Shown here: positions 1 through 64,000 of the stretch, one piece after another
How the letters are laid out: the number at the start of each line of letters is the position of its first letter
How positions within the stretch are numbered: position 1 is the first letter of the stretch
Origin: Acidimicrobiaceae bacterium
Lineage (GTDB): Bacteria > Actinomycetota > Acidimicrobiia > Acidimicrobiales > RAAP-2
Assembly: GCA_003138815.1 (NCBI GenBank)
Contig: PLHD01000010.1
Span: 308 to 64,307, forward strand
Length of the DNA stretch: 64,000 nucleotides
Direction: 5' to 3'
Notes under the pieces: model-generated
What the model saw: only the letters and a program-made list of their open reading frames with translations
Database searches by the model: none
Told to the model about the DNA's origin: nothing
Program-made: the position numbers and the translations under genes

Positions 1-2
1 GC

Positions 3-203
3 CGCCATCGTCGGTTTGTTGAGGCTCGCGAACTCAAGCATTCAACTGGACCCCGAGCCACCACGTGTGTCGAGTGTGGTGCCGCACCGGAAGACGTCCA
101 TGCGGAGTGGTGCCTCGCCGAAGAAGATCGGTTCGACGAAATTCTCGGTTCGCTGCCTCGAACCGCCTTCAACGAGGAAGATCCCCTGAACGCCGAAGGC
201 TAG
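3..203 (+). CDS. C-terminal end of a cysteine-containing protein (5' truncated)
   Basis: Only the last 66 codons are in the window; the frame is open from the window edge to TAG at 201-203. It has two closely spaced cysteines (CVECGAAPEDVH), a later WCLAEE segment, and an acidic tail. The CxxC followed by His and Cys suggests a small metal-binding knuckle, but that is inference. The last bases overlap the 3' end of the convergent gene at 200-940. The family was not recognised. Confidence 0.5.
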   Translation, partial: RHRRFVEARELKHSTGPRATTCVECGAAPEDVHAEWCLAEEDRFDEILGSLPRTAFNEEDPLNAEG

Positions 204-940
204 GCCTTTCGTCGCAGTACCGGATGCTCGAGACGCGTGGCCTTGGGCTGGGCGGTCCGGTTGTCCATGTAGGCGAGCAGTTGGCCGTAGACGACCTTGC
301 CGACCATCGCCGTGAGCTCCTCGGCCATCGTGTCGACCACGCGGTCCTTGCCGACGAAGGCCTCGGGTGCCTCGGTGCACCACCAGTGGAACTCGTCGCC
401 ACCTTCGCCCCAGTGGCTGCGGTTCCACTGCGAGATGCGCGTGATGACGTGCCCGCCCTCTTCGACCTCGTCGGAGCGGTGCAGCGGTAGCTGCCAGCAG
501 ACCTCGGGCTTCAACGGGATGTAGCTCTCGTCGTTGTCGATGGCCATGACGTGCAGCGCGCAGCCGGGGCCGCGCGCGAAGTCGGGACGGTTCAAGAAGA
601 TGCAGGCGTCCTGTACGAGCCTGGTGACCATCTCGCCGTTTTTCTTCACCCGCGTCGTGCCGTTCTTGCCCCTGGACTTGAACTGCCACTGGTCGGCGCT
701 CAGGCGCTTGGCGGCCTTTTCGACCCGCTGGCGGTCCTTCTCGTCGGTGAAATGGGCGCCGTAGCTGCAGCAGCCCTGGACGAGCTCGGGCGTCGGGCCG
801 GTGAGCACGCCCTGGCAGCCATTGCCGAAGATGCACGTCCAGTTGCTCTCCAGGAACGTCACGTCGAACATCCAGGTGCGCTGGCGCTTGTTGTCCTCAA
901 AGCTGACCCACTCGTGGGCGTCGTTCGGAATAGAAGTCAC
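200..940 (-). CDS. Conserved eight-cysteine protein, DUF3109/YkgJ-like
   Basis: 246 residues from a GTG start. Eight cysteines are spread through the protein: C36, C42, C57, C58, C113, C127, C148 and C188. The order CxxxxxC, CC, C...GCALH and KPxxCWQLP resembles the YkgJ/DUF3109 cysteine-cluster proteins, where clustered cysteines are thought to hold a metal or Fe-S centre. That family link is from motif memory and is not certain. There is no signal peptide or membrane segment, so it is probably cytoplasmic. It is transcribed away from nfuA (an Fe-S carrier), which fits but does not prove a metal-cluster role. Its 3' end overlaps the convergent fragment at 3-203 by four bases. Confidence 0.75.
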   Translation of the reverse strand: MTSIPNDAHEWVSFEDNKRQRTWMFDVTFLESNWTCIFGNGCQGVLTGPTPELVQGCCSYGAHFTDEKDRQRVEKAAKRLSADQWQFKSRGKNGTTRVKKNGEMVTRLVQDACIFLNRPDFARGPGCALHVMAIDNDESYIPLKPEVCWQLPLHRSDEVEEGGHVITRISQWNRSHWGEGGDEFHWWCTEAPEAFVGKDRVVDTMAEELTAMVGKVVYGQLLAYMDNRTAQPKATRLEHPVLRRKA

Positions 941-947
941 AGACGGA

Positions 948-953
948 AACTTA
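948..953 (-). promoter_or_regulatory. -10 hexamer of the 200-940 gene, leaderless start
   Basis: Read on the minus strand this is TAAGTT, ending 7 bases before the GTG start at 940. No ribosome-binding site precedes the GTG, so transcription probably starts at or next to the start codon. Confidence 0.4.
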
Positions 954-983
954 GTGGGCGTGAGCGAAGTGACGAGCCACCTC

Positions 984-989
984 TACACT
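984..989 (+). promoter_or_regulatory. -10 hexamer of nfuA, leaderless start
   Basis: TACACT ends 6 bases before the ATG at 996 (spacer GGAGCC). The spacing puts the expected transcription start on the start codon. The purine-rich spacer is too close to the ATG to act as a normal ribosome-binding site. Confidence 0.5.
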
Positions 990-995
990 GGAGCC

Positions 996-1649
996 ATGAC
1001 CACCGTAGAGACTTTTGACATCCTGAAGCTCACCGATGAGGCCCGCAACGTGGTGCTCGATGCGCTCGCCAGCGAGGACCAGGGCGAGGGCTTGGCCCTG
1101 TGGATCGAGGTGACTGGCACGCGCGGTGCGGGCTACTCCTACGATCTCTTCTTCTCGGACCTGAGCGACGCGCCCAGCGACGCCGCCGTGGGCCACGACG
1201 GCGACATCACCATTGTGGTGCCCGCCCAGAGCATCGAGCGGCTTCGCGGTAGCCGCCTGGAGTTCGCGAGCGAGGGCGGTGGGGGGCTGGTCCTCGTCAA
1301 CCCGAACATCCCGACACCCGAGGAGGTAAACCCGGGCGTGCCGGCGCAGATCCTGGCCCTCGGACTCGAGGGGCCCACGGCGGTGTTCGCGATCAGCGTG
1401 CTCGAACAGCAGGTAAATCCCTCGATCGCCTCGCACGGAGGACGCGCCGACCTCGTCGCGCTCGACGAGGAGAAGAAGGTCGCCTACATCAAGATGTCGG
1501 GTGGCTGCCAGGGCTGCGCGATGAGCCGCATGACGCTGACCCAGGGCATCGAGGCGACCCTACGCGACGCCATTCCCGAATTGACCGCTGTGGTAGACGT
1601 CACCGACCACGCCCTGGGTGACAACCCCTTCTACGCCAACGAGAACTAG
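996..1649 (+). CDS. nfuA: NfuA-like iron-sulfur cluster carrier (NifU family)
   Basis: 217 residues in two domains. Residues 1 to about 105 resemble the degenerate A-type (HesB/IscA) domain of NfuA, without its cluster cysteines. Residues about 120-217 form the NifU C-terminal domain with the cluster-binding CxxC (C171, C174, in GGCQGCAMSR). The family carries [4Fe-4S] clusters to apo-enzymes in the cytoplasm. An in-frame extension to 801 exists, but the ATG at 996 is preferred because a -10 hexamer ends 6 bases before it and homology begins there. aroC follows 30 bases later with its own -10 element, so the two are probably separate transcripts. Confidence 0.9.
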   Translation: MTTVETFDILKLTDEARNVVLDALASEDQGEGLALWIEVTGTRGAGYSYDLFFSDLSDAPSDAAVGHDGDITIVVPAQSIERLRGSRLEFASEGGGGLVLVNPNIPTPEEVNPGVPAQILALGLEGPTAVFAISVLEQQVNPSIASHGGRADLVALDEEKKVAYIKMSGGCQGCAMSRMTLTQGIEATLRDAIPELTAVVDVTDHALGDNPFYANEN

Positions 1650-1667
1650 GTCCCGGGGCACGCGCCC

Positions 1668-1673
1668 TAGAAT
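1668..1673 (+). promoter_or_regulatory. -10 hexamer of the aro cluster, leaderless aroC
   Basis: TAGAAT, five of six matches to TATAAT, ends 6 bases before the aroC ATG at 1680. There is no ribosome-binding site in the 6-base spacer (TGGACG). Confidence 0.55.
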
Positions 1674-1679
1674 TGGACG

Positions 1680-2870
<1,191 letters not shown>

Positions 2871-2872
2871 CG

Positions 2873-3373
2873 GTGGCCCGGCTCGTCCTGGTGGGGCTGC
2901 CCGGCGTGGGCAAGACGACCCTGGCCGAGAGGGTGGCACGGGTCTGGGGCTGTGGCGCACTCGACACCGACGACGTGCTCGCCGAGGCGGTGGGCTGCGC
3001 GGCCGGGGAGTACCTGCGCCGCAGGGGTGTCGAGGCCTTCCGCCAGGCCGAGCTCGCCGCGCTCGAGACGGCGCTGGAGAGCGACGCCGTCGTGGCGACC
3101 GGCGGTGGGGTGGTGACCAGCCCGCGCGCCCGTGAGCTGCTGGGCCGTGAAGTGACGCTCTGGCTCGACTGCGACGACGATGCGATCGCGCCGCGACTCG
3201 GTGACGCGGACCGCCCCCTGCTGGGCGACGAACCCCTCTCGTCGCTGGGCGCGCTTCGCGACGAGCGAGGCGCGTGGTACGAGGAGGTATCGCGTGCGCG
3301 AATCGATGCGTCGGGAACACTGGAGGACGTGACGGCACTGATACTTGACGCGGTGGGCGGGCTCGACCAGTGA
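2873..3373 (+). CDS. aroK: Shikimate kinase
   Basis: 166 residues from GTG. The P-loop GLPGVGKT is at residues 8-15, the shikimate-binding acidic pair lies in LDTDD near residue 35, and GGGVVTSPRARELL carries the shikimate-contacting glycines. It phosphorylates shikimate with ATP. It is placed between aroC and aroB, with a 4-base overlap with aroB that implies coupled translation. Confidence 0.95.
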   Translation: MARLVLVGLPGVGKTTLAERVARVWGCGALDTDDVLAEAVGCAAGEYLRRRGVEAFRQAELAALETALESDAVVATGGGVVTSPRARELLGREVTLWLDCDDDAIAPRLGDADRPLLGDEPLSSLGALRDERGAWYEEVSRARIDASGTLEDVTALILDAVGGLDQ

Positions 3374-4419
3374 GGATCACGGTTGATCTCGCCGGTCGTT
3401 CCTACGACGTGGTGCTGGGCGACGGCGCGCGGCGCCAGCTCGCCGCGCTGATCAGCCAGCGCGCCCCTCGGGCCCGGGCGGCCGCGATCGTCACCTCGCC
3501 GTCGCTGGCGCGCCAGCCGTGGTTCGACCTCGAAACGGGCCTCGTCCAGCACGTGCTCGAGGTTCCCGAAGGCGAGTCGGCCAAGACGCTCACGGTCCTC
3601 GACTCGCTCTGCGAGCGACTGTCCGAACTGGGCCTGTCGCGCAGCGACGTGGTGGTCGGGGTCGGCGGTGGAGCCACCACCGACCTAGCCGGATTCGCGG
3701 CGGCGGTCTACCTGCGAGGAGTGGCCCTGGTCCAGGTGCCGACGTCGCTCGTCGGTCAGGTGGACGCGGCCATCGGCGGCAAGACCGCGGTGAATCTTCG
3801 ATCCGGCAAGAACCTGGTCGGCTCGTTCCACCAGCCGCTGGGGGTCCTCTGCGACTTCGAGACCCTAGAGACCCTGAGCGAGCGCGAACGCCTGGGGGGC
3901 CTCGGCGAGGTCGCCAAGTGCTGGCTGCTCGAGGGTCGCCGGGCGGGCCAGCTCACGAACGAGTCGACGGGCGACCTCGTGGAGATGTCAGTGCGCCTGA
4001 AGGCGAGGGTCGTCTCGGGCGACGAGTTCGAAGGGGGCGAGCGCGCCTTGCTGAACTACGGGCACACCCTGGCGCACGCCCTCGAGATTCTGTCTCTCAA
4101 GCGCGGCACCGATGACCTGCGCCACGGCGAGGCAGTGGCCATTGGCCTCGCCTTCGCGGTTCGTCTAGCCCACGCCCTCGGCCGGGTCGGCGCCGACGAC
4201 ATCGTCAACCACGACGAGGTCCTGAAGGCGCTGGGGCTCTCGGGATGGTTGCCCGAGGAGTTCGAGGTCGATGAACTGATCCGCGCCATGGGCCACGACA
4301 AGAAGGCGAACCATGACCTAACGTTCGTGCTGAACGGCGCCGACGGGTTCGAGGTGGTTCGAGCCGTGGACCCTTCGGTCGTGGCCGACGCGCTGGCGAG
4401 CTTTCGAGGAGAGCAATGA
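3370..4419 (+). CDS. aroB: 3-dehydroquinate synthase
   Basis: 349 residues, starting at GTG inside the aroK stop (GTGA overlap). It catalyses the NAD- and metal-dependent closure of DAHP to 3-dehydroquinate. GVGGGATTDLAGFAAAVYLRG is the dinucleotide-binding glycine motif, GKTAVNLRSGKNLVGSFHQP is the substrate loop, and NYGHTLAHALE and RHGEAVAIG hold the metal-binding histidines. The next gene, aroQ, overlaps by 4 bases. Confidence 0.97.
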   Translation: MRITVDLAGRSYDVVLGDGARRQLAALISQRAPRARAAAIVTSPSLARQPWFDLETGLVQHVLEVPEGESAKTLTVLDSLCERLSELGLSRSDVVVGVGGGATTDLAGFAAAVYLRGVALVQVPTSLVGQVDAAIGGKTAVNLRSGKNLVGSFHQPLGVLCDFETLETLSERERLGGLGEVAKCWLLEGRRAGQLTNESTGDLVEMSVRLKARVVSGDEFEGGERALLNYGHTLAHALEILSLKRGTDDLRHGEAVAIGLAFAVRLAHALGRVGADDIVNHDEVLKALGLSGWLPEEFEVDELIRAMGHDKKANHDLTFVLNGADGFEVVRAVDPSVVADALASFRGEQ

Positions 4420-4865
4420 AGAACGAGATTCTGCTGTTGTCAGGACCGAACCTGGATCAACTGGGTTCGCGCAGCCCCGAGATATACGGCGTTCAGACCC
4501 TGGACGAGCACGTCGCACGTTTCACCGAGCAGGCGAGCGCGCACGGCTACAGCGTGCGCCACCTTCAGTCGAACTTCGAGGGCGACCTGATCGAGGCGGT
4601 GCACGAGGCACGCGCCAGCGCCGTGGCGATCGTGCTCAACGCCGGCGCGTTGACGCATTCCTCCTGGGCGTTGGCCGACGCGTTGGCGACGTTCCCCGGG
4701 GTGAAGGTCGAAGTGCACCTCTCCAACCCGGCTGCCCGCGAGCCGTTTCGACAGGTGAGCACGCTGGCGGGTGTCGTGAACGGCACGATCGCCGGATTCG
4801 GCGCCACGAGCTACGACCTGGCGCTCGAGGCGGTGCGACGCCTGCTGCAGGGTCGCGCGCAGTAG
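4416..4865 (+). CDS. aroQ: 3-dehydroquinate dehydratase, type II
   Basis: 149 residues. It is the small dodecameric type II enzyme that dehydrates 3-dehydroquinate to 3-dehydroshikimate. The N-terminal GPNLDQLGSRSPEIYG contains the catalytic Arg and Tyr; the usual GPNLN reads GPNLD here. QSNFEGDLIEAVHEA, NAGALTHSSWALADAL and EVHLSNPAAREPFR match the substrate-binding motifs, with the catalytic His in EVHLSN. Last gene of the aro string. Confidence 0.95.
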   Translation: MKNEILLLSGPNLDQLGSRSPEIYGVQTLDEHVARFTEQASAHGYSVRHLQSNFEGDLIEAVHEARASAVAIVLNAGALTHSSWALADALATFPGVKVEVHLSNPAAREPFRQVSTLAGVVNGTIAGFGATSYDLALEAVRRLLQGRAQ

Positions 4866-4884
4866 GCCATTCGGGCCGGCTGCC

Positions 4885-4890
4885 TAGACT
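4885..4890 (+). promoter_or_regulatory. Candidate -10 hexamer of efp
   Basis: TAGACT lies 35 bases before the efp ATG, so a start near 4897 would give a leader of about 29 bases carrying the purine-rich GGCTTCGAGG. Unlike nearby genes this would be a leadered mRNA. Confidence 0.35.
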
Positions 4891-4925
4891 GGGAAAGGCA
4901 ACTTTCGCGAAAGGCTTCGAGGCTC

Positions 4926-5489
4926 ATGGCCGCAATTTCTACGAGTGATATCAAGAACGGCATTACCATCAAGATCGACGAGGGGCTCTTCACCGTCATA
5001 GAGTTCCAGCACGTCAAGCCCGGTAAGGGCGGGGCGTTCATGCGCACCAAGTTGCGCAACGCGCGCTCGGGCGCGGTCATCGAGCGAACCTACCGATCCG
5101 ACGAGCGCCTCGAGCAGGCCATCATCGACAAGCGTGACACCCAGTTCCTGTACCGCGACGGCGACGACTACATCTTCATGGACCAGGTCACGTACGACCA
5201 GGTGGCGGTACCCTCGAACAGCCTCGGCGAGGCGTCGAACTTCCTGAAGGAGACGGGCAAGGCCATGCTGATCCAGTTCAACGACGAGATCATCGGCATC
5301 GAGTTGCCGGCGTCGGTGGAACTCGTGATAGCCGAGACCGAGCCCGGCGTCCAGGGCGACCGCGTATCGGGGGCCCGCAAATCCGCAACGCTGGAGACGG
5401 GATTCGTGGTGCAGGTTCCGCTCTTCGTCGGCCCCGGCGAGAGCATCAAGGTCGACACGCGGACTGGCGAATACATGACGCGAGCGTAG
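4926..5489 (+). CDS. efp: Translation elongation factor P
   Basis: 187 residues, family length. It binds between the P and E sites of the ribosome and relieves stalling at proline runs. The N-terminal KOW-like domain contains the loop PGKGGAFMRTKLRN, whose lysine is the site that is modified in some bacteria. Two OB domains follow, ending in GESIKVDTRTGEYMTRA, the classic C-terminus. nusB starts 1 base after the stop, so the two are probably co-transcribed. Confidence 0.97.
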   Translation: MAAISTSDIKNGITIKIDEGLFTVIEFQHVKPGKGGAFMRTKLRNARSGAVIERTYRSDERLEQAIIDKRDTQFLYRDGDDYIFMDQVTYDQVAVPSNSLGEASNFLKETGKAMLIQFNDEIIGIELPASVELVIAETEPGVQGDRVSGARKSATLETGFVVQVPLFVGPGESIKVDTRTGEYMTRA

Positions 5490-5490
5490 G

Positions 5491-5889
5491 GTGGGCGATC
5501 GCGGCGCCCAGCGCCATCTTTCGCGAGAGCGGGCGTTGGAGATCTTCTATGAAGCCAGCATCAAGGGGCGTTCGGTCGCCACCGTGCTGAACGAGCTCAC
5601 CGTGCGACCCGACGAGTACACGGTGGAGGTGCTCACCGCCGCAGAGGCCCACCAGGAGGAGGCGAACTCCCTGATCTCGCGCTACTCCATCGATTGGCCG
5701 CTGGAGCGAATAGCTCTCGTCGACCGACTCGTGATGACAATCGCCATCGGCGAGATGCTCATGGACGACGGCCCGCCGATCGCGGTGGTGTTGGACGAGG
5801 CGGTGGAGCTGGCCAAGGTCTACTCGACCGACGGATCGGCCTCGTTCGTCAACGGAGTCCTGGCGGCTTGTGCGGCGCATCTAGAGTGA
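5491..5889 (+). CDS. nusB: Transcription antitermination factor NusB
   Basis: 132 residues from GTG. All-alpha RNA-binding protein which, with NusE (S10), recognises boxA in rRNA leaders. RERALEIFYEASIKG at the N-terminus and the C-terminal VVLDEAVELAKVYSTDGSASFVNGVL are characteristic; the NGVL end is well conserved. efp-nusB is a common actinobacterial pairing. Confidence 0.93.
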   Translation: MGDRGAQRHLSRERALEIFYEASIKGRSVATVLNELTVRPDEYTVEVLTAAEAHQEEANSLISRYSIDWPLERIALVDRLVMTIAIGEMLMDDGPPIAVVLDEAVELAKVYSTDGSASFVNGVLAACAAHLE

Positions 5890-5918
5890 TACCCGTCCAC
5901 CCGTAAAGGAGAATCGCA

Positions 5919-7655
5919 GTGCCGGGCATGAGCCAGCGGTCCCTCGACCTGACCAACGCCCTGGTGGTGTCGCTGTTTCGCCACTCGCTCTTTGCCACCA
6001 GTCTCCTCTGGTTCTCGGGCCTGGCCGTGGCCCTGATGGTGGTCATCGTGGCGACCAAGCTCATCATGCGCTTCAACATGTCGCCCGACGGGATCGCAGA
6101 GCCGCGGGCGCGAACGTACCTGCGATGGGGCTTCGGTGCCCTCTGGCTCATCGACGGCATCCTCCAGTTCCAGGCATCGATGCCGCTTGGGCTCGCGAAC
6201 CAGGTGGTCGCGCCAATGACCACCGGCACACCGGGCTTCCTGCGTTCACTGATGGAGCACGGCATCTTCATCTGGAACAGCCATCCGATCACGATGGCCG
6301 TGGGCGTCGCGTGGTTCCAGGTCGGGATCGGCCTGATTCTTCTCGTCTCCAACGGCCGAACGGGCCGGTGGGTGGGCGGCATCGCGGGACTGTGGGCCGC
6401 GCTGATATGGCTGATCGGCAACGGTGCCGGGGGGATCTTCGTCCACGGAGCCACGATTCTCTTCGGCTGGCCTGGAGCGACGCTGTTCTACGCCATCGCC
6501 GGCTTCTGGCTCTTCGTCAAGCCCGCAACGTTTCGCGAACAGTTCTCCAGGGTCACCCTGCGGTTCGTGAGCGTGGTGCTCGCGGTCGCGGTGCTCTTCC
6601 AGTGCTTGCCTTCGGCCGGGTTCTGGCACGGTGGCAACGCCAATGCCATGACCCAGATGACGACGTATATGACCAGCATCGCCCAACCCCACTGGTTGGC
6701 CTGGTCGCTGCGCCACGTCGGCGACCTCTCGGCGCTCATGGGCGGCGGCTTCAACATCGTGGTGATTCTGTGGCTGCTGGCCTGTGCGTTCGGCCTGTGG
6801 CGGTCCGCGCACACCGGCTGGCAGTGGCCGGTGCGCACGCTGGTCATCGGTTGCGTCTTCTTCTGGTTCGTGGGCGAGGACACCTCCCTCTTCGGGGGGC
6901 TGGCGACCGACGTCAACTCGCTGCTGCCGCTCGCGCTGCTGGCGTGGTGCGCCTCGCCTCGCCTGCGTGCCCTCGAGGCGCGCGAGCGGCGTATCCAGCG
7001 CGAGATCACGAGCAGCGCGGGCGCCGTCGTGGCGACGTTCGGATCGGTCATGATCCTCTTCGCCAGCGTCACCATGGCCTGGGCCTCGTTCGCGGGTGCC
7101 GAGACCACCCTTTTTCTGGCTCAGAACGGTCCCGCGTCGGCGACGAGCGGTCCGGCGCCCACCTTCAGCCTGGTCGACCAGTCCGACAAGCCGTACACGC
7201 TGGGCGAGCACCAGGGTCACTACACCCTCCTGACGTTCCTCGACCCTCACTGCTGGACGGACTGCCCGTTGCTCGCGAATCAGCTCGCCCAGGTGCGTGC
7301 GAAGCTCTCGGCCAACGCCAACCTCGACATCGTTGCCGTGGCCGCCGATCCGTATCACGAACAGATATCGGACGTGCGCCACTTCATGGAAATCCACGGC
7401 CTCGAACACGTGAAGAGCTTCTACTTCGTGACGGGCAAGTTGGCCGTGGTGAAGAAAGTCTGGTCGGGCTACGGCATCGGTGTCACGATGAAGCCGACCG
7501 ACAAGATGAGCATCCACTCGGATTTCATGTTCATCATCGGTCCCAACGGCCAGTTGCGCTGGGTCATTCCCGACGACCCGATCGCCAGCAGCTCCGGCCA
7601 GGCATCGGCCGTATCGGAGCTCGTGAGTCTCCTGACGTCGTCGGGCGTTCGCTAG
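5919..7655 (+). CDS. Polytopic membrane protein fused to a SCO1/SenC copper-chaperone domain
   Basis: 578 residues. Residues about 15-400 contain around ten hydrophobic segments with several His and Trp residues between them. Residues about 410-578 form a thioredoxin-fold SCO1/SenC domain with CxxxC (C445, C449, in DPHCWTDCP) and the distal His533 (SIHSDF), the usual Cu ligands. SCO proteins normally carry one membrane anchor and deliver copper to the CuA site of cytochrome oxidase; the long membrane module is unusual. The GTG at 5919 is chosen because AAAGGAG lies at 5905-5911; an in-frame ATG occurs at 5928. The oxidase genes begin 0.5 kb downstream, which supports a role in their metallation. 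The function of the membrane half is unknown. Confidence 0.85.
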   Translation: MPGMSQRSLDLTNALVVSLFRHSLFATSLLWFSGLAVALMVVIVATKLIMRFNMSPDGIAEPRARTYLRWGFGALWLIDGILQFQASMPLGLANQVVAPMTTGTPGFLRSLMEHGIFIWNSHPITMAVGVAWFQVGIGLILLVSNGRTGRWVGGIAGLWAALIWLIGNGAGGIFVHGATILFGWPGATLFYAIAGFWLFVKPATFREQFSRVTLRFVSVVLAVAVLFQCLPSAGFWHGGNANAMTQMTTYMTSIAQPHWLAWSLRHVGDLSALMGGGFNIVVILWLLACAFGLWRSAHTGWQWPVRTLVIGCVFFWFVGEDTSLFGGLATDVNSLLPLALLAWCASPRLRALEARERRIQREITSSAGAVVATFGSVMILFASVTMAWASFAGAETTLFLAQNGPASATSGPAPTFSLVDQSDKPYTLGEHQGHYTLLTFLDPHCWTDCPLLANQLAQVRAKLSANANLDIVAVAADPYHEQISDVRHFMEIHGLEHVKSFYFVTGKLAVVKKVWSGYGIGVTMKPTDKMSIHSDFMFIIGPNGQLRWVIPDDPIASSSGQASAVSELVSLLTSSGVR

Positions 7656-8171
7656 AGGACCACGTAGGTGCGCCAGCATCTTTCGAGTCGAACCAATGAG
7701 GCTGGTCAGCCCGTCGCTTTTCGGCGCCTTCCCAATCGCGCCGCGCCAGGAGATTGAGAGCATTCTCAGGAGAAACGACACCGGTGAAGGCGTGCGCCGC
7801 CGTGTGCACGGATCGTTTGGCTGAGTTACTCGTTGGTAGCGTGGGCGCGCAATCGTCTGGATCGGCTGCGCCGGTCCAGATGGGGTTGGGCGGCTCGGAC
7901 GTATGTTTCGTGTGTTTGTACCACGTATAGACGGCGCGCGCAGAGCGTTGACCATCTCTCGACGCGCTCCTGGCCACCGAAATTGACGCCGGGTGTGCTG
8001 TCCAATGCGATGGCGAGCGCAGGAGAGTGAGCTCGATCGTTGGGGATAAGACCGCCGCTGAATCCAAGAATTCTCTTAGTTTCCTCCAACGTAATTCTTA
8101 ACATTCGTTGTGCAAAACGTTACTCTCGGGTGTGAGTTTCACGAGAAACGCCACGTCGCAAGGAGTCATGT
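7656..8171 (+). other. Intergenic region upstream of the oxidase genes
   Basis: 516 bases without a convincing gene. The composition is less GC-rich than the neighbouring genes, and open frames on the minus strand (for example 7826-8104) show no recognisable domain. The last 80 bases hold a plausible promoter (8098-8126), a short inverted repeat GTTTC-ACGA-GAAAC (8136-8149) and an AAGGAG ribosome-binding site before 8172. It may contain a decayed gene, but this cannot be shown. Confidence 0.4.
8098..8126 (+). promoter_or_regulatory. Candidate promoter of the oxidase operon
   Basis: TTAACA (8098-8103) and TACTCT (8121-8126) are separated by exactly 17 bases. The -35 matches TTGACA in five positions; the -10 fits TAnnnT. 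The leader would be about 40 bases and includes the inverted repeat at 8136-8149 and an AAGGAG. Confidence 0.4.
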
Positions 8172-8855
8172 ATGTCTATGCGAGGGAGACTTGCAACGGT
8201 GATCGGGCTCTTCCTGGTTGCGGTTGCTCTGGCCGGTTGGGGCGTCGTGTCCTTCATCCGTCCGGGCGTGCCCGGCGGAGTCATGGATTTCACCCAGGGC
8301 CACGCCGCCGGCCAGCCGGTTGATCTGACGGCCCAGACCGTGGGGGCGATTGGATTCGGACCCCATCCGACGTGGGTGTCCTACCTGGTCAAGGACCCCT
8401 CGACGGGCAAGTGGGTCCAGGACACGACCTGGAAGCTCCCCGCGAACAGCGTGATCGACATGACGATTCTCCAGTACGACTCCGGCAGCCCGCTTCGCAA
8501 CCAGGAATGGGGGCAGGTGCAGGGGACGATCGGCGGAACCGCCACGTTGAACGGAACGAGCTACAGCGCCTACAACTCCAACACCGGCACCGGCGTCGGC
8601 CACACCTTCACGGTGCCGGCGTTGGGCCTGAGCGTGCCGTTGATTGGCGTCAACAGCAGCGACAGCGTGTGCGGTTCCGCGCCGTGCATGACGAGTTCAC
8701 CGCACAATACGATCACGTTCAGCTTCAAGACGCCAGGACCGGGTAGCTACTCCTGGCAGTGCTTCGTTCCCTGCGGACTCGGTTACTTATTCGGAAACGG
8801 GGGGCCAATGTCAACGCTGAACTACATGGGCGGTCAACTGGAAGTGGTGCAATAG
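8172..8855 (+). CDS. Membrane-anchored cupredoxin-like protein with a CuA-like CxxxC motif
   Basis: 227 residues. An N-terminal signal or anchor (residues 8-29) precedes an exported domain. Near the C-terminus the segment WQCFVPCGLGY...GGPM resembles the CuA loop of oxidase subunit II (CSELCGIWHGTM in the next gene): C197, C201 and M213 are present, and His144 in GVGHTFTVPALG matches the first CuA histidine. The second CuA histidine appears to be missing. A further cysteine pair, C167 and C172, could form a disulfide. It is the first gene of the oxidase operon, with subunit II starting 2 bases after its stop. It may be a mononuclear or CuA-type electron carrier, or an accessory subunit; the function is inferred only. 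Confidence 0.75.
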   Translation: MSMRGRLATVIGLFLVAVALAGWGVVSFIRPGVPGGVMDFTQGHAAGQPVDLTAQTVGAIGFGPHPTWVSYLVKDPSTGKWVQDTTWKLPANSVIDMTILQYDSGSPLRNQEWGQVQGTIGGTATLNGTSYSAYNSNTGTGVGHTFTVPALGLSVPLIGVNSSDSVCGSAPCMTSSPHNTITFSFKTPGPGSYSWQCFVPCGLGYLFGNGGPMSTLNYMGGQLEVVQ

Positions 8856-8857
8856 CC

Positions 8858-9847
8858 ATGGCGAATGAGAACTCAACGAACGAGACCCACCACCTGCGAA
8901 ACATCACGGTGATCTGGTTGATCCTGTCGGTGATCGTAGACCTACTGTTCTGGTTCCTGGTCGGTCCTCACGTTCCCCCGGGGACGATGACGTCTTCGGC
9001 CAAGGGCAACCAATTCGACTTCACGTTCCTGTGCCTCATGGCCCTTCCGGTGCTCATCGGCGTCTGGGTCTACATGGGCTACGCGATTAGGATCTGGAGC
9101 GCCAAGCGGCCGGGTGCCGAAGAGCCGATGACGGGACCGAATGCCCGCACCAACAAGACCGCCCAGGTGTCGTGGATCGTGATCACCTCAGTGGCGGTTC
9201 TCTTCCTCGCCGGCTTTGGTACGGTCGAGCTGGTGATTAGCCAGGGATCGGGTGGCGGCGAAGGCCCGAACCCCATCTGGACGCCCCCTGGTGCCACGAA
9301 GGCCGAAGCCGCCGCCCTCACGCCCAAGGCCTCGTGGTCGGCGAACAGCAATCAGGTCCTGACGGTCCAGGTCATCGCCCAGCAGTGGAAGTTCACCTAC
9401 CGTTATCCCCAGTTCGGCGGTTTCGAGACCACCCAGCTGGTCCTTCCCGCGAACACGAATATCGCCTTCAACGTGACGTCGCTCGACGTGATCCACAGCT
9501 TCTGGGCGTACCAACTGGACGTCAAGGCCGACGCCAACCCCCAGCAGAACGACGTGGCCTTCACCCAGACCAAGCAGTTGGGTAGTTTCACCGTTCGTTG
9601 CAGTGAACTCTGCGGCATCTGGCACGGCACGATGTTCAACTCGGGCAAGGTCGTGTCCGAGGCCGCATTCATGAGCTGGGCGCAGTCGACCGAGCAAGCG
9701 AACGCGCAGAACACGGCCGACCTGCCCCCGTTCGCCTGGACCTACGTTCCCGACGCCAACGGAGCCGCCGGTGGTTACTACACGGACGGGAACGTAACTC
9801 CCTATAGCACGGTCGAAATCTACGGTTCGAAGCAGTCCGCACCGTGA
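8858..9847 (+). CDS. ctaC: Cytochrome c oxidase subunit II
   Basis: 329 residues from ATG at 8858, 2 bases after the previous stop. Hydrophobic segments lie near residues 16-36, 56-76 and 108-128, then comes the exported cupredoxin domain. QQWKFTYRYP is the conserved aromatic electron-entry motif. All CuA ligands are present: H213, C248, E250, C252, H256 and M259 (CSELCGIWHGTM). It accepts electrons from a donor outside the membrane and passes them to subunit I. There is no fused cytochrome c domain. Confidence 0.93.
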   Translation: MANENSTNETHHLRNITVIWLILSVIVDLLFWFLVGPHVPPGTMTSSAKGNQFDFTFLCLMALPVLIGVWVYMGYAIRIWSAKRPGAEEPMTGPNARTNKTAQVSWIVITSVAVLFLAGFGTVELVISQGSGGGEGPNPIWTPPGATKAEAAALTPKASWSANSNQVLTVQVIAQQWKFTYRYPQFGGFETTQLVLPANTNIAFNVTSLDVIHSFWAYQLDVKADANPQQNDVAFTQTKQLGSFTVRCSELCGIWHGTMFNSGKVVSEAAFMSWAQSTEQANAQNTADLPPFAWTYVPDANGAAGGYYTDGNVTPYSTVEIYGSKQSAP

Positions 9848-9905
9848 GATACGACACGACCACCAATGACGATTTGGCAATGACGAAAGAAACGGAGATC
9901 GCGCG

Positions 9906-11876
9906 ATGACAATTAGCGCTGAACCAACGACGGAAGTTGTGACCAGCGCCGTGGTGCCACCGTCGTCGCCGGTTAAAACGCCGTGGAGCCAGAGAAGCGG
10001 CTGGCTAAGCCAGCACCTGGGTACCGCCATCGTGGGAGCGGTCCTGGGCTACGTATTCGGCCACTGGCTGGGAAACTACGTAGCGAGTGGCTACACCTAC
10101 ATCGCCAACAGCGGGCAGAACTCCATTGCCGACGCGTTGGCGCTGATCTTCATGACCTTCGGATGGCTGCTGGGCATCGGTGCCTTGAACTACCCACTGG
10201 CCAAGATCGTGGGCCGATCAGCTCCGGAGGAAGTGATTGCCAAGGGCTGGACGAAGTATGTCCGCTACAGCACGGACCACAAGGTCGTCGGAATGCAGTA
10301 CATCGTCGGCGTGCTCTTGTTCTTGTTCACCGGTGGTCTGCTGGCGATGGCGATCCGCACCGAACTGTTGAACCCCACGACCCACGTCTTCAGCGCGGAC
10401 ACTTACATCAAGATCGTGAGCGAGCACGGGACCATCATGATGATGATGGCCACGTCCATCATCGTCGGTCCGCTGGGCAACTACCTGGTTCCGCTCATGA
10501 TCGGAGCGCGGCGCATGGCGTTCCCGAGAATTGAAGCGTTCAGCTTCTGGGTCTTCATCGCGGGTTACATGGTCATCTTCTCGGCGCTGCCGTACGGCGG
10601 TTTCCCTACCGGCTGGACGGGCTACGCGCCGCTGCAGACCCAGGCGGGTCCGGGCATGGTCTCCTATCTGCTGGGCTTCGCCGTCATCGGCTTAGGCATG
10701 ATGGCAGCGGGATTCAACATTGCGGTGACGATCATCAACTACCGAGCTCCCGGCATGACCTGGAGCCGCGTTCCGATATTCGTATGGTCGCTTCTGGCCA
10801 CCGCTGCGCTGCTCACCTTGGCGACGCCGGTCCTCTTCGCCGGCGGGCTCTTCGGCCTGCTCGACAAGACCGCCCAGACCGCGTTCTACGTCACCGAGCA
10901 CGGCGGTAGCTCGTTCCTGTGGGAGAACCTCTTCTGGTTCTTCGGCCACCCCGAGGTGTACATCATGGCCCTGCCGGGATTCGGCATTGTCGGTGAGTTG
11001 ATTCCGGTATTCTGCCGTAAACCGCTCTTCGCCTACAAGGTGGCGGCGGCGGGAATGATCGGCGTGGCCCTGCTGTCGTTCTTCGTGTGGCAGCACCACC
11101 TCTTCCAGAGCGGGATCAACCCCGACATGCGGCCGCTCTTCATGCTCACCACCGAGTTGATCTCGATCCCGACCGGCTTCATCTTCCTGGTCGGCATGGG
11201 GACCCTTTACAGAGCGAAGATCCGCTTCGAGGTTCCGATGTTGTTCTGCATGGCCGTCTTCTTCAACTTCCTCATAGGCGGCATCACCGGGGTCTTCCTC
11301 TCGGACGTGCCGGTCAACGTCACCGTCCACGGCGGATTCTTCGTCCTCTCGCACTTCCACTACACCATCATGGGAGGGCTACTGTTCGCCTTCATGGGTG
11401 GCTTGTACTACTGGCTGCCCAAGATGACCGGTCGAATGATGAACAAGAAGCTCGGACTGGTCCACTTCTGGACCATGTTGGTGTTCTTCAATCTGACGTT
11501 CTTCCCGATGTTCATCATCGGCCTGCTCGGACAGCCACGTCGCGTCTTCACGTACGCCAAGAACCTGCAGGGACTGAATGACTTCTCATCCGTCAGTGCG
11601 TTCCTCCTGGGAGCATCGTTCCTCGTCTTCCTCGTGAACTTCATGTGGTCGATGTACATCAACCCGGTGATGGCTCCGGCGAATCCGTGGGATTCCCTGG
11701 GCCTTGAGTGGCAGACGGCCACTCCGGTTCCCAGCTACAACTTCGAGCGTATTCCCGTGATCATGACCGACCCTTATCACTACGGCGAAGTGGGCGCGCC
11801 AGCGCTCGCCGACTTCGGCGATGGGCCGCCAGCCCCGTTAGGCAGTTCTTCAACCACCGGCAGCGACCCGGCCTAG
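9906..11876 (+). CDS. ctaD: Cytochrome c oxidase subunit I, with unusual proton-channel residues
   Basis: 656 residues, longer than usual owing to two extra hydrophobic segments (about 40-60 and 76-98) before the conserved core. Heme and CuB ligands are visible: H174 (SEHGTIMM), H348 with the cross-linked Y352 (GHPEVY), H397-H398, and H483/H485 (SHFHYT). E350 of HPEVY is kept. The D-channel motif GArDMAFPRLN instead reads GARRMAFPRIE (R203, E210), and the K-channel lysine of PTGxKxF is replaced (PTGFIF, I426). HDTYFV near the heme propionate reads HGGFFV. It reduces O2 at heme-CuB in the membrane. A ribosome-binding site (GAAACGGAG) precedes the ATG. Confidence 0.93.
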   Translation: MTISAEPTTEVVTSAVVPPSSPVKTPWSQRSGWLSQHLGTAIVGAVLGYVFGHWLGNYVASGYTYIANSGQNSIADALALIFMTFGWLLGIGALNYPLAKIVGRSAPEEVIAKGWTKYVRYSTDHKVVGMQYIVGVLLFLFTGGLLAMAIRTELLNPTTHVFSADTYIKIVSEHGTIMMMMATSIIVGPLGNYLVPLMIGARRMAFPRIEAFSFWVFIAGYMVIFSALPYGGFPTGWTGYAPLQTQAGPGMVSYLLGFAVIGLGMMAAGFNIAVTIINYRAPGMTWSRVPIFVWSLLATAALLTLATPVLFAGGLFGLLDKTAQTAFYVTEHGGSSFLWENLFWFFGHPEVYIMALPGFGIVGELIPVFCRKPLFAYKVAAAGMIGVALLSFFVWQHHLFQSGINPDMRPLFMLTTELISIPTGFIFLVGMGTLYRAKIRFEVPMLFCMAVFFNFLIGGITGVFLSDVPVNVTVHGGFFVLSHFHYTIMGGLLFAFMGGLYYWLPKMTGRMMNKKLGLVHFWTMLVFFNLTFFPMFIIGLLGQPRRVFTYAKNLQGLNDFSSVSAFLLGASFLVFLVNFMWSMYINPVMAPANPWDSLGLEWQTATPVPSYNFERIPVIMTDPYHYGEVGAPALADFGDGPPAPLGSSSTTGSDPA

Positions 11877-11897
11877 TAGCGAGTGGAGAGTAGCGCT

Positions 11898-12554
11898 ATG
11901 ACCGAAGCATCCAAAGTACCAAAGGGAATGAGTGAAACCCCCGAGGAACGCGAGTTCGAACTGCGAGCACATATCGGCTCGCTGTGGTCAGGGGGTCGAC
12001 TCTTCATCGGGATGTATACGTTCCTGCTGGCATCGCTGGCCTTCTCGTACTTCTACCTGAGGTCCAGCAACAATGGACTGCTATGGCGCCCCAATCACGT
12101 CACGGCGCCCACGGCGTACGGCTGGACCATTTACTCCCTGACGCTTCTGGCGGCACTGATGGTGATCTACGGACAGTGGCGTCTTCGCAAGGGCGCCGTG
12201 ATTGACTGGCAAGTTGCCGGCTGGACGGCCTTCGGCGCGGGACTCCTGGCCCTCTTCCTGCAAGTCTGGGAGTTCACGGCCGTCCCGTTCGCCCCGGGAT
12301 CCAGCGGCTACGCGTCGTCGTTCATTGGCTACGCCGTCATCAATATCGGCACGCTCGCCATCTCGGTCTACTGGCTGGAGACGACGCTCGCGCGTTCGCT
12401 GCGCATGCGTAAGGAGTTCGGACGAGCCACTCCGGAACTCTCGATGCACGCCTCGGCGCAGTCGTTCAGGGCGAACGTCGCATCGATGACGTACTGGATG
12501 GGATTCGTGGCCCTCGGCGGCACGCTGTTGTTTGCGATGTTCTATCTGCTGTAG
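11898..12554 (+). CDS. ctaE: Cytochrome c oxidase subunit III
   Basis: 218 residues. The ATG at 11898 is preferred over an in-frame GTG at 11883 because GGAGAG lies just upstream. Five to six membrane segments follow a charged N-terminus; FIGMYTFLLASLAFSYFYLR matches the start of the COX3 family. It has no metal centre and stabilises subunit I. Spacing of 21 bases from ctaD indicates one operon. Confidence 0.85.
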   Translation: MTEASKVPKGMSETPEEREFELRAHIGSLWSGGRLFIGMYTFLLASLAFSYFYLRSSNNGLLWRPNHVTAPTAYGWTIYSLTLLAALMVIYGQWRLRKGAVIDWQVAGWTAFGAGLLALFLQVWEFTAVPFAPGSSGYASSFIGYAVINIGTLAISVYWLETTLARSLRMRKEFGRATPELSMHASAQSFRANVASMTYWMGFVALGGTLLFAMFYLL

Positions 12555-12626
12555 TTCGAACTGCCAGGGTGGCAGATCGGAGTTTGATTGTGAGACGGCT
12601 GTTCAACCCATAAAGGTGTGGTGGTG

Positions 12627-12740
12627 ATGCAAGGTATCGATATCTATATTGGTCCGCAAGTGCAGACGATGGTGGTTCTGCTGGGAGTATTCATTGGTGT
12701 AGTGCTGTGGGGGTTCTTCCAGCGTCGTCCGTCCGAGTGA
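12627..12740 (+). CDS. 37-residue single-pass membrane protein in the oxidase operon
   Basis: The ATG at 12627 follows TAAAGGTG (12611-12618). The product has a short polar N-terminus, one hydrophobic span (MVVLLGVFIGVVLWGFF) and a basic tail RRPSE. The stop overlaps a GTG of the next gene by 4 bases, the coupling pattern used by real genes here. Size and place suggest a small oxidase subunit or assembly peptide, similar in form to CcoQ or actinobacterial CtaF-type subunits; there is no direct evidence of which. Confidence 0.65.
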   Translation: MQGIDIYIGPQVQTMVVLLGVFIGVVLWGFFQRRPSE

Positions 12741-13555
12741 CCGCGATGAGTTCCGTCAGTGAGCTTGCCGGCCATCGCCGGTTCCGCAACGTGCTGACGG
12801 TGCTCGGATTGCTGCTGCTGCTCGTCTGCTTGACGCCTCCGTTCACCAATTGGTCCATAAGGTACGGTTTCGTCCAGGCAATTCAGTTCGACGTATTCGC
12901 AATCGTGGTGCCCGTACTATTTGTCGCGGGATCCCCTTGGCGCCGATTGGGCCTTGCCTCGGGCACCCCGTACCGATTCGATCCCGACGGGGCCCTGATA
13001 TCACCGACGAAGCCACTGATCGTCGATCGGATGGCGCTCGCGCGTGCGAGACGAAGGGGGAACAACCGGGCGGTGCTGGAGGTCCTCTCGTTCATCGCAC
13101 TGACAATCCTGTGGCGCTCTGCACCGGTGGCGGATGCAATGGTGCGCCACCCGTGGCTGGAGATCGTTGAAGCCAGCACGATGTTGGTTGCAGGGATCGT
13201 GCTGTGGCTGGACCTGATCGAGTCGCCACCCGTGAGCCCGGCAACTGCACGACCGTATCGAATTGGCATGACTGCGGCTGCGATGTGGACCGTGTGGGTT
13301 GTCGCGTATCTGCAGGCGATGTCGCATGATTCCTGGTACAGCGCGTTTCACCATGTTGCGGGTCAAGGTATTTCACTGTCGGCGGATCAGCAGTTGACGG
13401 CCGGCTTCATGTGGCTGCTGTCCGCGTCGGCTTTCTTGCCGGTGGTCTTCTGGAACTTGATTCATTGGCTCCAGTCCGAAGAGGATCCTGATGCGGAGCT
13501 CTACCAACTGGTCCGCCAGGATCACACTCGCGGGTTCTTCGGTACCAACAGTTAG
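12737..13555 (+). CDS. CtaG-like (caa3-type) oxidase assembly protein
   Basis: About 272 residues from the GTG overlapping the previous stop; an ATG at 12746 is the alternative. Six or seven membrane segments. YGFVQAIQFDVFAIVVPVLF followed by AGSPWRRLGL resembles the CtaG_2 core, and ADQQLTAGFMWLLSA near residue 225 matches its DQQLAGxxMW motif. The family is needed for maturation of caa3-type oxidases, probably in copper handling. Several histidines of typical members are replaced in the first half, so it is a divergent copy. Confidence 0.7.
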   Translation: MTAMSSVSELAGHRRFRNVLTVLGLLLLLVCLTPPFTNWSIRYGFVQAIQFDVFAIVVPVLFVAGSPWRRLGLASGTPYRFDPDGALISPTKPLIVDRMALARARRRGNNRAVLEVLSFIALTILWRSAPVADAMVRHPWLEIVEASTMLVAGIVLWLDLIESPPVSPATARPYRIGMTAAAMWTVWVVAYLQAMSHDSWYSAFHHVAGQGISLSADQQLTAGFMWLLSASAFLPVVFWNLIHWLQSEEDPDAELYQLVRQDHTRGFFGTNS

Positions 13556-13602
13556 CTGACGATTGCTTCAGTCTCCGCCATTACGACAGTGTGAGTTGCA
13601 GT

Positions 13603-13629
13603 GGCCATGTCGTGAGCACAGGCATGGCC
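13603..13629. terminator. Weak hairpin between convergent genes
   Basis: GGCCATG (13603-13609) and CATGGCC (13623-13629) form a 7-pair stem with a 13-base loop. No T-run follows on either strand, so a terminator role is only suggested by the position between two facing genes. Confidence 0.25.
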
Positions 13630-13662
13630 TGGTCCGCCATTCTCAGTCAAGCGGCAGTGTTC

Positions 13663-14340
13663 TCAGGTGCCTTGTAGGTGGGCCAGCACCGGCAGCTTGA
13701 TCTGGACCAGGGTGGTAGCCACTATTGCCTCGGCGCGCTGAAGGTCGGCGTACGCCTGTTGACGAGTGGCGGACAACTGGACCTCTTCGGCGGCCAGGTC
13801 CGCTATCTTCTTCTGGTTTCCGGGATGAACGAAGAGGTACTGGATGTCCTCGATGGCCGCCAGGGAGTAGTCGGTCATCCACATCTGAACCGCCCTGCCC
13901 ATGCTGACGATGTACTTTCCGGCTGCCGTGAGATTCACCTGGAGGTTGTTGGTCAAGTCGGACAGCCCGCCACTGGCGAAGGAACACGCTGTTTGATCGC
14001 CGACGAGAAGGGTGACGGCCTGGGGGCGGTTGGCAGCGCTCATCTTGCCCGTGACGTCCTCGGTGTAGAAGCTGAAGGCCTCCTTGACCGCAAAGGCGCA
14101 GGGAGCGGTGTCGGTGTTGATCTGCTTGATGCTGGCGTTCTGCGAGGAAGCATCCTCGGCCCTCGAAATTGGATGAGGCAGGTCCGTGATGATGGAGACT
14201 GCGACGACGACGACGATGGCCACGGTTGTCAAGAACCAGGGTCGCTTGTACCAGATGGCCTTGACTGATCCCAGCGAAGAGGCTGGCATTGAGGCGGGGT
14301 TGTAGGGCGTCGTCTGATTCGAGCTCTCGCCATTCGTCAT
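13663..14340 (-). CDS. Membrane-anchored protein of unknown function, paired with a SCO protein
   Basis: 225 residues: a Pro/Ser-rich cytoplasmic N-terminus, one membrane span at about 34-52, then an exported, mostly helical domain with two cysteines, C81 and C119. Asn/Gln-rich stretches and a C-terminal helix rich in Ala, Gln and Arg are visible. No family recognised. Its ATG overlaps the stop of the upstream SCO gene by 4 bases, so the two are translated together; a role in copper delivery or oxidase assembly is inferred from that alone. Confidence 0.75.
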   Translation of the reverse strand: MTNGESSNQTTPYNPASMPASSLGSVKAIWYKRPWFLTTVAIVVVVAVSIITDLPHPISRAEDASSQNASIKQINTDTAPCAFAVKEAFSFYTEDVTGKMSAANRPQAVTLLVGDQTACSFASGGLSDLTNNLQVNLTAAGKYIVSMGRAVQMWMTDYSLAAIEDIQYLFVHPGNQKKIADLAAEEVQLSATRQQAYADLQRAEAIVATTLVQIKLPVLAHLQGT

Positions 14341-15161
14341 CCGACAAGACTACTTGCCGTCTGAGCGATTCCCGTGGCGAAACGGTGGACATCAGCGGCG
14401 GGGAGACTGTAGGTTCCGGACCGGCTGGGCTTGCCGAATGGCTCGGCGAGCGAAACGATGCTGCCGTTCGTAGCGATGAAGTAGATCACGTTCGTGTGCG
14501 TCACCTCAGTGGCGATGGCACCAACCTTCACTACGACGCCGTAGCGAGACCATACCGAGTTGAGCGCGCTGAGTCGTCCGGTCAAGAAGTAGACCGAGGG
14601 CGTGCTGGCGAGTTTGGGAACGCTGAGCGCCTTGGGATGGGACGCGACGCCGAGGTCATGGGGGTCGGTGTTGACAATGGCGAAATCAACATTGGCGGCC
14701 TTTGGGCCGAGCAGCGTTATCGCCTGGCTGATCTCGCTGCCCAGCACCGGGCAGATGTCGTTGCAGATCGAGTTGTAGAAGGTCAGTACGACGACTTTGC
14801 CCTTGGTACTGGCGAGGTTCCATCGACCGCCCGACTGGTCGTAGAGCGTGAAGGGGAACTCCTTGGTGTTGTCGATGAGCTTCAGTCCGATGTACTGGGC
14901 GGGGGTCAGGGCCGACGTTGGTGGCTCGGCCAGCGTCGTGGTCGTCGCCCTGTTCGTAGGGACGGTGGTCGGCGTGGGCGCGATGCTGCCGAAGTAGTGG
15001 TCGACGACCACTCCTCCCAGTCCCAGCACGGCGAAGGTAACCACTGCCCACATGATGAACTTGGGTGGTACTGGCGTGCGACCCGCGCGTAGGGCGGCCG
15101 CACGCTTTTCCTCCGACAGTTCCTTGGAGGGGCCCGGCGGCTCTGCGTTGCTGTTCGTCAT
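14337..15161 (-). CDS. SCO1/SenC-family copper chaperone
   Basis: 274 residues. One membrane span (about 35-55), a Thr/Pro linker, then a thioredoxin-fold SCO domain. The copper ligands are C133 and C137 (SICNDICP) and His222 (VTHTNV). These proteins deliver Cu to, or reduce, the CuA cysteines of oxidase subunit II outside the membrane. It lies close to the ctaC-ctaD-ctaE cluster but on the opposite strand, and is a second SCO domain besides the one fused at 5919-7655. Confidence 0.88.
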   Translation of the reverse strand: MTNSNAEPPGPSKELSEEKRAAALRAGRTPVPPKFIMWAVVTFAVLGLGGVVVDHYFGSIAPTPTTVPTNRATTTTLAEPPTSALTPAQYIGLKLIDNTKEFPFTLYDQSGGRWNLASTKGKVVVLTFYNSICNDICPVLGSEISQAITLLGPKAANVDFAIVNTDPHDLGVASHPKALSVPKLASTPSVYFLTGRLSALNSVWSRYGVVVKVGAIATEVTHTNVIYFIATNGSIVSLAEPFGKPSRSGTYSLPAADVHRFATGIAQTASSLVG

Positions 15162-15323
15162 CGTGTTGCCACTCGTTCCTCGTTTCCATGTACCTTACTG
15201 AAGGCGACGAACGGACAACGGGCCATGGTCCCCGTCTCCTCGACCATCCAACCCTGCGTGCATTGCACGACGCCAGCTGCGCGCAAGCCCGCAGATTGAG
15301 CGCGGTTGATTGGTGTTCGAGAG

Positions 15324-15329
15324 TAGCCT
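15324..15329 (+). promoter_or_regulatory. -10 hexamer, leaderless start of the 15336 gene
   Basis: TAGCCT ends 6 bases before the GTG at 15336 (spacer GAACAC). No ribosome-binding site is present. Confidence 0.45.
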
Positions 15330-15335
15330 GAACAC

Positions 15336-15746
15336 GTGGATGACGTTGAGAACGCCGAGTCCGGGGCATCCAGCGAGGCCGCAAGACACCGACTGACGGG
15401 GCTCGCGGCCGTGAAACTCCACGCGACGTTGGTGAGCGGACTCGTGTTGTGCGCCCTCGCCTTCTGGTTCGAGCTCGGTCGCGCCGAACGAGGGAACTCG
15501 CTGAGCTGGGCCTACGTCTTCGAGTGGCCGTTGCTCGCGGTATTCGCCGTCTATATGTGGTGGAAATTCCTGCACCCGGGTGGCGACGGAGCAAAGAAGA
15601 GCAAGAAACCCAAGCCGGCCATTGCGCCCGAGTACGAAGGGATGCTGGCGGGTTGGCAAGAGCACCAGCGCGCACTGGCCGTCGAGCAGGCCAAGTCCTC
15701 CCCGGCACCGGAGCCACCGAAGGAGGGCTCCGACACCTCGCCGTGA
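15336..15746 (+). CDS. Small actinobacterial membrane protein
   Basis: 136 residues from GTG. Two hydrophobic segments (about 28-46 and 58-80); the second contains the motif FEWPLLAVFAVYMWWKFL, which I recall from a family of conserved actinobacterial two-span proteins. A basic linker (KKSKKPKP) and a Pro/Glu-rich tail follow. No enzymatic motif. Function unknown. The pyr operon follows 140 bases later. Confidence 0.7.
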   Translation: MDDVENAESGASSEAARHRLTGLAAVKLHATLVSGLVLCALAFWFELGRAERGNSLSWAYVFEWPLLAVFAVYMWWKFLHPGGDGAKKSKKPKPAIAPEYEGMLAGWQEHQRALAVEQAKSSPAPEPPKEGSDTSP

Positions 15747-15886
15747 CGCGATCGCGTGGCCAGCGACGAGCAGCCGAACGGTCCTGCGGGCCGGGGAAAC
15801 CTCGCGGGCGCGCGGGCGCAGCGGTGCCAACTTCCAATCCGGAATGCTGGAAACTCCTGTCTCGTCTGATACCGTGGTGACCGAGC

Positions 15887-15919
15887 GTCGTGAAGCGAGT
15901 CCCGTGAGGCTTGCACGAC
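15887..15919 (+). promoter_or_regulatory. PyrR-binding RNA loop in the pyr leader
   Basis: AGTCCCGTGAGGCT (15898-15911) fits the PyrR binding-loop consensus ARUCCNGNGAGGYU at every position. It is enclosed by a stem, GTCGTG (15887-15892) pairing with CACGAC (15914-15919). The ribosome-binding site AGGAG of pyrR (15920-15924) begins at the very next base. In mycobacteria, PyrR with UMP bound to such a loop blocks translation of the pyr mRNA; the same layout here predicts pyrimidine-dependent translational repression. Confidence 0.88.
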
Positions 15920-15928
15920 AGGAGAACC

Positions 15929-16498
15929 ATGAACATCAATGAACAACGTCAGGCGCGAAAAGGCGGCCTGACGTTTTTGGCGAAGAGCCAGCTCTTGTCG
16001 GCCGATGACGTCAGTCGGGCGCTGCGAAGAATGGCCCACGAGATCGTGGAGCGCAATCACTCGCACAGCAACCTTGCGGTAATCGGACTGCAGACGGGCG
16101 GGATTCCATTCGCCACCACGATTGCCTCTCTCCTTGGGGAGATCCTCGGCGAGAGCGTGCAGTTGGGCCTCCTTGACGTGTCGTTCTATCGCGACGATCT
16201 CTCCATCAATCCGGTGCCGGTGTCGTCGACGACCGCGATCGACCACGACTTGACGGGCCAGACGGTGGTGCTGGTCGATGATGTTCTCTTCACGGGCCGC
16301 ACCATCAGAGCGGCGTTGAATGCTCTCTCGGACTGGGGCAGGCCTCAGTCGGTGCAACTGGCGGTCATGGTCGACCGCGGGCACCGCGAGCTGCCCATCC
16401 GGCCTGACTACGTGGGCAAGAATCTCCCCACGTCGCACAACGAGGCGATCGTCGCCACTCTCGACGGAGTCTGGATCGGAACGCAGGTGCCGGCATGA
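15929..16498 (+). CDS. pyrR: PyrR: pyr operon RNA-binding regulator / uracil phosphoribosyltransferase
   Basis: 189 residues from the ATG at 15929, 4 bases after AGGAG. The phosphoribosyl-pyrophosphate motif VVLVDDVLFTGRTIRAAL lies near residues 110-128, and LQTGG and VMVDRGHRELPI are PyrR landmarks. PyrR senses UMP/PRPP and binds the loop at 15887-15919; it may have weak UPRT activity. The first 20 or so codons precede the conserved core (LLSADDVSRALRRMAHEIVERN begins near residue 23) and contain a terminator-like hairpin, so a later TTG start at 15978, with the ATG opening a leader reading frame, cannot be excluded. First gene of the pyr operon. Confidence 0.92.
   Translation: MNINEQRQARKGGLTFLAKSQLLSADDVSRALRRMAHEIVERNHSHSNLAVIGLQTGGIPFATTIASLLGEILGESVQLGLLDVSFYRDDLSINPVPVSSTTAIDHDLTGQTVVLVDDVLFTGRTIRAALNALSDWGRPQSVQLAVMVDRGHRELPIRPDYVGKNLPTSHNEAIVATLDGVWIGTQVPA
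15945..15978 (+). terminator. Terminator-like hairpin inside the first pyrR codons
   Basis: AACGTCAGGC (15945-15954) and GCCTGACGTT (15966-15975) pair perfectly over 10 bases with an 11-base loop, and the 3' arm runs into TTTTT (15974-15978). This is the form of an intrinsic terminator, but it lies within codons about 6-17 of pyrR, in the coding direction. It could act as an attenuator when translation is blocked by PyrR. Confidence 0.6.
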
Positions 16499-17481
16499 TC
16501 GACTCGATCCGCGGTGACAACCTGCTATCCCTGAACGACCTCTCGCGCGAGGCCATCGTCGAGGTACTCGACACCGCCGAATCATTCGTCGAGGTCAACC
16601 AGCGGTCCATCAAGAAAGTTCCTGCTCTCAAGGGGCGCGTCGTGGCTTCGCTCTTCTTCGAAGAGTCGACCCGCACGCGACTGAGCTTCGAGACCGCAGC
16701 CAAGAGGCTCAGCGCAGACGTGCTGTCATTGGCGGTCGCTTCGAGCAGCGTGAAGAAGGGCGAATCGTTGCGCGACACGATCGCGACCATCGACGCGCTC
16801 GGCATCGACGCGGTGGTGATGCGCCACCAGTCCAGCGGCGCGGCGCTGCAGGTCAGTCGTTACGTGCCGCACGTGCGCGTGATCAACGCTGGCGACGGTC
16901 TGCACCAGCATCCCACTCAAGGGCTCCTTGACGCCTTCACCATTCGTCAGGCGCTCGCCGAGCGCCGGGGCACCACGGGGCTGGAGACGGGGGCCGCGCT
17001 CTTTGCGAATCTGCACATCCTGATCGTGGGCGACATCCGCCACAGCCGGGTCGCGCGAAGCGACATCGCGGCCTACGTGGCGCTGGGCGCCCAGGTCCGC
17101 GTGGCGGCGCCGGGAACCCTGCTGCCCGAGGACATCGAGAACTGGCCGGTGAGCGTGGCCGATGACTTCGACGAGGCTCTGGAGTGGGCCGACGTCGTGG
17201 GGCTGTTGCGCCTGCAGCGCGAGCGCGGCAGCGGCTCGTTCGTGCCGAGTCTTGGCGAGTTCACCCAGACCCACGGCCTCACGTTCGAGCGCGCGAGAAG
17301 GCTGCGTCCGGAAGTGCTGATCATGCATCCCGGGCCGATGAACCGCGGCGTGGAAATCGACTCGCGAGTGGCGGACCTGCCCGCAGCGGTCATCGAGCGC
17401 CAGGTGACCAACGGCGTTCCGATTCGCATGGCGGTGTTGTATCTGACGGTGGCCGGGTCCAAGGAAGGGTCGCCAAAGTGA
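16495..17481 (+). CDS. pyrB: Aspartate carbamoyltransferase, catalytic chain
   Basis: 328 residues; ATG overlaps the pyrR stop by 4 bases. Transfers the carbamoyl group to aspartate in the second step of pyrimidine synthesis. The carbamoyl-phosphate motif STRTR is at residues 58-62, and HPTQGLLDAFTI and MHPGPMNRGVEI are the other active-site segments. No regulatory chain (pyrI) is present, as usual in actinobacteria. Confidence 0.97.
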   Translation: MIDSIRGDNLLSLNDLSREAIVEVLDTAESFVEVNQRSIKKVPALKGRVVASLFFEESTRTRLSFETAAKRLSADVLSLAVASSSVKKGESLRDTIATIDALGIDAVVMRHQSSGAALQVSRYVPHVRVINAGDGLHQHPTQGLLDAFTIRQALAERRGTTGLETGAALFANLHILIVGDIRHSRVARSDIAAYVALGAQVRVAAPGTLLPEDIENWPVSVADDFDEALEWADVVGLLRLQRERGSGSFVPSLGEFTQTHGLTFERARRLRPEVLIMHPGPMNRGVEIDSRVADLPAAVIERQVTNGVPIRMAVLYLTVAGSKEGSPK

Positions 17482-18791
17482 CGGCATTCATTCTTCGCCA
17501 AGGCTTGATCGTCGATGGCGCGACACCTCAGGTCGGTGACGTCCTCGTGGTGGACGGCTTGGTGGCGGCGGTAGGAACGCGGATAGATGCCCCGAACGGA
17601 GCCCACGAGATCGACGCCACGGGATGCTGGGTCGGACCGGGCTTCGTGGATCTGCACACGCACCTGCGCGAACCGGGGCGCGAAGAGGCTGAGACGATCG
17701 AAAGCGGCGCACTGGCCGGCGCGCTCGGGGGCTACAGCGCTCTCGTGGCCATGCCCAATACCGAACCAGCGCTCGACAACGTGGCCCTGGTCTCCTATGT
17801 GCTGGACCGTGGCGCGCGCACGCCCATCGATATCGCGGTCGCGGGGGCGATTACCCAGGGTCGCCGCGGCGAGATGCTCGCGCCGATCGCCGAAATGGCG
17901 GCGCTGGGGGTGCGACTGTTCACCGACGACGGCGTTGGCGTCCAGGATCCCTCTCTCATGCGTCGCGCGCTGACCTACGCCAAGCCCTTGGGCGTGCGCC
18001 TGGCCCAGCACTGCGAGGACGAGCTCCTCGCTGGCGCCGGCTCGATGAACGAAGGGGCTGTGAGCAGCCGGCTCGGCCTCGTCGGACGTCCCGCGCTCGC
18101 CGAGGAGCTGATGGTGCTGCGCGACATCGAACTCGTGCGGCTCACGGGCGGCGCGGTGCACTTCCTGCACCTCTCGACCCAGCGCTCCGTGGCCATGGCC
18201 ATCGCGGCGCGAGGCGAGGGGCTGCCGGTGACCTTCGAAGTCGCTCCGCACCACTTCACCCTTGACGAGACCTCGTGCGCGACTTTCGACTCGATGTTCA
18301 AGGTGCACCCGCCGCTGCGGACCCTGCGCGACGTGGCGGCCCTTCGCGCGGCCCTGGTGAGCGGCGACGTTGACGCCGTGGCGACCGACCACGCGCCCCA
18401 CGCGCCCCAGTTGAAGGATCTGCCCTTCGACGAGGCTCCCGCGGGAATGCTGGGCCTCGAGCACGCGGCCTCGTTGACCTACGAGGCTCTCGGCGCGGAG
18501 TCGTCGGATCCGACGACGTTCTTCCAACTGCTCAGTCGCGGACCGGCGCGCATCGCCCAGCTGCGTCACGGGGACCACCGCGTCCGCCACAGCGCGCAGG
18601 GCGGCGCCCTGAACCCGGGCGACGACGCGAACCTGGTGGTCTTCGATCCGCGCCAGCGCTGGACGGTTCGCCGAGAGGACCTGGCGAGCCGTTCGACCAA
18701 CACCCCCTACGACGCGCGTGCTATGACCGGCAAGGTGCGCGCCACTCTGGCGAGGGGCCGCCTCGTGGTCGATCAGGGGGAGCTGGCGTGA
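17478..18791 (+). CDS. pyrC: Dihydroorotase
   Basis: 437 residues from a GTG that overlaps the pyrB stop. A zinc amidohydrolase that closes carbamoyl aspartate to dihydroorotate. Metal ligands are visible: HTH in DLHTHLREPG, His in AQHCED, HLST and TDHAPH. GYSALVAMPNTEPALD is a class I dihydroorotase motif. carA overlaps its stop by 4 bases. Confidence 0.95.
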   Translation: MTAFILRQGLIVDGATPQVGDVLVVDGLVAAVGTRIDAPNGAHEIDATGCWVGPGFVDLHTHLREPGREEAETIESGALAGALGGYSALVAMPNTEPALDNVALVSYVLDRGARTPIDIAVAGAITQGRRGEMLAPIAEMAALGVRLFTDDGVGVQDPSLMRRALTYAKPLGVRLAQHCEDELLAGAGSMNEGAVSSRLGLVGRPALAEELMVLRDIELVRLTGGAVHFLHLSTQRSVAMAIAARGEGLPVTFEVAPHHFTLDETSCATFDSMFKVHPPLRTLRDVAALRAALVSGDVDAVATDHAPHAPQLKDLPFDEAPAGMLGLEHAASLTYEALGAESSDPTTFFQLLSRGPARIAQLRHGDHRVRHSAQGGALNPGDDANLVVFDPRQRWTVRREDLASRSTNTPYDARAMTGKVRATLARGRLVVDQGELA

Positions 18792-19878
18792 TCCGAACTC
18801 CCGCGGTTCTCGTGCTGGCCGATGGCGCCACCTTCGAGGGCTACGCCGCCGGTCACCTCCCATCGAGCGGCGTCACGACCGGCGAGTTCGTCTTCAACAC
18901 CGCCCTGAGCGGCTATCAGGAGGTGATCACCGACCCGAGCTACGCCGGCCAGGTCATCTCCTTCACCTACCCCCACATCGGCAACTACGGGGTCACCGCG
19001 CTCGACGACGAGGCGCCGCGACCGTGGTGCCGCGGGATCGTGGTTCGCGAGCTGTCGGAACTGGCGTCGAGCTGGCGATCCACGGGACCGTTGGAGGGCT
19101 TCTTGACGCGCCACCGCGTCCCCGCGATCGTGGGCGTCGACACTCGGCGCCTGACCCGTCACCTGCGGGCCCACGGCGCCCTGGCGGGCGCCTTCGGGCA
19201 CGCGGACCCGACCGCCGTGCGCGCGGCCGCCGCCACGGCCCGGGGTACCGACGGCATGGACTTCGTGGGAGAGGTCACGACCCCCGAGCCCTACTCCCGT
19301 GGCGCGGGTGCCCTGCACGTGGTGGCCCTCGACTACGGCATCAAGGCGGCCATGGTCGCCCAGCTGGCCCAGCGCTTCCGGGTCACGGTCGTTCCGTCGT
19401 TCACGACCGCCGACGAGGTGCGAAGCCTGAGCCCCGACGGGCTGTTCCTCTCCAACGGCCCGGGCGACCCCGCGGCCCTCGGCGCCAACGTCGCGGTGCT
19501 TCGAGACTTGCTCGGCACCGTGCCGATCTTCGGCATCTGCCTGGGACACCAGCTCCTCTCGCTCGCCCTGGGGGCCTCGACGTTCAAGCTGCCCTTCGGC
19601 CATCACGGCAGCAATCATCCGGTGCACGACCTCGCGACCGGCCGCATTGAGATCACCGCGCAGAACCACAACTACGCCGTGACGCCCGAGTCGCTCGTGC
19701 GCGGGGTGGTCAGCCACGTCAACTTGAACGACGGGGTCATCGAGGGCGTGTCCTCGCCGGCGGACCGCTGCTTCTCCGTGCAGTACCACCCCGAGGCGGG
19801 TCCCGGTCCGCACGACTCGCGGTACCTGTTTGATCGATTCGAGTCGCTGCTGACCTTCGGCGTCATGGCGAGCGCGTA

Positions 19879-19879
<1 letters not shown>
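18788..19879 (+). CDS. carA: Carbamoyl-phosphate synthase small subunit (glutaminase)
   Basis: 363 residues from GTG. The N-terminal CPSase domain (FEGYAAGH...[21 protein letters not shown]) precedes a class I glutamine amidotransferase domain with the nucleophile Cys in [15 protein letters not shown] and the His-Glu pair in [11 protein letters not shown]. Supplies ammonia to CarB. It overlaps carB by one base (TAATG). Confidence 0.96.
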
Positions 19880-23168
<3,289 letters not shown>

Positions 23169-23172
<4 letters not shown>

Positions 23173-24083
23173 GCGGGCCCGACATCGCCACCAGCGTCGG
23201 CGCGGTCCGCCTGCCCAGCCCCGTGCTGACGGCCGCCGGGACATCCGGATACGGCGACGAGCTCGCGGGTTATGGCGACCTGGCCGAGCTCGGCGCGGTC
23301 GTCGTCAAGTCGCTGGCCGCCTTCGCCTGGGAGGGCAACGCGCCGCCGAGGGTCGCGGCGTCGGGCGAGCACATGCTCAACGCCGTGGGACTGGCGGGCC
23401 CGGGGGTCGAGGCCTGGCGGGCCACGTACCTGCCCAAGCTCGAAGCGCGAGGAGCGCGTGTCGTCGGGTCGATCTGGGGCCGCAACGTGGACGAGTTCGC
23501 CCAGGCCGCCGACGCCATGAGGGGCGCCGGCGTCGTGGCCCTCGAGGTCAACGCGAGCTGTCCCAACCTGGAGAACCGCTCGCTCATCTTCGCGCACTCG
23601 CCCGAGGCCACCCGCGCGGTCGTCGAGGCCAGCCGGGCGGCGGGCGTGCCCCTCTGGGTGAAGCTGAGCCCCAACACGCCCGAGCTGGTCGCGGTCGCTG
23701 GCGCCGCGCTGGACGCCGGGGCCGACGCCCTGGTGCTCGTCAACACGGTGCTCGGACTCGCGATCGACATCGAGCATCGTCGCGCGGCGCTGGGCAACGG
23801 GGGCGGCGGCGTGAGCGGACCGGGGATCCTGCCGATCTCGCTGCGGGCCGTCTTCGAGTGTCGCGCCGCCTTCCCGGATGCGCCGATCGTCGGGGTCGGC
23901 GGCGTCAGCCGCGGCGAGGACGCGGTGGCGATGCTGATGGCGGGGGCCAACGCCCTGGAAGTGGGCACCGCGACGTTCGCCAACCCTCGTGCGCCGTGGA
24001 TGGTTCAAGAGGGCCTGGCCAAGTGGATGGCGCGACACGGGGTCACGTCCCTCGACGAGATAGTGGGAGCGGCGCATGGTTGA
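23169..24083 (+). CDS. pyrD: Dihydroorotate dehydrogenase, class 1B type catalytic subunit
   Basis: 304 residues from a GTG overlapping the carB stop. FMN TIM barrel; [12 protein letters not shown] has the active-site cysteine of class 1 enzymes, and [27 protein letters not shown] is the phosphate-binding end of the barrel. Class 1B enzymes normally work with PyrK, an Fe-S/FAD subunit encoded just upstream, but no pyrK is present here. pyrF overlaps its stop by 8 bases. Confidence 0.92.
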
Positions 24084-24912
24084 CACCTTCGGGGCACGAC
24101 TGCAGGAACGGATCCGGGCTCTCGGCCCGCTCTGCGTCGGCATCGATCCCAGCCGCCAGATCCTCGAGTCGTGGAACCGCCCCGACTCGGTCGAGGGATT
24201 GGAGTTCTTCTCCCTCGCCGTGCTCGAGGCCGTGCTCGACACAGCGGCTGCGATCAAGCCCCAGGTCGCGTTCTTCGAACGCTTCGGCTCGGAGGGATTC
24301 CGGGTCCTCGAGCGGTTGATGGCCGAGGCCCGCGACGCCGACATCCTGATCGTGGCCGACGCCAAGCGCGGCGACATCGCCGAGACCAACGATGGCTACG
24401 CCGAGGCGTGGCTGGGTCACCGTTCGCCGCTGGTGGCCGACGCGGTGACCGCCAGCCCGTATCTCGGCGTGGCGGCCCTGGCGCCGCTGTTCGAAATGGC
24501 GAGCGCGAACGGTCGGGGAGTGTTCGTGCTGGCGGCGACCTCGAACGACGCGGGACGGTCGCTCCAGCGCGCGCGCACCGACGACAACGAGAGGGTCGAG
24601 GAGTTGATCCTGCGCTCGATCGCCGAGTTGAACCGGCGCGACGACGGTTTGGGCTCGCTCGGCGTCGTCCTCGGAGCGACTCGCGACCATCCCGAGTTCA
24701 ACCTCCCGTCGCTGGGCGGTCCGTTCCTGGTGCCGGGCGTGGGCAGCCAGGGGGCCGACGCGCAGAACGTGGCGCGACTGTTCGACCGATGCCCCCCGGC
24801 CACCGTGCTGGCGAGCGTCTCGCGGGCGATTCTCCAAGCCGGACCGGACCGGGCCGCGCTACGCGACGCAGCCCAGCGTTGGCGCGATGATCTGAGCGCA
24901 GCCCTGCTCTAG
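24076..24912 (+). CDS. pyrF: Orotidine 5'-phosphate decarboxylase
   Basis: 278 residues, of the longer (type 2) form common in actinobacteria. The catalytic Asp-Lys-Asp array is in VADAKRGDIAETN, and CVGIDPS marks the first strand. Last step to UMP. It ends the pyr operon; mihF follows with its own -10 element. Confidence 0.95.
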   Translation: MVDTFGARLQERIRALGPLCVGIDPSRQILESWNRPDSVEGLEFFSLAVLEAVLDTAAAIKPQVAFFERFGSEGFRVLERLMAEARDADILIVADAKRGDIAETNDGYAEAWLGHRSPLVADAVTASPYLGVAALAPLFEMASANGRGVFVLAATSNDAGRSLQRARTDDNERVEELILRSIAELNRRDDGLGSLGVVLGATRDHPEFNLPSLGGPFLVPGVGSQGADAQNVARLFDRCPPATVLASVSRAILQAGPDRAALRDAAQRWRDDLSAALL

Positions 24913-24933
24913 GAAGGGGGCGCGTAAGAGGAG

Positions 24934-24939
24934 TAAACT
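24934..24939 (+). promoter_or_regulatory. -10 hexamer of mihF
   Basis: TAAACT ends 6 bases before the GTG at 24946, the leaderless layout. A purine run AAGAGGAG (24926-24933) directly upstream could alternatively serve as a ribosome-binding site for read-through from pyrF, at long spacing. Confidence 0.45.
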
Positions 24940-24945
24940 GGGCGC

Positions 24946-25266
24946 GTGACTCCCACTCCTCCACTACTGTCGCAAGAGCAGCGCGTCGAAGCATCGCGCC
25001 TGGCGGTCGCCAATCGCCGACGCCGCGCCGAGGTCAAGCGCCTGGTGAAGTCCGGAGACCTTTCACTCGAGGAGCTCTTCGAGCTGGCCGATCACGAGGA
25101 GTGCGTCGCCCAGATGCGCGCCTACGACCTGATCAGTGCCCTGCCCGCGATCGGCGAAGTGAAGGCCGGCCGGATCATGGTCAAGGCGTCGATCGCCCGG
25201 ACCCGCCGCATCCGAGGACTCGGACCCAAGCAGCGCGCAGAACTGTTCCGGGCCCTTGTGCGCTGA
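24946..25266 (+). CDS. mihF: Actinobacterial integration host factor
   Basis: 106 residues from GTG. The mIHF/sIHF family of nucleoid proteins, unrelated to HU/IHF of proteobacteria. The long N-terminal basic helix (SRLAVANRRRRAEVKRLVKSG) is followed by the helix-two-turn-helix core: LPAIGEVKAGRIMVKASIAR and RIRGLGPKQRAELF. It bends DNA and binds non-specifically. The gene order mihF-gmk-rpoZ is the usual actinobacterial one. Confidence 0.93.
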   Translation: MTPTPPLLSQEQRVEASRLAVANRRRRAEVKRLVKSGDLSLEELFELADHEECVAQMRAYDLISALPAIGEVKAGRIMVKASIARTRRIRGLGPKQRAELFRALVR

Positions 25267-25831
25267 GCCGCTGCTGGCGGTGCTCATCGGCCCGGGTGGA
25301 GTGGGCAAGGGAACGCTGGCCCAGCGCCTGGTCGAGAAGGATGATCGACTCTGGCTGAGCCGCAGTTGGACGACCCGTCCCAAGCGGGCCACCGAGAAGG
25401 GCGACGAGTACGTCTTCGTCGAACGGGCCACGTTCGAGTCGGCGATCGACGACGACCGGTTCTTGGAGTGGGCCGAGTTCCAGGGCAACCTGTACGGCAC
25501 TCCGCTGCCGACCTCGCCCAGCGAGGCCGACGTGCTGCTCGAGATCGAGGTCCAGGGCGCCGAGCAGGTGCGCCGCCACAACCCCGACTCGGTCGTGTTC
25601 CTGATCCTGCCCCCCTCGATGGACCAACTCGAACAGCGCCTCCGGGGCCGCGGCGACAGCCCGGAACACGTCGCCCAGCGGCTCTCGAGCACGCCCCACG
25701 AGCTGGCCAGGGGCCACGAATTGGCTGATTACGTGGTGGTCAACGACGAAGTCGAGCGGGCGGCGGACGAAATCCTCTCTATACTGGAGGAACTTCGCCG
25801 TCATCGACGAAACCCCCCGGAAAAGGACTAA
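25256..25831 (+). CDS. gmk: Guanylate kinase
   Basis: 191 residues from TTG at 25256, overlapping mihF by 11 bases; a GTG at 25280 would remove the first strand and is less likely. The P-loop is GPGGVGKGTL, and SRSWTTRPKRATEKGDEYVFV binds GMP. Phosphorylates GMP to GDP. Confidence 0.93.
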   Translation: MCAEPLLAVLIGPGGVGKGTLAQRLVEKDDRLWLSRSWTTRPKRATEKGDEYVFVERATFESAIDDDRFLEWAEFQGNLYGTPLPTSPSEADVLLEIEVQGAEQVRRHNPDSVVFLILPPSMDQLEQRLRGRGDSPEHVAQRLSSTPHELARGHELADYVVVNDEVERAADEILSILEELRRHRRNPPEKD

Positions 25832-25835
25832 TACC

Positions 25836-26192
25836 GTGAGCGCAGAACGCCCCACACTGGTTGACCCACCTATCGAGAACCTGCTGCACAAGGTCGGCGA
25901 CTCGAAGTTCACGCTGGTCGCCGTCTCGGCCATCCGCGCGCGCGAGATCAACGAGTACTACAACGGCCTGGGACAGGGACATGGCGCGCTGATCCCGCCG
26001 CAGGTCACGTCGCTGTCGAACAAGTCGCTGTCGCTGGCCCTCGAGGAGCTCTACCAGGGCAAGCTCGAGTTCCACCGACCCACCGCCGAAGAGATCGAAG
26101 CCGAGCGCCTACAAGTTGAAGCGTTGGAGCAGGCACGCCAGGACGCTAACAACGACCTGGATGCCTTCACCGATGCCCTGCGCGACGCCTAG
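25836..26192 (+). CDS. rpoZ: RNA polymerase omega subunit
   Basis: 118 residues from GTG with AAAAGGA upstream. The N-terminal ENLLHKVGDSKFTLVAVSAIRAREIN is the omega signature (family motif: ARqIn). It assists folding of the beta' subunit. The C-terminus is a charged helix. The 3' end overlaps the start of coaBC by 20 bases. Confidence 0.92.
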   Translation: MSAERPTLVDPPIENLLHKVGDSKFTLVAVSAIRAREINEYYNGLGQGHGALIPPQVTSLSNKSLSLALEELYQGKLEFHRPTAEEIEAERLQVEALEQARQDANNDLDAFTDALRDA

Positions 26193-27405
26193 TTCGCACG
26201 CGCCCCGCATTGTCCTAGGAGTTGCCGGCGGCATCGCCGCGTACAAGTCCGTCGAGCTACTGCGCCGTCTGCGCGACGGCGGCTACTTCGTCTCCCCGGT
26301 GCTCACCCCCGACGCCACGCGTTTCGTGGGGGCGGTGACGTTCTCGGCGCTCGCCAGCGAACCCGCGCGCACCAGCCTCTACGGCGACCCTTCGACGCCG
26401 ATTCCCCACACGTACCTTGCCCAGCGCGCCGACCTGATCGTCGTGGCTCCGGCGACGGCTCATCTCATCGCCCGCTACGCCATGGGCCTCGGTGACGACC
26501 TGCTGAGCGCCACCCTGCTGGCCTCTCGCGGACCGGTGCTGCTGTGCCCGGCGATGCACACCGAGATGTGGGAACACCCCTCGGTCCAAGAGAACCTGGC
26601 CACGCTGCGACGACGAGGCGTGCTGGTACTCGAACCCGACAGCGGCCGCCTGGCCGGCGGGGACGAGGGGACCGGCCGTCTCGCGGACCCCGAAGCGATC
26701 TTCGAGCTGATCGAGAGAATTGTGCGCGGGTACCGCGGGCCGCTCACGGGCAAGAAGGTCCTGATCACGGCCGGAGGAACTCGCGAGCCGGTTGATCCGG
26801 TGCGCGTGCTGGCGAACCGGTCCTCGGGCCGCCAGGGCTACGCGCTGGCCGAAGTCGCCCACCGTCTCGGCGCCGACGTGACCCTGATCTCCACGGTCGA
26901 CCTGGCGCTCGCCCTGGACGTCGCCGCCGGCGTGCAGCTCGTTCGCGTCAGCACGGCCGCCGAGCTGCACGAGGCCACGATGGCGCGGGCCAGGGACGCC
27001 GACGTAGTCATCATGGCCGCGGCGGTGTCGGACTTCACGCTCAGTCCCGCGGGAGAGAAGTTGAAGAAGGACGCTGGTCCGCCCACGCTGGCCCTGAAGC
27101 CGACGATCGACGTGGTGGTGGACCTCGTGACGCACCGCCACGCCGGCCAGGTGATCGTCGCCTTCGCCGCTGAGACGAGCAACGTTGTCGAGAACGCCCT
27201 GGCCAAGTTGCGCCGCAAGGGGGTCGACCTCCTGGTCGTCAACGACGTGTCGGCCGAGGGGGTCGGTTTCGGGCACTCGACCAACGAAGTGACGCTGCTG
27301 GACCGCGACGAGGTCGCCCAAACGGTCTCGCTTCGCTCGAAAGATGCCATTTCGCTTGAGATCTTGACTAGGGTGGCTTCATTGTTATCCCAAGGAGCCC
27401 CATGA
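26173..27405 (+). CDS. coaBC: Bifunctional phosphopantothenoylcysteine decarboxylase / phosphopantothenate-cysteine ligase
   Basis: 410 residues. The ATG at 26173 lies within the rpoZ end and leaves only 12 residues before the conserved strand [15 protein letters not shown]. The CoaC half (FMN flavoprotein, to about residue 190) contains [11 protein letters not shown], where actinobacteria have His in place of the usual Asn of PAMN. The CoaB half begins with [25 protein letters not shown] and carries AAAVSDF and the substrate lysines near KLKKD. Makes 4'-phosphopantetheine for coenzyme A. Confidence 0.95.
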
Positions 27406-28604
27406 GCGACCGCACCCTCTTCACCTCGGAGTCGGTGACTGAAGGACACCCCGACAAAATCGCCGACCAGGTGTCCGACAGCGTGCTCGACGCGATTCTC
27501 ACCCAGGACCCCATGGCGCGCGTGGCCTGCGAGACGCTGCTCACGACGGGGCTGTGCATCGTGGCCGGCGAGATCACCACGACCGCCACGGTCGACATCC
27601 AGTCGATCGCGCGCAAGACCATCATCGACATCGGCTACGACGACGGCGCCAAGGGCTTCGACGGCAGGAACTGTGCCGTGCTGGTCTCCATCGATCAGCA
27701 GAGCCACGAGATCGCCCACGGCGTCGACATCGCCCTCGAGCAGCGTTCGGGCACGGGCGGCGAGGATCAGCTCAACGCGTTGGGCGCCGGCGACCAGGGA
27801 ATGATGTTCGGCTACGCCTGCGACGACAACGAGGACTTCATGCCGCTGCCGATCTGGCTGGCGCACCGGCTCTCGATGCGCCTGGCCCAGGTGCGCCGCT
27901 CGGGGCAGGTTCCCTACCTGCGTCCCGACGGCAAGACCCAGGTGACGGTCGTCTACGAGGAGGGGCGTCCGGTCGCGATCGACACGGTGCTCATCTCCAC
28001 CCAGCACGAGGACGGGTACGACGCCCAGGCGGTCATCCGGCCGGACCTGCTCGAGCACGTGATCCGACCGATGCTGCCCAGCGACCTCGATACCAGCTCG
28101 ATGAAGGTCTACGTGAACCCTTCGGGCAAGTTCGTCCTCGGCGGGCCCCACGCCGACACCGGCCTGACCGGACGCAAGATCATCGTCGACACCTACGGCG
28201 GCATGGCCCGTCACGGCGGCGGCGCCTTCTCGGGCAAGGACCCCTCGAAGGTCGACCGGTCCGCGGCGTACGCGGCGCGCTGGGTCGCCAAGCACGTCGT
28301 GGCCTCGGGCGCCGCGCAGCGTTGCGAAGTGCAGGTCGCCTACGCGATCGGCGTGGCGCACCCGGTGTCGGTGAACGTCGACACGTTCGGCACCGAGCGG
28401 GTCGACCGCGCCAAGATCGCCAAGGCCGTCGACGCGATCTTCGACCTGCGTCCCGCGGCCATCATCCGTGACCTCGACCTGCGCCGGCCCATGTACCAGC
28501 GCACCGCGGCCTACGGCCACTTCGGGCGAAGCGATCAGGGATTCACCTGGGAGCAGACGCCCCGCCTCGACGACCTACGCCGGGAACTGTCACTTCCCCA
28601 GTGA
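27402..28604 (+). CDS. metK: S-adenosylmethionine synthetase
   Basis: 400 residues, ATG overlapping the coaBC stop. Makes S-adenosylmethionine from methionine and [20 protein letters not shown] at the N-terminus, [12 protein letters not shown] and the loop [16 protein letters not shown] are the family signatures. Between coaBC and priA, as is common in actinobacteria. Confidence 0.97.
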
Positions 28605-30313
28605 GCGCCTCGCGCGCGGTTCGTGTCGTCACCGAGGTCGCCGCGGTTGACCGTCCGTTCGACTACGCGGTCACCGACGTCACCAGCCAGGTCGCGCCGG
28701 GCGACCGGGTGCGCGTCGACTTCAACAATCGATCGGTGCGCGGCTGGGTTACCGGCGACGTGGAGCCCGATCGCGAACTGAAGCCCCTCACCAAGTGGCT
28801 CGGGTACGGACCGCCGCCGTCGCTGCTCGACCTGCTCTCGTGGGCGAGCGGGCGCTGGTGCAGCCCGCTGTCGCGCTTCCTCGTCTCGACGTCGCCCAAG
28901 CGACTCATCACGGTCCTGCCCGAGCCCGCGCCCAAGGCCCCGCTCTCGAGCGTCGTCGCCGCCAAGGCCGTCGCGCGGCGCCCCGGCGTGCTCCAGCTCG
29001 CGCCCACGACCGATCCGCTGCCCCTGATTCTCGGCGCCTACGGCGACGCTCTCGCGCGCGACGGTTCGCTGGTGGTGCTCGTGCCCACCGAGGCCTGGGC
29101 CGGGCGGATGCGCGGCCGACTCGAGCAGCGCGGGTGCCACGTGGCCTCGGGCGACGGCGAGTGGGACCGGATGCGCGCCGGATGGCCCGTCGTGGTGGGG
29201 CCTCGCGGCGCGGCACTGGCGCCGGTTCCCAGGGTCGCCGGGGCGGTCGTCATCGACGCCGACGACGAGGCGTACCGTTCGGAGGCGGCACCGACCTGGG
29301 ACGCCGTGACCATGCTTCGCGAGCGCTGCGCGCGCGATGGCGCGCCGCTATGGTGCACCTCGATGATCCCCTCGCCGTCGCTGCTCGACCGCGGCGCGTA
29401 CGAGAAGGACGGCGACCTCGTCGGCGGATGGCCCCGGATCGAGGTGGTCGACCGTCGCATGTGCGACCCGCGCGACGGCGCCCTGTCTCGCGCCGCGCTC
29501 GACGCCGCGCACCGGGCGCTGCGCGGCGATGAGCCCGTGGCGGTCTGCGTCGTTCTCCAGCGCCTGGGAACCGGCCGGCTCTTCGCCTGCAAGAAGTGCG
29601 GCGAGCTGGCTCGTTGCGCCACGTGCGCCCAAGGCGAGGAGGAGGTCGACGGCCAACTGGCCTGCCGGGACCGCCACGAGCTGCGCGCGAACTTCTGCCG
29701 GTCGTGCGGGGCGACGAACCTCAAGCGCGTGCGCGTCGGGGTCACGACGCTCGCCCGTGACGTGGCGGCCCAGCTGTCCCAGCCGGTCAGCGAGGTGACG
29801 GCCGGCTCTGACGCGCAGGCCCCGCTCGCGCGCGTCGTCGTGGGCACCGAGGCGGTCTGGCAGCGGGTGCGCCGGTGCGGGGTCGTGATCTTCGTCGATT
29901 TCGACCAGTACCTGCTGGCGCCTCGCGAGTCGGCCCGGCGAGCGGCGGTCACCGCGGTCGGCAAGGCGGGGCGCCTGGTGGGTTCACGGCGCGAGGCGCG
30001 TGGCGAGGTCGTCCTGCAGACGAGGCGGGGCGACGACCAGGTCATCGCCGCGCTTCGCGAGGCGGACTTCGACGCGATCGTCGAGGAGGACTCGGCGACC
30101 GCCCAGTTGCTGGCGCTGGCGCCCTACGGTGCGATGGCCGAGGTGACCGGGGACGCCGCGGGGGCGTTCGTGGCGCAGTTGCCCGGCGGCGAACTGACCA
30201 CGTACGAGACTCCCGACGGCTACGTGGTGCGCGCCAAGGACGTCGACACGCTCACGTCGGCCCTACGCGCCGCGCCACGACCGCCCGGCAAACTGCGCAT
30301 CGCGGTCGAGTAG
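28601..30313 (+). CDS. priA: PriA-like replication restart protein lacking ATPase motifs
   Basis: 570 residues from GTG, shorter than proteobacterial PriA (about 730). The N-terminal DNA-binding domain ([11 protein letters not shown]...[17 protein letters not shown]) and the zinc-binding cysteine array ([15 protein letters not shown], then [16 protein letters not shown]) are kept. The Walker A motif (normally GVTGSGKT) is missing, and the DEEH box reads DADDEAY, so it cannot be a normal helicase. The same loss is general in actinobacterial PriA. It probably keeps a structural role in loading the replisome. Confidence 0.88.
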
Positions 30314-30414
30314 CGGACACTTCATGCACGCGGCCCGCACGAGGGGACAAGGGTGAACAGGGGAGTCCCATGAACATTCAGATGGAGCGGAGACGAGGAT
30401 GAGGCGTCGACCAG

Positions 30415-31012
30415 GTGCGCACGACCCCAGGGCGCTTCTCCGCGGTGCGAGGAATTGCGCACGCGCTGGTGACCTGCACGGCGGCGGCGGCGGCGTTGCT
30501 CGGTGTCGCGGTCCCGGCCACTGACGCGACGTCGACTCCGGTGAGTCTGACGATCGTCAGGTACGCCGTCGCCGCCACGCTCGTCAACACCGCCGGACTC
30601 AGCCTCATGTTCAACCTGGGCGGGCTACCCGGCTACACCCGCGTGGTCGGGCTCATGAACCCGACCACGTATCGCACGATCTGCGTGCGCTTCCCGAGCG
30701 AGGTCAACGGGGCCCCAAGCATTGTTCCATGCTCCGCGCAGACGACCCCCTTGCTCGACGACACCGCGCTTGAGGTGAGTCGCAACGCCGTGGCGCGCCG
30801 CCAAGCACGGCCGGGCCGTGGACGGCAACGACGTGGTGGGCGCGACGGCCGCGATGTTTCAAGTCATGGTCAAGCCGACGTTCAAGGCCGGCCAGGGCGG
30901 GAAGGCGGGGTTCGAATCGAAGGTGACGGCGAATTCGGGAACCTCAACGGGCTACGTCTGCGTGCAGTCCCCGAAGACTCCCTGCGCCATCGCGGTCATC
31001 GCGGCCTGCTGA
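30415..31012 (+). pseudogene. Secreted protein gene with a frameshift
   Basis: A GTG at 30415 opens a frame with a hydrophobic, alanine-rich signal-like segment followed by an exported-looking domain that includes two cysteines (RTICVRF, SIVPC). Near 30790-30800 the coding character passes to the +1 frame, which continues to TGA at 31010-31012 with a matching style (VMVKPTFKAGQGGKAGFESK, two more cysteines). The original frame continues to 31071, but that stretch is Arg/Gly-rich and looks like a shadow. It may be a decayed gene, a sequencing error or a programmed shift. Family not recognised. Confidence 0.5.
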
Positions 31013-31097
31013 GCGCACCGCGGCGCCCGCGAGGGGCCGGTGTGCGAGGCGCGCCACTGTCGCGTCGGTGAGGGAGCCCGCTTCGCGACGAGGGCGG

Positions 31098-31103
31098 TAT
31101 CGT
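31098..31103 (+). promoter_or_regulatory. -10 hexamer of def, leaderless start
   Basis: TATCGT ends 6 bases before the GTG at 31110 (spacer AGAGAC). No ribosome-binding site in the spacer. Confidence 0.45.
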
Positions 31104-31109
31104 AGAGAC

Positions 31110-31643
31110 GTGAGCAACCTTCCAATCCGTCTCTACGGCGACCCCGTGCTGAACGAGGTTTCGACCGAGATAGAGAACATCGACGGGAAGATCGCCGTCC
31201 TCGCCGAGACGATGATCGAGATCATGTACGAGGCACCGGGCGTCGGGCTCGCGGCCAACCAGATCGGTATCCAGAAGCGCATCTTCGTCTACGACAAGGG
31301 CGACGGGCCGGTCGTGGTCGTGAATCCGTCCATCGTCGAATCCGACGGTGAGTGGACCTACGAGGAGGGCTGCCTTTCGGTGCCGGGCCTGAGCTGGGAG
31401 ATCACGCGGCCCAACGCCATCCACCTGGTTGGTTTCGACCTCGACGGCAAAGAGATAAGCGTGGAGACCGACGAGTTCGAAGGACGGATCTTCCAACACG
31501 AGATGGACCATCTCAACGGGGTGTTGCTCATCGAGCGGCTCGACGCCGATCAGAGGCGTGCGGCCAAGAAGCTGCTGCGCGAGCAACGCATGAAGATTGG
31601 CGCCAACGACCCCGACGGTCTGCACCGGCTACTCGGCGAGTAG
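31110..31643 (+). CDS. def: Peptide deformylase
   Basis: 177 residues from GTG at 31110, chosen because the -10 hexamer ends 6 bases before it. Metalloenzyme that removes the N-terminal formyl group from new proteins. All three motifs are present: GVGLAANQIG, EGCLSVPG (metal Cys) and QHEMDHLNG (metal His pair and catalytic Glu). fmt starts at the next base after its stop. Confidence 0.97.
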   Translation: MSNLPIRLYGDPVLNEVSTEIENIDGKIAVLAETMIEIMYEAPGVGLAANQIGIQKRIFVYDKGDGPVVVVNPSIVESDGEWTYEEGCLSVPGLSWEITRPNAIHLVGFDLDGKEISVETDEFEGRIFQHEMDHLNGVLLIERLDADQRRAAKKLLREQRMKIGANDPDGLHRLLGE

Positions 31644-32519
31644 ATGCGCCTCGCGTTCCTCGGAACACCCGAGGCGGCCGTTCCCTCGCTTCGTGCACTG
31701 GTCGACGTCGGCCACGACATCGTCATCGTGATCACCCGCCCCGACCGCAAGCGCGGTCGGGGCGGCGCACTCTCACCCAGTCCGGTCAAGGCCGAGGCCC
31801 TGGCGCTGGGACTTCGCGTAGGACACCGCGTGAGCGACCTCGAAGGACTCGACGTCGAACGCGGTGTCGTCGTGGCCTACGGCGCCATGATTCCCGCCGC
31901 GGTGCTCGAACGCATCCCCATGCTCAACGTGCACTTCTCGCTGCTGCCCCGCTGGAGGGGCGCCGCACCGGTCGAGCGGGCGATTCTCGCCGGCGACGAG
32001 GAGACGGGCGTGGGGGTCATGTCCCTCGAGGCGCAGCTCGACACCGGTCCGGTCCACCTCGAGCGGCGCGTGGCCGTTGGCGACAAGACGTCGAACGAGC
32101 TCATGAGCGAGCTGGCCGACATCGGTGCGGCCGCGCTGGTCGAGGTGCTGGGCTCGCCGGCGCTGCTCGAGCATCCGGCCCCCCAGCAGGGCCCGCCCAC
32201 CTACGCCGAGAAGCTGACGAAGGAGACCTTCCACCTGGTGCCCTCGATGAGCCAGTCCGCGCTGCTCGCGACCGTGCGCCTGGAGCGGGCGTTCACGTTC
32301 ATCAACGGGCGAAGGATCAGGGTGCTGCGCGCGCACGCCGTGGGACCGCTCGAGGGGGCTGCCGGCTCCCTGGCCGTGGTCGACAACTCGGTGTGCCTCG
32401 TGGCGAACGACGGGGGCATCGCGCTCGACGAGGTCCAGCCCGAAGGCTCGAGGCCCATGGCGGTGTCGGCGTGGTGGGCCGGTGCGCGCATCAGCGAGGA
32501 CGGCTCGCAGTGGACGTAG
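31644..32519 (+). CDS. fmt: Methionyl-tRNA formyltransferase
   Basis: 291 residues, slightly short for the family (about 310). Formylates initiator Met-tRNA using 10-formyltetrahydrofolate. LNVHFSLLPRWRGAAPVERAI contains the catalytic Asn and His, and AQLDTGPV the catalytic Asp. The C-terminal tRNA-binding domain appears compact. Directly coupled to def. Confidence 0.95.
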   Translation: MRLAFLGTPEAAVPSLRALVDVGHDIVIVITRPDRKRGRGGALSPSPVKAEALALGLRVGHRVSDLEGLDVERGVVVAYGAMIPAAVLERIPMLNVHFSLLPRWRGAAPVERAILAGDEETGVGVMSLEAQLDTGPVHLERRVAVGDKTSNELMSELADIGAAALVEVLGSPALLEHPAPQQGPPTYAEKLTKETFHLVPSMSQSALLATVRLERAFTFINGRRIRVLRAHAVGPLEGAAGSLAVVDNSVCLVANDGGIALDEVQPEGSRPMAVSAWWAGARISEDGSQWT

Positions 32520-32536
32520 CCGCCGGGCGCGCGCCC

Positions 32537-32542
32537 TAGGCT
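32537..32542 (+). promoter_or_regulatory. -10 hexamer of rpe, leaderless start
   Basis: TAGGCT ends 6 bases before the GTG at 32549 (spacer GAAAAC). Confidence 0.45.
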
Positions 32543-32548
32543 GAAAAC

Positions 32549-33241
32549 GTGACATTGATCGATGCCGGTCCCACTGGCTCCCTGCGAGTAGCTCCGTCGA
32601 TCCTGGCCGCGGACTTCGGTTCGCTGGCCAACGCGGTGCACGAGATCGACGCCGAGACCGACTGGCTCCACGTCGACGTGATGGACGGCCACTTCGTGCC
32701 GAACGTCTCGATCGGACCACCAGTAGTCGCGTCGCTTCGTCGCTACAGCACTCGTTTCTTCGACTGCCACCTGATGATGAGCGAACCAGGGCGCTACCTC
32801 GAGGCATTCGCCCAGGCCGGCGCCGACGGATGCACGGTGCACGTCGAGGTCGGCGCCACGGCGTCGCTCATACGCGACGCTCGGGCGCTCGGACTGCGCG
32901 TGGGACTGGCGGCGAACCCCGACACCCCCTTCGACAAGGTGGCACCCTTCCTGGGCGAGATCGACCTCCTGTTGCTGATGACGGTCTTTCCGGGTTTTGG
33001 CGGCCAATCGTTCATGGAGGACGTCATGACCAAGGTCAGCGCCGCGCGCCGCGAGGTCGACGTCCAGTCGCTGCCCGTGGACATCGAAGTGGACGGGGGC
33101 ATCGACCTGAACACCGCGCCGGTGGCGGTGCGCGCCGGGGCTAACGTGCTCGTGGCCGGTTCGGCGATCTTCTCGCGTCCCGCTCCTCTCGAGGCCGCCC
33201 ACTCCCTGCGGGCCGCGGCCGAGGCCGGGCGCCGGCGATGA
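32549..33241 (+). CDS. rpe: Ribulose-phosphate 3-epimerase
   Basis: 230 residues from GTG. TIM barrel that interconverts ribulose-5-phosphate and xylulose-5-phosphate. VAPSILAADFGSL, HVDVMDGHFVPN (metal His/Asp) and VFPGFGGQSFM (phosphate loop) are the signatures. It precedes ribD with a 4-base overlap; ribulose-5-phosphate is also the substrate of RibB downstream, so the gene heads a sensible pathway group. Confidence 0.95.
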   Translation: MTLIDAGPTGSLRVAPSILAADFGSLANAVHEIDAETDWLHVDVMDGHFVPNVSIGPPVVASLRRYSTRFFDCHLMMSEPGRYLEAFAQAGADGCTVHVEVGATASLIRDARALGLRVGLAANPDTPFDKVAPFLGEIDLLLLMTVFPGFGGQSFMEDVMTKVSAARREVDVQSLPVDIEVDGGIDLNTAPVAVRAGANVLVAGSAIFSRPAPLEAAHSLRAAAEAGRRR

Positions 33242-34221
33242 ACTCGAACATCGACCTCATGTTGCTCGCCGTGCAAGCCGGCGAGAAGGCCCGCTACCTC
33301 GCGCCGCCGAATCCCTGGGTCGGAGCCCTGGTCGTGAACGAGAATGGTGTCGTGATCTGCGAGGGCCACACGCAGGTCCCCGGCGAGGCCCACGCCGAGA
33401 TCGACGCGCTGCGCCGCGCGGGCGACCGGGCGAAGGGAGCCACCCTCGTGGTGACGCTCGAGCCGTGCTGCCACGTGGGCCGAACCGGACCCTGCACCGA
33501 GGCGATCGTCAAGGCCGGTATCGCCAAGGTCGTCGTCGGGACGATCGATCCCGATCCCCGGGTCAACGGCCAGGGGATCAAGCTGCTGCGCGCGTCGGGC
33601 GTCGACGTGGAGGTCGGCGTCGAGGAGCAGGTCGTTCGCGCCCAGCTCGCGTCGTACCTGTGGCACCGGGTGACCGGCCGGCCCTACGTGGTGGCCAAGA
33701 TCGCCTCGACGCTCGACGGGATCGTGGCGATGGCCGACGGCACCAGCCAGTGGATCACCGGCGAGGCGGCGCGTCGCGACGCGCACGTGCTGCGCGCCCA
33801 GAGCCAGGCGATCATCATCGGCGCGGGAACCGTGCGCGCCGACAACCCCCGCCTTACCGCTCGTCTGGACGACATCGTCTTTGAGCCGTTGCGGGTGGTC
33901 CTCGGCCGCGCCGCCGACGACGCGAAGGTTCGACCCTGCCTCGAAAGGTCCGGTGACCTCGGATTCATCCTCGATGAACTCTCGCACCACGACGTGATCC
34001 AGGTGCTCGTGGAGGGCGGACCGACCACCACCAGCGCCTTCTTCGAGGCCGGGCTCGTCAATCACGTGGTCTGGTACCAGGCACCGGCGTTTGGCGGTAG
34101 CCAAGGCACCGTCGGAGCGCTTCGGGGGCTGTCGACGCCCACGATCAGCGTGCTTCGCCGGGGTCGACTGGTGGATCTTCGCCGAATCGGCGAAGATGTA
34201 CGTGTGGACGTGGAGGTCTAA
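33238..34221 (+). CDS. ribD: Bifunctional riboflavin deaminase/reductase RibD
   Basis: 327 residues. The N-terminal cytidine-deaminase-fold domain has HAEIDAL and EPCCHVGRTGPC (zinc His, catalytic Glu, two zinc Cys). The C-terminal RibD reductase domain begins near residue 145 (RPYVVAKIASTLDG) and includes SQWITGEAARRDAHVLRA. Catalyses steps 2 and 3 of riboflavin synthesis. One-base overlap with ribBA (TAATG). Confidence 0.94.
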   Translation: MNSNIDLMLLAVQAGEKARYLAPPNPWVGALVVNENGVVICEGHTQVPGEAHAEIDALRRAGDRAKGATLVVTLEPCCHVGRTGPCTEAIVKAGIAKVVVGTIDPDPRVNGQGIKLLRASGVDVEVGVEEQVVRAQLASYLWHRVTGRPYVVAKIASTLDGIVAMADGTSQWITGEAARRDAHVLRAQSQAIIIGAGTVRADNPRLTARLDDIVFEPLRVVLGRAADDAKVRPCLERSGDLGFILDELSHHDVIQVLVEGGPTTTSAFFEAGLVNHVVWYQAPAFGGSQGTVGALRGLSTPTISVLRRGRLVDLRRIGEDVRVDVEV

Positions 34222-35444
34222 TGGCGTTATCAACGATCGAAGAGGCGCTCAACCAGCTGCGTAAGGGCGGCATGGTGGTGGTGATCGACGACGAGGACCG
34301 TGAGAACGAAGGCGACCTCATCATGGCCGCCGAGGACGTCACGGCCGAGAGCATGGCATTCTTCCTCGAGTACACGTCCGGGGTCTTCTGCGTGCCGCTC
34401 GAATCGAGCCGGGCCGACGAGCTCGACCTGCCGCTGATGGTGGTGGTGAACACCGAGGCCCAGCGCACAGCCTTCACCGTTACCGTGGACTACCGCCACG
34501 GTACGACGTCGGGCATCTCGGCCCACGACCGCGCGGCGACGGTTCGTGCGCTCATCGACCCCGCGACCAGGGCCACCGACCTCAGCCGGCCCGGTCACAT
34601 CTTCCCCCTTCGCTACCGGCCGGGCGGCGTCTTGAAGCGCGCCGGACACACCGAAGCCACGGTCGATCTCTGCCGTCTGGCGGGCAAGTACCCGTCGGGC
34701 GTGCTCTGCGAGATCGTCACCGCCGACAAGGCCGGTATGGCGCGCCTGCCCGAGCTTGAGGTCTTCGCGCAGAAGCACCACCTGCCGATAATCTCCATCG
34801 CCGACCTCATCCGGTACCGTCGCCACCACGAGAAGCTGGTCAAGCGCGTCGCCGAGGCGTCGCTGCCCACCGAGCATGGCCAGTTCCAGGCGTACGTCTT
34901 CGAGTCGGTGCTCGACAGTGAACAGCACCTGGCCCTGGTCTACGGTGACCTCAAGACGACGCGCGACGTGCTCGTGCGCGTGCACTCGGAGTGCCTGACC
35001 GGCGACGTCATGGGATCGATGCGCTGCGACTGCGGTCCCCAGCTGCACACGGCGCTCGCGAAGATAGCGGCCGAAGGCGCGGGGGTGGTGGTGTACCTGC
35101 GCGGCCACGAAGGCCGCGGGATCGGGCTCGGGCACAAGATCCGCGCCTACGCGCTCCAGGAGAACGGCCACGACACCGTGGACGCGAACATCGAGCTGGG
35201 CCTGCCGGTCGACTCGCGCGAGTACGGGATCGGCGCCCAGATCCTCGTGGATCTGGGCGTGACCTCGATGCGCCTGATGACCAACAACCCGAGCAAGTAC
35301 GGCGGCCTCGAGGGCTTCGGGCTCAACATCGTCGAACGCGTGCCGATCGAAAGCCTGCCGACCGAGTTCAACATCGATTACCTGCGCACCAAGCGGGAGC
35401 GCATGGGTCACCTGCTCGGGGGGCTAGATGACCTCGGCGGATGA
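34221..35444 (+). CDS. ribBA: Bifunctional DHBP synthase / GTP cyclohydrolase II
   Basis: 407 residues. The RibB domain (1 to about 200) has DDEDRENEGDLIMAAE (acidic metal loop) and GHIFPLRYRPGGVLKRAGHTEA. The RibA domain has the zinc ligands in HSECLTGDVMGSMRCDCG (C-x10-C-x-C) and YLRGHEGRGIGLGHK. Supplies both precursors of riboflavin. Overlaps ribH by 17 bases. Confidence 0.96.
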   Translation: MALSTIEEALNQLRKGGMVVVIDDEDRENEGDLIMAAEDVTAESMAFFLEYTSGVFCVPLESSRADELDLPLMVVVNTEAQRTAFTVTVDYRHGTTSGISAHDRAATVRALIDPATRATDLSRPGHIFPLRYRPGGVLKRAGHTEATVDLCRLAGKYPSGVLCEIVTADKAGMARLPELEVFAQKHHLPIISIADLIRYRRHHEKLVKRVAEASLPTEHGQFQAYVFESVLDSEQHLALVYGDLKTTRDVLVRVHSECLTGDVMGSMRCDCGPQLHTALAKIAAEGAGVVVYLRGHEGRGIGLGHKIRAYALQENGHDTVDANIELGLPVDSREYGIGAQILVDLGVTSMRLMTNNPSKYGGLEGFGLNIVERVPIESLPTEFNIDYLRTKRERMGHLLGGLDDLGG

Positions 35445-35973
35445 CACGAAGTTCGACCCGAAGAAGGCCGGAGCGCTGCGCGGGCGGGTCGGCGAGTACC
35501 TAGAGGGGCAGAACGACGGCCGTGGGCTGCGCGTCGCCATTGCGTGCGCGCGCTTCAACGGCGCCATCACGACGCGCCTGCTCGAAGGCGCGCTCGACGC
35601 GCTGAGCGAGGCCGGCGTGGACCGGTCGGACATCTCGGTCGGCTGGGTCCCGGGGGCCTTCGAGATTCCGCTGCTGGCCCTGGCCTACGCCGACGGCGAC
35701 CGCCCCTACGACGCGGTCATTGCGCTCGGAGCGGTCATCCGCGGCGATACCGGTCACTACGAGTTCGTCGCGGGGGAGTGCGCTCGCGGACTCCAGGACG
35801 TGCAGCTGAGCACGCGCGTGCCGGTGTCCTTCGGGGTGCTCACGACCAACACCGTGGCCCAGGCCCTCGAGCGGTCCGCGCCGGGGGAGGCCAACAAGGG
35901 CCGCGAGTGCGCGCTGACCGCTCTGGAGATGGTGTCGTTGCTGCGCCAGGGGTCGCTCGAGAGCCACGCGTGA
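35428..35973 (+). CDS. ribH: Lumazine synthase
   Basis: 181 residues with an N-terminal extension of about 30. Condenses the RibA/D and RibB products to lumazine. CARFNGAITTRLLEGAL, GWVPGAFEIPLLA and GAVIRGDTGHYEFVAGE (catalytic His) are the family motifs. Riboflavin synthase (ribE), usually in this cluster, is not present between these genes. Confidence 0.95.
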   Translation: MTSADDTKFDPKKAGALRGRVGEYLEGQNDGRGLRVAIACARFNGAITTRLLEGALDALSEAGVDRSDISVGWVPGAFEIPLLALAYADGDRPYDAVIALGAVIRGDTGHYEFVAGECARGLQDVQLSTRVPVSFGVLTTNTVAQALERSAPGEANKGRECALTALEMVSLLRQGSLESHA

Positions 35974-36173
35974 TCACCGGGGTCATCGAGTCGTTCGACG
36001 AGCGCCGCGGCGACGGACTGTTGCGTAGCGGCGACGGCGTCGTTTTCTACTTCCACTGCGTGGCCATCGCCGACGGCTCGCGCTCTATTTCACCGGGCGT
36101 GCGCGCCGAGGGGCGCCGGGCCGTCGGTCACCTGGGCCACGACGAGGTGGTCTCGGTGCGCTCGCTGGCCTGA
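35970..36173 (+). CDS. Small cold-shock-domain-like protein
   Basis: 67 residues from a GTG inside the ribH stop (GTGA). GVIESFDERRGDGLL resembles the start of cold-shock domains (GxVkwFnxxkGfGfi), then FYFHCVAIADGSRSISPG matches the second RNA-binding motif (VFVHxSAI). The aromatic residues of RNP1 are mostly lost, so nucleic acid binding may be weak. Its translation is coupled to ribH. Confidence 0.7.
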   Translation: MITGVIESFDERRGDGLLRSGDGVVFYFHCVAIADGSRSISPGVRAEGRRAVGHLGHDEVVSVRSLA

Positions 36174-36243
36174 CGGGCGCCACGGGCGACCTCCGCGACT
36201 CGGGTGCCAGACACCAAGGTCACCGACGCGTGCGACGTCGAAG

Positions 36244-36249
36244 TATGGT
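36244..36249 (+). promoter_or_regulatory. -10 hexamer, leaderless start of the 36256 gene
   Basis: TATGGT ends 6 bases before the GTG at 36256 (spacer GCCAGC). Confidence 0.45.
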
Positions 36250-36255
36250 GCCAGC

Positions 36256-36612
36256 GTGGACGATTACGTGGACCCCAGGGTGCAGTGCGTGGCGAGTGGC
36301 GTGTGCCTTCGCGGCTACTACTTCCCGTGGGGGACGAAGCGGATTCCCTACGGCTCGATCAAAGGGGTTCGCAGCGTGGACATCGCGACCTTCACCGGCC
36401 GGGCCAGAATCTGGGGCACAGCCAATCCGGGCTACTGGGCCAACCTGGATCCGCAGCGACCGAAGAAGCGGGTCGCGCTCATCCTCGACCTGGGCAAGAG
36501 GGTCAAGCCGTTCATCACCCCCGACGATCCCGACGCCGCGCAGAGGGTCATCAGGGAGCGGTCCCATCTCGGGCCGGACACGGGGCCACGCAGCACCGGT
36601 CCGCTCATCTGA
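36256..36612 (+). CDS. Hypothetical protein, 118 residues
   Basis: From GTG. A mixed beta-rich sequence with IPYGSIKGVRSVDIATFTGRA and a final KPFITPDDPDAAQRVIRE. The beta-strand pattern ending in a helix with ITPDDP recalls bacterial PH-like domains, but this is a loose impression. No signal peptide or membrane span. It stands alone between the rib genes and the 36787 membrane protein. Confidence 0.55.
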   Translation: MDDYVDPRVQCVASGVCLRGYYFPWGTKRIPYGSIKGVRSVDIATFTGRARIWGTANPGYWANLDPQRPKKRVALILDLGKRVKPFITPDDPDAAQRVIRERSHLGPDTGPRSTGPLI

Positions 36613-36786
36613 CCCGCGACGCTGACGGCCCCTGCGGCCGGTTCTTCACCCGGGCCTTTAGTCACATTTCGGCGCAATCATCCTCGCCGGCAGCGAACAA
36701 TGCATCCAAAAGGACCTTCTGCCCTACGGTCGTTCGTTGAGCGCATGACAGTCTATTGAGAGTTCGAAACCATAGGAGTTGTTGAT

Positions 36787-37344
36787 ATGCGCCGTAAGAC
36801 ATTGGACCTACTACTCAACTGGGTTGGCGTGCTGCTGACCTTGATGCTCTTCGTAGCGGGCGCGGGACTGATCGTGGGCTACACCTTCACGTCGAACCAG
36901 GTGAAGTCCCAGCTGCTGGAACAGAAGGTCTTCTTCCCCAAGGTCGGAGGACAGGACTACCAGGACCTCGTGAGCGCGCACCTGACCCAGTACGCGGGCG
37001 AGCAGGTACTCACGGGATCAGAGGCACAGATCTTCGCCAACGACATCATCGGCGTCGACACCAACCAGATCAGCGGCGGCAAGACCTATTCGCAACTGAG
37101 CACCGCCGCGCAGAAGGACCCCTCGAACGCCGGGCTGGCCTCGCAGGTTGAGCTCGTCTTTCGCGGCGACACGCTGCGCGGCCTGCTGCTGAACGCGTAC
37201 GCCTTCGGGTTCATCGGGGTCATCGCCCTGTACGCCGCCATCGCGTCGTTCGTGCTCGGACTGTGCATGCTGGTGCTGACGCTGCTCGGAGTGCGCCACT
37301 ACCGCCAGGTGGACCCGGACGCCGAGATCCAGCACAAGGTTTGA
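36787..37344 (+). CDS. Two-span membrane protein of unknown function
   Basis: 185 residues; TAGGAG lies 9 bases before the ATG. Membrane spans at about 13-33 and 137-165 flank a polar, probably external loop of about 100 residues rich in Gln and Asn, with the conserved-looking segment SAHLTQYAGEQVLTGSEAQIFANDII. The form is seen in conserved actinobacterial membrane proteins, but no family name is assigned. It faces the 37524 gene, with two hairpins between them. Confidence 0.75.
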   Translation: MRRKTLDLLLNWVGVLLTLMLFVAGAGLIVGYTFTSNQVKSQLLEQKVFFPKVGGQDYQDLVSAHLTQYAGEQVLTGSEAQIFANDIIGVDTNQISGGKTYSQLSTAAQKDPSNAGLASQVELVFRGDTLRGLLLNAYAFGFIGVIALYAAIASFVLGLCMLVLTLLGVRHYRQVDPDAEIQHKV

Positions 37345-37382
37345 GAGAAGAGGGTCCGGGTCCCCCCTCGGGCTCTCTTCTC
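37345..37382 (+). terminator. Hairpin after the 36787 gene
   Basis: GAGAAGAG (37345-37352) pairs with CTCTTCTC (37375-37382) around a 22-base GC-rich loop. It starts right after the stop codon. No T-run follows. Confidence 0.35.
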
Positions 37383-37399
37383 CCAGAGAAATTGAGGTG

Positions 37400-37430
37400 A
37401 ACGCCCTTCGTCCAACCGACGGAGGGCGTT
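37400..37430. terminator. 13-pair hairpin between convergent genes
   Basis: AACGCCCTTCGTC (37400-37412) pairs with GACGGAGGGCGTT (37418-37430) with a single G-T wobble and a CAACC loop. It lies between the ends of two facing genes and is likely a bidirectional terminator, although T-runs are absent. Confidence 0.45.
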
Positions 37431-37523
37431 GCTTCGTGTAGGTCCCGCTGGCCGGCGCGCGTGCGCGCCTCGCGGCGTCGAACCTCCAGGGGAGGTGTCG
37501 TCGGACGCGCTCGTCGCCACCAG

Positions 37524-37823
37524 TTAGGTGTGCGCCGTCGTCGCCGCGCGCACGTAGACCTGCTGGACCTCAGCGAGGGCGTTTCGGTAGAGGTCGACGT
37601 GCTCGCCGAGCCGCTCACCGCCGGCCTTTAGCATCGCCGCGATCACGTCGATGGTCAGCTGCGCCTCGGGGAGCTGGGGCGGGGTGGAGGCGAGGTGCAC
37701 CGCGGCCAACTGAACGAGGTGGAAGATGTGGTTGCCGAGGACCACCTCCACCGGCGTCGAGCGGAGCATCTCGATTTCGTCGGCGTCGTTGAGGTTCTCG
37801 CTGGTCTCGGGCTGGTCGGTCAT
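37524..37823 (-). CDS. DUF1844-like protein
   Basis: 99 residues. LRSTPVEVVLGNHIFHLVQLAAVHL and the following TIDVIAAMLKAGGERLGEH match the layout of DUF1844 proteins, small helical proteins commonly encoded next to infC in actinobacteria, as here. Function unknown. Transcribed away from infC. Confidence 0.75.
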   Translation of the reverse strand: MTDQPETSENLNDADEIEMLRSTPVEVVLGNHIFHLVQLAAVHLASTPPQLPEAQLTIDVIAAMLKAGGERLGEHVDLYRNALAEVQQVYVRAATTAHT

Positions 37824-37830
37824 GAGAAGT

Positions 37831-37836
37831 AAAATA
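37831..37836 (-). promoter_or_regulatory. -10 hexamer of the DUF1844 gene
   Basis: On the minus strand TATTTT ends 7 bases before the ATG at 37823. Leaderless or nearly so. Confidence 0.4.
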
Positions 37837-37885
37837 GCCCTCTATCGGAGGATTTGAGATGAGCCGACCGTGACGGGCCTTCTGC

Positions 37886-37891
37886 TACAGT
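37886..37891 (+). promoter_or_regulatory. Candidate -10 hexamer of the infC operon
   Basis: TACAGT here would start transcription near 37898 and give an infC leader of about 130 bases. Confidence 0.4.
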
Positions 37892-37918
37892 TATTGGGCA
37901 GTTCACAGCAAGTGAGGT

Positions 37919-37999
37919 TGGCATCGCCAGCGTCCACCTAGGCATGAAGAGTGCCATGGGTTCCCAGGAGTTTGCGCCCCGCTTGCCGTGGCGATGCCA
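37919..37999 (+). promoter_or_regulatory. Structured leader of infC-rpmI-rplT
   Basis: TGGCATCGCCA (37919-37929) and TGGCGATGCCA (37989-37999) are perfect 11-base complements enclosing 59 bases, so the leader can fold into a long hairpin ending 19 bases before the infC ribosome-binding site. infC-rpmI-rplT leaders are autoregulated by L20 or IF3 in other bacteria; a similar function here is inferred. Confidence 0.5.
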
Positions 38000-38030
38000 T
38001 CTAGGCGTCGCGTAGAGCAAGGAGTGAGTT

Positions 38031-38732
38031 ATCGCAACAGTGCCTGGAGACCACCGCGTCAATGAGCGCATTCGGGTGGAAAGTGTTCGTCTCATCGACA
38101 ACGAGGGAAACCAGCGTGGCGTGGTATCGGCCCGCGAGGCGCTGGAGTTGGCGCGCAGCCTGGACCTGGACCTCGTGGAGATCGCCCCGACGGCGAGCCC
38201 GCCCGTGTGCCGCATCATGGACTACGGAAAGTTCAAGTTCGACGAGGCCCAAAAGGCCAAGGAGTCGCGCCGCAAGACCCAGCACGTCGGCGTCAAGGAG
38301 ATGAAGTACCGCCCGAAGATCGGCCCCGGTGACTTCGACACCAAGACCCGGCTCGTCGAGCGCTTCCTGACCGAAGGTCACAAGGTGAAAGTCACGATCA
38401 TGTTCCGTGGACGCGAGTCGGCCCACCCCGAGCTCGGCGCCAAGATACTGGACCGCATCGTCGAGCGGCTGACCGACATCGCCAAGGTCGAATCGGCACC
38501 GAAGCTCGATGGGCGCAACATGATCATGGTGCTCGGACCGGACAAGAAGCCCAAGCCCAAGAGCGAGGAGGGCGCCAAGCCGGCGCTGAAGCCGCAGGCC
38601 GCCAAGGAGCCGCCCGCGGCGCCGGAGCCGCCCGCGGCGCCGGAGACTGCGTCAGAAGAAGAGATATTAGGGATCGTGCAACAAGAGGTCGTGCCGAGTG
38701 TTTCGGCAGACGTAACGCCTGAGGAGGGCTGA
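38031..38732 (+). CDS. infC: Translation initiation factor IF-3 (probable AUC start)
   Basis: 233 residues from ATC at 38031, which lies 6 bases after AAGGAG (38019-38024); the next standard codon is GTG at 38040, 15 bases from that site. infC uses AUU or AUC in several bacteria because IF-3 rejects such starts and so limits its own synthesis. The N domain (RVNERIRVESVRLIDNEG), linker helix and C domain (KVKVTIMFRGRE) are standard. An unusual C-terminal tail of about 50 residues is rich in Lys, Pro, Ala and Glu. Confidence 0.93.
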   Translation: MATVPGDHRVNERIRVESVRLIDNEGNQRGVVSAREALELARSLDLDLVEIAPTASPPVCRIMDYGKFKFDEAQKAKESRRKTQHVGVKEMKYRPKIGPGDFDTKTRLVERFLTEGHKVKVTIMFRGRESAHPELGAKILDRIVERLTDIAKVESAPKLDGRNMIMVLGPDKKPKPKSEEGAKPALKPQAAKEPPAAPEPPAAPETASEEEILGIVQQEVVPSVSADVTPEEG

Positions 38733-38733
38733 G

Positions 38734-38928
38734 ATGCCAAAGATGAAGACAGACAGCGGTGCCAAGAAGCGGATCAAGATCACCGGGACCGGGAAGCTTC
38801 GCCGAGGCAAGGCCTTTCGAGGACACCTGATGGAGGGCAAGACCTCGGTACGCGCGCGCCGCCTCGGTCGCCAGACGGACCTGTCACCGGGCCAAGAGAA
38901 GCAGGTCAAGCGCCTGATGGGCCTGTAG
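38734..38928 (+). CDS. rpmI: Ribosomal protein bL35
   Basis: 64 residues. PKMKTDSGAKKRIKITGTGKLRRGKAF is the L35 N-terminus. It starts one base after the infC stop, downstream of GAGGAGG. Confidence 0.96.
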   Translation: MPKMKTDSGAKKRIKITGTGKLRRGKAFRGHLMEGKTSVRARRLGRQTDLSPGQEKQVKRLMGL

Positions 38929-38955
38929 AGAAAGAGCTAGGAAAGAGAGACCGAC

Positions 38956-39315
38956 ATGGCACGTGTCAAGAGGGCGGTAAACGCCAAGAAGCACCACAAG
39001 GCGATTCTGGAGGAGGCCAAGGGTTACTACGGTGACCGCAGCCGCACCTTCCGCGCCGCCAACCAGGCGGTCCAGCACGCTGGCGTGTACGCGTTCCGCG
39101 ACCGCCGCGCGCGTAAGGGCGACTTCCGCAAGCTTTGGATCCAGCGGATCAACGCCGGGACCCGCGCACACGGCATGAGCTACAGCCGCTTCATCGCGGG
39201 GCTGAACGCCGCGGGAATCGAAGTCGACCGCCGGATCCTGGCGGAGTTGGCCGTGAACGACAACGCCGCGTTCGCCGCGATCGTCGCTCAGGCCAGCGCC
39301 GCCTTGGCGAAGTAG
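38956..39315 (+). CDS. rplT: Ribosomal protein bL20
   Basis: 119 residues. [25 protein letters not shown] and the C-terminal globular domain with [19 protein letters not shown] are typical. It binds 23S rRNA early in assembly and often regulates this operon. Confidence 0.97.
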
Positions 39316-39333
39316 GCCGTCCTGATCGAGGCG

Positions 39334-40155
39334 TTGGGGTCGTCACACCAGCGAGTGCGTCGGCTCCGACGCCTCATCCAGAAGCGCTCCCTGCGGTGGA
39401 GCGAGGCGGTATGCGTGCTCGAGGGCCCCGACCTGGTCCTCGCAGCCCTCGACAGCGCCGTCGAATTCGAGGCGATCTTCGTCGACGCCGCCCAGGCGAG
39501 CGCCGGCGAGGTCGCCGACGTCGTCGCGCGAGCGTCATCGTCGTCGGTGCGAGTGTTCGCGCTGGCCCCGGGAGTCCTGGAGAAGGTCGCGGACGCCCAG
39601 ACCCCCCAGCCCGTGCTGGCCGCTGTCCGGTTGCCCGTCACCGACCTCAATGAGGTGCCGGCCGATGGCCTGGTCCTCGTCCTGCACGACGTGCGCGACC
39701 CCGGCAACGCCGGGACGATCATCCGCTCGGCCGACGCGGCTGGCGCGCGGGCCGTCGTCTTCACCGGGCAATCGGTCGATCCTTTCAATCCCAAGACCCT
39801 GCGTGCGACGGCCGGTTCGGTGTTCCACCTGCCGGTCGCGGTCAGCACGCTCGACGAGACCCTCGCACACTTCGCCGCGCGCGGCGCGCGGACGTTCGCC
39901 ACGGTCGTGCACGGCGGAGCGAGCCTGCGCAGCGTGGACCTCACGGGCCCCTCGGTCGTCGTCATCGGCAACGAGGCCAGCGGCCTGGACGAGGCGGCGA
40001 TCGCCATGTGCCAGGACCGCCTGAGTATTCCGATGACGGGGGCGAGCGAGTCGCTGAACGCCGGCGTCGCCGCGTCGCTGATCGCGTTCGAGGCTCTGTG
40101 GCAGCGTGAAGACGCGACTTCCTCGCCGCCACGCCCTAGCCTTGAGGGGTCATGA
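39334..40155 (+). CDS. SpoU/TrmH-family RNA 2'-O-methyltransferase
   Basis: About 273 residues. The start is uncertain: TTG at 39334 is used here, CTG at 39322 is possible. The substrate-binding N-domain leads into the knotted SPOUT domain: VLHDVRDPGNAGTIIRSADAAGA (motif 1), VVIGNEASGLDE (motif 2) and LSIPMTGASESLNAGVAASL (motif 3). It methylates ribose in 23S rRNA or tRNA; the exact site is not evident. It sits between rplT and pheS as in other actinobacteria. Confidence 0.9.
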   Translation: MGSSHQRVRRLRRLIQKRSLRWSEAVCVLEGPDLVLAALDSAVEFEAIFVDAAQASAGEVADVVARASSSSVRVFALAPGVLEKVADAQTPQPVLAAVRLPVTDLNEVPADGLVLVLHDVRDPGNAGTIIRSADAAGARAVVFTGQSVDPFNPKTLRATAGSVFHLPVAVSTLDETLAHFAARGARTFATVVHGGASLRSVDLTGPSVVVIGNEASGLDEAAIAMCQDRLSIPMTGASESLNAGVAASLIAFEALWQREDATSSPPRPSLEGS

Positions 40156-41225
40156 CGTCCTCGCCCCTCGCCGGTCTCGCCGACCAGAAGTCCCAGTTGC
40201 TCGCCTCGATAGCGGCGCTGGAATCCCTCGAGCAGTTGCGCGAGGCCGAGCCGAGACTGATCGGCAAGCGTTCGGTCCTCGCGAGCCTGCAGAAGTCCCT
40301 CGGCTCGCTCGAGCCCGAGGCCCGTCGCGAGGCCGGAGCCTTGCTCCAAGAGGCCCGCAGAGTGGTCGAATCCGCGCTCGAAGAGCGCCGCGCCCTGCTC
40401 GCTCGCGACGCCCGGCTGCGGCTGCTCGAGGCGGACCGGCTCGACCTCGGCGACGTCGTGCTGGGCGCCCTGCGCGTCCCGGCGGCGGTCGGGCACCCGG
40501 GACTCGTCGCCTCGACCCAGCGCGAGCTCGAAGATGTGTTCGTCACCATGGGTTTCAACGTGGCCGACGGACCCGAGGTGGAGAGCGACTGGTACAACTT
40601 CGAGGCGCTCAACATCCCTCCCGCGCACCCCGCGAGGGGTCTGTGGGACACCTTCTACGTCGATCTCGGCGAGCCCGAGACCGTGGTGCTGCGCACCCAC
40701 ACGTCGCCGACGCAGATCCACCTGATGGAAGAGGCCGTCAGGTCCGCCACCCTGCCCATCCACTCGGTGATGCCGGGGCGGTGCTTCCGCCGCGACACGC
40801 CCGACGCCCGGCACCTGGCGACGTTCCACCAGATCGAGGGGCTGGTCGTGGACCGGGGGATCACCTTCGCGCACCTGGCGGGCGTCATCGAGACCTTCAC
40901 GCGGGCCTACTTCGGACCCGACATCGAGTCGCGCCTGCGCCCGGGCTTCTTCCCGTTCACCGAGCCTTCCGCGGAGTTCGAGGTCACCTGCACGATCTGC
41001 CGGGGAGGGGGATGTCGTACCTGCTCCCAGACCGGCTGGATCGAACTCGGAGGCTGCGGCATGCTGGACCCCGCCGTGTTCGACGCCGTGGGCATCGACG
41101 GCGACGAATGGAGCGGCTTCGCGTTCGGATTCGGCATCGACCGCTGCGCCCAGATGCGCCACGAGATCGCCGACATGCGAGCGTTGATCGAGAACGACAC
41201 CCGATTCCTCAGGCAGTTCTCGTGA
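40152..41225 (+). CDS. pheS: Phenylalanyl-tRNA synthetase alpha subunit
   Basis: 357 residues, ATG overlapping the previous stop. Class II motifs: HTSPTQIHLM and CFRRDTPDARH (motif 2), and FGFGIDRCAQMRH (motif 3). An N-terminal coiled coil binds tRNA. Forms the alpha2-beta2 enzyme with PheT, whose GTG overlaps its stop. Confidence 0.97.
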   Translation: MTSSPLAGLADQKSQLLASIAALESLEQLREAEPRLIGKRSVLASLQKSLGSLEPEARREAGALLQEARRVVESALEERRALLARDARLRLLEADRLDLGDVVLGALRVPAAVGHPGLVASTQRELEDVFVTMGFNVADGPEVESDWYNFEALNIPPAHPARGLWDTFYVDLGEPETVVLRTHTSPTQIHLMEEAVRSATLPIHSVMPGRCFRRDTPDARHLATFHQIEGLVVDRGITFAHLAGVIETFTRAYFGPDIESRLRPGFFPFTEPSAEFEVTCTICRGGGCRTCSQTGWIELGGCGMLDPAVFDAVGIDGDEWSGFAFGFGIDRCAQMRHEIADMRALIENDTRFLRQFS

Positions 41226-43696
41226 GGATCCCGCGCTCGTGGCTCGAGGAGTTCGTCGACCTCACCGAGGGTACCGACGACCTGCGCACGATCCTCGACG
41301 ACCTCGGCCTGGTCGTCGAGGGCATCGAGCGCGTGGGTGAGGGGCTTGCCGACGTCGTGGTCGCCCGCATCGACGAGGTGCGGGCCATCGAGGGCGCCGA
41401 CCGCGTTCGTCTCGTCGTGATCGACGCCGGAAACGGCCCGGTGGAGATCGTCTGCGGCGCCACGAACTTCGAGGTGGGCAACCACGTGCCGTTCGCGCCC
41501 GTGGGCGCGGTCCTGCCCGGGGGCTTCGAAATCGCCCTGCGCAAGATGCGCGGGGTCACCTCCAACGGAATGCTCTGCTCATCACGCGAGCTGGGACTCG
41601 ACGACGACCACCAGGGACTCATGGTGCTCGACGCTCTCACGACGCCGCGAGTGGGCGAGGGCCTGCTCCAGTGCCTCGGCATCACGCCGGACGTCGTGTT
41701 CGACATCAGCGTCGAGGGCAACCGCCCGGACGCCTGGTCGGTCGAGGGTGTGGCGCGCGACCTCGCGACGCGCCTGGGCCGCCCGCTACGCGCGCCGTCG
41801 CTGGCGATCCCCAACTCGCCGCTCCAGAGTTCGACGTTCGCCTCGGCGGCGGTCGACGACCCTGACCTCTGCGGGCGGCTCACCGTTTCGGTGCTGCGCG
41901 AGGTGACGGTCGGACCTTCGCCCTCGTGGATCGCACGGCGCCTCAAGAGCGCCGGGATGCGTCCGATCTCAAACGTGGTGGACGCGTCGAACCTGGTCAT
42001 GCTCGAGCTCGGCCAGCCGACCCACCCCTACGACGCCGACCACGTGGCCGGCCACGCGATCCGCGTGCGTCGCGCCACCCCCGGCGAGACCCTCGAGACC
42101 CTCGACGGGGTGACCCGGGAACTGGCCCGGGCCGGGCGAGGTCTCGGTGACACCGGCGAGGACCTCGTGATCGTCGACGGCGACGACCGGGTCATGGGCC
42201 TCGCGGGCATCATGGGCGGCGCGTCGAGCGAGATCAGCGACTCGACCATCGACGTCCTGCTCGAGGCCGCGTTCTTCGACCCGATGACCATCGCGCGCTC
42301 GTCGAAGCGGCACGGCCTGCGCAGCGAGGCCTCGAACCGCTTCGAGAGGGGCGTCGACCCGAACCTGGCCCTGCGCGCCGCCGCGCGCTTCGTGGAGATC
42401 CTCACCCAGAGCGTTCCCGACCTGCAGTGGCTGGCCGGCCCTCTCGACGTGTGGGGGGCCATTCCCGAGCGCCCGACGATAGAGTTGCGGTCCGGTGACA
42501 TCGAGCGGGGCCTCGGCGTCGACCTCGAGAGCGCCGAGGTGACCTCTCTCCTCGAAGGACTCGGCTTCGAGGTCGTGGCGCGAGATCAGAGCCTCTTGGT
42601 GACACCGCCCTCGTCGCGCCTCGACGTTCGAAGCGGCGCCGCGGGGCGCGCGGACGTCATCGAGGAGATCGCGCGCCTGCACAGCTATCACCGCCTGCCA
42701 CGCCAGACCCCCACGTGGCCCGAGCCGGGTGGCCTCAGCCCGCGTCAGAAGATGCGAAGGCTCGTGCGCGACGTGGCGGTGGACCTCGGGATGTGCGAGG
42801 CCTGGACCCCGACGCTCGGCAGCGACGCCGACTTCGACCTCCTGGGCGCGGGCCGCGAGCGCGTGCGCGTCACCAACCCGCTCGCCTCCGAGGAGTCCGT
42901 GCTGCGAGCCACCATGCTTACCGGCCTCGTGAACGCGTGGGGCCGCAACGTCGAGCGCGGCACCGGCGACGTGGTGCTCGGTGAGATCGGCATGGTCTTC
43001 ACCCATCCCGGCTCGACCAACGAGGCGCGCACCACCAAGGGCGGCGTCGGAGGCTCGGTGACTCTGAGCCTGCCCTACGAGAACGAGCGACTCACGATCG
43101 TCCTGGGGCGCGCCGACGACGACGCGACGACCAGCGTCGCGCTGTGGGCGGCGCTGGGCGACCGCCTCGGCCTGAGTGACGTGGTCGTGCGCAGCGTGGA
43201 CGACGCGCCCGCCGGATTCCACCCCACGAGAAGCGCGGCGCTGGTGGACCGCGTCACCGGCACGAGGCTCGGCTTCGTCGGCGAAGTCGACGCCCAGTTC
43301 GTGACCACGCTCGTCCCGTCGGTGGTGAATCGCCGATTGGGCGTGCTCGACGTCGACATGGACATCCTGGCCGACTGGTCGCGGGTGACGCGTCGCTCGC
43401 AGATCGCCGTGGTCCCGAGCCGCTTTCCGAGCGCCGCGCTCGACCTCGCCTTCGTCACGCCGACCTCGGTGCACGCCCAGGACCTGGCGTGCGCGTTGGT
43501 CGCGAGTTCCGATCTCGTCGAGGACGTGACGCTCTTCGACGTGTACCGCGGCGCGAACCTGCCCGAGGCAACGCGCAGCGTGGCCTACGGCGTGCGGCTC
43601 AGCTCGCCCGAGCGGACCCTCGGCGACCAGGAGATCGGCGCGCTGCGCGAGGCACTGATCGCTACCGCGGCGCGCCTCGGCGCGGTACTTCGCTAG
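41222..43696 (+). CDS. pheT: Phenylalanyl-tRNA synthetase beta subunit
   Basis: 824 residues from a GTG overlapping pheS by 4 bases. Domains in order: RIPRSWLEEFVD start, EMAP/tRNA-binding OB fold (ADRVRLVVIDAG...IVCGATNF), B3/B4 editing region, B5 (IARLHSYHRLPRQTP at its end), catalytic-like domain and the C-terminal anticodon-binding (FDX-ACB) domain (VVPSRFPSAALDLAFV). Confidence 0.96.
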   Translation: MRIPRSWLEEFVDLTEGTDDLRTILDDLGLVVEGIERVGEGLADVVVARIDEVRAIEGADRVRLVVIDAGNGPVEIVCGATNFEVGNHVPFAPVGAVLPGGFEIALRKMRGVTSNGMLCSSRELGLDDDHQGLMVLDALTTPRVGEGLLQCLGITPDVVFDISVEGNRPDAWSVEGVARDLATRLGRPLRAPSLAIPNSPLQSSTFASAAVDDPDLCGRLTVSVLREVTVGPSPSWIARRLKSAGMRPISNVVDASNLVMLELGQPTHPYDADHVAGHAIRVRRATPGETLETLDGVTRELARAGRGLGDTGEDLVIVDGDDRVMGLAGIMGGASSEISDSTIDVLLEAAFFDPMTIARSSKRHGLRSEASNRFERGVDPNLALRAAARFVEILTQSVPDLQWLAGPLDVWGAIPERPTIELRSGDIERGLGVDLESAEVTSLLEGLGFEVVARDQSLLVTPPSSRLDVRSGAAGRADVIEEIARLHSYHRLPRQTPTWPEPGGLSPRQKMRRLVRDVAVDLGMCEAWTPTLGSDADFDLLGAGRERVRVTNPLASEESVLRATMLTGLVNAWGRNVERGTGDVVLGEIGMVFTHPGSTNEARTTKGGVGGSVTLSLPYENERLTIVLGRADDDATTSVALWAALGDRLGLSDVVVRSVDDAPAGFHPTRSAALVDRVTGTRLGFVGEVDAQFVTTLVPSVVNRRLGVLDVDMDILADWSRVTRRSQIAVVPSRFPSAALDLAFVTPTSVHAQDLACALVASSDLVEDVTLFDVYRGANLPEATRSVAYGVRLSSPERTLGDQEIGALREALIATAARLGAVLR

Positions 43697-43719
43697 ATGC
43701 GAGCGCCGCGCCGACTCGG

Positions 43720-44442
43720 ATGGTCCCGCCCGTGACCGAGTTCGTCGCCCGGCCGCAGCGTGGTCGGCGCTTCAGCCACACCCGGCGCGTGCGGCTCGGC
43801 GACGCTGGACCCGGAGGCAGCTTGCGCCCGGACGGCGCGGCCCGTTTCCTCCAGGACGTCGCCACGGACGACTACGACGAGCTCGACATCGACCGCGACC
43901 TTACGTGGGTCGTGCGGCGCACGGTGCTGCGGGTCACCGAGGGCGGTCGCTGGCCCCTCTACGGTGAGCTGGTGACGCTGACGACCTGGTGCGGCGGTAC
44001 GGGTGGCGCGTGGGCCGAGCGGCGCACGGACATAGAGGTCAGCGGCCGCACGATGATCGAGACCGCGTCGCTGTGGGTGCCCATCGATGCCACGGGGCGG
44101 ATACAGCGCCTGCGCCAGAGTTTCCTCGACGCCTACGGCGAGGCGGTGGGCGGTCGGAAGGTCTCGGGTCGCGTGGCGCTGGCGTCGGTGCCCGACGACG
44201 CGGCGAGGCGCCCGTGGCTCTTGCGGCGCAGCGACCTCGACATTCTCGGGCACGTGAACAACGCCGCGCTCTGGCTCGCGATGAGCGAGGTGGCAACCGG
44301 CCTCCTCGCCTCGGCGTCGATGGTCCACCACGGTTCGGTGGAGGACGGCGATGACGTGACCCTGGTGACCAGTGCGGGCCACTTGTGGCTCACGGTCGAC
44401 GGCTCGGTCAGGGTCTCGGGGCGGTTCAGCCCACCGAGCTAG
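43720..44442 (+). CDS. Acyl-ACP thioesterase-like hotdog protein
   Basis: 240 residues from ATG at 43720 (GTG at 43732 also possible). Two hotdog folds: the first with RRVRLGDAGPGGSLRPDGAARFLQDVA, the second with RRSDLDILGHVNNAALWLAMSEV, where D, H and N match the FatA/FatB-type active site (xHVNNxxY). Such enzymes release fatty acids from acyl carrier protein. The terminal bases overlap the convergent exporter gene by 17. Confidence 0.82.
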   Translation: MVPPVTEFVARPQRGRRFSHTRRVRLGDAGPGGSLRPDGAARFLQDVATDDYDELDIDRDLTWVVRRTVLRVTEGGRWPLYGELVTLTTWCGGTGGAWAERRTDIEVSGRTMIETASLWVPIDATGRIQRLRQSFLDAYGEAVGGRKVSGRVALASVPDDAARRPWLLRRSDLDILGHVNNAALWLAMSEVATGLLASASMVHHGSVEDGDDVTLVTSAGHLWLTVDGSVRVSGRFSPPS

Positions 44443-45298
44443 GAACCTCGGCCCTCCTGCTCGTGGCGAAGATGGAGCCGATCAGCACCAGCGGGAATCC
44501 CACGATGATGCCGGCGGTGAGCGGCTCGGACAGGAAGACGATCCCCAGCACCACCGCAATGGCGGTGTTGAAGTAGGTGACGACCACGCTCCTCGACGCG
44601 CCGATCGCCTGGACCAGCTTCTGAAAGACAATGAGGGCCCCGGCGGTGCAGACCAGCGAGAGCACCGCGACGCAGCTCCACGTCTCGCCCGAGATGTGGT
44701 GGGGCCAGTGGACGTACGCCCACGGGGTCCAGCAGAGCGCCACGAACGACGTCGCCCCGGCGGCGATGACGTAGCCGGGTACGTGAGGCAGTTTGGTGGC
44801 GAGGATGATCGGCCCTATGGTGTAGCCCACGCAGACCGCCAGCATCAGCCCGATCCACTTGATCGAGCCTCCGCCCAGGTCGAGCCCCACCAGGAACGCG
44901 ACGCCCAGTGCGCCCACGCCGAGCCCGGCCAGACGACGAGGGGCGATGCGCTCCTCGGTGCGGCGTATGAGCTGGGCCACGACGGCCATGAGCGGCACGC
45001 AGCAGATCAGCAGGCTCGTCAGGGAACTGGTGATGTGCTTCTCGGCGGTGGCCATCAGGTACCAGGGGACGCCGAACTCGATGACCCCGAAGACGAGTAT
45101 CCACTTCAGGTTGTCGCGGAGCACCTGGAACTGGCGCTGGTGCGCCACCAGCGCCAGCATCAAGAGGCCGGCAGGGGCGGTGCGCCAGAACACCAGCACA
45201 CCGGGATCGAGGCCGCGCACCGCTACGCGGATCAGCAGGTAGGGGATTCCCCAGATGACGGCCATGGCCAGGAAAAGGGCCCACGATCGCTTCGACAT
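44426..45298 (-). CDS. DMT-family (EamA) transporter
   Basis: 290 residues, about ten membrane spans in two EamA repeats (AVIWGIPYLLIRVAVRG in the first, CWTPWAYVHWPHH before the second). Drug/metabolite exporters of this type move amino acids, nucleosides or drugs; the substrate cannot be told from the sequence. It is transcribed away from argC. Confidence 0.88.
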   Translation of the reverse strand: MSKRSWALFLAMAVIWGIPYLLIRVAVRGLDPGVLVFWRTAPAGLLMLALVAHQRQFQVLRDNLKWILVFGVIEFGVPWYLMATAEKHITSSLTSLLICCVPLMAVVAQLIRRTEERIAPRRLAGLGVGALGVAFLVGLDLGGGSIKWIGLMLAVCVGYTIGPIILATKLPHVPGYVIAAGATSFVALCWTPWAYVHWPHHISGETWSCVAVLSLVCTAGALIVFQKLVQAIGASRSVVVTYFNTAIAVVLGIVFLSEPLTAGIIVGFPLVLIGSIFATSRRAEVPSSVG

Positions 45299-45304
45299 GG
45301 GCTC

Positions 45305-45310
45305 AGCCTA
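45305..45310 (-). promoter_or_regulatory. -10 hexamer of the DMT transporter, leaderless start
   Basis: On the minus strand TAGGCT ends 6 bases before the ATG at 45298. Confidence 0.45.
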
Positions 45311-45326
45311 GCGTCGCGGCGCCAAT

Positions 45327-45357
45327 TTGCACTTTTAGTATCTTGTGTGCATAAAAT
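45327..45357 (+). promoter_or_regulatory. Promoter of the arg operon, leaderless argC
   Basis: TTGCAC (45327-45332) and TAAAAT (45352-45357) are 19 bases apart, or 17 if CATAAA is read as the -10. The -10 ends 5 bases before the argC ATG and there is no ribosome-binding site. Confidence 0.5.
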
Positions 45358-45361
45358 GTCA
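45348..45361 (+). promoter_or_regulatory. Candidate ArgR operator (ARG box)
   Basis: TGCAT-AAAA-TGTCA has the layout of an ARG box (TGMAT, four A/T bases, inverted half-site), though the second half-site matches poorly. It overlaps the -10 element, so bound ArgR would block RNA polymerase. argR itself is the fourth gene of this operon. Confidence 0.35.
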
Positions 45362-45362
45362 T

Positions 45363-46379
45363 ATGCGAGTCGGAGTTGTCGGTGCCACGGGATACGCGGG
45401 GACGGAAGTCCTGCGGCTGTGCGCGTCGCACCCTGACCTGGAGGTGGTGGTCGCGACGGGCGAGTCCAACGCGGGCAGGCGCGTCGCCGAGCACGTCGTC
45501 GCGCTGGGCGCGCTGTATCCGTCGTTGGTCTTCGCGCCGACCCAGGCCGTCTTCGATGCGGACCTCGACGTGGTGTTCCTCGCCCTGCCCCACGGCGAGA
45601 GCCAGAAGCTCGTGCCTCGGCTGATGGCCGGCGGCGTGCAGGTGGTCGACCTCGGCGCCGACTTCCGTCTCAAGGATCCCGCCGACTACGAGACCTGGTA
45701 CGGCGCGGCGCACCTCGCGCCGCAGCTGCTCGATCTTTCGGTGTACGGGCTCGTCGAGCGCCACCGCGACGAGCTGGTGGGCGCGTCGCTGATCGCGGCG
45801 CCGGGCTGCTATCCAACCGCGAGCGCGCTGGCCCTCGGGCCGCTGCTCGACGCCGAGCTCATCGAGAGGACCGGCGTCGTCGTCAACGCACTCAGCGGCG
45901 TCTCGGGCGCCGGACGCGCGCCGAGCGACCGACTGCACTTCGCGCGGATGACGGGCAACGCCGAGGCCTACGGACTGCTCCGGCATCGCCACACCCCCGA
46001 GATCGAGCAGGAGATCGGCGCGCAACTGCTCTTCACCCCGCACCTGGTACCCGCGAGCCGCGGCATGCTGGTCACCGCCTACGGGCGGGCCACCTCGAGG
46101 TCACTGAGCACCGCCGACGCGCTGGGCGTGCTTCGCGAGAGGTACGCCCACGACCCGTGCATCGTCGTGATCGATGAGCCGCCCACGCTGAAGGACCCCG
46201 TCGGGAGCAACCTCTGTCTCGTGAGCGCGCGCGTGGACGCTCGCACGGGGTGGGTGGTGGCGATGAGCTCGCTCGACAACCTCATCAAGGGCGCCGCGGG
46301 CCAGGCTATCCAGGCCTGGAACGTGGCGACCGGTCGCGGCGAGACGACCGGGCTTCCGATGTCGGGCGTGACCCCGTGA
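45363..46379 (+). CDS. argC: N-acetyl-gamma-glutamyl-phosphate reductase
   Basis: 338 residues. The ATG at 45363 follows the -10 by 5 bases; a GTG at 45345 would lie upstream of the expected transcription start. VGVVGATGYAGTEVLRL is the NADP fold and APGCYPTASALAL holds the catalytic Cys. Third step of arginine synthesis. Confidence 0.95.
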   Translation: MRVGVVGATGYAGTEVLRLCASHPDLEVVVATGESNAGRRVAEHVVALGALYPSLVFAPTQAVFDADLDVVFLALPHGESQKLVPRLMAGGVQVVDLGADFRLKDPADYETWYGAAHLAPQLLDLSVYGLVERHRDELVGASLIAAPGCYPTASALALGPLLDAELIERTGVVVNALSGVSGAGRAPSDRLHFARMTGNAEAYGLLRHRHTPEIEQEIGAQLLFTPHLVPASRGMLVTAYGRATSRSLSTADALGVLRERYAHDPCIVVIDEPPTLKDPVGSNLCLVSARVDARTGWVVAMSSLDNLIKGAAGQAIQAWNVATGRGETTGLPMSGVTP

Positions 46380-47167
46380 CCCGACTCGTCGTCAAGCTCG
46401 GCGGGCACGCCCTGGACTCGCTGAGCCCGCGCTCGGCGGTGCTGGTCGACCTCGCCCGGGACGTGCAGGATCTGCGCGCCGTCGGCACCGACGTCGTCCT
46501 GGTCCACGGCGGCGGACCGCAGATCGCCGAGCTGCTCGCCAGCGTGGGCGTCGCGAGCCGCTTCCAGGACGGACTGCGCGTCACCGATCCGCTCAGCATG
46601 GAGTACGTCGCCATGGCACTCAGCCGCGTCAACCTGCATCTGTGCGCGGCCCTCAACCAAGCTGGGCTCGCCAGCGCCGGGCTCTCGGGCGTGGACGCGG
46701 GGCTGTTCAGCGCCACGTCGCTGGGCAGCCCCTGGGACCGCGCGGGCGGCGCGCCCAAGGTGCGCTGCGAGGTCGTGGCCGCGCTGTGGGCCGCGGGTCT
46801 CACCCCGATCGTGAGTTCGGTCGCGGTGGACGAGCGCGGCGAGCTGCTCAACTGCAACGCCGACGCCGCCGCCGGCGCGCTCGCCGCGGCTCTCGGCGCC
46901 CCCACGCTGGTGCTGCTGAGCGACATCGACCAGTTGCGCAGCGACCCCGACGACGAGGCGTCGGCGTTGGCGTTGGTCACCAGCGCCCAGGTGCGCGATC
47001 TGATCTCCTCGGGAGCCGCGCGAGAGGGCATGCGGCCCAAGATGATCGCCGCGCTCGACGCCCTCGCGGGCGGCGCCCAGCGCATCCTCATGGCCAACGG
47101 CACCCGCCCCCACGCGCTTCGCGGGGCCCTGGAGGCATCGATCCCAACGACAGAGGTAGTGCAATGA
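46376..47167 (+). CDS. argB: Acetylglutamate kinase
   Basis: 263 residues from a GTG overlapping argC. LVVKLGGHALDS and VLVHGGGPQIAELLASVG are the ATP and substrate loops. It is shorter than arginine-sensitive kinases, which carry an extra N-terminal helix, so it may not be feedback-inhibited. argF overlaps by 4 bases. Confidence 0.93.
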   Translation: MTRLVVKLGGHALDSLSPRSAVLVDLARDVQDLRAVGTDVVLVHGGGPQIAELLASVGVASRFQDGLRVTDPLSMEYVAMALSRVNLHLCAALNQAGLASAGLSGVDAGLFSATSLGSPWDRAGGAPKVRCEVVAALWAAGLTPIVSSVAVDERGELLNCNADAAAGALAAALGAPTLVLLSDIDQLRSDPDDEASALALVTSAQVRDLISSGAAREGMRPKMIAALDALAGGAQRILMANGTRPHALRGALEASIPTTEVVQ

Positions 47168-48087
47168 CACGTCACTTCATGACCATCGAGGGCCAGGACC
47201 AGCGGGACCTGCGGGCCGTCTGCGAGCTGGCCATCGGCCCGTTCGACGACGAGACGCTGAAGGGCCAGGGCGTCGCGCTCGTCTACGAGCGCCCCAGCCT
47301 GCGCACGCGCGCGTCGAGTTCGACCGCCGTGCACGAGCTCGGCGGGTTCGCGACGTTCTTCAGCGACGAGGAGATTGGACTTGACCGGCGCGAGAGCGCC
47401 GAGGACGTCGCCCGGACCCTGGGCGAGATGTACGCCATCGCCGCGTTGCGAGTGCGCGACCACGGCGTCTTCGAGCGCATGCGCGCCGCGACCGACGACC
47501 GGTTGTCGCTGATCAACCTACTGAGCGACGCGGCCCACCCGACCCAGGCCATCGCCGACGTGCTGACCATCGCCGAGCACTTCGCGGGAGGGGACGTCAC
47601 GGCGATGAAGGGCCTCGAGGTCGCTTACGTCGGCGACGCCACCAACGTGGCCCGGTCGCTTTGCGTGGCGCTGCTGCGACTCGGGGTGAACGTCACCGTG
47701 GGCGCCCCCGACGCGTACCAGCTGGTCGCCGGCGGCGCGGAGGACCCCCGGGCCGTCCAGGGCGGCGGGACCCTGCGACTCACCGACTCGGCCACCGACG
47801 CCGTGGCGGGCGCCGACGTGGTCTACACCGACGCCTGGGTCTCCATGGGGGTCGAAGCCGAGACCGCCCAACGCCGGAACGACTTCGCCGGCTTCAGCGT
47901 CGACGCGACGCTCATGAGCCACGCCCCCCACGCGGTGGTGATGCACTGCCTGCCGGCGCACCGCGGCGACGAGATCGCCGACGACGTGCTCGACAGCGCT
48001 CGCTCGCTCGTGTGGCGCCAGGTTTTTCACCGCAGATCGGCCATGATCGGAATCCTGCGTTGGATCAAAGGGGAGAGTAATGACTAA
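47164..48087 (+). CDS. argF: Ornithine carbamoyltransferase
   Basis: 307 residues. The carbamoyl-phosphate motif reads SLRTR rather than STRTR. HPTQAIADVLTI, and MHCLPAHRGDEI with the ornithine-binding Cys, are intact. It joins ornithine and carbamoyl phosphate (the latter from the pyr-operon CarAB). Overlaps argR by 8 bases. Confidence 0.93.
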   Translation: MTRHFMTIEGQDQRDLRAVCELAIGPFDDETLKGQGVALVYERPSLRTRASSSTAVHELGGFATFFSDEEIGLDRRESAEDVARTLGEMYAIAALRVRDHGVFERMRAATDDRLSLINLLSDAAHPTQAIADVLTIAEHFAGGDVTAMKGLEVAYVGDATNVARSLCVALLRLGVNVTVGAPDAYQLVAGGAEDPRAVQGGGTLRLTDSATDAVAGADVVYTDAWVSMGVEAETAQRRNDFAGFSVDATLMSHAPHAVVMHCLPAHRGDEIADDVLDSARSLVWRQVFHRRSAMIGILRWIKGESND

Positions 48088-48580
48088 GACACAGCGTCAG
48101 CACCGCATTGGCGAGCTGCTCGAGCGTGACGTGATATCGACCGCCGCTCAGGTGGTGGCCCGCCTACAGGCGGAGGGAATCTCGGCGACGCAGGCGACGG
48201 TGACGCGCGACCTGCAGGAACTGGGCACGATCAAGGTCCGCGACGAGCACGGGTCGCGACGGATTGTCGTGGCGAGCGCTCCCAACATGACCTCCGCGCC
48301 GGTCGACCACCTGCGCCGGATGATGGGGGAGTGGGTCGTCTCGGTGGACAGCTCGGGAAACCTGGTCGTCGTGCGCACGCCTCCCGGCTGCGCCCACGTC
48401 GTCGCCTCGGCCCTGGACCGAAGCGTGCTCGACGGCGTGCTCGGTAGTGTGGCGGGGGATGACACGATCCTGGTCATCGCGAGCGAGCAGCGCGGCGGCC
48501 TGTCGCTCGCGGCCGAATTCCGAGCGCTGGCGGGGTTCAACGAAGCAGTGGTGCCGACGAAGAAGGGAAGACAATCATGA
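48080..48580 (+). CDS. argR: Arginine repressor
   Basis: 166 residues. The N-terminal winged helix (RQHRIGELL...QATVTRDLQELGTIKV) binds DNA; the C-terminal domain forms the arginine-binding hexamer. Probably controls its own operon via a site near 45348. Confidence 0.95.
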   Translation: MTKTQRQHRIGELLERDVISTAAQVVARLQAEGISATQATVTRDLQELGTIKVRDEHGSRRIVVASAPNMTSAPVDHLRRMMGEWVVSVDSSGNLVVVRTPPGCAHVVASALDRSVLDGVLGSVAGDDTILVIASEQRGGLSLAAEFRALAGFNEAVVPTKKGRQS

Positions 48581-49800
48581 CCAAGAGAGTTGTGCTCGCC
48601 TACAGCGGAGGGCTCGACACCTCGGTCGCCGTGCGATGGATGATCGAGGAGTGGGGCGTCGAGGTGGCCTGCGTGCTCGTGAACGTCGGCCAGGACGGCG
48701 ACAGTTCCGAAAACCTCGCCGACATCAAGCGTCGCGCCATGGCGGCCGGCGCCATCGACTGCGTGCTCGTTGACGCGCGCGACGAGATGGCCGAGGAGTT
48801 CTGCGCGCCCGCCATCTTCGCCAACGCCCGCTACGAGGGCAAGTACCCGCTCGTGTCGGCGCTGTCGCGCCCGGTCATCGTGCGCCACCTGGTCGACCAG
48901 GCCCGCAAGTTCGATGCCCAGGCCGTGGCGCACGGCTGCACCGGCAAGGGTAACGACCAGGTCCGCTTCGAGGTGGGCACGCACGCATTGGCACCGGACC
49001 TCGAGGTGCTCGCGCCGGCGCGCAACTGGGGCATGACCCGAGCCGATTCGGTGGACTACGCCGAGAAGTGGGACATTCCGATCAAGGCCACCAAGGAGAA
49101 GATCTACTCCATCGACGAGAACCTCTGGGGCCGCGCCATCGAGTGCGGGGCGATGGAGGACCCGTGGGTGGCGCCCCCCGACGAGCCCTACACGCTGACG
49201 CGCGTCACCAATCTCGAGCCCGTCGAGATGACGGTCTCGTTCCGCGGGGGGCTGCCAGTCGCCGTCGACGGTCGCGAGTCGTCGCTGGGCGACCTGATCC
49301 AGGAACTCAACTCGCGAGCGGGGGCGACGGGCTTTGGACGGCTCGACATGGTGGAGAACCGCCGGGTGGGCATCAAGAGCCGCGAGGTCTACGAGTGTCC
49401 CGCGGCGTTGGCCATCATCGCGGCGCACGCCGACCTCGAGGACCTGGTGCTCGAACGCGACCTGCACCACGAGAAGGCCCGCCTCGAGTCTCGCTGGTCC
49501 GAGCTGGTCTACGACGGCATGTGGTTCTCGCCGCTGAAGGAGGCACTCGACGCCTTCATGGCCGACACCCAGCGACACGTCACCGGCGACGTCCGCGTGC
49601 GCTTCGAAGCGCCCGGCCTGATGCGCATCGTCGGACGTCGCAGCCCCGTGGCGCTGTACGACTACGGACTGGCGACCTATGACGCGGCCGACACGTTCCG
49701 CCACGCCGACTCCGAGGGCTTCGTCAAGATCTACGGCCTGGGCGTCAAGACGTGGGCTGCTCGCCAAGGCGCCAAGAACGCCACGCCGCCCGCGTCATGA
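48577..49800 (+). CDS. argG: Argininosuccinate synthase
   Basis: 407 residues, ATG overlapping argR. LAYSGGLDTSVAVRWM is the PP-loop, and AHGCTGKGNDQVRFE and ENLWGRAIECG are family signatures. Joins citrulline and aspartate with ATP. Confidence 0.97.
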   Translation: MTKRVVLAYSGGLDTSVAVRWMIEEWGVEVACVLVNVGQDGDSSENLADIKRRAMAAGAIDCVLVDARDEMAEEFCAPAIFANARYEGKYPLVSALSRPVIVRHLVDQARKFDAQAVAHGCTGKGNDQVRFEVGTHALAPDLEVLAPARNWGMTRADSVDYAEKWDIPIKATKEKIYSIDENLWGRAIECGAMEDPWVAPPDEPYTLTRVTNLEPVEMTVSFRGGLPVAVDGRESSLGDLIQELNSRAGATGFGRLDMVENRRVGIKSREVYECPAALAIIAAHADLEDLVLERDLHHEKARLESRWSELVYDGMWFSPLKEALDAFMADTQRHVTGDVRVRFEAPGLMRIVGRRSPVALYDYGLATYDAADTFRHADSEGFVKIYGLGVKTWAARQGAKNATPPAS

Positions 49801-51170
49801 CGCTCTGGAGCGGGCGCTTCTCGACGCCAATGGCCCGGGCCCTGTGGGACCTGTCGGAGAGCTACTCCTTCGACCACATCCTCTACGCCCATGACATCAT
49901 GGGCTCCAAGGCCCACGTGCGCGGTCTCGAGTCGGCCGGCCTGCTCAGCGCCGAGGAGTGCCAGCTGCTGCTCGAGACCCTGGATCAGATCGCCCAGGAG
50001 TTCGAGAGCGGCGCCTTCGTGCGCGCTGAGGGCGACGAGGACATCCACATGGCCATTGAACGCCGTGCCACCGAGATCGCGGGCGACGTCGGCGCGAAGA
50101 TCCACACCGCGCGCAGCCGCAACGACCAGGTGGCGACGACCCTTCGGCTCTTCACCCGCGACGCGGTCGCCGCGGTGGCCCAGGACACCCTGGAGCTCAT
50201 CAACGCCCTGATCGAGGTCGGTGCGCAGCACCCCGGGGCGTACCTACCCGGCTACACGCATCTCCAACGCGCCCAGCCGGTCCTGCTCGCCCATCACCTG
50301 AACGCGCACGCCTGGTCGCTGTTGCGCGACGTGGAGCGGCTCCTGGACGCGCGTGAGCGGATGAACATCTCGCCGCTCGGTGCCGGCGCGCTCGCCGGCA
50401 CGTCGCTGCCGATACAGCCCCAGGTGACCTCGGACCTGTTGGGATTCCGTGAGCCCTTCGCCAACTCCATGGACGCCGTGAGCGACCGCGACTTCGTCGC
50501 CGAGACCCTCTTCGACATCGCGATGGTCGGCATCCACCTTTCGCGGATGGGCGAGGAACTGGTGCTGTGGACGAGTGCCGAGTTCAACTTCGCCACCCTT
50601 GGCGACGACTTCACCACGGGTTCGTCGATGCTGCCCCAGAAGAAGAACAGCGACGTCGCCGAACTGGCCCGGGGCAAGAGCGGACGGCTGGTGGGCAACC
50701 TCACGGGGCTGCTCGTGACCCTGAAGGGGCTGCCGCTTTCGTACAATCGCGACCTGCAAGAGGACAAGGAGCCGCTGTTCGACTCCATCAAGCAGATCTT
50801 CCTGATGCTCTCGGCCATGACCGGCGCGTACCTTTCGATGACCTTCAACGAGGGCGTCGCCCAGTTCGCCGCTGACGACCAGTTCCTCGTCGCGATCGAC
50901 GTCGCCGAGAAGCTGGTCGAGCAGGGCGTCCCGTTCCGACAGGCCCACGAGAAGGTGGGCCGGCTCGTGGCTGAAGCCGTGCGCGAGGGCAAGTCGCTCG
51001 GCGAGGTCGTGGCGACGGACGAGGAGTTCGCCCAGTTCGCCCACCTCTTCGCCGCCGGCAGCGCACTGCAGCGTCGAACTTCGCCAGGCGCGTCGGGACC
51101 ACTGGCGGCCGACGAGCAGTCCGAGCGGCTCCTCGCCGCGCTGAAGGCGACCAGCGGTCGACTGGGCTAG
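49797..51170 (+). CDS. argH: Argininosuccinate lyase
   Basis: 457 residues, ATG overlapping argG. The fumarase-superfamily signature GSSMLPQKKNSDVAELARGK includes the catalytic Ser and Lys; HTARSRNDQVATTLRL is the substrate loop. Last step to arginine and end of the operon. Confidence 0.97.
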   Translation: MTLWSGRFSTPMARALWDLSESYSFDHILYAHDIMGSKAHVRGLESAGLLSAEECQLLLETLDQIAQEFESGAFVRAEGDEDIHMAIERRATEIAGDVGAKIHTARSRNDQVATTLRLFTRDAVAAVAQDTLELINALIEVGAQHPGAYLPGYTHLQRAQPVLLAHHLNAHAWSLLRDVERLLDARERMNISPLGAGALAGTSLPIQPQVTSDLLGFREPFANSMDAVSDRDFVAETLFDIAMVGIHLSRMGEELVLWTSAEFNFATLGDDFTTGSSMLPQKKNSDVAELARGKSGRLVGNLTGLLVTLKGLPLSYNRDLQEDKEPLFDSIKQIFLMLSAMTGAYLSMTFNEGVAQFAADDQFLVAIDVAEKLVEQGVPFRQAHEKVGRLVAEAVREGKSLGEVVATDEEFAQFAHLFAAGSALQRRTSPGASGPLAADEQSERLLAALKATSGRLG

Positions 51171-51192
51171 CGAGACATGGCGACGGACTCGG

Positions 51193-51227
51193 CTCTGTCG
51201 CGTGCGTGTCACACGCACGCGACAGAG
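51193..51227. terminator. Perfect 17-base inverted repeat after argH
   Basis: CTCTGTCGCGTGCGTGT (51193-51209) and ACACGCACGCGACAGAG (51211-51227) are exact complements around a single C. As RNA it makes a very stable hairpin (about 15 pairs with a 5-base loop), so it may terminate arg transcription, but no T-run follows. As DNA it is a symmetric site that a dimeric regulator of the next gene could bind. Confidence 0.55.
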
Positions 51228-51262
51228 TGGACCCGATGGCGCTTCTTCGCCAGCGACGAATC

Positions 51263-51268
51263 TACAGT
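51263..51268 (+). promoter_or_regulatory. -10 hexamer of the nuclease-helicase gene
   Basis: TACAGT ends 8 bases before the ATG at 51277, implying no or almost no leader. Confidence 0.4.
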
Positions 51269-51276
51269 GAGGTTGC

Positions 51277-54200
51277 ATGTCCGAACGTCTTCTCACCCCT
51301 TCGAAGATCACCGCGTGGTTGGAGTGCGCCCACTTTCTCTCGCTGCGTAACCGGGCCGACGCCGGGACCCTGCGGGTCGAGCCGACACCCAGGGGCGAGC
51401 TCGCCGAACTCCTGGTCGAGAAGGGCTCGGCCCACGAACGCGACTGCCTCGCCGACCTGGAACGACAGGGTCGCTCCGTCTACCAGGTGCCCGGGCGAAG
51501 TCCCGATGAGTCGTTCGCGCAGTGGGTGGCGCGGATCGGCAGTCCCATGGAGAAGGGGCACGACGTCATCTACCAGATGCCCTTCGTGCACGACGGCATT
51601 CGCGGCATCGCCGACTTCCTGGTGCGCGTCGAGGCCGAGGACGGCTTCTCGCGCTACGAGCCGATCGACGCGAAGCTGACCCGATCCGAAGGCAAGCCGG
51701 GCCACGTGCTGCAGTTGTGCTTCTACGCCGACGCCATCGCCGCCCTGAGCGGCGCCGCGCCCAGGCGGATGCACTTATGGCTCGGCTCGGGCGAACTCGA
51801 GACGCTCGTCGTCGAGCAGTTCAGCCCCTACTGGCGCCGGCTGCGCCGCCAGCTCTCGGTGCTGCTCAACCAGGACGAGCAGGCGGCCGACACCCGACCC
51901 GAACCGTGCAGTCACTGCGAGATCTGCGAGTTCGCCGGCGAGTGCGAGAGGGAGTGGCGCAGCCAGGACTCCCTGGTCTACGTCGCCAACATTCGTCCCC
52001 CGGAACGCGCGGCGCTCGAGGGCGCGGGCGTTTCTACGGTGGTCGAGCTCGCCCGGCGCGAGACGCCGGTGGCGAACGTCAACGACGAGAGCCTCGCGCG
52101 GCTGACGAGCCAGGCGGCGCTGCAGGTACTCTCGCGCGAGCACCCGGACGCCCCGCCGGTATTCGAGGTTGTCGCGCCGAGCGAGGACCCGGTCTACGGC
52201 CACGGCTTCAACCTGATGCCCGCTGTCGACGAGGGCGACGTCTTCTTCGACTTCGAGGGCCATCCCTTCTGGACCGCGCAGCACGACCTCTTCTTCCTCG
52301 CGGGACTCTGCCTGCGCGACCCGTCAGGCCGGTGGTCCTACGAGGCACGTTGGGCGCACGACCTCGAAGCGCAGAGGCTGATGATCAAGGAGCTCGTCGA
52401 GTACTTCGCGGCTCGGCGCCGGAGTTTCCCCGGCATGCACGTCTATCACTACAACCACACCGAGCGCTCCTCGCTGGAGCGCCTCACCAAGGGGACCGAG
52501 ACCGAGAGCCTTTTCGGCCAGCTGGCCGAGAGCGGCCTGTTCGTGGACCTCTTCGTAGTGGCCCGGAACGCGGTGCGCGTCGGCACCGAGTCCTACGGCC
52601 TCAAGCACCTCGAGCGCCTCGCCCGCTACGAGCGCAGCGGCGACATCGAAGGGGGAGCCGGCGCGGTGGTGCAGTACGAGGAGTGGATGCGCACGAGGGA
52701 TCCCCAGCTGCTCGCCAAGATTGCCGGCTACAACGACGACGACGTGCGAGCGACCATGGCGCTGCGCGACTGGCTGGTCGCCCAGCGCCCCAATGATCTC
52801 GAATGGCGCGAGGACGTGATCGAGGTCGCCGGGTTCGAACTCGACACCGACCAGCTCGTCCAGGGCCTGAGCGTCTACGATGAGGGCAGCCCTCAGCGCC
52901 TGCTCGGCGACCTGCTCAACTACTGGCGACGCGAGCGGGTGGCCGGCTCCACGCCGAAGTTCGCCGAGGCGGCGTCGGACTTCGCCTCGCTCTACCCGAA
53001 CAGGGACTTCATTGCGAACCTGATGCCCACCACCACGATCGAGGAGTCCGAGGACGCCAGGGGACGGCGACGCAAGCGAGCGTCGTTCACCTGGCCGGAC
53101 CAGGAGGTGGACCAGTCGTTCAAGCGCCAGACCCAACTGCTCTTCACCGGCGTCGGGGTGGAGCAGGGTTACGCCTACGCCCCCGAGCTCGACCCAGCCA
53201 GGCGCACGCTCACGCTCACCTGGGGCGACGGCCCCGACCAGTCGCCCGGCGTGCCCGCGGTCGTCGCGGTGAACGACTACGTGCATCCGGGCGAGAAGCC
53301 CGGCGTGCTCGTCCACCTGGCCGAGCAGGTCCTGGCCGCGAACGATGATGACCCGCCGAGCCGGGTCTCGATGGCGCTGCTCGCTCGGCAGCGGCCGAGC
53401 TTCGAGCCCGGCTACGGTCCCCGAGACGGCGTGTTCACCGACGACCTTTCAGAGACGCTCACGTGGGTCGGTCACCTGGACGAGAGCTACGTGGCCATCC
53501 AGGGGCCGCCGGGCACGGGCAAGACCTACAGTGGCTCGCACATCATCTACGAGCTGATCAAGCAAGGTCAGCGCGTCGGCATCACCGCTATGAGCCACGC
53601 GGCGATCGACAACCTCTTCCACGCGGCGTACGCGGTCTTCGCCGAGAAGGGAGAGCTCCACCTGCTGCGAGCGCTGCGCCGCGGCGACAAGCCCAAGGAC
53701 GGGCCGCTCGAGGGCGTTCGCTACACCGCCAAGCCCGCCGAGGCCGAGAGTGACGCCTACAACCTGGTGGCCGGAACGACGTGGCTCTGGGCCCGCCAGG
53801 GGATGCGCCCGTACGCGGTCGACGTGCTGCTGGTCGACGAGGCCGGGCAACTCGCCCTGGCCGACACGATCGCCGCGGCCAACGGCGCGCGCAACCTGAT
53901 CCTGCTCGGAGACCCCTTGCAGCTCGCCCAGGTGTCCCAGGCCGAGCATCCCGGGGGATCGGGCGCGAGCGTGCTCGAGCACGTGCTCTGCGGCCACGCG
54001 ACGATTCCGGCCACCCAGGGAGTCTTCATCTCCGAGACCCGCCGGATGCACCCCGACGTCTGCAACTTCATCTCGGCCCAGATCTACGAAGGCCGCCTGT
54101 CGAGCCACGAGAGCTGCGCACAGCAGTCCACCGAGTTCGGCACGGGCCTGCGCTGGCTCGAGGCGCACCACGCCGAGCGTTCCACCGAGTCCCAGGAGGA

Positions 54201-54633
54201 AGCGGACATCGTCGCGCGACAGATCCTGTCGATGCTCGGATCCACCAGGACCGACCAGGCGGGAGGCGCGACGCCGCTGCTGGCGAGCGACTTCATGGTG
54301 GTGGCGCCCTACAACGACCAGGTGCGCCTGATCGAGCGCGAGCTGCGCCGCTCCAGCGCCCTCGACGGCGTCCAGGTCGGTACCGTGGACAAGTTCCAAG
54401 GGCGCGAGGCTCCGGTGGTGTTCTTCACCATGACGACGTCCTCGGGAGATGACATGCCCCGGGGCCCGGAGTTTCTCTTCTCGAGGAATCGCCTAAATGT
54501 CGCGGTCAGCCGGGCCCGCTGCCTGGCGTACCTGGTGTGCACCGAGGACCTGCTCAACTCTCGCGCGCGCACCATCGAAGAGATGCGCCTCATCGGTACC
54601 CTGAGCGCCTTCGTCGAGCACGCCGCGCCCTAG
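51277..54633 (+). CDS. TM0106-type RecB-like nuclease fused to a superfamily 1 helicase
   Basis: 1118 residues. The N-terminal PD-(D/E)XK nuclease resembles Cas4/Dna2: D113 (GIADF), D131 and K133 (IDAK), then the QLCFYADA helix. Cysteines C17, C214, C217 and C223 (C-x2-C-x5-C) reproduce the 4Fe-4S arrangement of Cas4, AddB and Dna2. A RNase H-like region follows near residue 322 (FFDFEGHPFW). The C-terminal helicase has Walker A GPPGTGKT (about 743-750), Walker B LLVDEAGQ, GDPLQLAQV, VDKFQGRE and NVAVSRA. The order fits bacterial Dna2-like enzymes that resect or process DNA ends. No CRISPR or defence genes are adjacent. Confidence 0.9.
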   Translation: MSERLLTPSKITAWLECAHFLSLRNRADAGTLRVEPTPRGELAELLVEKGSAHERDCLADLERQGRSVYQVPGRSPDESFAQWVARIGSPMEKGHDVIYQMPFVHDGIRGIADFLVRVEAEDGFSRYEPIDAKLTRSEGKPGHVLQLCFYADAIAALSGAAPRRMHLWLGSGELETLVVEQFSPYWRRLRRQLSVLLNQDEQAADTRPEPCSHCEICEFAGECEREWRSQDSLVYVANIRPPERAALEGAGVSTVVELARRETPVANVNDESLARLTSQAALQVLSREHPDAPPVFEVVAPSEDPVYGHGFNLMPAVDEGDVFFDFEGHPFWTAQHDLFFLAGLCLRDPSGRWSYEARWAHDLEAQRLMIKELVEYFAARRRSFPGMHVYHYNHTERSSLERLTKGTETESLFGQLAESGLFVDLFVVARNAVRVGTESYGLKHLERLARYERSGDIEGGAGAVVQYEEWMRTRDPQLLAKIAGYNDDDVRATMALRDWLVAQRPNDLEWREDVIEVAGFELDTDQLVQGLSVYDEGSPQRLLGDLLNYWRRERVAGSTPKFAEAASDFASLYPNRDFIANLMPTTTIEESEDARGRRRKRASFTWPDQEVDQSFKRQTQLLFTGVGVEQGYAYAPELDPARRTLTLTWGDGPDQSPGVPAVVAVNDYVHPGEKPGVLVHLAEQVLAANDDDPPSRVSMALLARQRPSFEPGYGPRDGVFTDDLSETLTWVGHLDESYVAIQGPPGTGKTYSGSHIIYELIKQGQRVGITAMSHAAIDNLFHAAYAVFAEKGELHLLRALRRGDKPKDGPLEGVRYTAKPAEAESDAYNLVAGTTWLWARQGMRPYAVDVLLVDEAGQLALADTIAAANGARNLILLGDPLQLAQVSQAEHPGGSGASVLEHVLCGHATIPATQGVFISETRRMHPDVCNFISAQIYEGRLSSHESCAQQSTEFGTGLRWLEAHHAERSTESQEEADIVARQILSMLGSTRTDQAGGATPLLASDFMVVAPYNDQVRLIERELRRSSALDGVQVGTVDKFQGREAPVVFFTMTTSSGDDMPRGPEFLFSRNRLNVAVSRARCLAYLVCTEDLLNSRARTIEEMRLIGTLSAFVEHAAP

Positions 54634-54663
54634 CGAGCGGGCTCCTGGCTGCAGACTCGCGCA

Positions 54664-54680
54664 GCCGCCTTCGCGGCGGC
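54664..54680 (+). terminator. GC hairpin after the nuclease-helicase gene
   Basis: GCCGCC (54664-54669) and GGCGGC (54675-54680) around TTCGC, about 30 bases after the stop. No T-run. Confidence 0.35.
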
Positions 54681-54825
54681 GTCCTTAGTGAGAATCTTCA
54701 CATTGACCGGCGGTACGAGCCACGCGCTGCGTCGCCGGGCTCGCCGGCCGTGCGGTTCGATGGGGCCGCGCTGCGGAGCGGAAATTAGTTGGTTCGAAGT
54801 GGTACGAAGGACCGCTCGGAACTGA

Positions 54826-54831
54826 TACAGT
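54826..54831 (+). promoter_or_regulatory. Candidate -10 hexamer of the rrn operon
   Basis: TACAGT, same sequence as the infC and 51277 candidates, about 360 bases before 16S. The -35 is not recognisable, so this is tentative. Confidence 0.3.
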
Positions 54832-54995
54832 GGTTATCCCACCACAGAGACGGCGGCCAGTGCATTTGCACGAAGGCAGACCGCGCTGGTAAGGTGGGCA
54901 TCCCTGAGGTTGAGGTAACTCAACCGCAGATTCGAGGGAGAAATCCCGAGATGGTGTACTTCACACCTCCGAGCTTGCTCGCGTGTGTCGTCGCT

Positions 54996-55018
54996 CCTTG
55001 AAAACGGAAGAACGAGAG
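54996..55018 (+). other. 16S rRNA processing stem, 5' arm (partner 56857-56878)
   Basis: CCTTGAAAACGGAAGA then ACGAGAG in the leader pairs with CTCTCG then TCTTCCGTTTTGGAGG in the spacer (56857-56878), with one bulge, one mismatch and a wobble. The two arms enclose the 16S gene, the layout cut by RNase III during rRNA maturation. Confidence 0.7.
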
Positions 55019-55189
55019 CCAAAAGCCAGTACGGGCGACGATGGACGGATCTAACCGGACGCGTCGTTCGTCAAAAGAAGTAAGTAGTAGGCAACGGGTT
55101 CACCTAGTGAATCTCGTTGTTGTCAGATGAAACTTAGAGTCTTTCATCTGGCTCTCTGATTCGTAGGGGATTTCGGTTCCTGAAAGATC

Positions 55190-60095
<4,906 letters not shown>

Positions 60096-60174
60096 TGATG
60101 TTCGTGCTCGTTCTAGGACGCTCAAGGAGCGGGCTGACGCCCGTTCGGACCACGGAAGTGGTCGAGCGCAAGGT

Positions 60175-60291
60175 TTCCGGTGGTTATGGCGGTGGAGATA
60201 TACCTGTTCCCATTCCGAACACAGCAGTCAAGCCCACCAGCGCCGATGGTACTTGGGGGTCCCCCCCTGGGAGAGTAGGTCGCCGCCGGGA
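60175..60291 (+). rRNA. rrf: 5S ribosomal RNA
   Basis: About 117 bases. TTCCGGTGG (5') pairs with CCGCCGGGA (3'), CCCATTCCGAACACAGCAGTCAAG in two adjoining parts is the conserved loop B/C region, and GGGAGAGTAGGTCGCCGC is the 3' half. Ends estimated from the terminal stem. Confidence 0.95.
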
Positions 60292-60297
60292 TTTCTA

Positions 60298-60329
60298 GAA
60301 AGACCCCCACCTCACGGTGGGGGTCTTTC
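60298..60329 (+). terminator. Terminator of the rRNA operon
   Basis: GAAAGACCCCCACC and GGTGGGGGTCTTTC form a perfect 14-pair stem with a TCAC loop, 6 bases after 5S. The T-run is part of the 3' arm. Confidence 0.85.
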
Positions 60330-60566
60330 GCATTCCAGTCTCAAGTGGTGAACTGGCGCGAGCTGCGCGAACGACTCGGCGCGGTGAGCACCGCGGCGAA
60401 CATCCTGCGCCGGTGCGGCATGGTTCGCATCGACGACTGGTGACGTCGCGGTCGCCGGGCGTCGTGAATAGGCGTTGCAGCCCTCGCCGCCGCGCCGCGC
60501 CAGTTTGTCGCGGTCGCGTCAAGGGTGCTAGGAACGAGAGCGGACCGACGTAGGGATCAGGAGATC

Positions 60567-62525
60567 ATGAGCAGCTACCCGAACCTGTTTCGTCCTCTCG
60601 CGCTGCGCGCCTGCACGATCAGGAACCGCATCGTGTCCTCGGGCCACGACACGGTGATGGTCCACGACGGAGCGGTCACCGAGCAGCTGATCGCCTACCA
60701 CGCCGCGCGCGCCGAGGGCGGGGTGGGGCTGGTCGTCGTGCAGGTGGCGGGGGTGCACGAGAGCGCCCGCTACACCGCACACATCCTCATGGCGACCGAT
60801 GATTCGTGCGTCGACGGCTACGCGAGGCTCGCCGCCACCGTGCACGCCGGCGGTGCCAAGATCTTCGGCCAGCTGTTCCATCCTGGCCGCGAGGTCATGG
60901 AGTCCCAGGACGGCTCGATGCCGGTGGCGCTGGCGCCCTCGGCCGTGCCCAACGAGCGGTTCCACGTGATGCCCCGGGCCCTGCGCGCCGGCGAGATCGA
61001 CGAGATCGTCGACGGCTACGCGGGCGCGGCCGAGCGCCTGGCGCGCGCGGGCCTCGACGGGGTGGAGATCGTGGCGAGCCACGGCTACCTGCCGGCCCAG
61101 TTCCTCAACCCCCACGTGAACCTGCGCACCGACCAGTACGGGGGGACTCCCGAGAACCGGCTGCGCTTCCTCGAGCGCGTCCTGAGAGAGATTCGAGGCC
61201 GCGTGGGCGAGGAGCTGGTGGTCGGGCTGCGCATCTCGCTCGGGGAGCACGACCCCGACGGTCTCAACGAGGAGATTGCCCTGGACGCGTGCGCGTCGCT
61301 CGACCGGATGGGTCTGGTGGACTACGTCAGCGTGACGAGCGGCACGTCAGCGGGTCTCGCCGGTTCGGACCACATCGTCCCGGAGATGCACTTCGCCAAC
61401 GGCTACACGGCGCCGCTCGCCCAGCGCATGAAGGCCCGCGTCGCGGTGCCGGTCTTCGTCGCGGGAAGGCTCAACCAGCCCCAGGAGGCCGAGCGGATAC
61501 TCGACGCCGGTCAGGCCGACGCCTGCATCATGACCCGGGCGCTCATCTGCGACCCCGAGCTCGCCAACCTGGCGGCGGCCGGCCGTGACGAGGACATACG
61601 CGCCTGCATCGGCTGCAACCAGGCGTGCATCGGCCACTTCCACGCGGGCTATCCGATCTCGTGCGTCCAGCACCCCGAAACCGGCCGGGAGATTCGCTAC
61701 GGCCGGCGCCAGATCGCGCGGACCGCCCGCGACGTCGTGGTCGTTGGGGGCGGTCCCGGCGGCATGAAGGCGGCGGCGGTCGCCGCCGAGAGGGGGCACC
61801 GGGTGACGCTGCACGAGGCGACCGCCCACCTGGGCGGCCAGGTCCTGCTGGCCCAGCTGCTGCCGGGCCGGGAGGAGTTCGGCGGCGCCTCGATGAACCT
61901 CGAGCGTGAGGCGCGTCGCGCCGGGGTGAAAGTACTCATGAACAGCCCGCTGGACGTCGAGAAGCTGCGCAGCTTGGCGCCCGACGTCGTCATCGTGGCG
62001 ACCGGTGCGCGCCCCTATCGCCCGGCCCTCGAGCTGATGGGCGAGCCGGTGGTGCTCGACGCCTGGCAGGTGCTGCGCGGAGAGAGTCTCCCGGGCGGAC
62101 ACGTGGTCGTGGTGGACTGGCGCGGGGACTGGACCGGCGTCGGCACCGCGCGCACGCTCGCGGCCCGGGGGCACCGGGTGACGCTCTGCGTGAACGGCTA
62201 CGGCGCGGGCGAGTCGCTCCAGCAGTACGTGCGCGACGCGCAGCTCGCCGCCCTGCACCGCGAGCGCATCGAGGTGACCGCGCTGGTTCGACTGTTCGGC
62301 GTCAATGGCGACAGCGTGTACCTCCAGCACGTGCTGACCGAAGAGCCGATCGTCCTCGAAGGGATCTCGGGCGTGGTGCTGGCGTGCGGCCACGAGTCGG
62401 TGTCGGGACTGCTCACGGAACTGGAGGGGTCCGGGCTGCCCGCCGTGGGGGTGGGCGACTGCGTGGCCCCGCGAACGCTCGAAGAGGCGGTCCTCGAGGG
62501 ACTGGTCGCCGCGAGTGAGATCTAG
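60567..62525 (+). CDS. Old-yellow-enzyme/2,4-dienoyl-CoA reductase-type flavoprotein
   Basis: 652 residues from ATG with ATCAGGAG upstream. The N-terminal FMN TIM barrel (residues 1 to about 340) has LFHPGR and VEIVASHGYLPAQFLNPHVNLRTD, where OYE members have HGYLxxQFLSPxxNxRxD. The 4Fe-4S motif CIGCNQACIGHFHAGYPISC (C-x2-C-x3-C-x11-C) is followed by HPETGRE. The C-terminal half is an FAD/NAD domain with VVVVGGGPGGMKAA. The layout fits FadH, trimethylamine dehydrogenase and the mycofactocin-linked OYE reductases; the substrate cannot be named, and no mycofactocin genes are in view. Confidence 0.88.
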   Translation: MSSYPNLFRPLALRACTIRNRIVSSGHDTVMVHDGAVTEQLIAYHAARAEGGVGLVVVQVAGVHESARYTAHILMATDDSCVDGYARLAATVHAGGAKIFGQLFHPGREVMESQDGSMPVALAPSAVPNERFHVMPRALRAGEIDEIVDGYAGAAERLARAGLDGVEIVASHGYLPAQFLNPHVNLRTDQYGGTPENRLRFLERVLREIRGRVGEELVVGLRISLGEHDPDGLNEEIALDACASLDRMGLVDYVSVTSGTSAGLAGSDHIVPEMHFANGYTAPLAQRMKARVAVPVFVAGRLNQPQEAERILDAGQADACIMTRALICDPELANLAAAGRDEDIRACIGCNQACIGHFHAGYPISCVQHPETGREIRYGRRQIARTARDVVVVGGGPGGMKAAAVAAERGHRVTLHEATAHLGGQVLLAQLLPGREEFGGASMNLEREARRAGVKVLMNSPLDVEKLRSLAPDVVIVATGARPYRPALELMGEPVVLDAWQVLRGESLPGGHVVVVDWRGDWTGVGTARTLAARGHRVTLCVNGYGAGESLQQYVRDAQLAALHRERIEVTALVRLFGVNGDSVYLQHVLTEEPIVLEGISGVVLACGHESVSGLLTELEGSGLPAVGVGDCVAPRTLEEAVLEGLVAASEI

Positions 62526-62618
62526 CGCGTCGGGCCGGCTCGCCGCGGTCGCCCGGCGCCGGATTTGAACATTGGTGCTCGCGTGGGCTGCAATGGAGGG
62601 AGGCGAGAGGAGTCGCGG

Positions 62619-64000
62619 GTGTTGCCCAACGATGGCGAAGGCGCCGCTGAACTGATCACTGGGCCGCCGCGCGCCGATCGAACCGCCGACGAGGTCGACC
62701 TCCGCGCCGGGCACGCAACGCTCGGTGGCGGCGTGGAAGCCGGGACGGCCGCGACGTTCCCGGGGTCCTGGGCGCGGGACTCGAGGCGCAGGCACCTCCC
62801 GGTGGCGCTGCTGGTGGTGGCCTACGTCGTGTGGTTCAGCTACCTGAGCCTGAAGCTGTACAACGGCTACGGCGACCCGCCCTTCGACCTGGCGATCTTC
62901 GACCAGGGCCTGTGGCTCATCACCCACTTCCACACGCCGTTCGTCACGGTCATGGGCCGCAACCTCTTCGGGGACCACACCTCCTTCATCCTCTTGCTCA
63001 TCGCACCCCTGTACCGGCTGTTCCCCGAGCCCCAGGGCATCCTGATCATCCAGACCGTCGCCCTCGGCGCGGCGGCGGTGCCCATCTACCTGGTTGCCAC
63101 GAAGCTCGTGAAAAGCACCACGGCCGCCACGTTGGTCGTGGCCGCGTACCTCCTGAACCCGGCCCTGCAGCAGGGCAACCTGGAGCAGTTCCACCCCGAG
63201 GCGCTCCAGGTCTTGATCATCAGCGTGGCGATCTACGCGGCGATCGAGTCGAGGCTCGTGCTGGCGTGCGTGATGGTCGCGCTGGCCCTGCTCGTCAAGG
63301 AGGACGCCGCCGTGCTGGTCGTGCCCCTCGGGCTCTGGGTGGCCTGGCGGCGCAACAGGAAGGTGGGACTCGGGATCGTCGGCGCGGGAGTGCTGTGGGC
63401 GTACGTGGCCAACGAGTTCATCATCCCGGGCTTCCTGGGGTCGAACACCTTCTACACCGGCCGGATCCCCTTCGGCGGCCTCGGGGGACTGCTGCGCACC
63501 ACCTTCGAGAGGCCCGCCCAGTTCTTCTCGTACATCTGGTCGGGCGGGCGGCCGTTCTACGTGTGGCAGATGAGCGCGTCCTTCGGATGGGCGTTCCTGC
63601 TGGCCCCCGAGGTCGCGGCGATCGCGTTCCTCGTGCTCCTGGAGAACGTCATGAGCAACGATCCCTACATGCACCAGATCTTGTACCACTACTCGATGCC
63701 GCTGGTGCCGGTCCTCGCCATGGGCACCGTCTTTGCGCTGGGCGCGGTGAAGAACGTCCAGCGTCGCACGCTGGTGGCGGTGTTCGTGGCGGCGAGCGCC
63801 TTCTGCTCGTGCGCGCTCTGGGGACTGGCGCCCTTCTCGCGTAACGCCATCGAGCCCGGCTGGAGCCCGAACAGCGCACTGGGCCGGGCCGTGACCTACG
63901 TCGAGCAGGCGCTGCCGGCGAACGCCGTCGTCTCGGCGTGGTACCCGTACGTTGCCCACGTCGACCATCGCACGCAGGTCTACGTGTGGCCCACGCCCTT
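62619..64000 (+). CDS. DUF2079 polytopic membrane protein (3' truncated)
   Basis: The frame from GTG at 62619 (GAGGAG nearby) is open to the window end, over 460 codons. A polar N-terminus of about 55 residues precedes many membrane spans. DPPFDLAIFDQGLWLITHFH and GDHTSFILLLIAPLYRLFP followed by EQFHPEALQVLI match the DUF2079 pattern of conserved acidic and His residues facing outside. The family resembles GT-C-fold glycosyltransferases, but no activity is established. An apparent ORF in another frame (62831-63844) is a shadow of it. Confidence 0.85.
   Translation, partial: MLPNDGEGAAELITGPPRADRTADEVDLRAGHATLGGGVEAGTAATFPGSWARDSRRRHLPVALLVVAYVVWFSYLSLKLYNGYGDPPFDLAIFDQGLWLITHFHTPFVTVMGRNLFGDHTSFILLLIAPLYRLFPEPQGILIIQTVALGAAAVPIYLVATKLVKSTTAATLVVAAYLLNPALQQGNLEQFHPEALQVLIISVAIYAAIESRLVLACVMVALALLVKEDAAVLVVPLGLWVAWRRNRKVGLGIVGAGVLWAYVANEFIIPGFLGSNTFYTGRIPFGGLGGLLRTTFERPAQFFSYIWSGGRPFYVWQMSASFGWAFLLAPEVAAIAFLVLLENVMSNDPYMHQILYHYSMPLVPVLAMGTVFALGAVKNVQRRTLVAVFVAASAFCSCALWGLAPFSRNAIEPGWSPNSALGRAVTYVEQALPANAVVSAWYPYVAHVDHRTQVYVWPTP

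Follow-up and report, generated by a model that had tools for sequence, protein, structure and literature searches.

CUP, a membrane-anchored cupredoxin-like protein encoded ahead of a second heme-copper oxidase in Acidimicrobiaceae

The oxidase cluster and its leading gene

The window analyzed here is the whole stretch of 64,000 nucleotides from contig PLHD01000010.1 of an Acidimicrobiaceae bacterium. It includes a heme-copper oxidase operon led by an open reading frame whose product we refer to as CUP (Table 1). The gene order is SCO fusion, CUP, coxB, coxA, coxC, ctaG and then a second SCO gene, with SCO genes flanking the cluster at both ends. The stop codon of CUP (8853-8855) lies only 2 nt before the start of coxB (8858), and because of this short gap the two are probably co-translated. 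A sigma-70 promoter scan of the CUP-oxidase operon returned no match. The subunit II that adjoins CUP keeps the full CuA motif (RCSELCGIWHGTM).

Table 1. Features of the CUP-oxidase cluster (coordinates are those of the window)
Feature	Coordinates	Strand	Basis or remark
Membrane domain fused to a C-terminal SCO1/SenC domain	5919..7655	+	Upstream neighbor in most loci
CUP, membrane-anchored cupredoxin-like protein	8172..8855	+	227 aa; invariant H144, C197, C201, M213, M219, G221
Transmembrane helix at the N terminus (residues 3-29), probably an anchor that is not cleaved	8178..8258	+	AlphaFold2 model helix; no cleavage or lipobox motif in sequence
His144 codon, aligned with first CuA histidine	8601..8603	+	Profile alignment, conservation
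CFVPC: Cys197 and Cys201, aligned with CuA cysteine pair	8760..8774	+	Profile alignment, conservation
MSTLNYMGG, Met213 to Gly221	8808..8834	+	M213 near missing-histidine position; M219 aligned with CuA methionine
coxB, cytochrome c oxidase subunit II, complete CuA motif	8858..9847	+	Domain matches, motif
coxA, oxidase subunit I	9906..11876	+	PF00115 match at G000:C46:10594-11910
coxC, oxidase subunit III-type membrane protein	11883..12554	+	Assigned by position and conservation, Pfam giving no match
CtaG, caa3-type assembly factor	12707..13555	+	PF09678
Second SCO1/SenC protein	14337..15161	-	Pfam match, beyond ctaG

Two minor features are worth recording. A short possible open reading frame between coxC and ctaG (12557-12755), read by eye, would encode a small single-helix protein, perhaps a small oxidase subunit. 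On the minus strand, positions 13663-14340 encode a conserved exported protein of unknown family that adjoins the second SCO gene and is kept in most oxidase loci.

Taken as a single sequence, CUP had no family match in Pfam and NCBIfam scans, and its best PDB match with phmmer reached only E 0.2; the relationship to cupredoxins described below emerged only when a family profile was used. CUP does not match PF02630, the SCO/SenC family of thioredoxin-like fold, although both neighboring SCO genes do, and the fold predicted for it is that of a cupredoxin. The earlier note on this sequence had described an exported protein with H144, C197, C201, and M213. These residues are as described, but export needs refinement. 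The sequence has no lipobox and no evident signal-peptidase site, and a helix is predicted at residues 3-29. The most likely arrangement is therefore a membrane anchor that is not cleaved off and a domain that lies outside.

Homologues of CUP occur in 67 of 100 related genomes. Among them is the cultured iron-oxidizer Acidimicrobium ferrooxidans, whose homologue (L051, positions 8252-8917, minus strand; 43%-44% identical) also precedes coxB and coxA. In a scan of a larger collection, in which 80 of 143 loci were seen, most from Acidimicrobiaceae MAGs, the order CUP-coxB-coxA repeats except at contig breaks. Many of the MAGs seen at these 80 loci have bog, palsa, or fen in their sample names, and the organism from which the window comes is presumably an acidophile, judging by its relatives. 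Across the Actinomycetota, a homologue was found in 17 of 396 genomes, and members from other families (L169-L172) show the same CUP-coxB-coxA order. Six records titled as other phyla (L096, L104, L110, L111, L114, and L138) carry an Acidimicrobiia-type cluster and may be mislabeled bins. In two places (L037, positions 3104-6930, and L040, positions 7338-8664), CUP genes, some of them lipoprotein-like, lie beside genes for response regulators and histidine kinases and not beside oxidase or NrfD genes.

Conserved residues, fold, and relation to the CuA domain

The conservation alignment comprised 160 sequences (159 distinct homologues plus the protein from the window, one row lacking the C-terminal part), with a median pairwise identity of 33% and a minimum of 17%. 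H144, C197, C201, M213, and M219 are 100% conserved in the 159 distinct homologues. G221 alone is equally invariant, and P200 is nearly so across the 160 sequences. No other His, Cys, or Met residue of CUP is family-wide, and the conserved set of these residues is far beyond chance. It includes C197, C201, and M213, the residues on whose conservation the earlier note had made its proposal depend. Throughout the family, Cys197 and Cys201 are always separated by three residues, and Met213 and Met219 always by five. The gap between Cys201 and Met213 is 10-12 residues in most members and 3-4 in the short ones.

Aligned with hhalign to 150 CuA domains of the neighboring subunits II, the CUP family matched with a probability of 94 and a P of ~1e-7. 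In this register, H144 falls on the first CuA histidine and C197 and C201 on the cysteine pair. The global alignment places M219 on the CuA methionine, and M219 sits in an M-x-G-x-L-x-V pattern, the one in which cupredoxins have their axial methionine. Together, these two observations mark M213 as an additional invariant residue and not the counterpart of the CuA methionine. Thus, the CuA-like ligand order proposed previously (H144, C197, C201, M213) stands for the histidine and both cysteines but has to be amended for the methionine.

The canonical CuA motif (H...C-x3-C-x3-H-x2-M) is not found in CUP, and the second histidine, already reported as missing, is indeed absent from its CuA position in both the hhalign register and the 160-sequence alignment. 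A histidine anywhere in the loop from C201 to M219 occurs in only 12 of the 160 sequences and is not conserved; most of the 12 are short NrfD-linked members, in which it lies two residues after M213, again without conservation. Nor does the family show the type 1 set His-Cys-His(-Met), as no histidine after Cys197 is conserved. As possible replacements for the second histidine, His65 and His178 were considered and set aside; both are frequent in the coxB-linked subfamily and absent from many other members. In the shortest members, M213 lies five residues past the second cysteine, where the CuA histidine lies at four, and M213 may take the role of the lost histidine. The candidate copper-ligand set suggested by these comparisons is therefore His-Cys2-Met2 (H144, C197, C201, M213, and M219) instead of His-Cys2-Met.

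Structure prediction points to the same superfamily. Of two AlphaFold2 models (full-length and trimmed domain; pLDDT 75.5 and 77.9), the full-length one has a helix at residues 3-29 followed by a beta domain. Both models have low confidence in the putative copper loop (residues 200-227), with block pLDDT of ~26-51, and trimming the domain did not change this. Foldseek ranked rusticyanin first (E 0.03), followed by copper nitrite reductases and oxidase subunit II, with all E-values above 0.001. By VIA-align, in which all Z scores were below 8, the best matches were rusticyanin (Z 7.1), a Hyphomicrobium nitrite reductase (7.0), and a heme-copper oxidase subunit II (7deg_B; 6.4), with other CuA domains at 5.6-6.0; the matches listed were cupredoxins, CuA domains, or multicopper enzymes. 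The trimmed model recovered the same fold families plus nitrosocyanin. Searched against the PDB, the family profile matched copper nitrite reductase (E 2e-4), auracyanin A, AcoP (E 0.014), and the ba3 CuA domain (E 0.3). A Greek-key beta sandwich of the cupredoxin superfamily is thus the supported assignment for CUP, read with Z scores below 8 and a C-terminal loop of low confidence, and it is the fold that the earlier note's proposal required.

One oxidase and an array of paralogues

The genus carries two oxidases, which we separated by Pfam COX1 score into canonical aa3 enzymes (>480 bits; 47 loci) and a second oxidase (390-440 bits; 56 loci). CUP lies within 3 kb of the oxidase at 52 of the 56 second-oxidase loci and at none of the 47 canonical loci, and at least two of the four second-oxidase loci that lack it are at contig ends. 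The second oxidases fall into two groups, one with an ordinary and one with a shorter subunit II (many of the latter carry CxQxCG), and in both groups CUP is the leading gene and the chromosomal location is the same. As a side observation, in some species (loci L054-L061, L063, and L066) this location, between EF-P/NusB and PyrR genes, holds a different oxidase with a shorter subunit II (several with CTQFCG or CEQFCG) that keeps its CUP leader. The genome from which the window comes encodes a bc1-type complex and one diheme cytochrome c (QcrC, linked to bc1); no further cytochrome c was found in this genome or in A. ferrooxidans.

CUP paralogues also occur away from oxidases. Arrays of two to four such genes were found in 10 of 61 genomes of the same genus; NrfD genes occur in 11 genomes, including all 10 of these. 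Array and NrfD share a contig in nine of the 10; in the tenth (G041), the array reaches the contig end. Next to the arrays are genes for an NrfD membrane protein and for a 4Fe-4S protein that has a twin-arginine-type leader, usually accompanied by a gene for a small membrane protein; no oxidase gene lies beside them. The same NrfD/4Fe-4S/cupredoxin operon is present in other families of the order (L062, L069, and L070). Cupredoxin-like genes, mostly in tandem, adjoin 4Fe-4S and NrfD genes at L036, L064, L067-L070, and L176 (as well as L033, L035, L041-L044, and L062), and no oxidase or molybdopterin subunits were seen near those loci.

Possible function and comparison with known systems

The best explanation, to which we assign a probability of about 0.58, is that CUP is an AcoP-like electron-transfer partner of the second oxidase, with a rewired copper site derived from CuA. 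In this account, CUP is a cupredoxin anchored in the membrane and a relative of the CuA domain of oxidase subunit II. It probably binds one or two copper ions through His144, Cys197, Cys201, Met213, and Met219, and would be dedicated to the second, noncanonical heme-copper oxidase encoded behind it. The most plausible membrane donor of electrons to CUP would be, in this genome, the diheme cytochrome c of the bc1-type complex and, in iron oxidizers, perhaps the iron-oxidizing chain; CUP would pass the electrons on to the CuA of subunit II. The neighboring SCO proteins would load copper into CUP. The exclusive pairing of CUP with one oxidase and the occurrence of its paralogues in NrfD/4Fe-4S operons both lend support to the earlier suggestion that it donates electrons. 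Against it, we note that an extra carrier is not strictly required, given the intact CuA site of subunit II and the presence of QcrC, and that C197-x3-C201 could be a disulfide.

The NrfD-linked paralogues, which have no oxidase beside them, are what chiefly speaks for electron transfer and against a function confined to CuA assembly. CUP could nevertheless be a copper chaperone or assembly factor that holds Cu(I) and hands it to the CuA of subunit II together with SCO and CtaG. Genes for both lie in the same cluster and are conserved across loci, the chemistry of Cys-x3-Cys with His and Met suits Cu(I) and is similar to the CxxxC and His of SCO, and CUP is absent beside the canonical oxidase. 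But the paralogues carry the same invariant residues in operons with no CuA protein to load, the known chaperone function is already supplied by the SCO genes, and the canonical oxidase manages without CUP. The cupredoxin fold also favors electron transfer, though it does not require it. Overall, we regard a chaperone as unlikely.

The same paralogues, having no oxidase to shield, weaken the proposal that CUP is an accessory subunit that shields or stabilizes CuA at low pH and whose copper site is secondary or vestigial. We consider this less probable still, given that invariance of five candidate ligands in 159 sequences is not expected of a vestigial site, even though the members found here come mainly from Acidimicrobiaceae and other MAGs, with bog, palsa, or fen in many of the sample names, and AcoP co-purifies with its oxidase and has been proposed to have a stabilizing effect in acid (PMC5982212). 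Least probable, at rather long odds, is that CUP binds no copper and that a disulfide, structural or redox, joins C197 and C201 within a cupredoxin-like fold. The C-x3-C spacing would allow this, in the coxB-linked subfamily C167 and C172 have the look of a structural disulfide, and the loop with the candidate ligands has low confidence in both models. H144, M213, and M219 equal the cysteines in invariance, which a disulfide would not explain, and H144 and both cysteines align with CuA ligands.

Comparison with known systems clarifies what would be distinctive about CUP as an electron-transfer partner. AcoP, the acidophile cytochrome c oxidase partner of Acidithiobacillus ferrooxidans, belongs to the green copper proteins; it takes electrons from cytochrome c4 and is purified together with its oxidase (PMC4059628; PMC5982212). 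Like AcoP, CUP is a membrane-anchored single-domain cupredoxin encoded with an oxidase operon, apparently that of an acidophile to judge from relatives, and the profile match between them is weak (E 0.014). AcoP has the type 1 ligands His85, Cys159, His166, and Met171 (C-x6-H-x4-M) (PMC4059628), whereas the CUP family lacks the second histidine and has a second cysteine and a second methionine instead (C-x3-C-x(3-12)-M-x5-M). With the CuA domains of oxidase subunit II and nitrous oxide reductase, CUP shares the fold type, the register of the first histidine and Cys-x3-Cys, and M219 at the CuA methionine. It differs from them in the missing second histidine, a loop ~8-11 residues longer in most members, and the extra invariant Met213, and in being a separate anchored protein and not an oxidase subunit. 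Similarity extends to the type 1 blue copper proteins, among them rusticyanin (the closest fold, Z 7.1) and auracyanin (the profile search found auracyanin A), but CUP lacks their His-Cys-His-Met set, is membrane-anchored, and has 227 residues.

PmoD/AmoD of methane and ammonia oxidizers resembles CUP in being cupredoxin-like, membrane-anchored, and encoded in the operon of an oxygen-using copper enzyme, and has a noncanonical CuA-like site (PMC6189053). This site lies at a homodimer interface and is built from Cys, Met, and His near the N terminus (Cx7MxHxnC); unlike CUP, PmoD has no canonical loop, and its transmembrane helix is C-terminal. Kinship of the two was rejected, as Cx7MxHxnC is absent from CUP and no cysteine among its 227 residues is followed by Met eight and His ten positions on. 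Nevertheless, because the CuA site of PmoD is formed by different ligands (PMC6189053), the previous statement that known CuA proteins need two histidines has to be revised, and the missing histidine would be compatible with a binuclear site in CUP.

More tentatively, and in our judgment doubtful as a whole, CUP may be a natural CuA variant in which one histidine is replaced by methionine (His-Cys2-Met2, mono- or binuclear), serving as an electron wire both in front of the second oxidase and in the 4Fe-4S/NrfD arrays, where electrons would pass between quinol and cupredoxins without cytochrome c. A search of open-licence papers for a His-to-Met CuA variant found nothing pertinent. The need of CuA for both histidines has so far been addressed mainly with engineered proteins, and if CUP binds copper as its sequence suggests, it would offer a natural test of this need in a CuA-type center. 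In that case, acidophilic actinobacteria would also have an oxidase partner of their own, comparable to AcoP, in organisms for which QcrC is the sole cytochrome c detected. The homologue in the cultured and sequenced Acidimicrobium ferrooxidans makes this testable.

The NrfD/4Fe-4S/cupredoxin arrays possibly represent a quinol-to-cupredoxin electron-transfer complex, and suggest a quinol-to-copper route for which no paper linking NrfD with cupredoxin and quinol was found in the open-licence literature. The membrane domain of the SCO fusion recurs, without its SCO domain, beside many of these arrays, and may therefore work with CUP proteins and not only with SCO.
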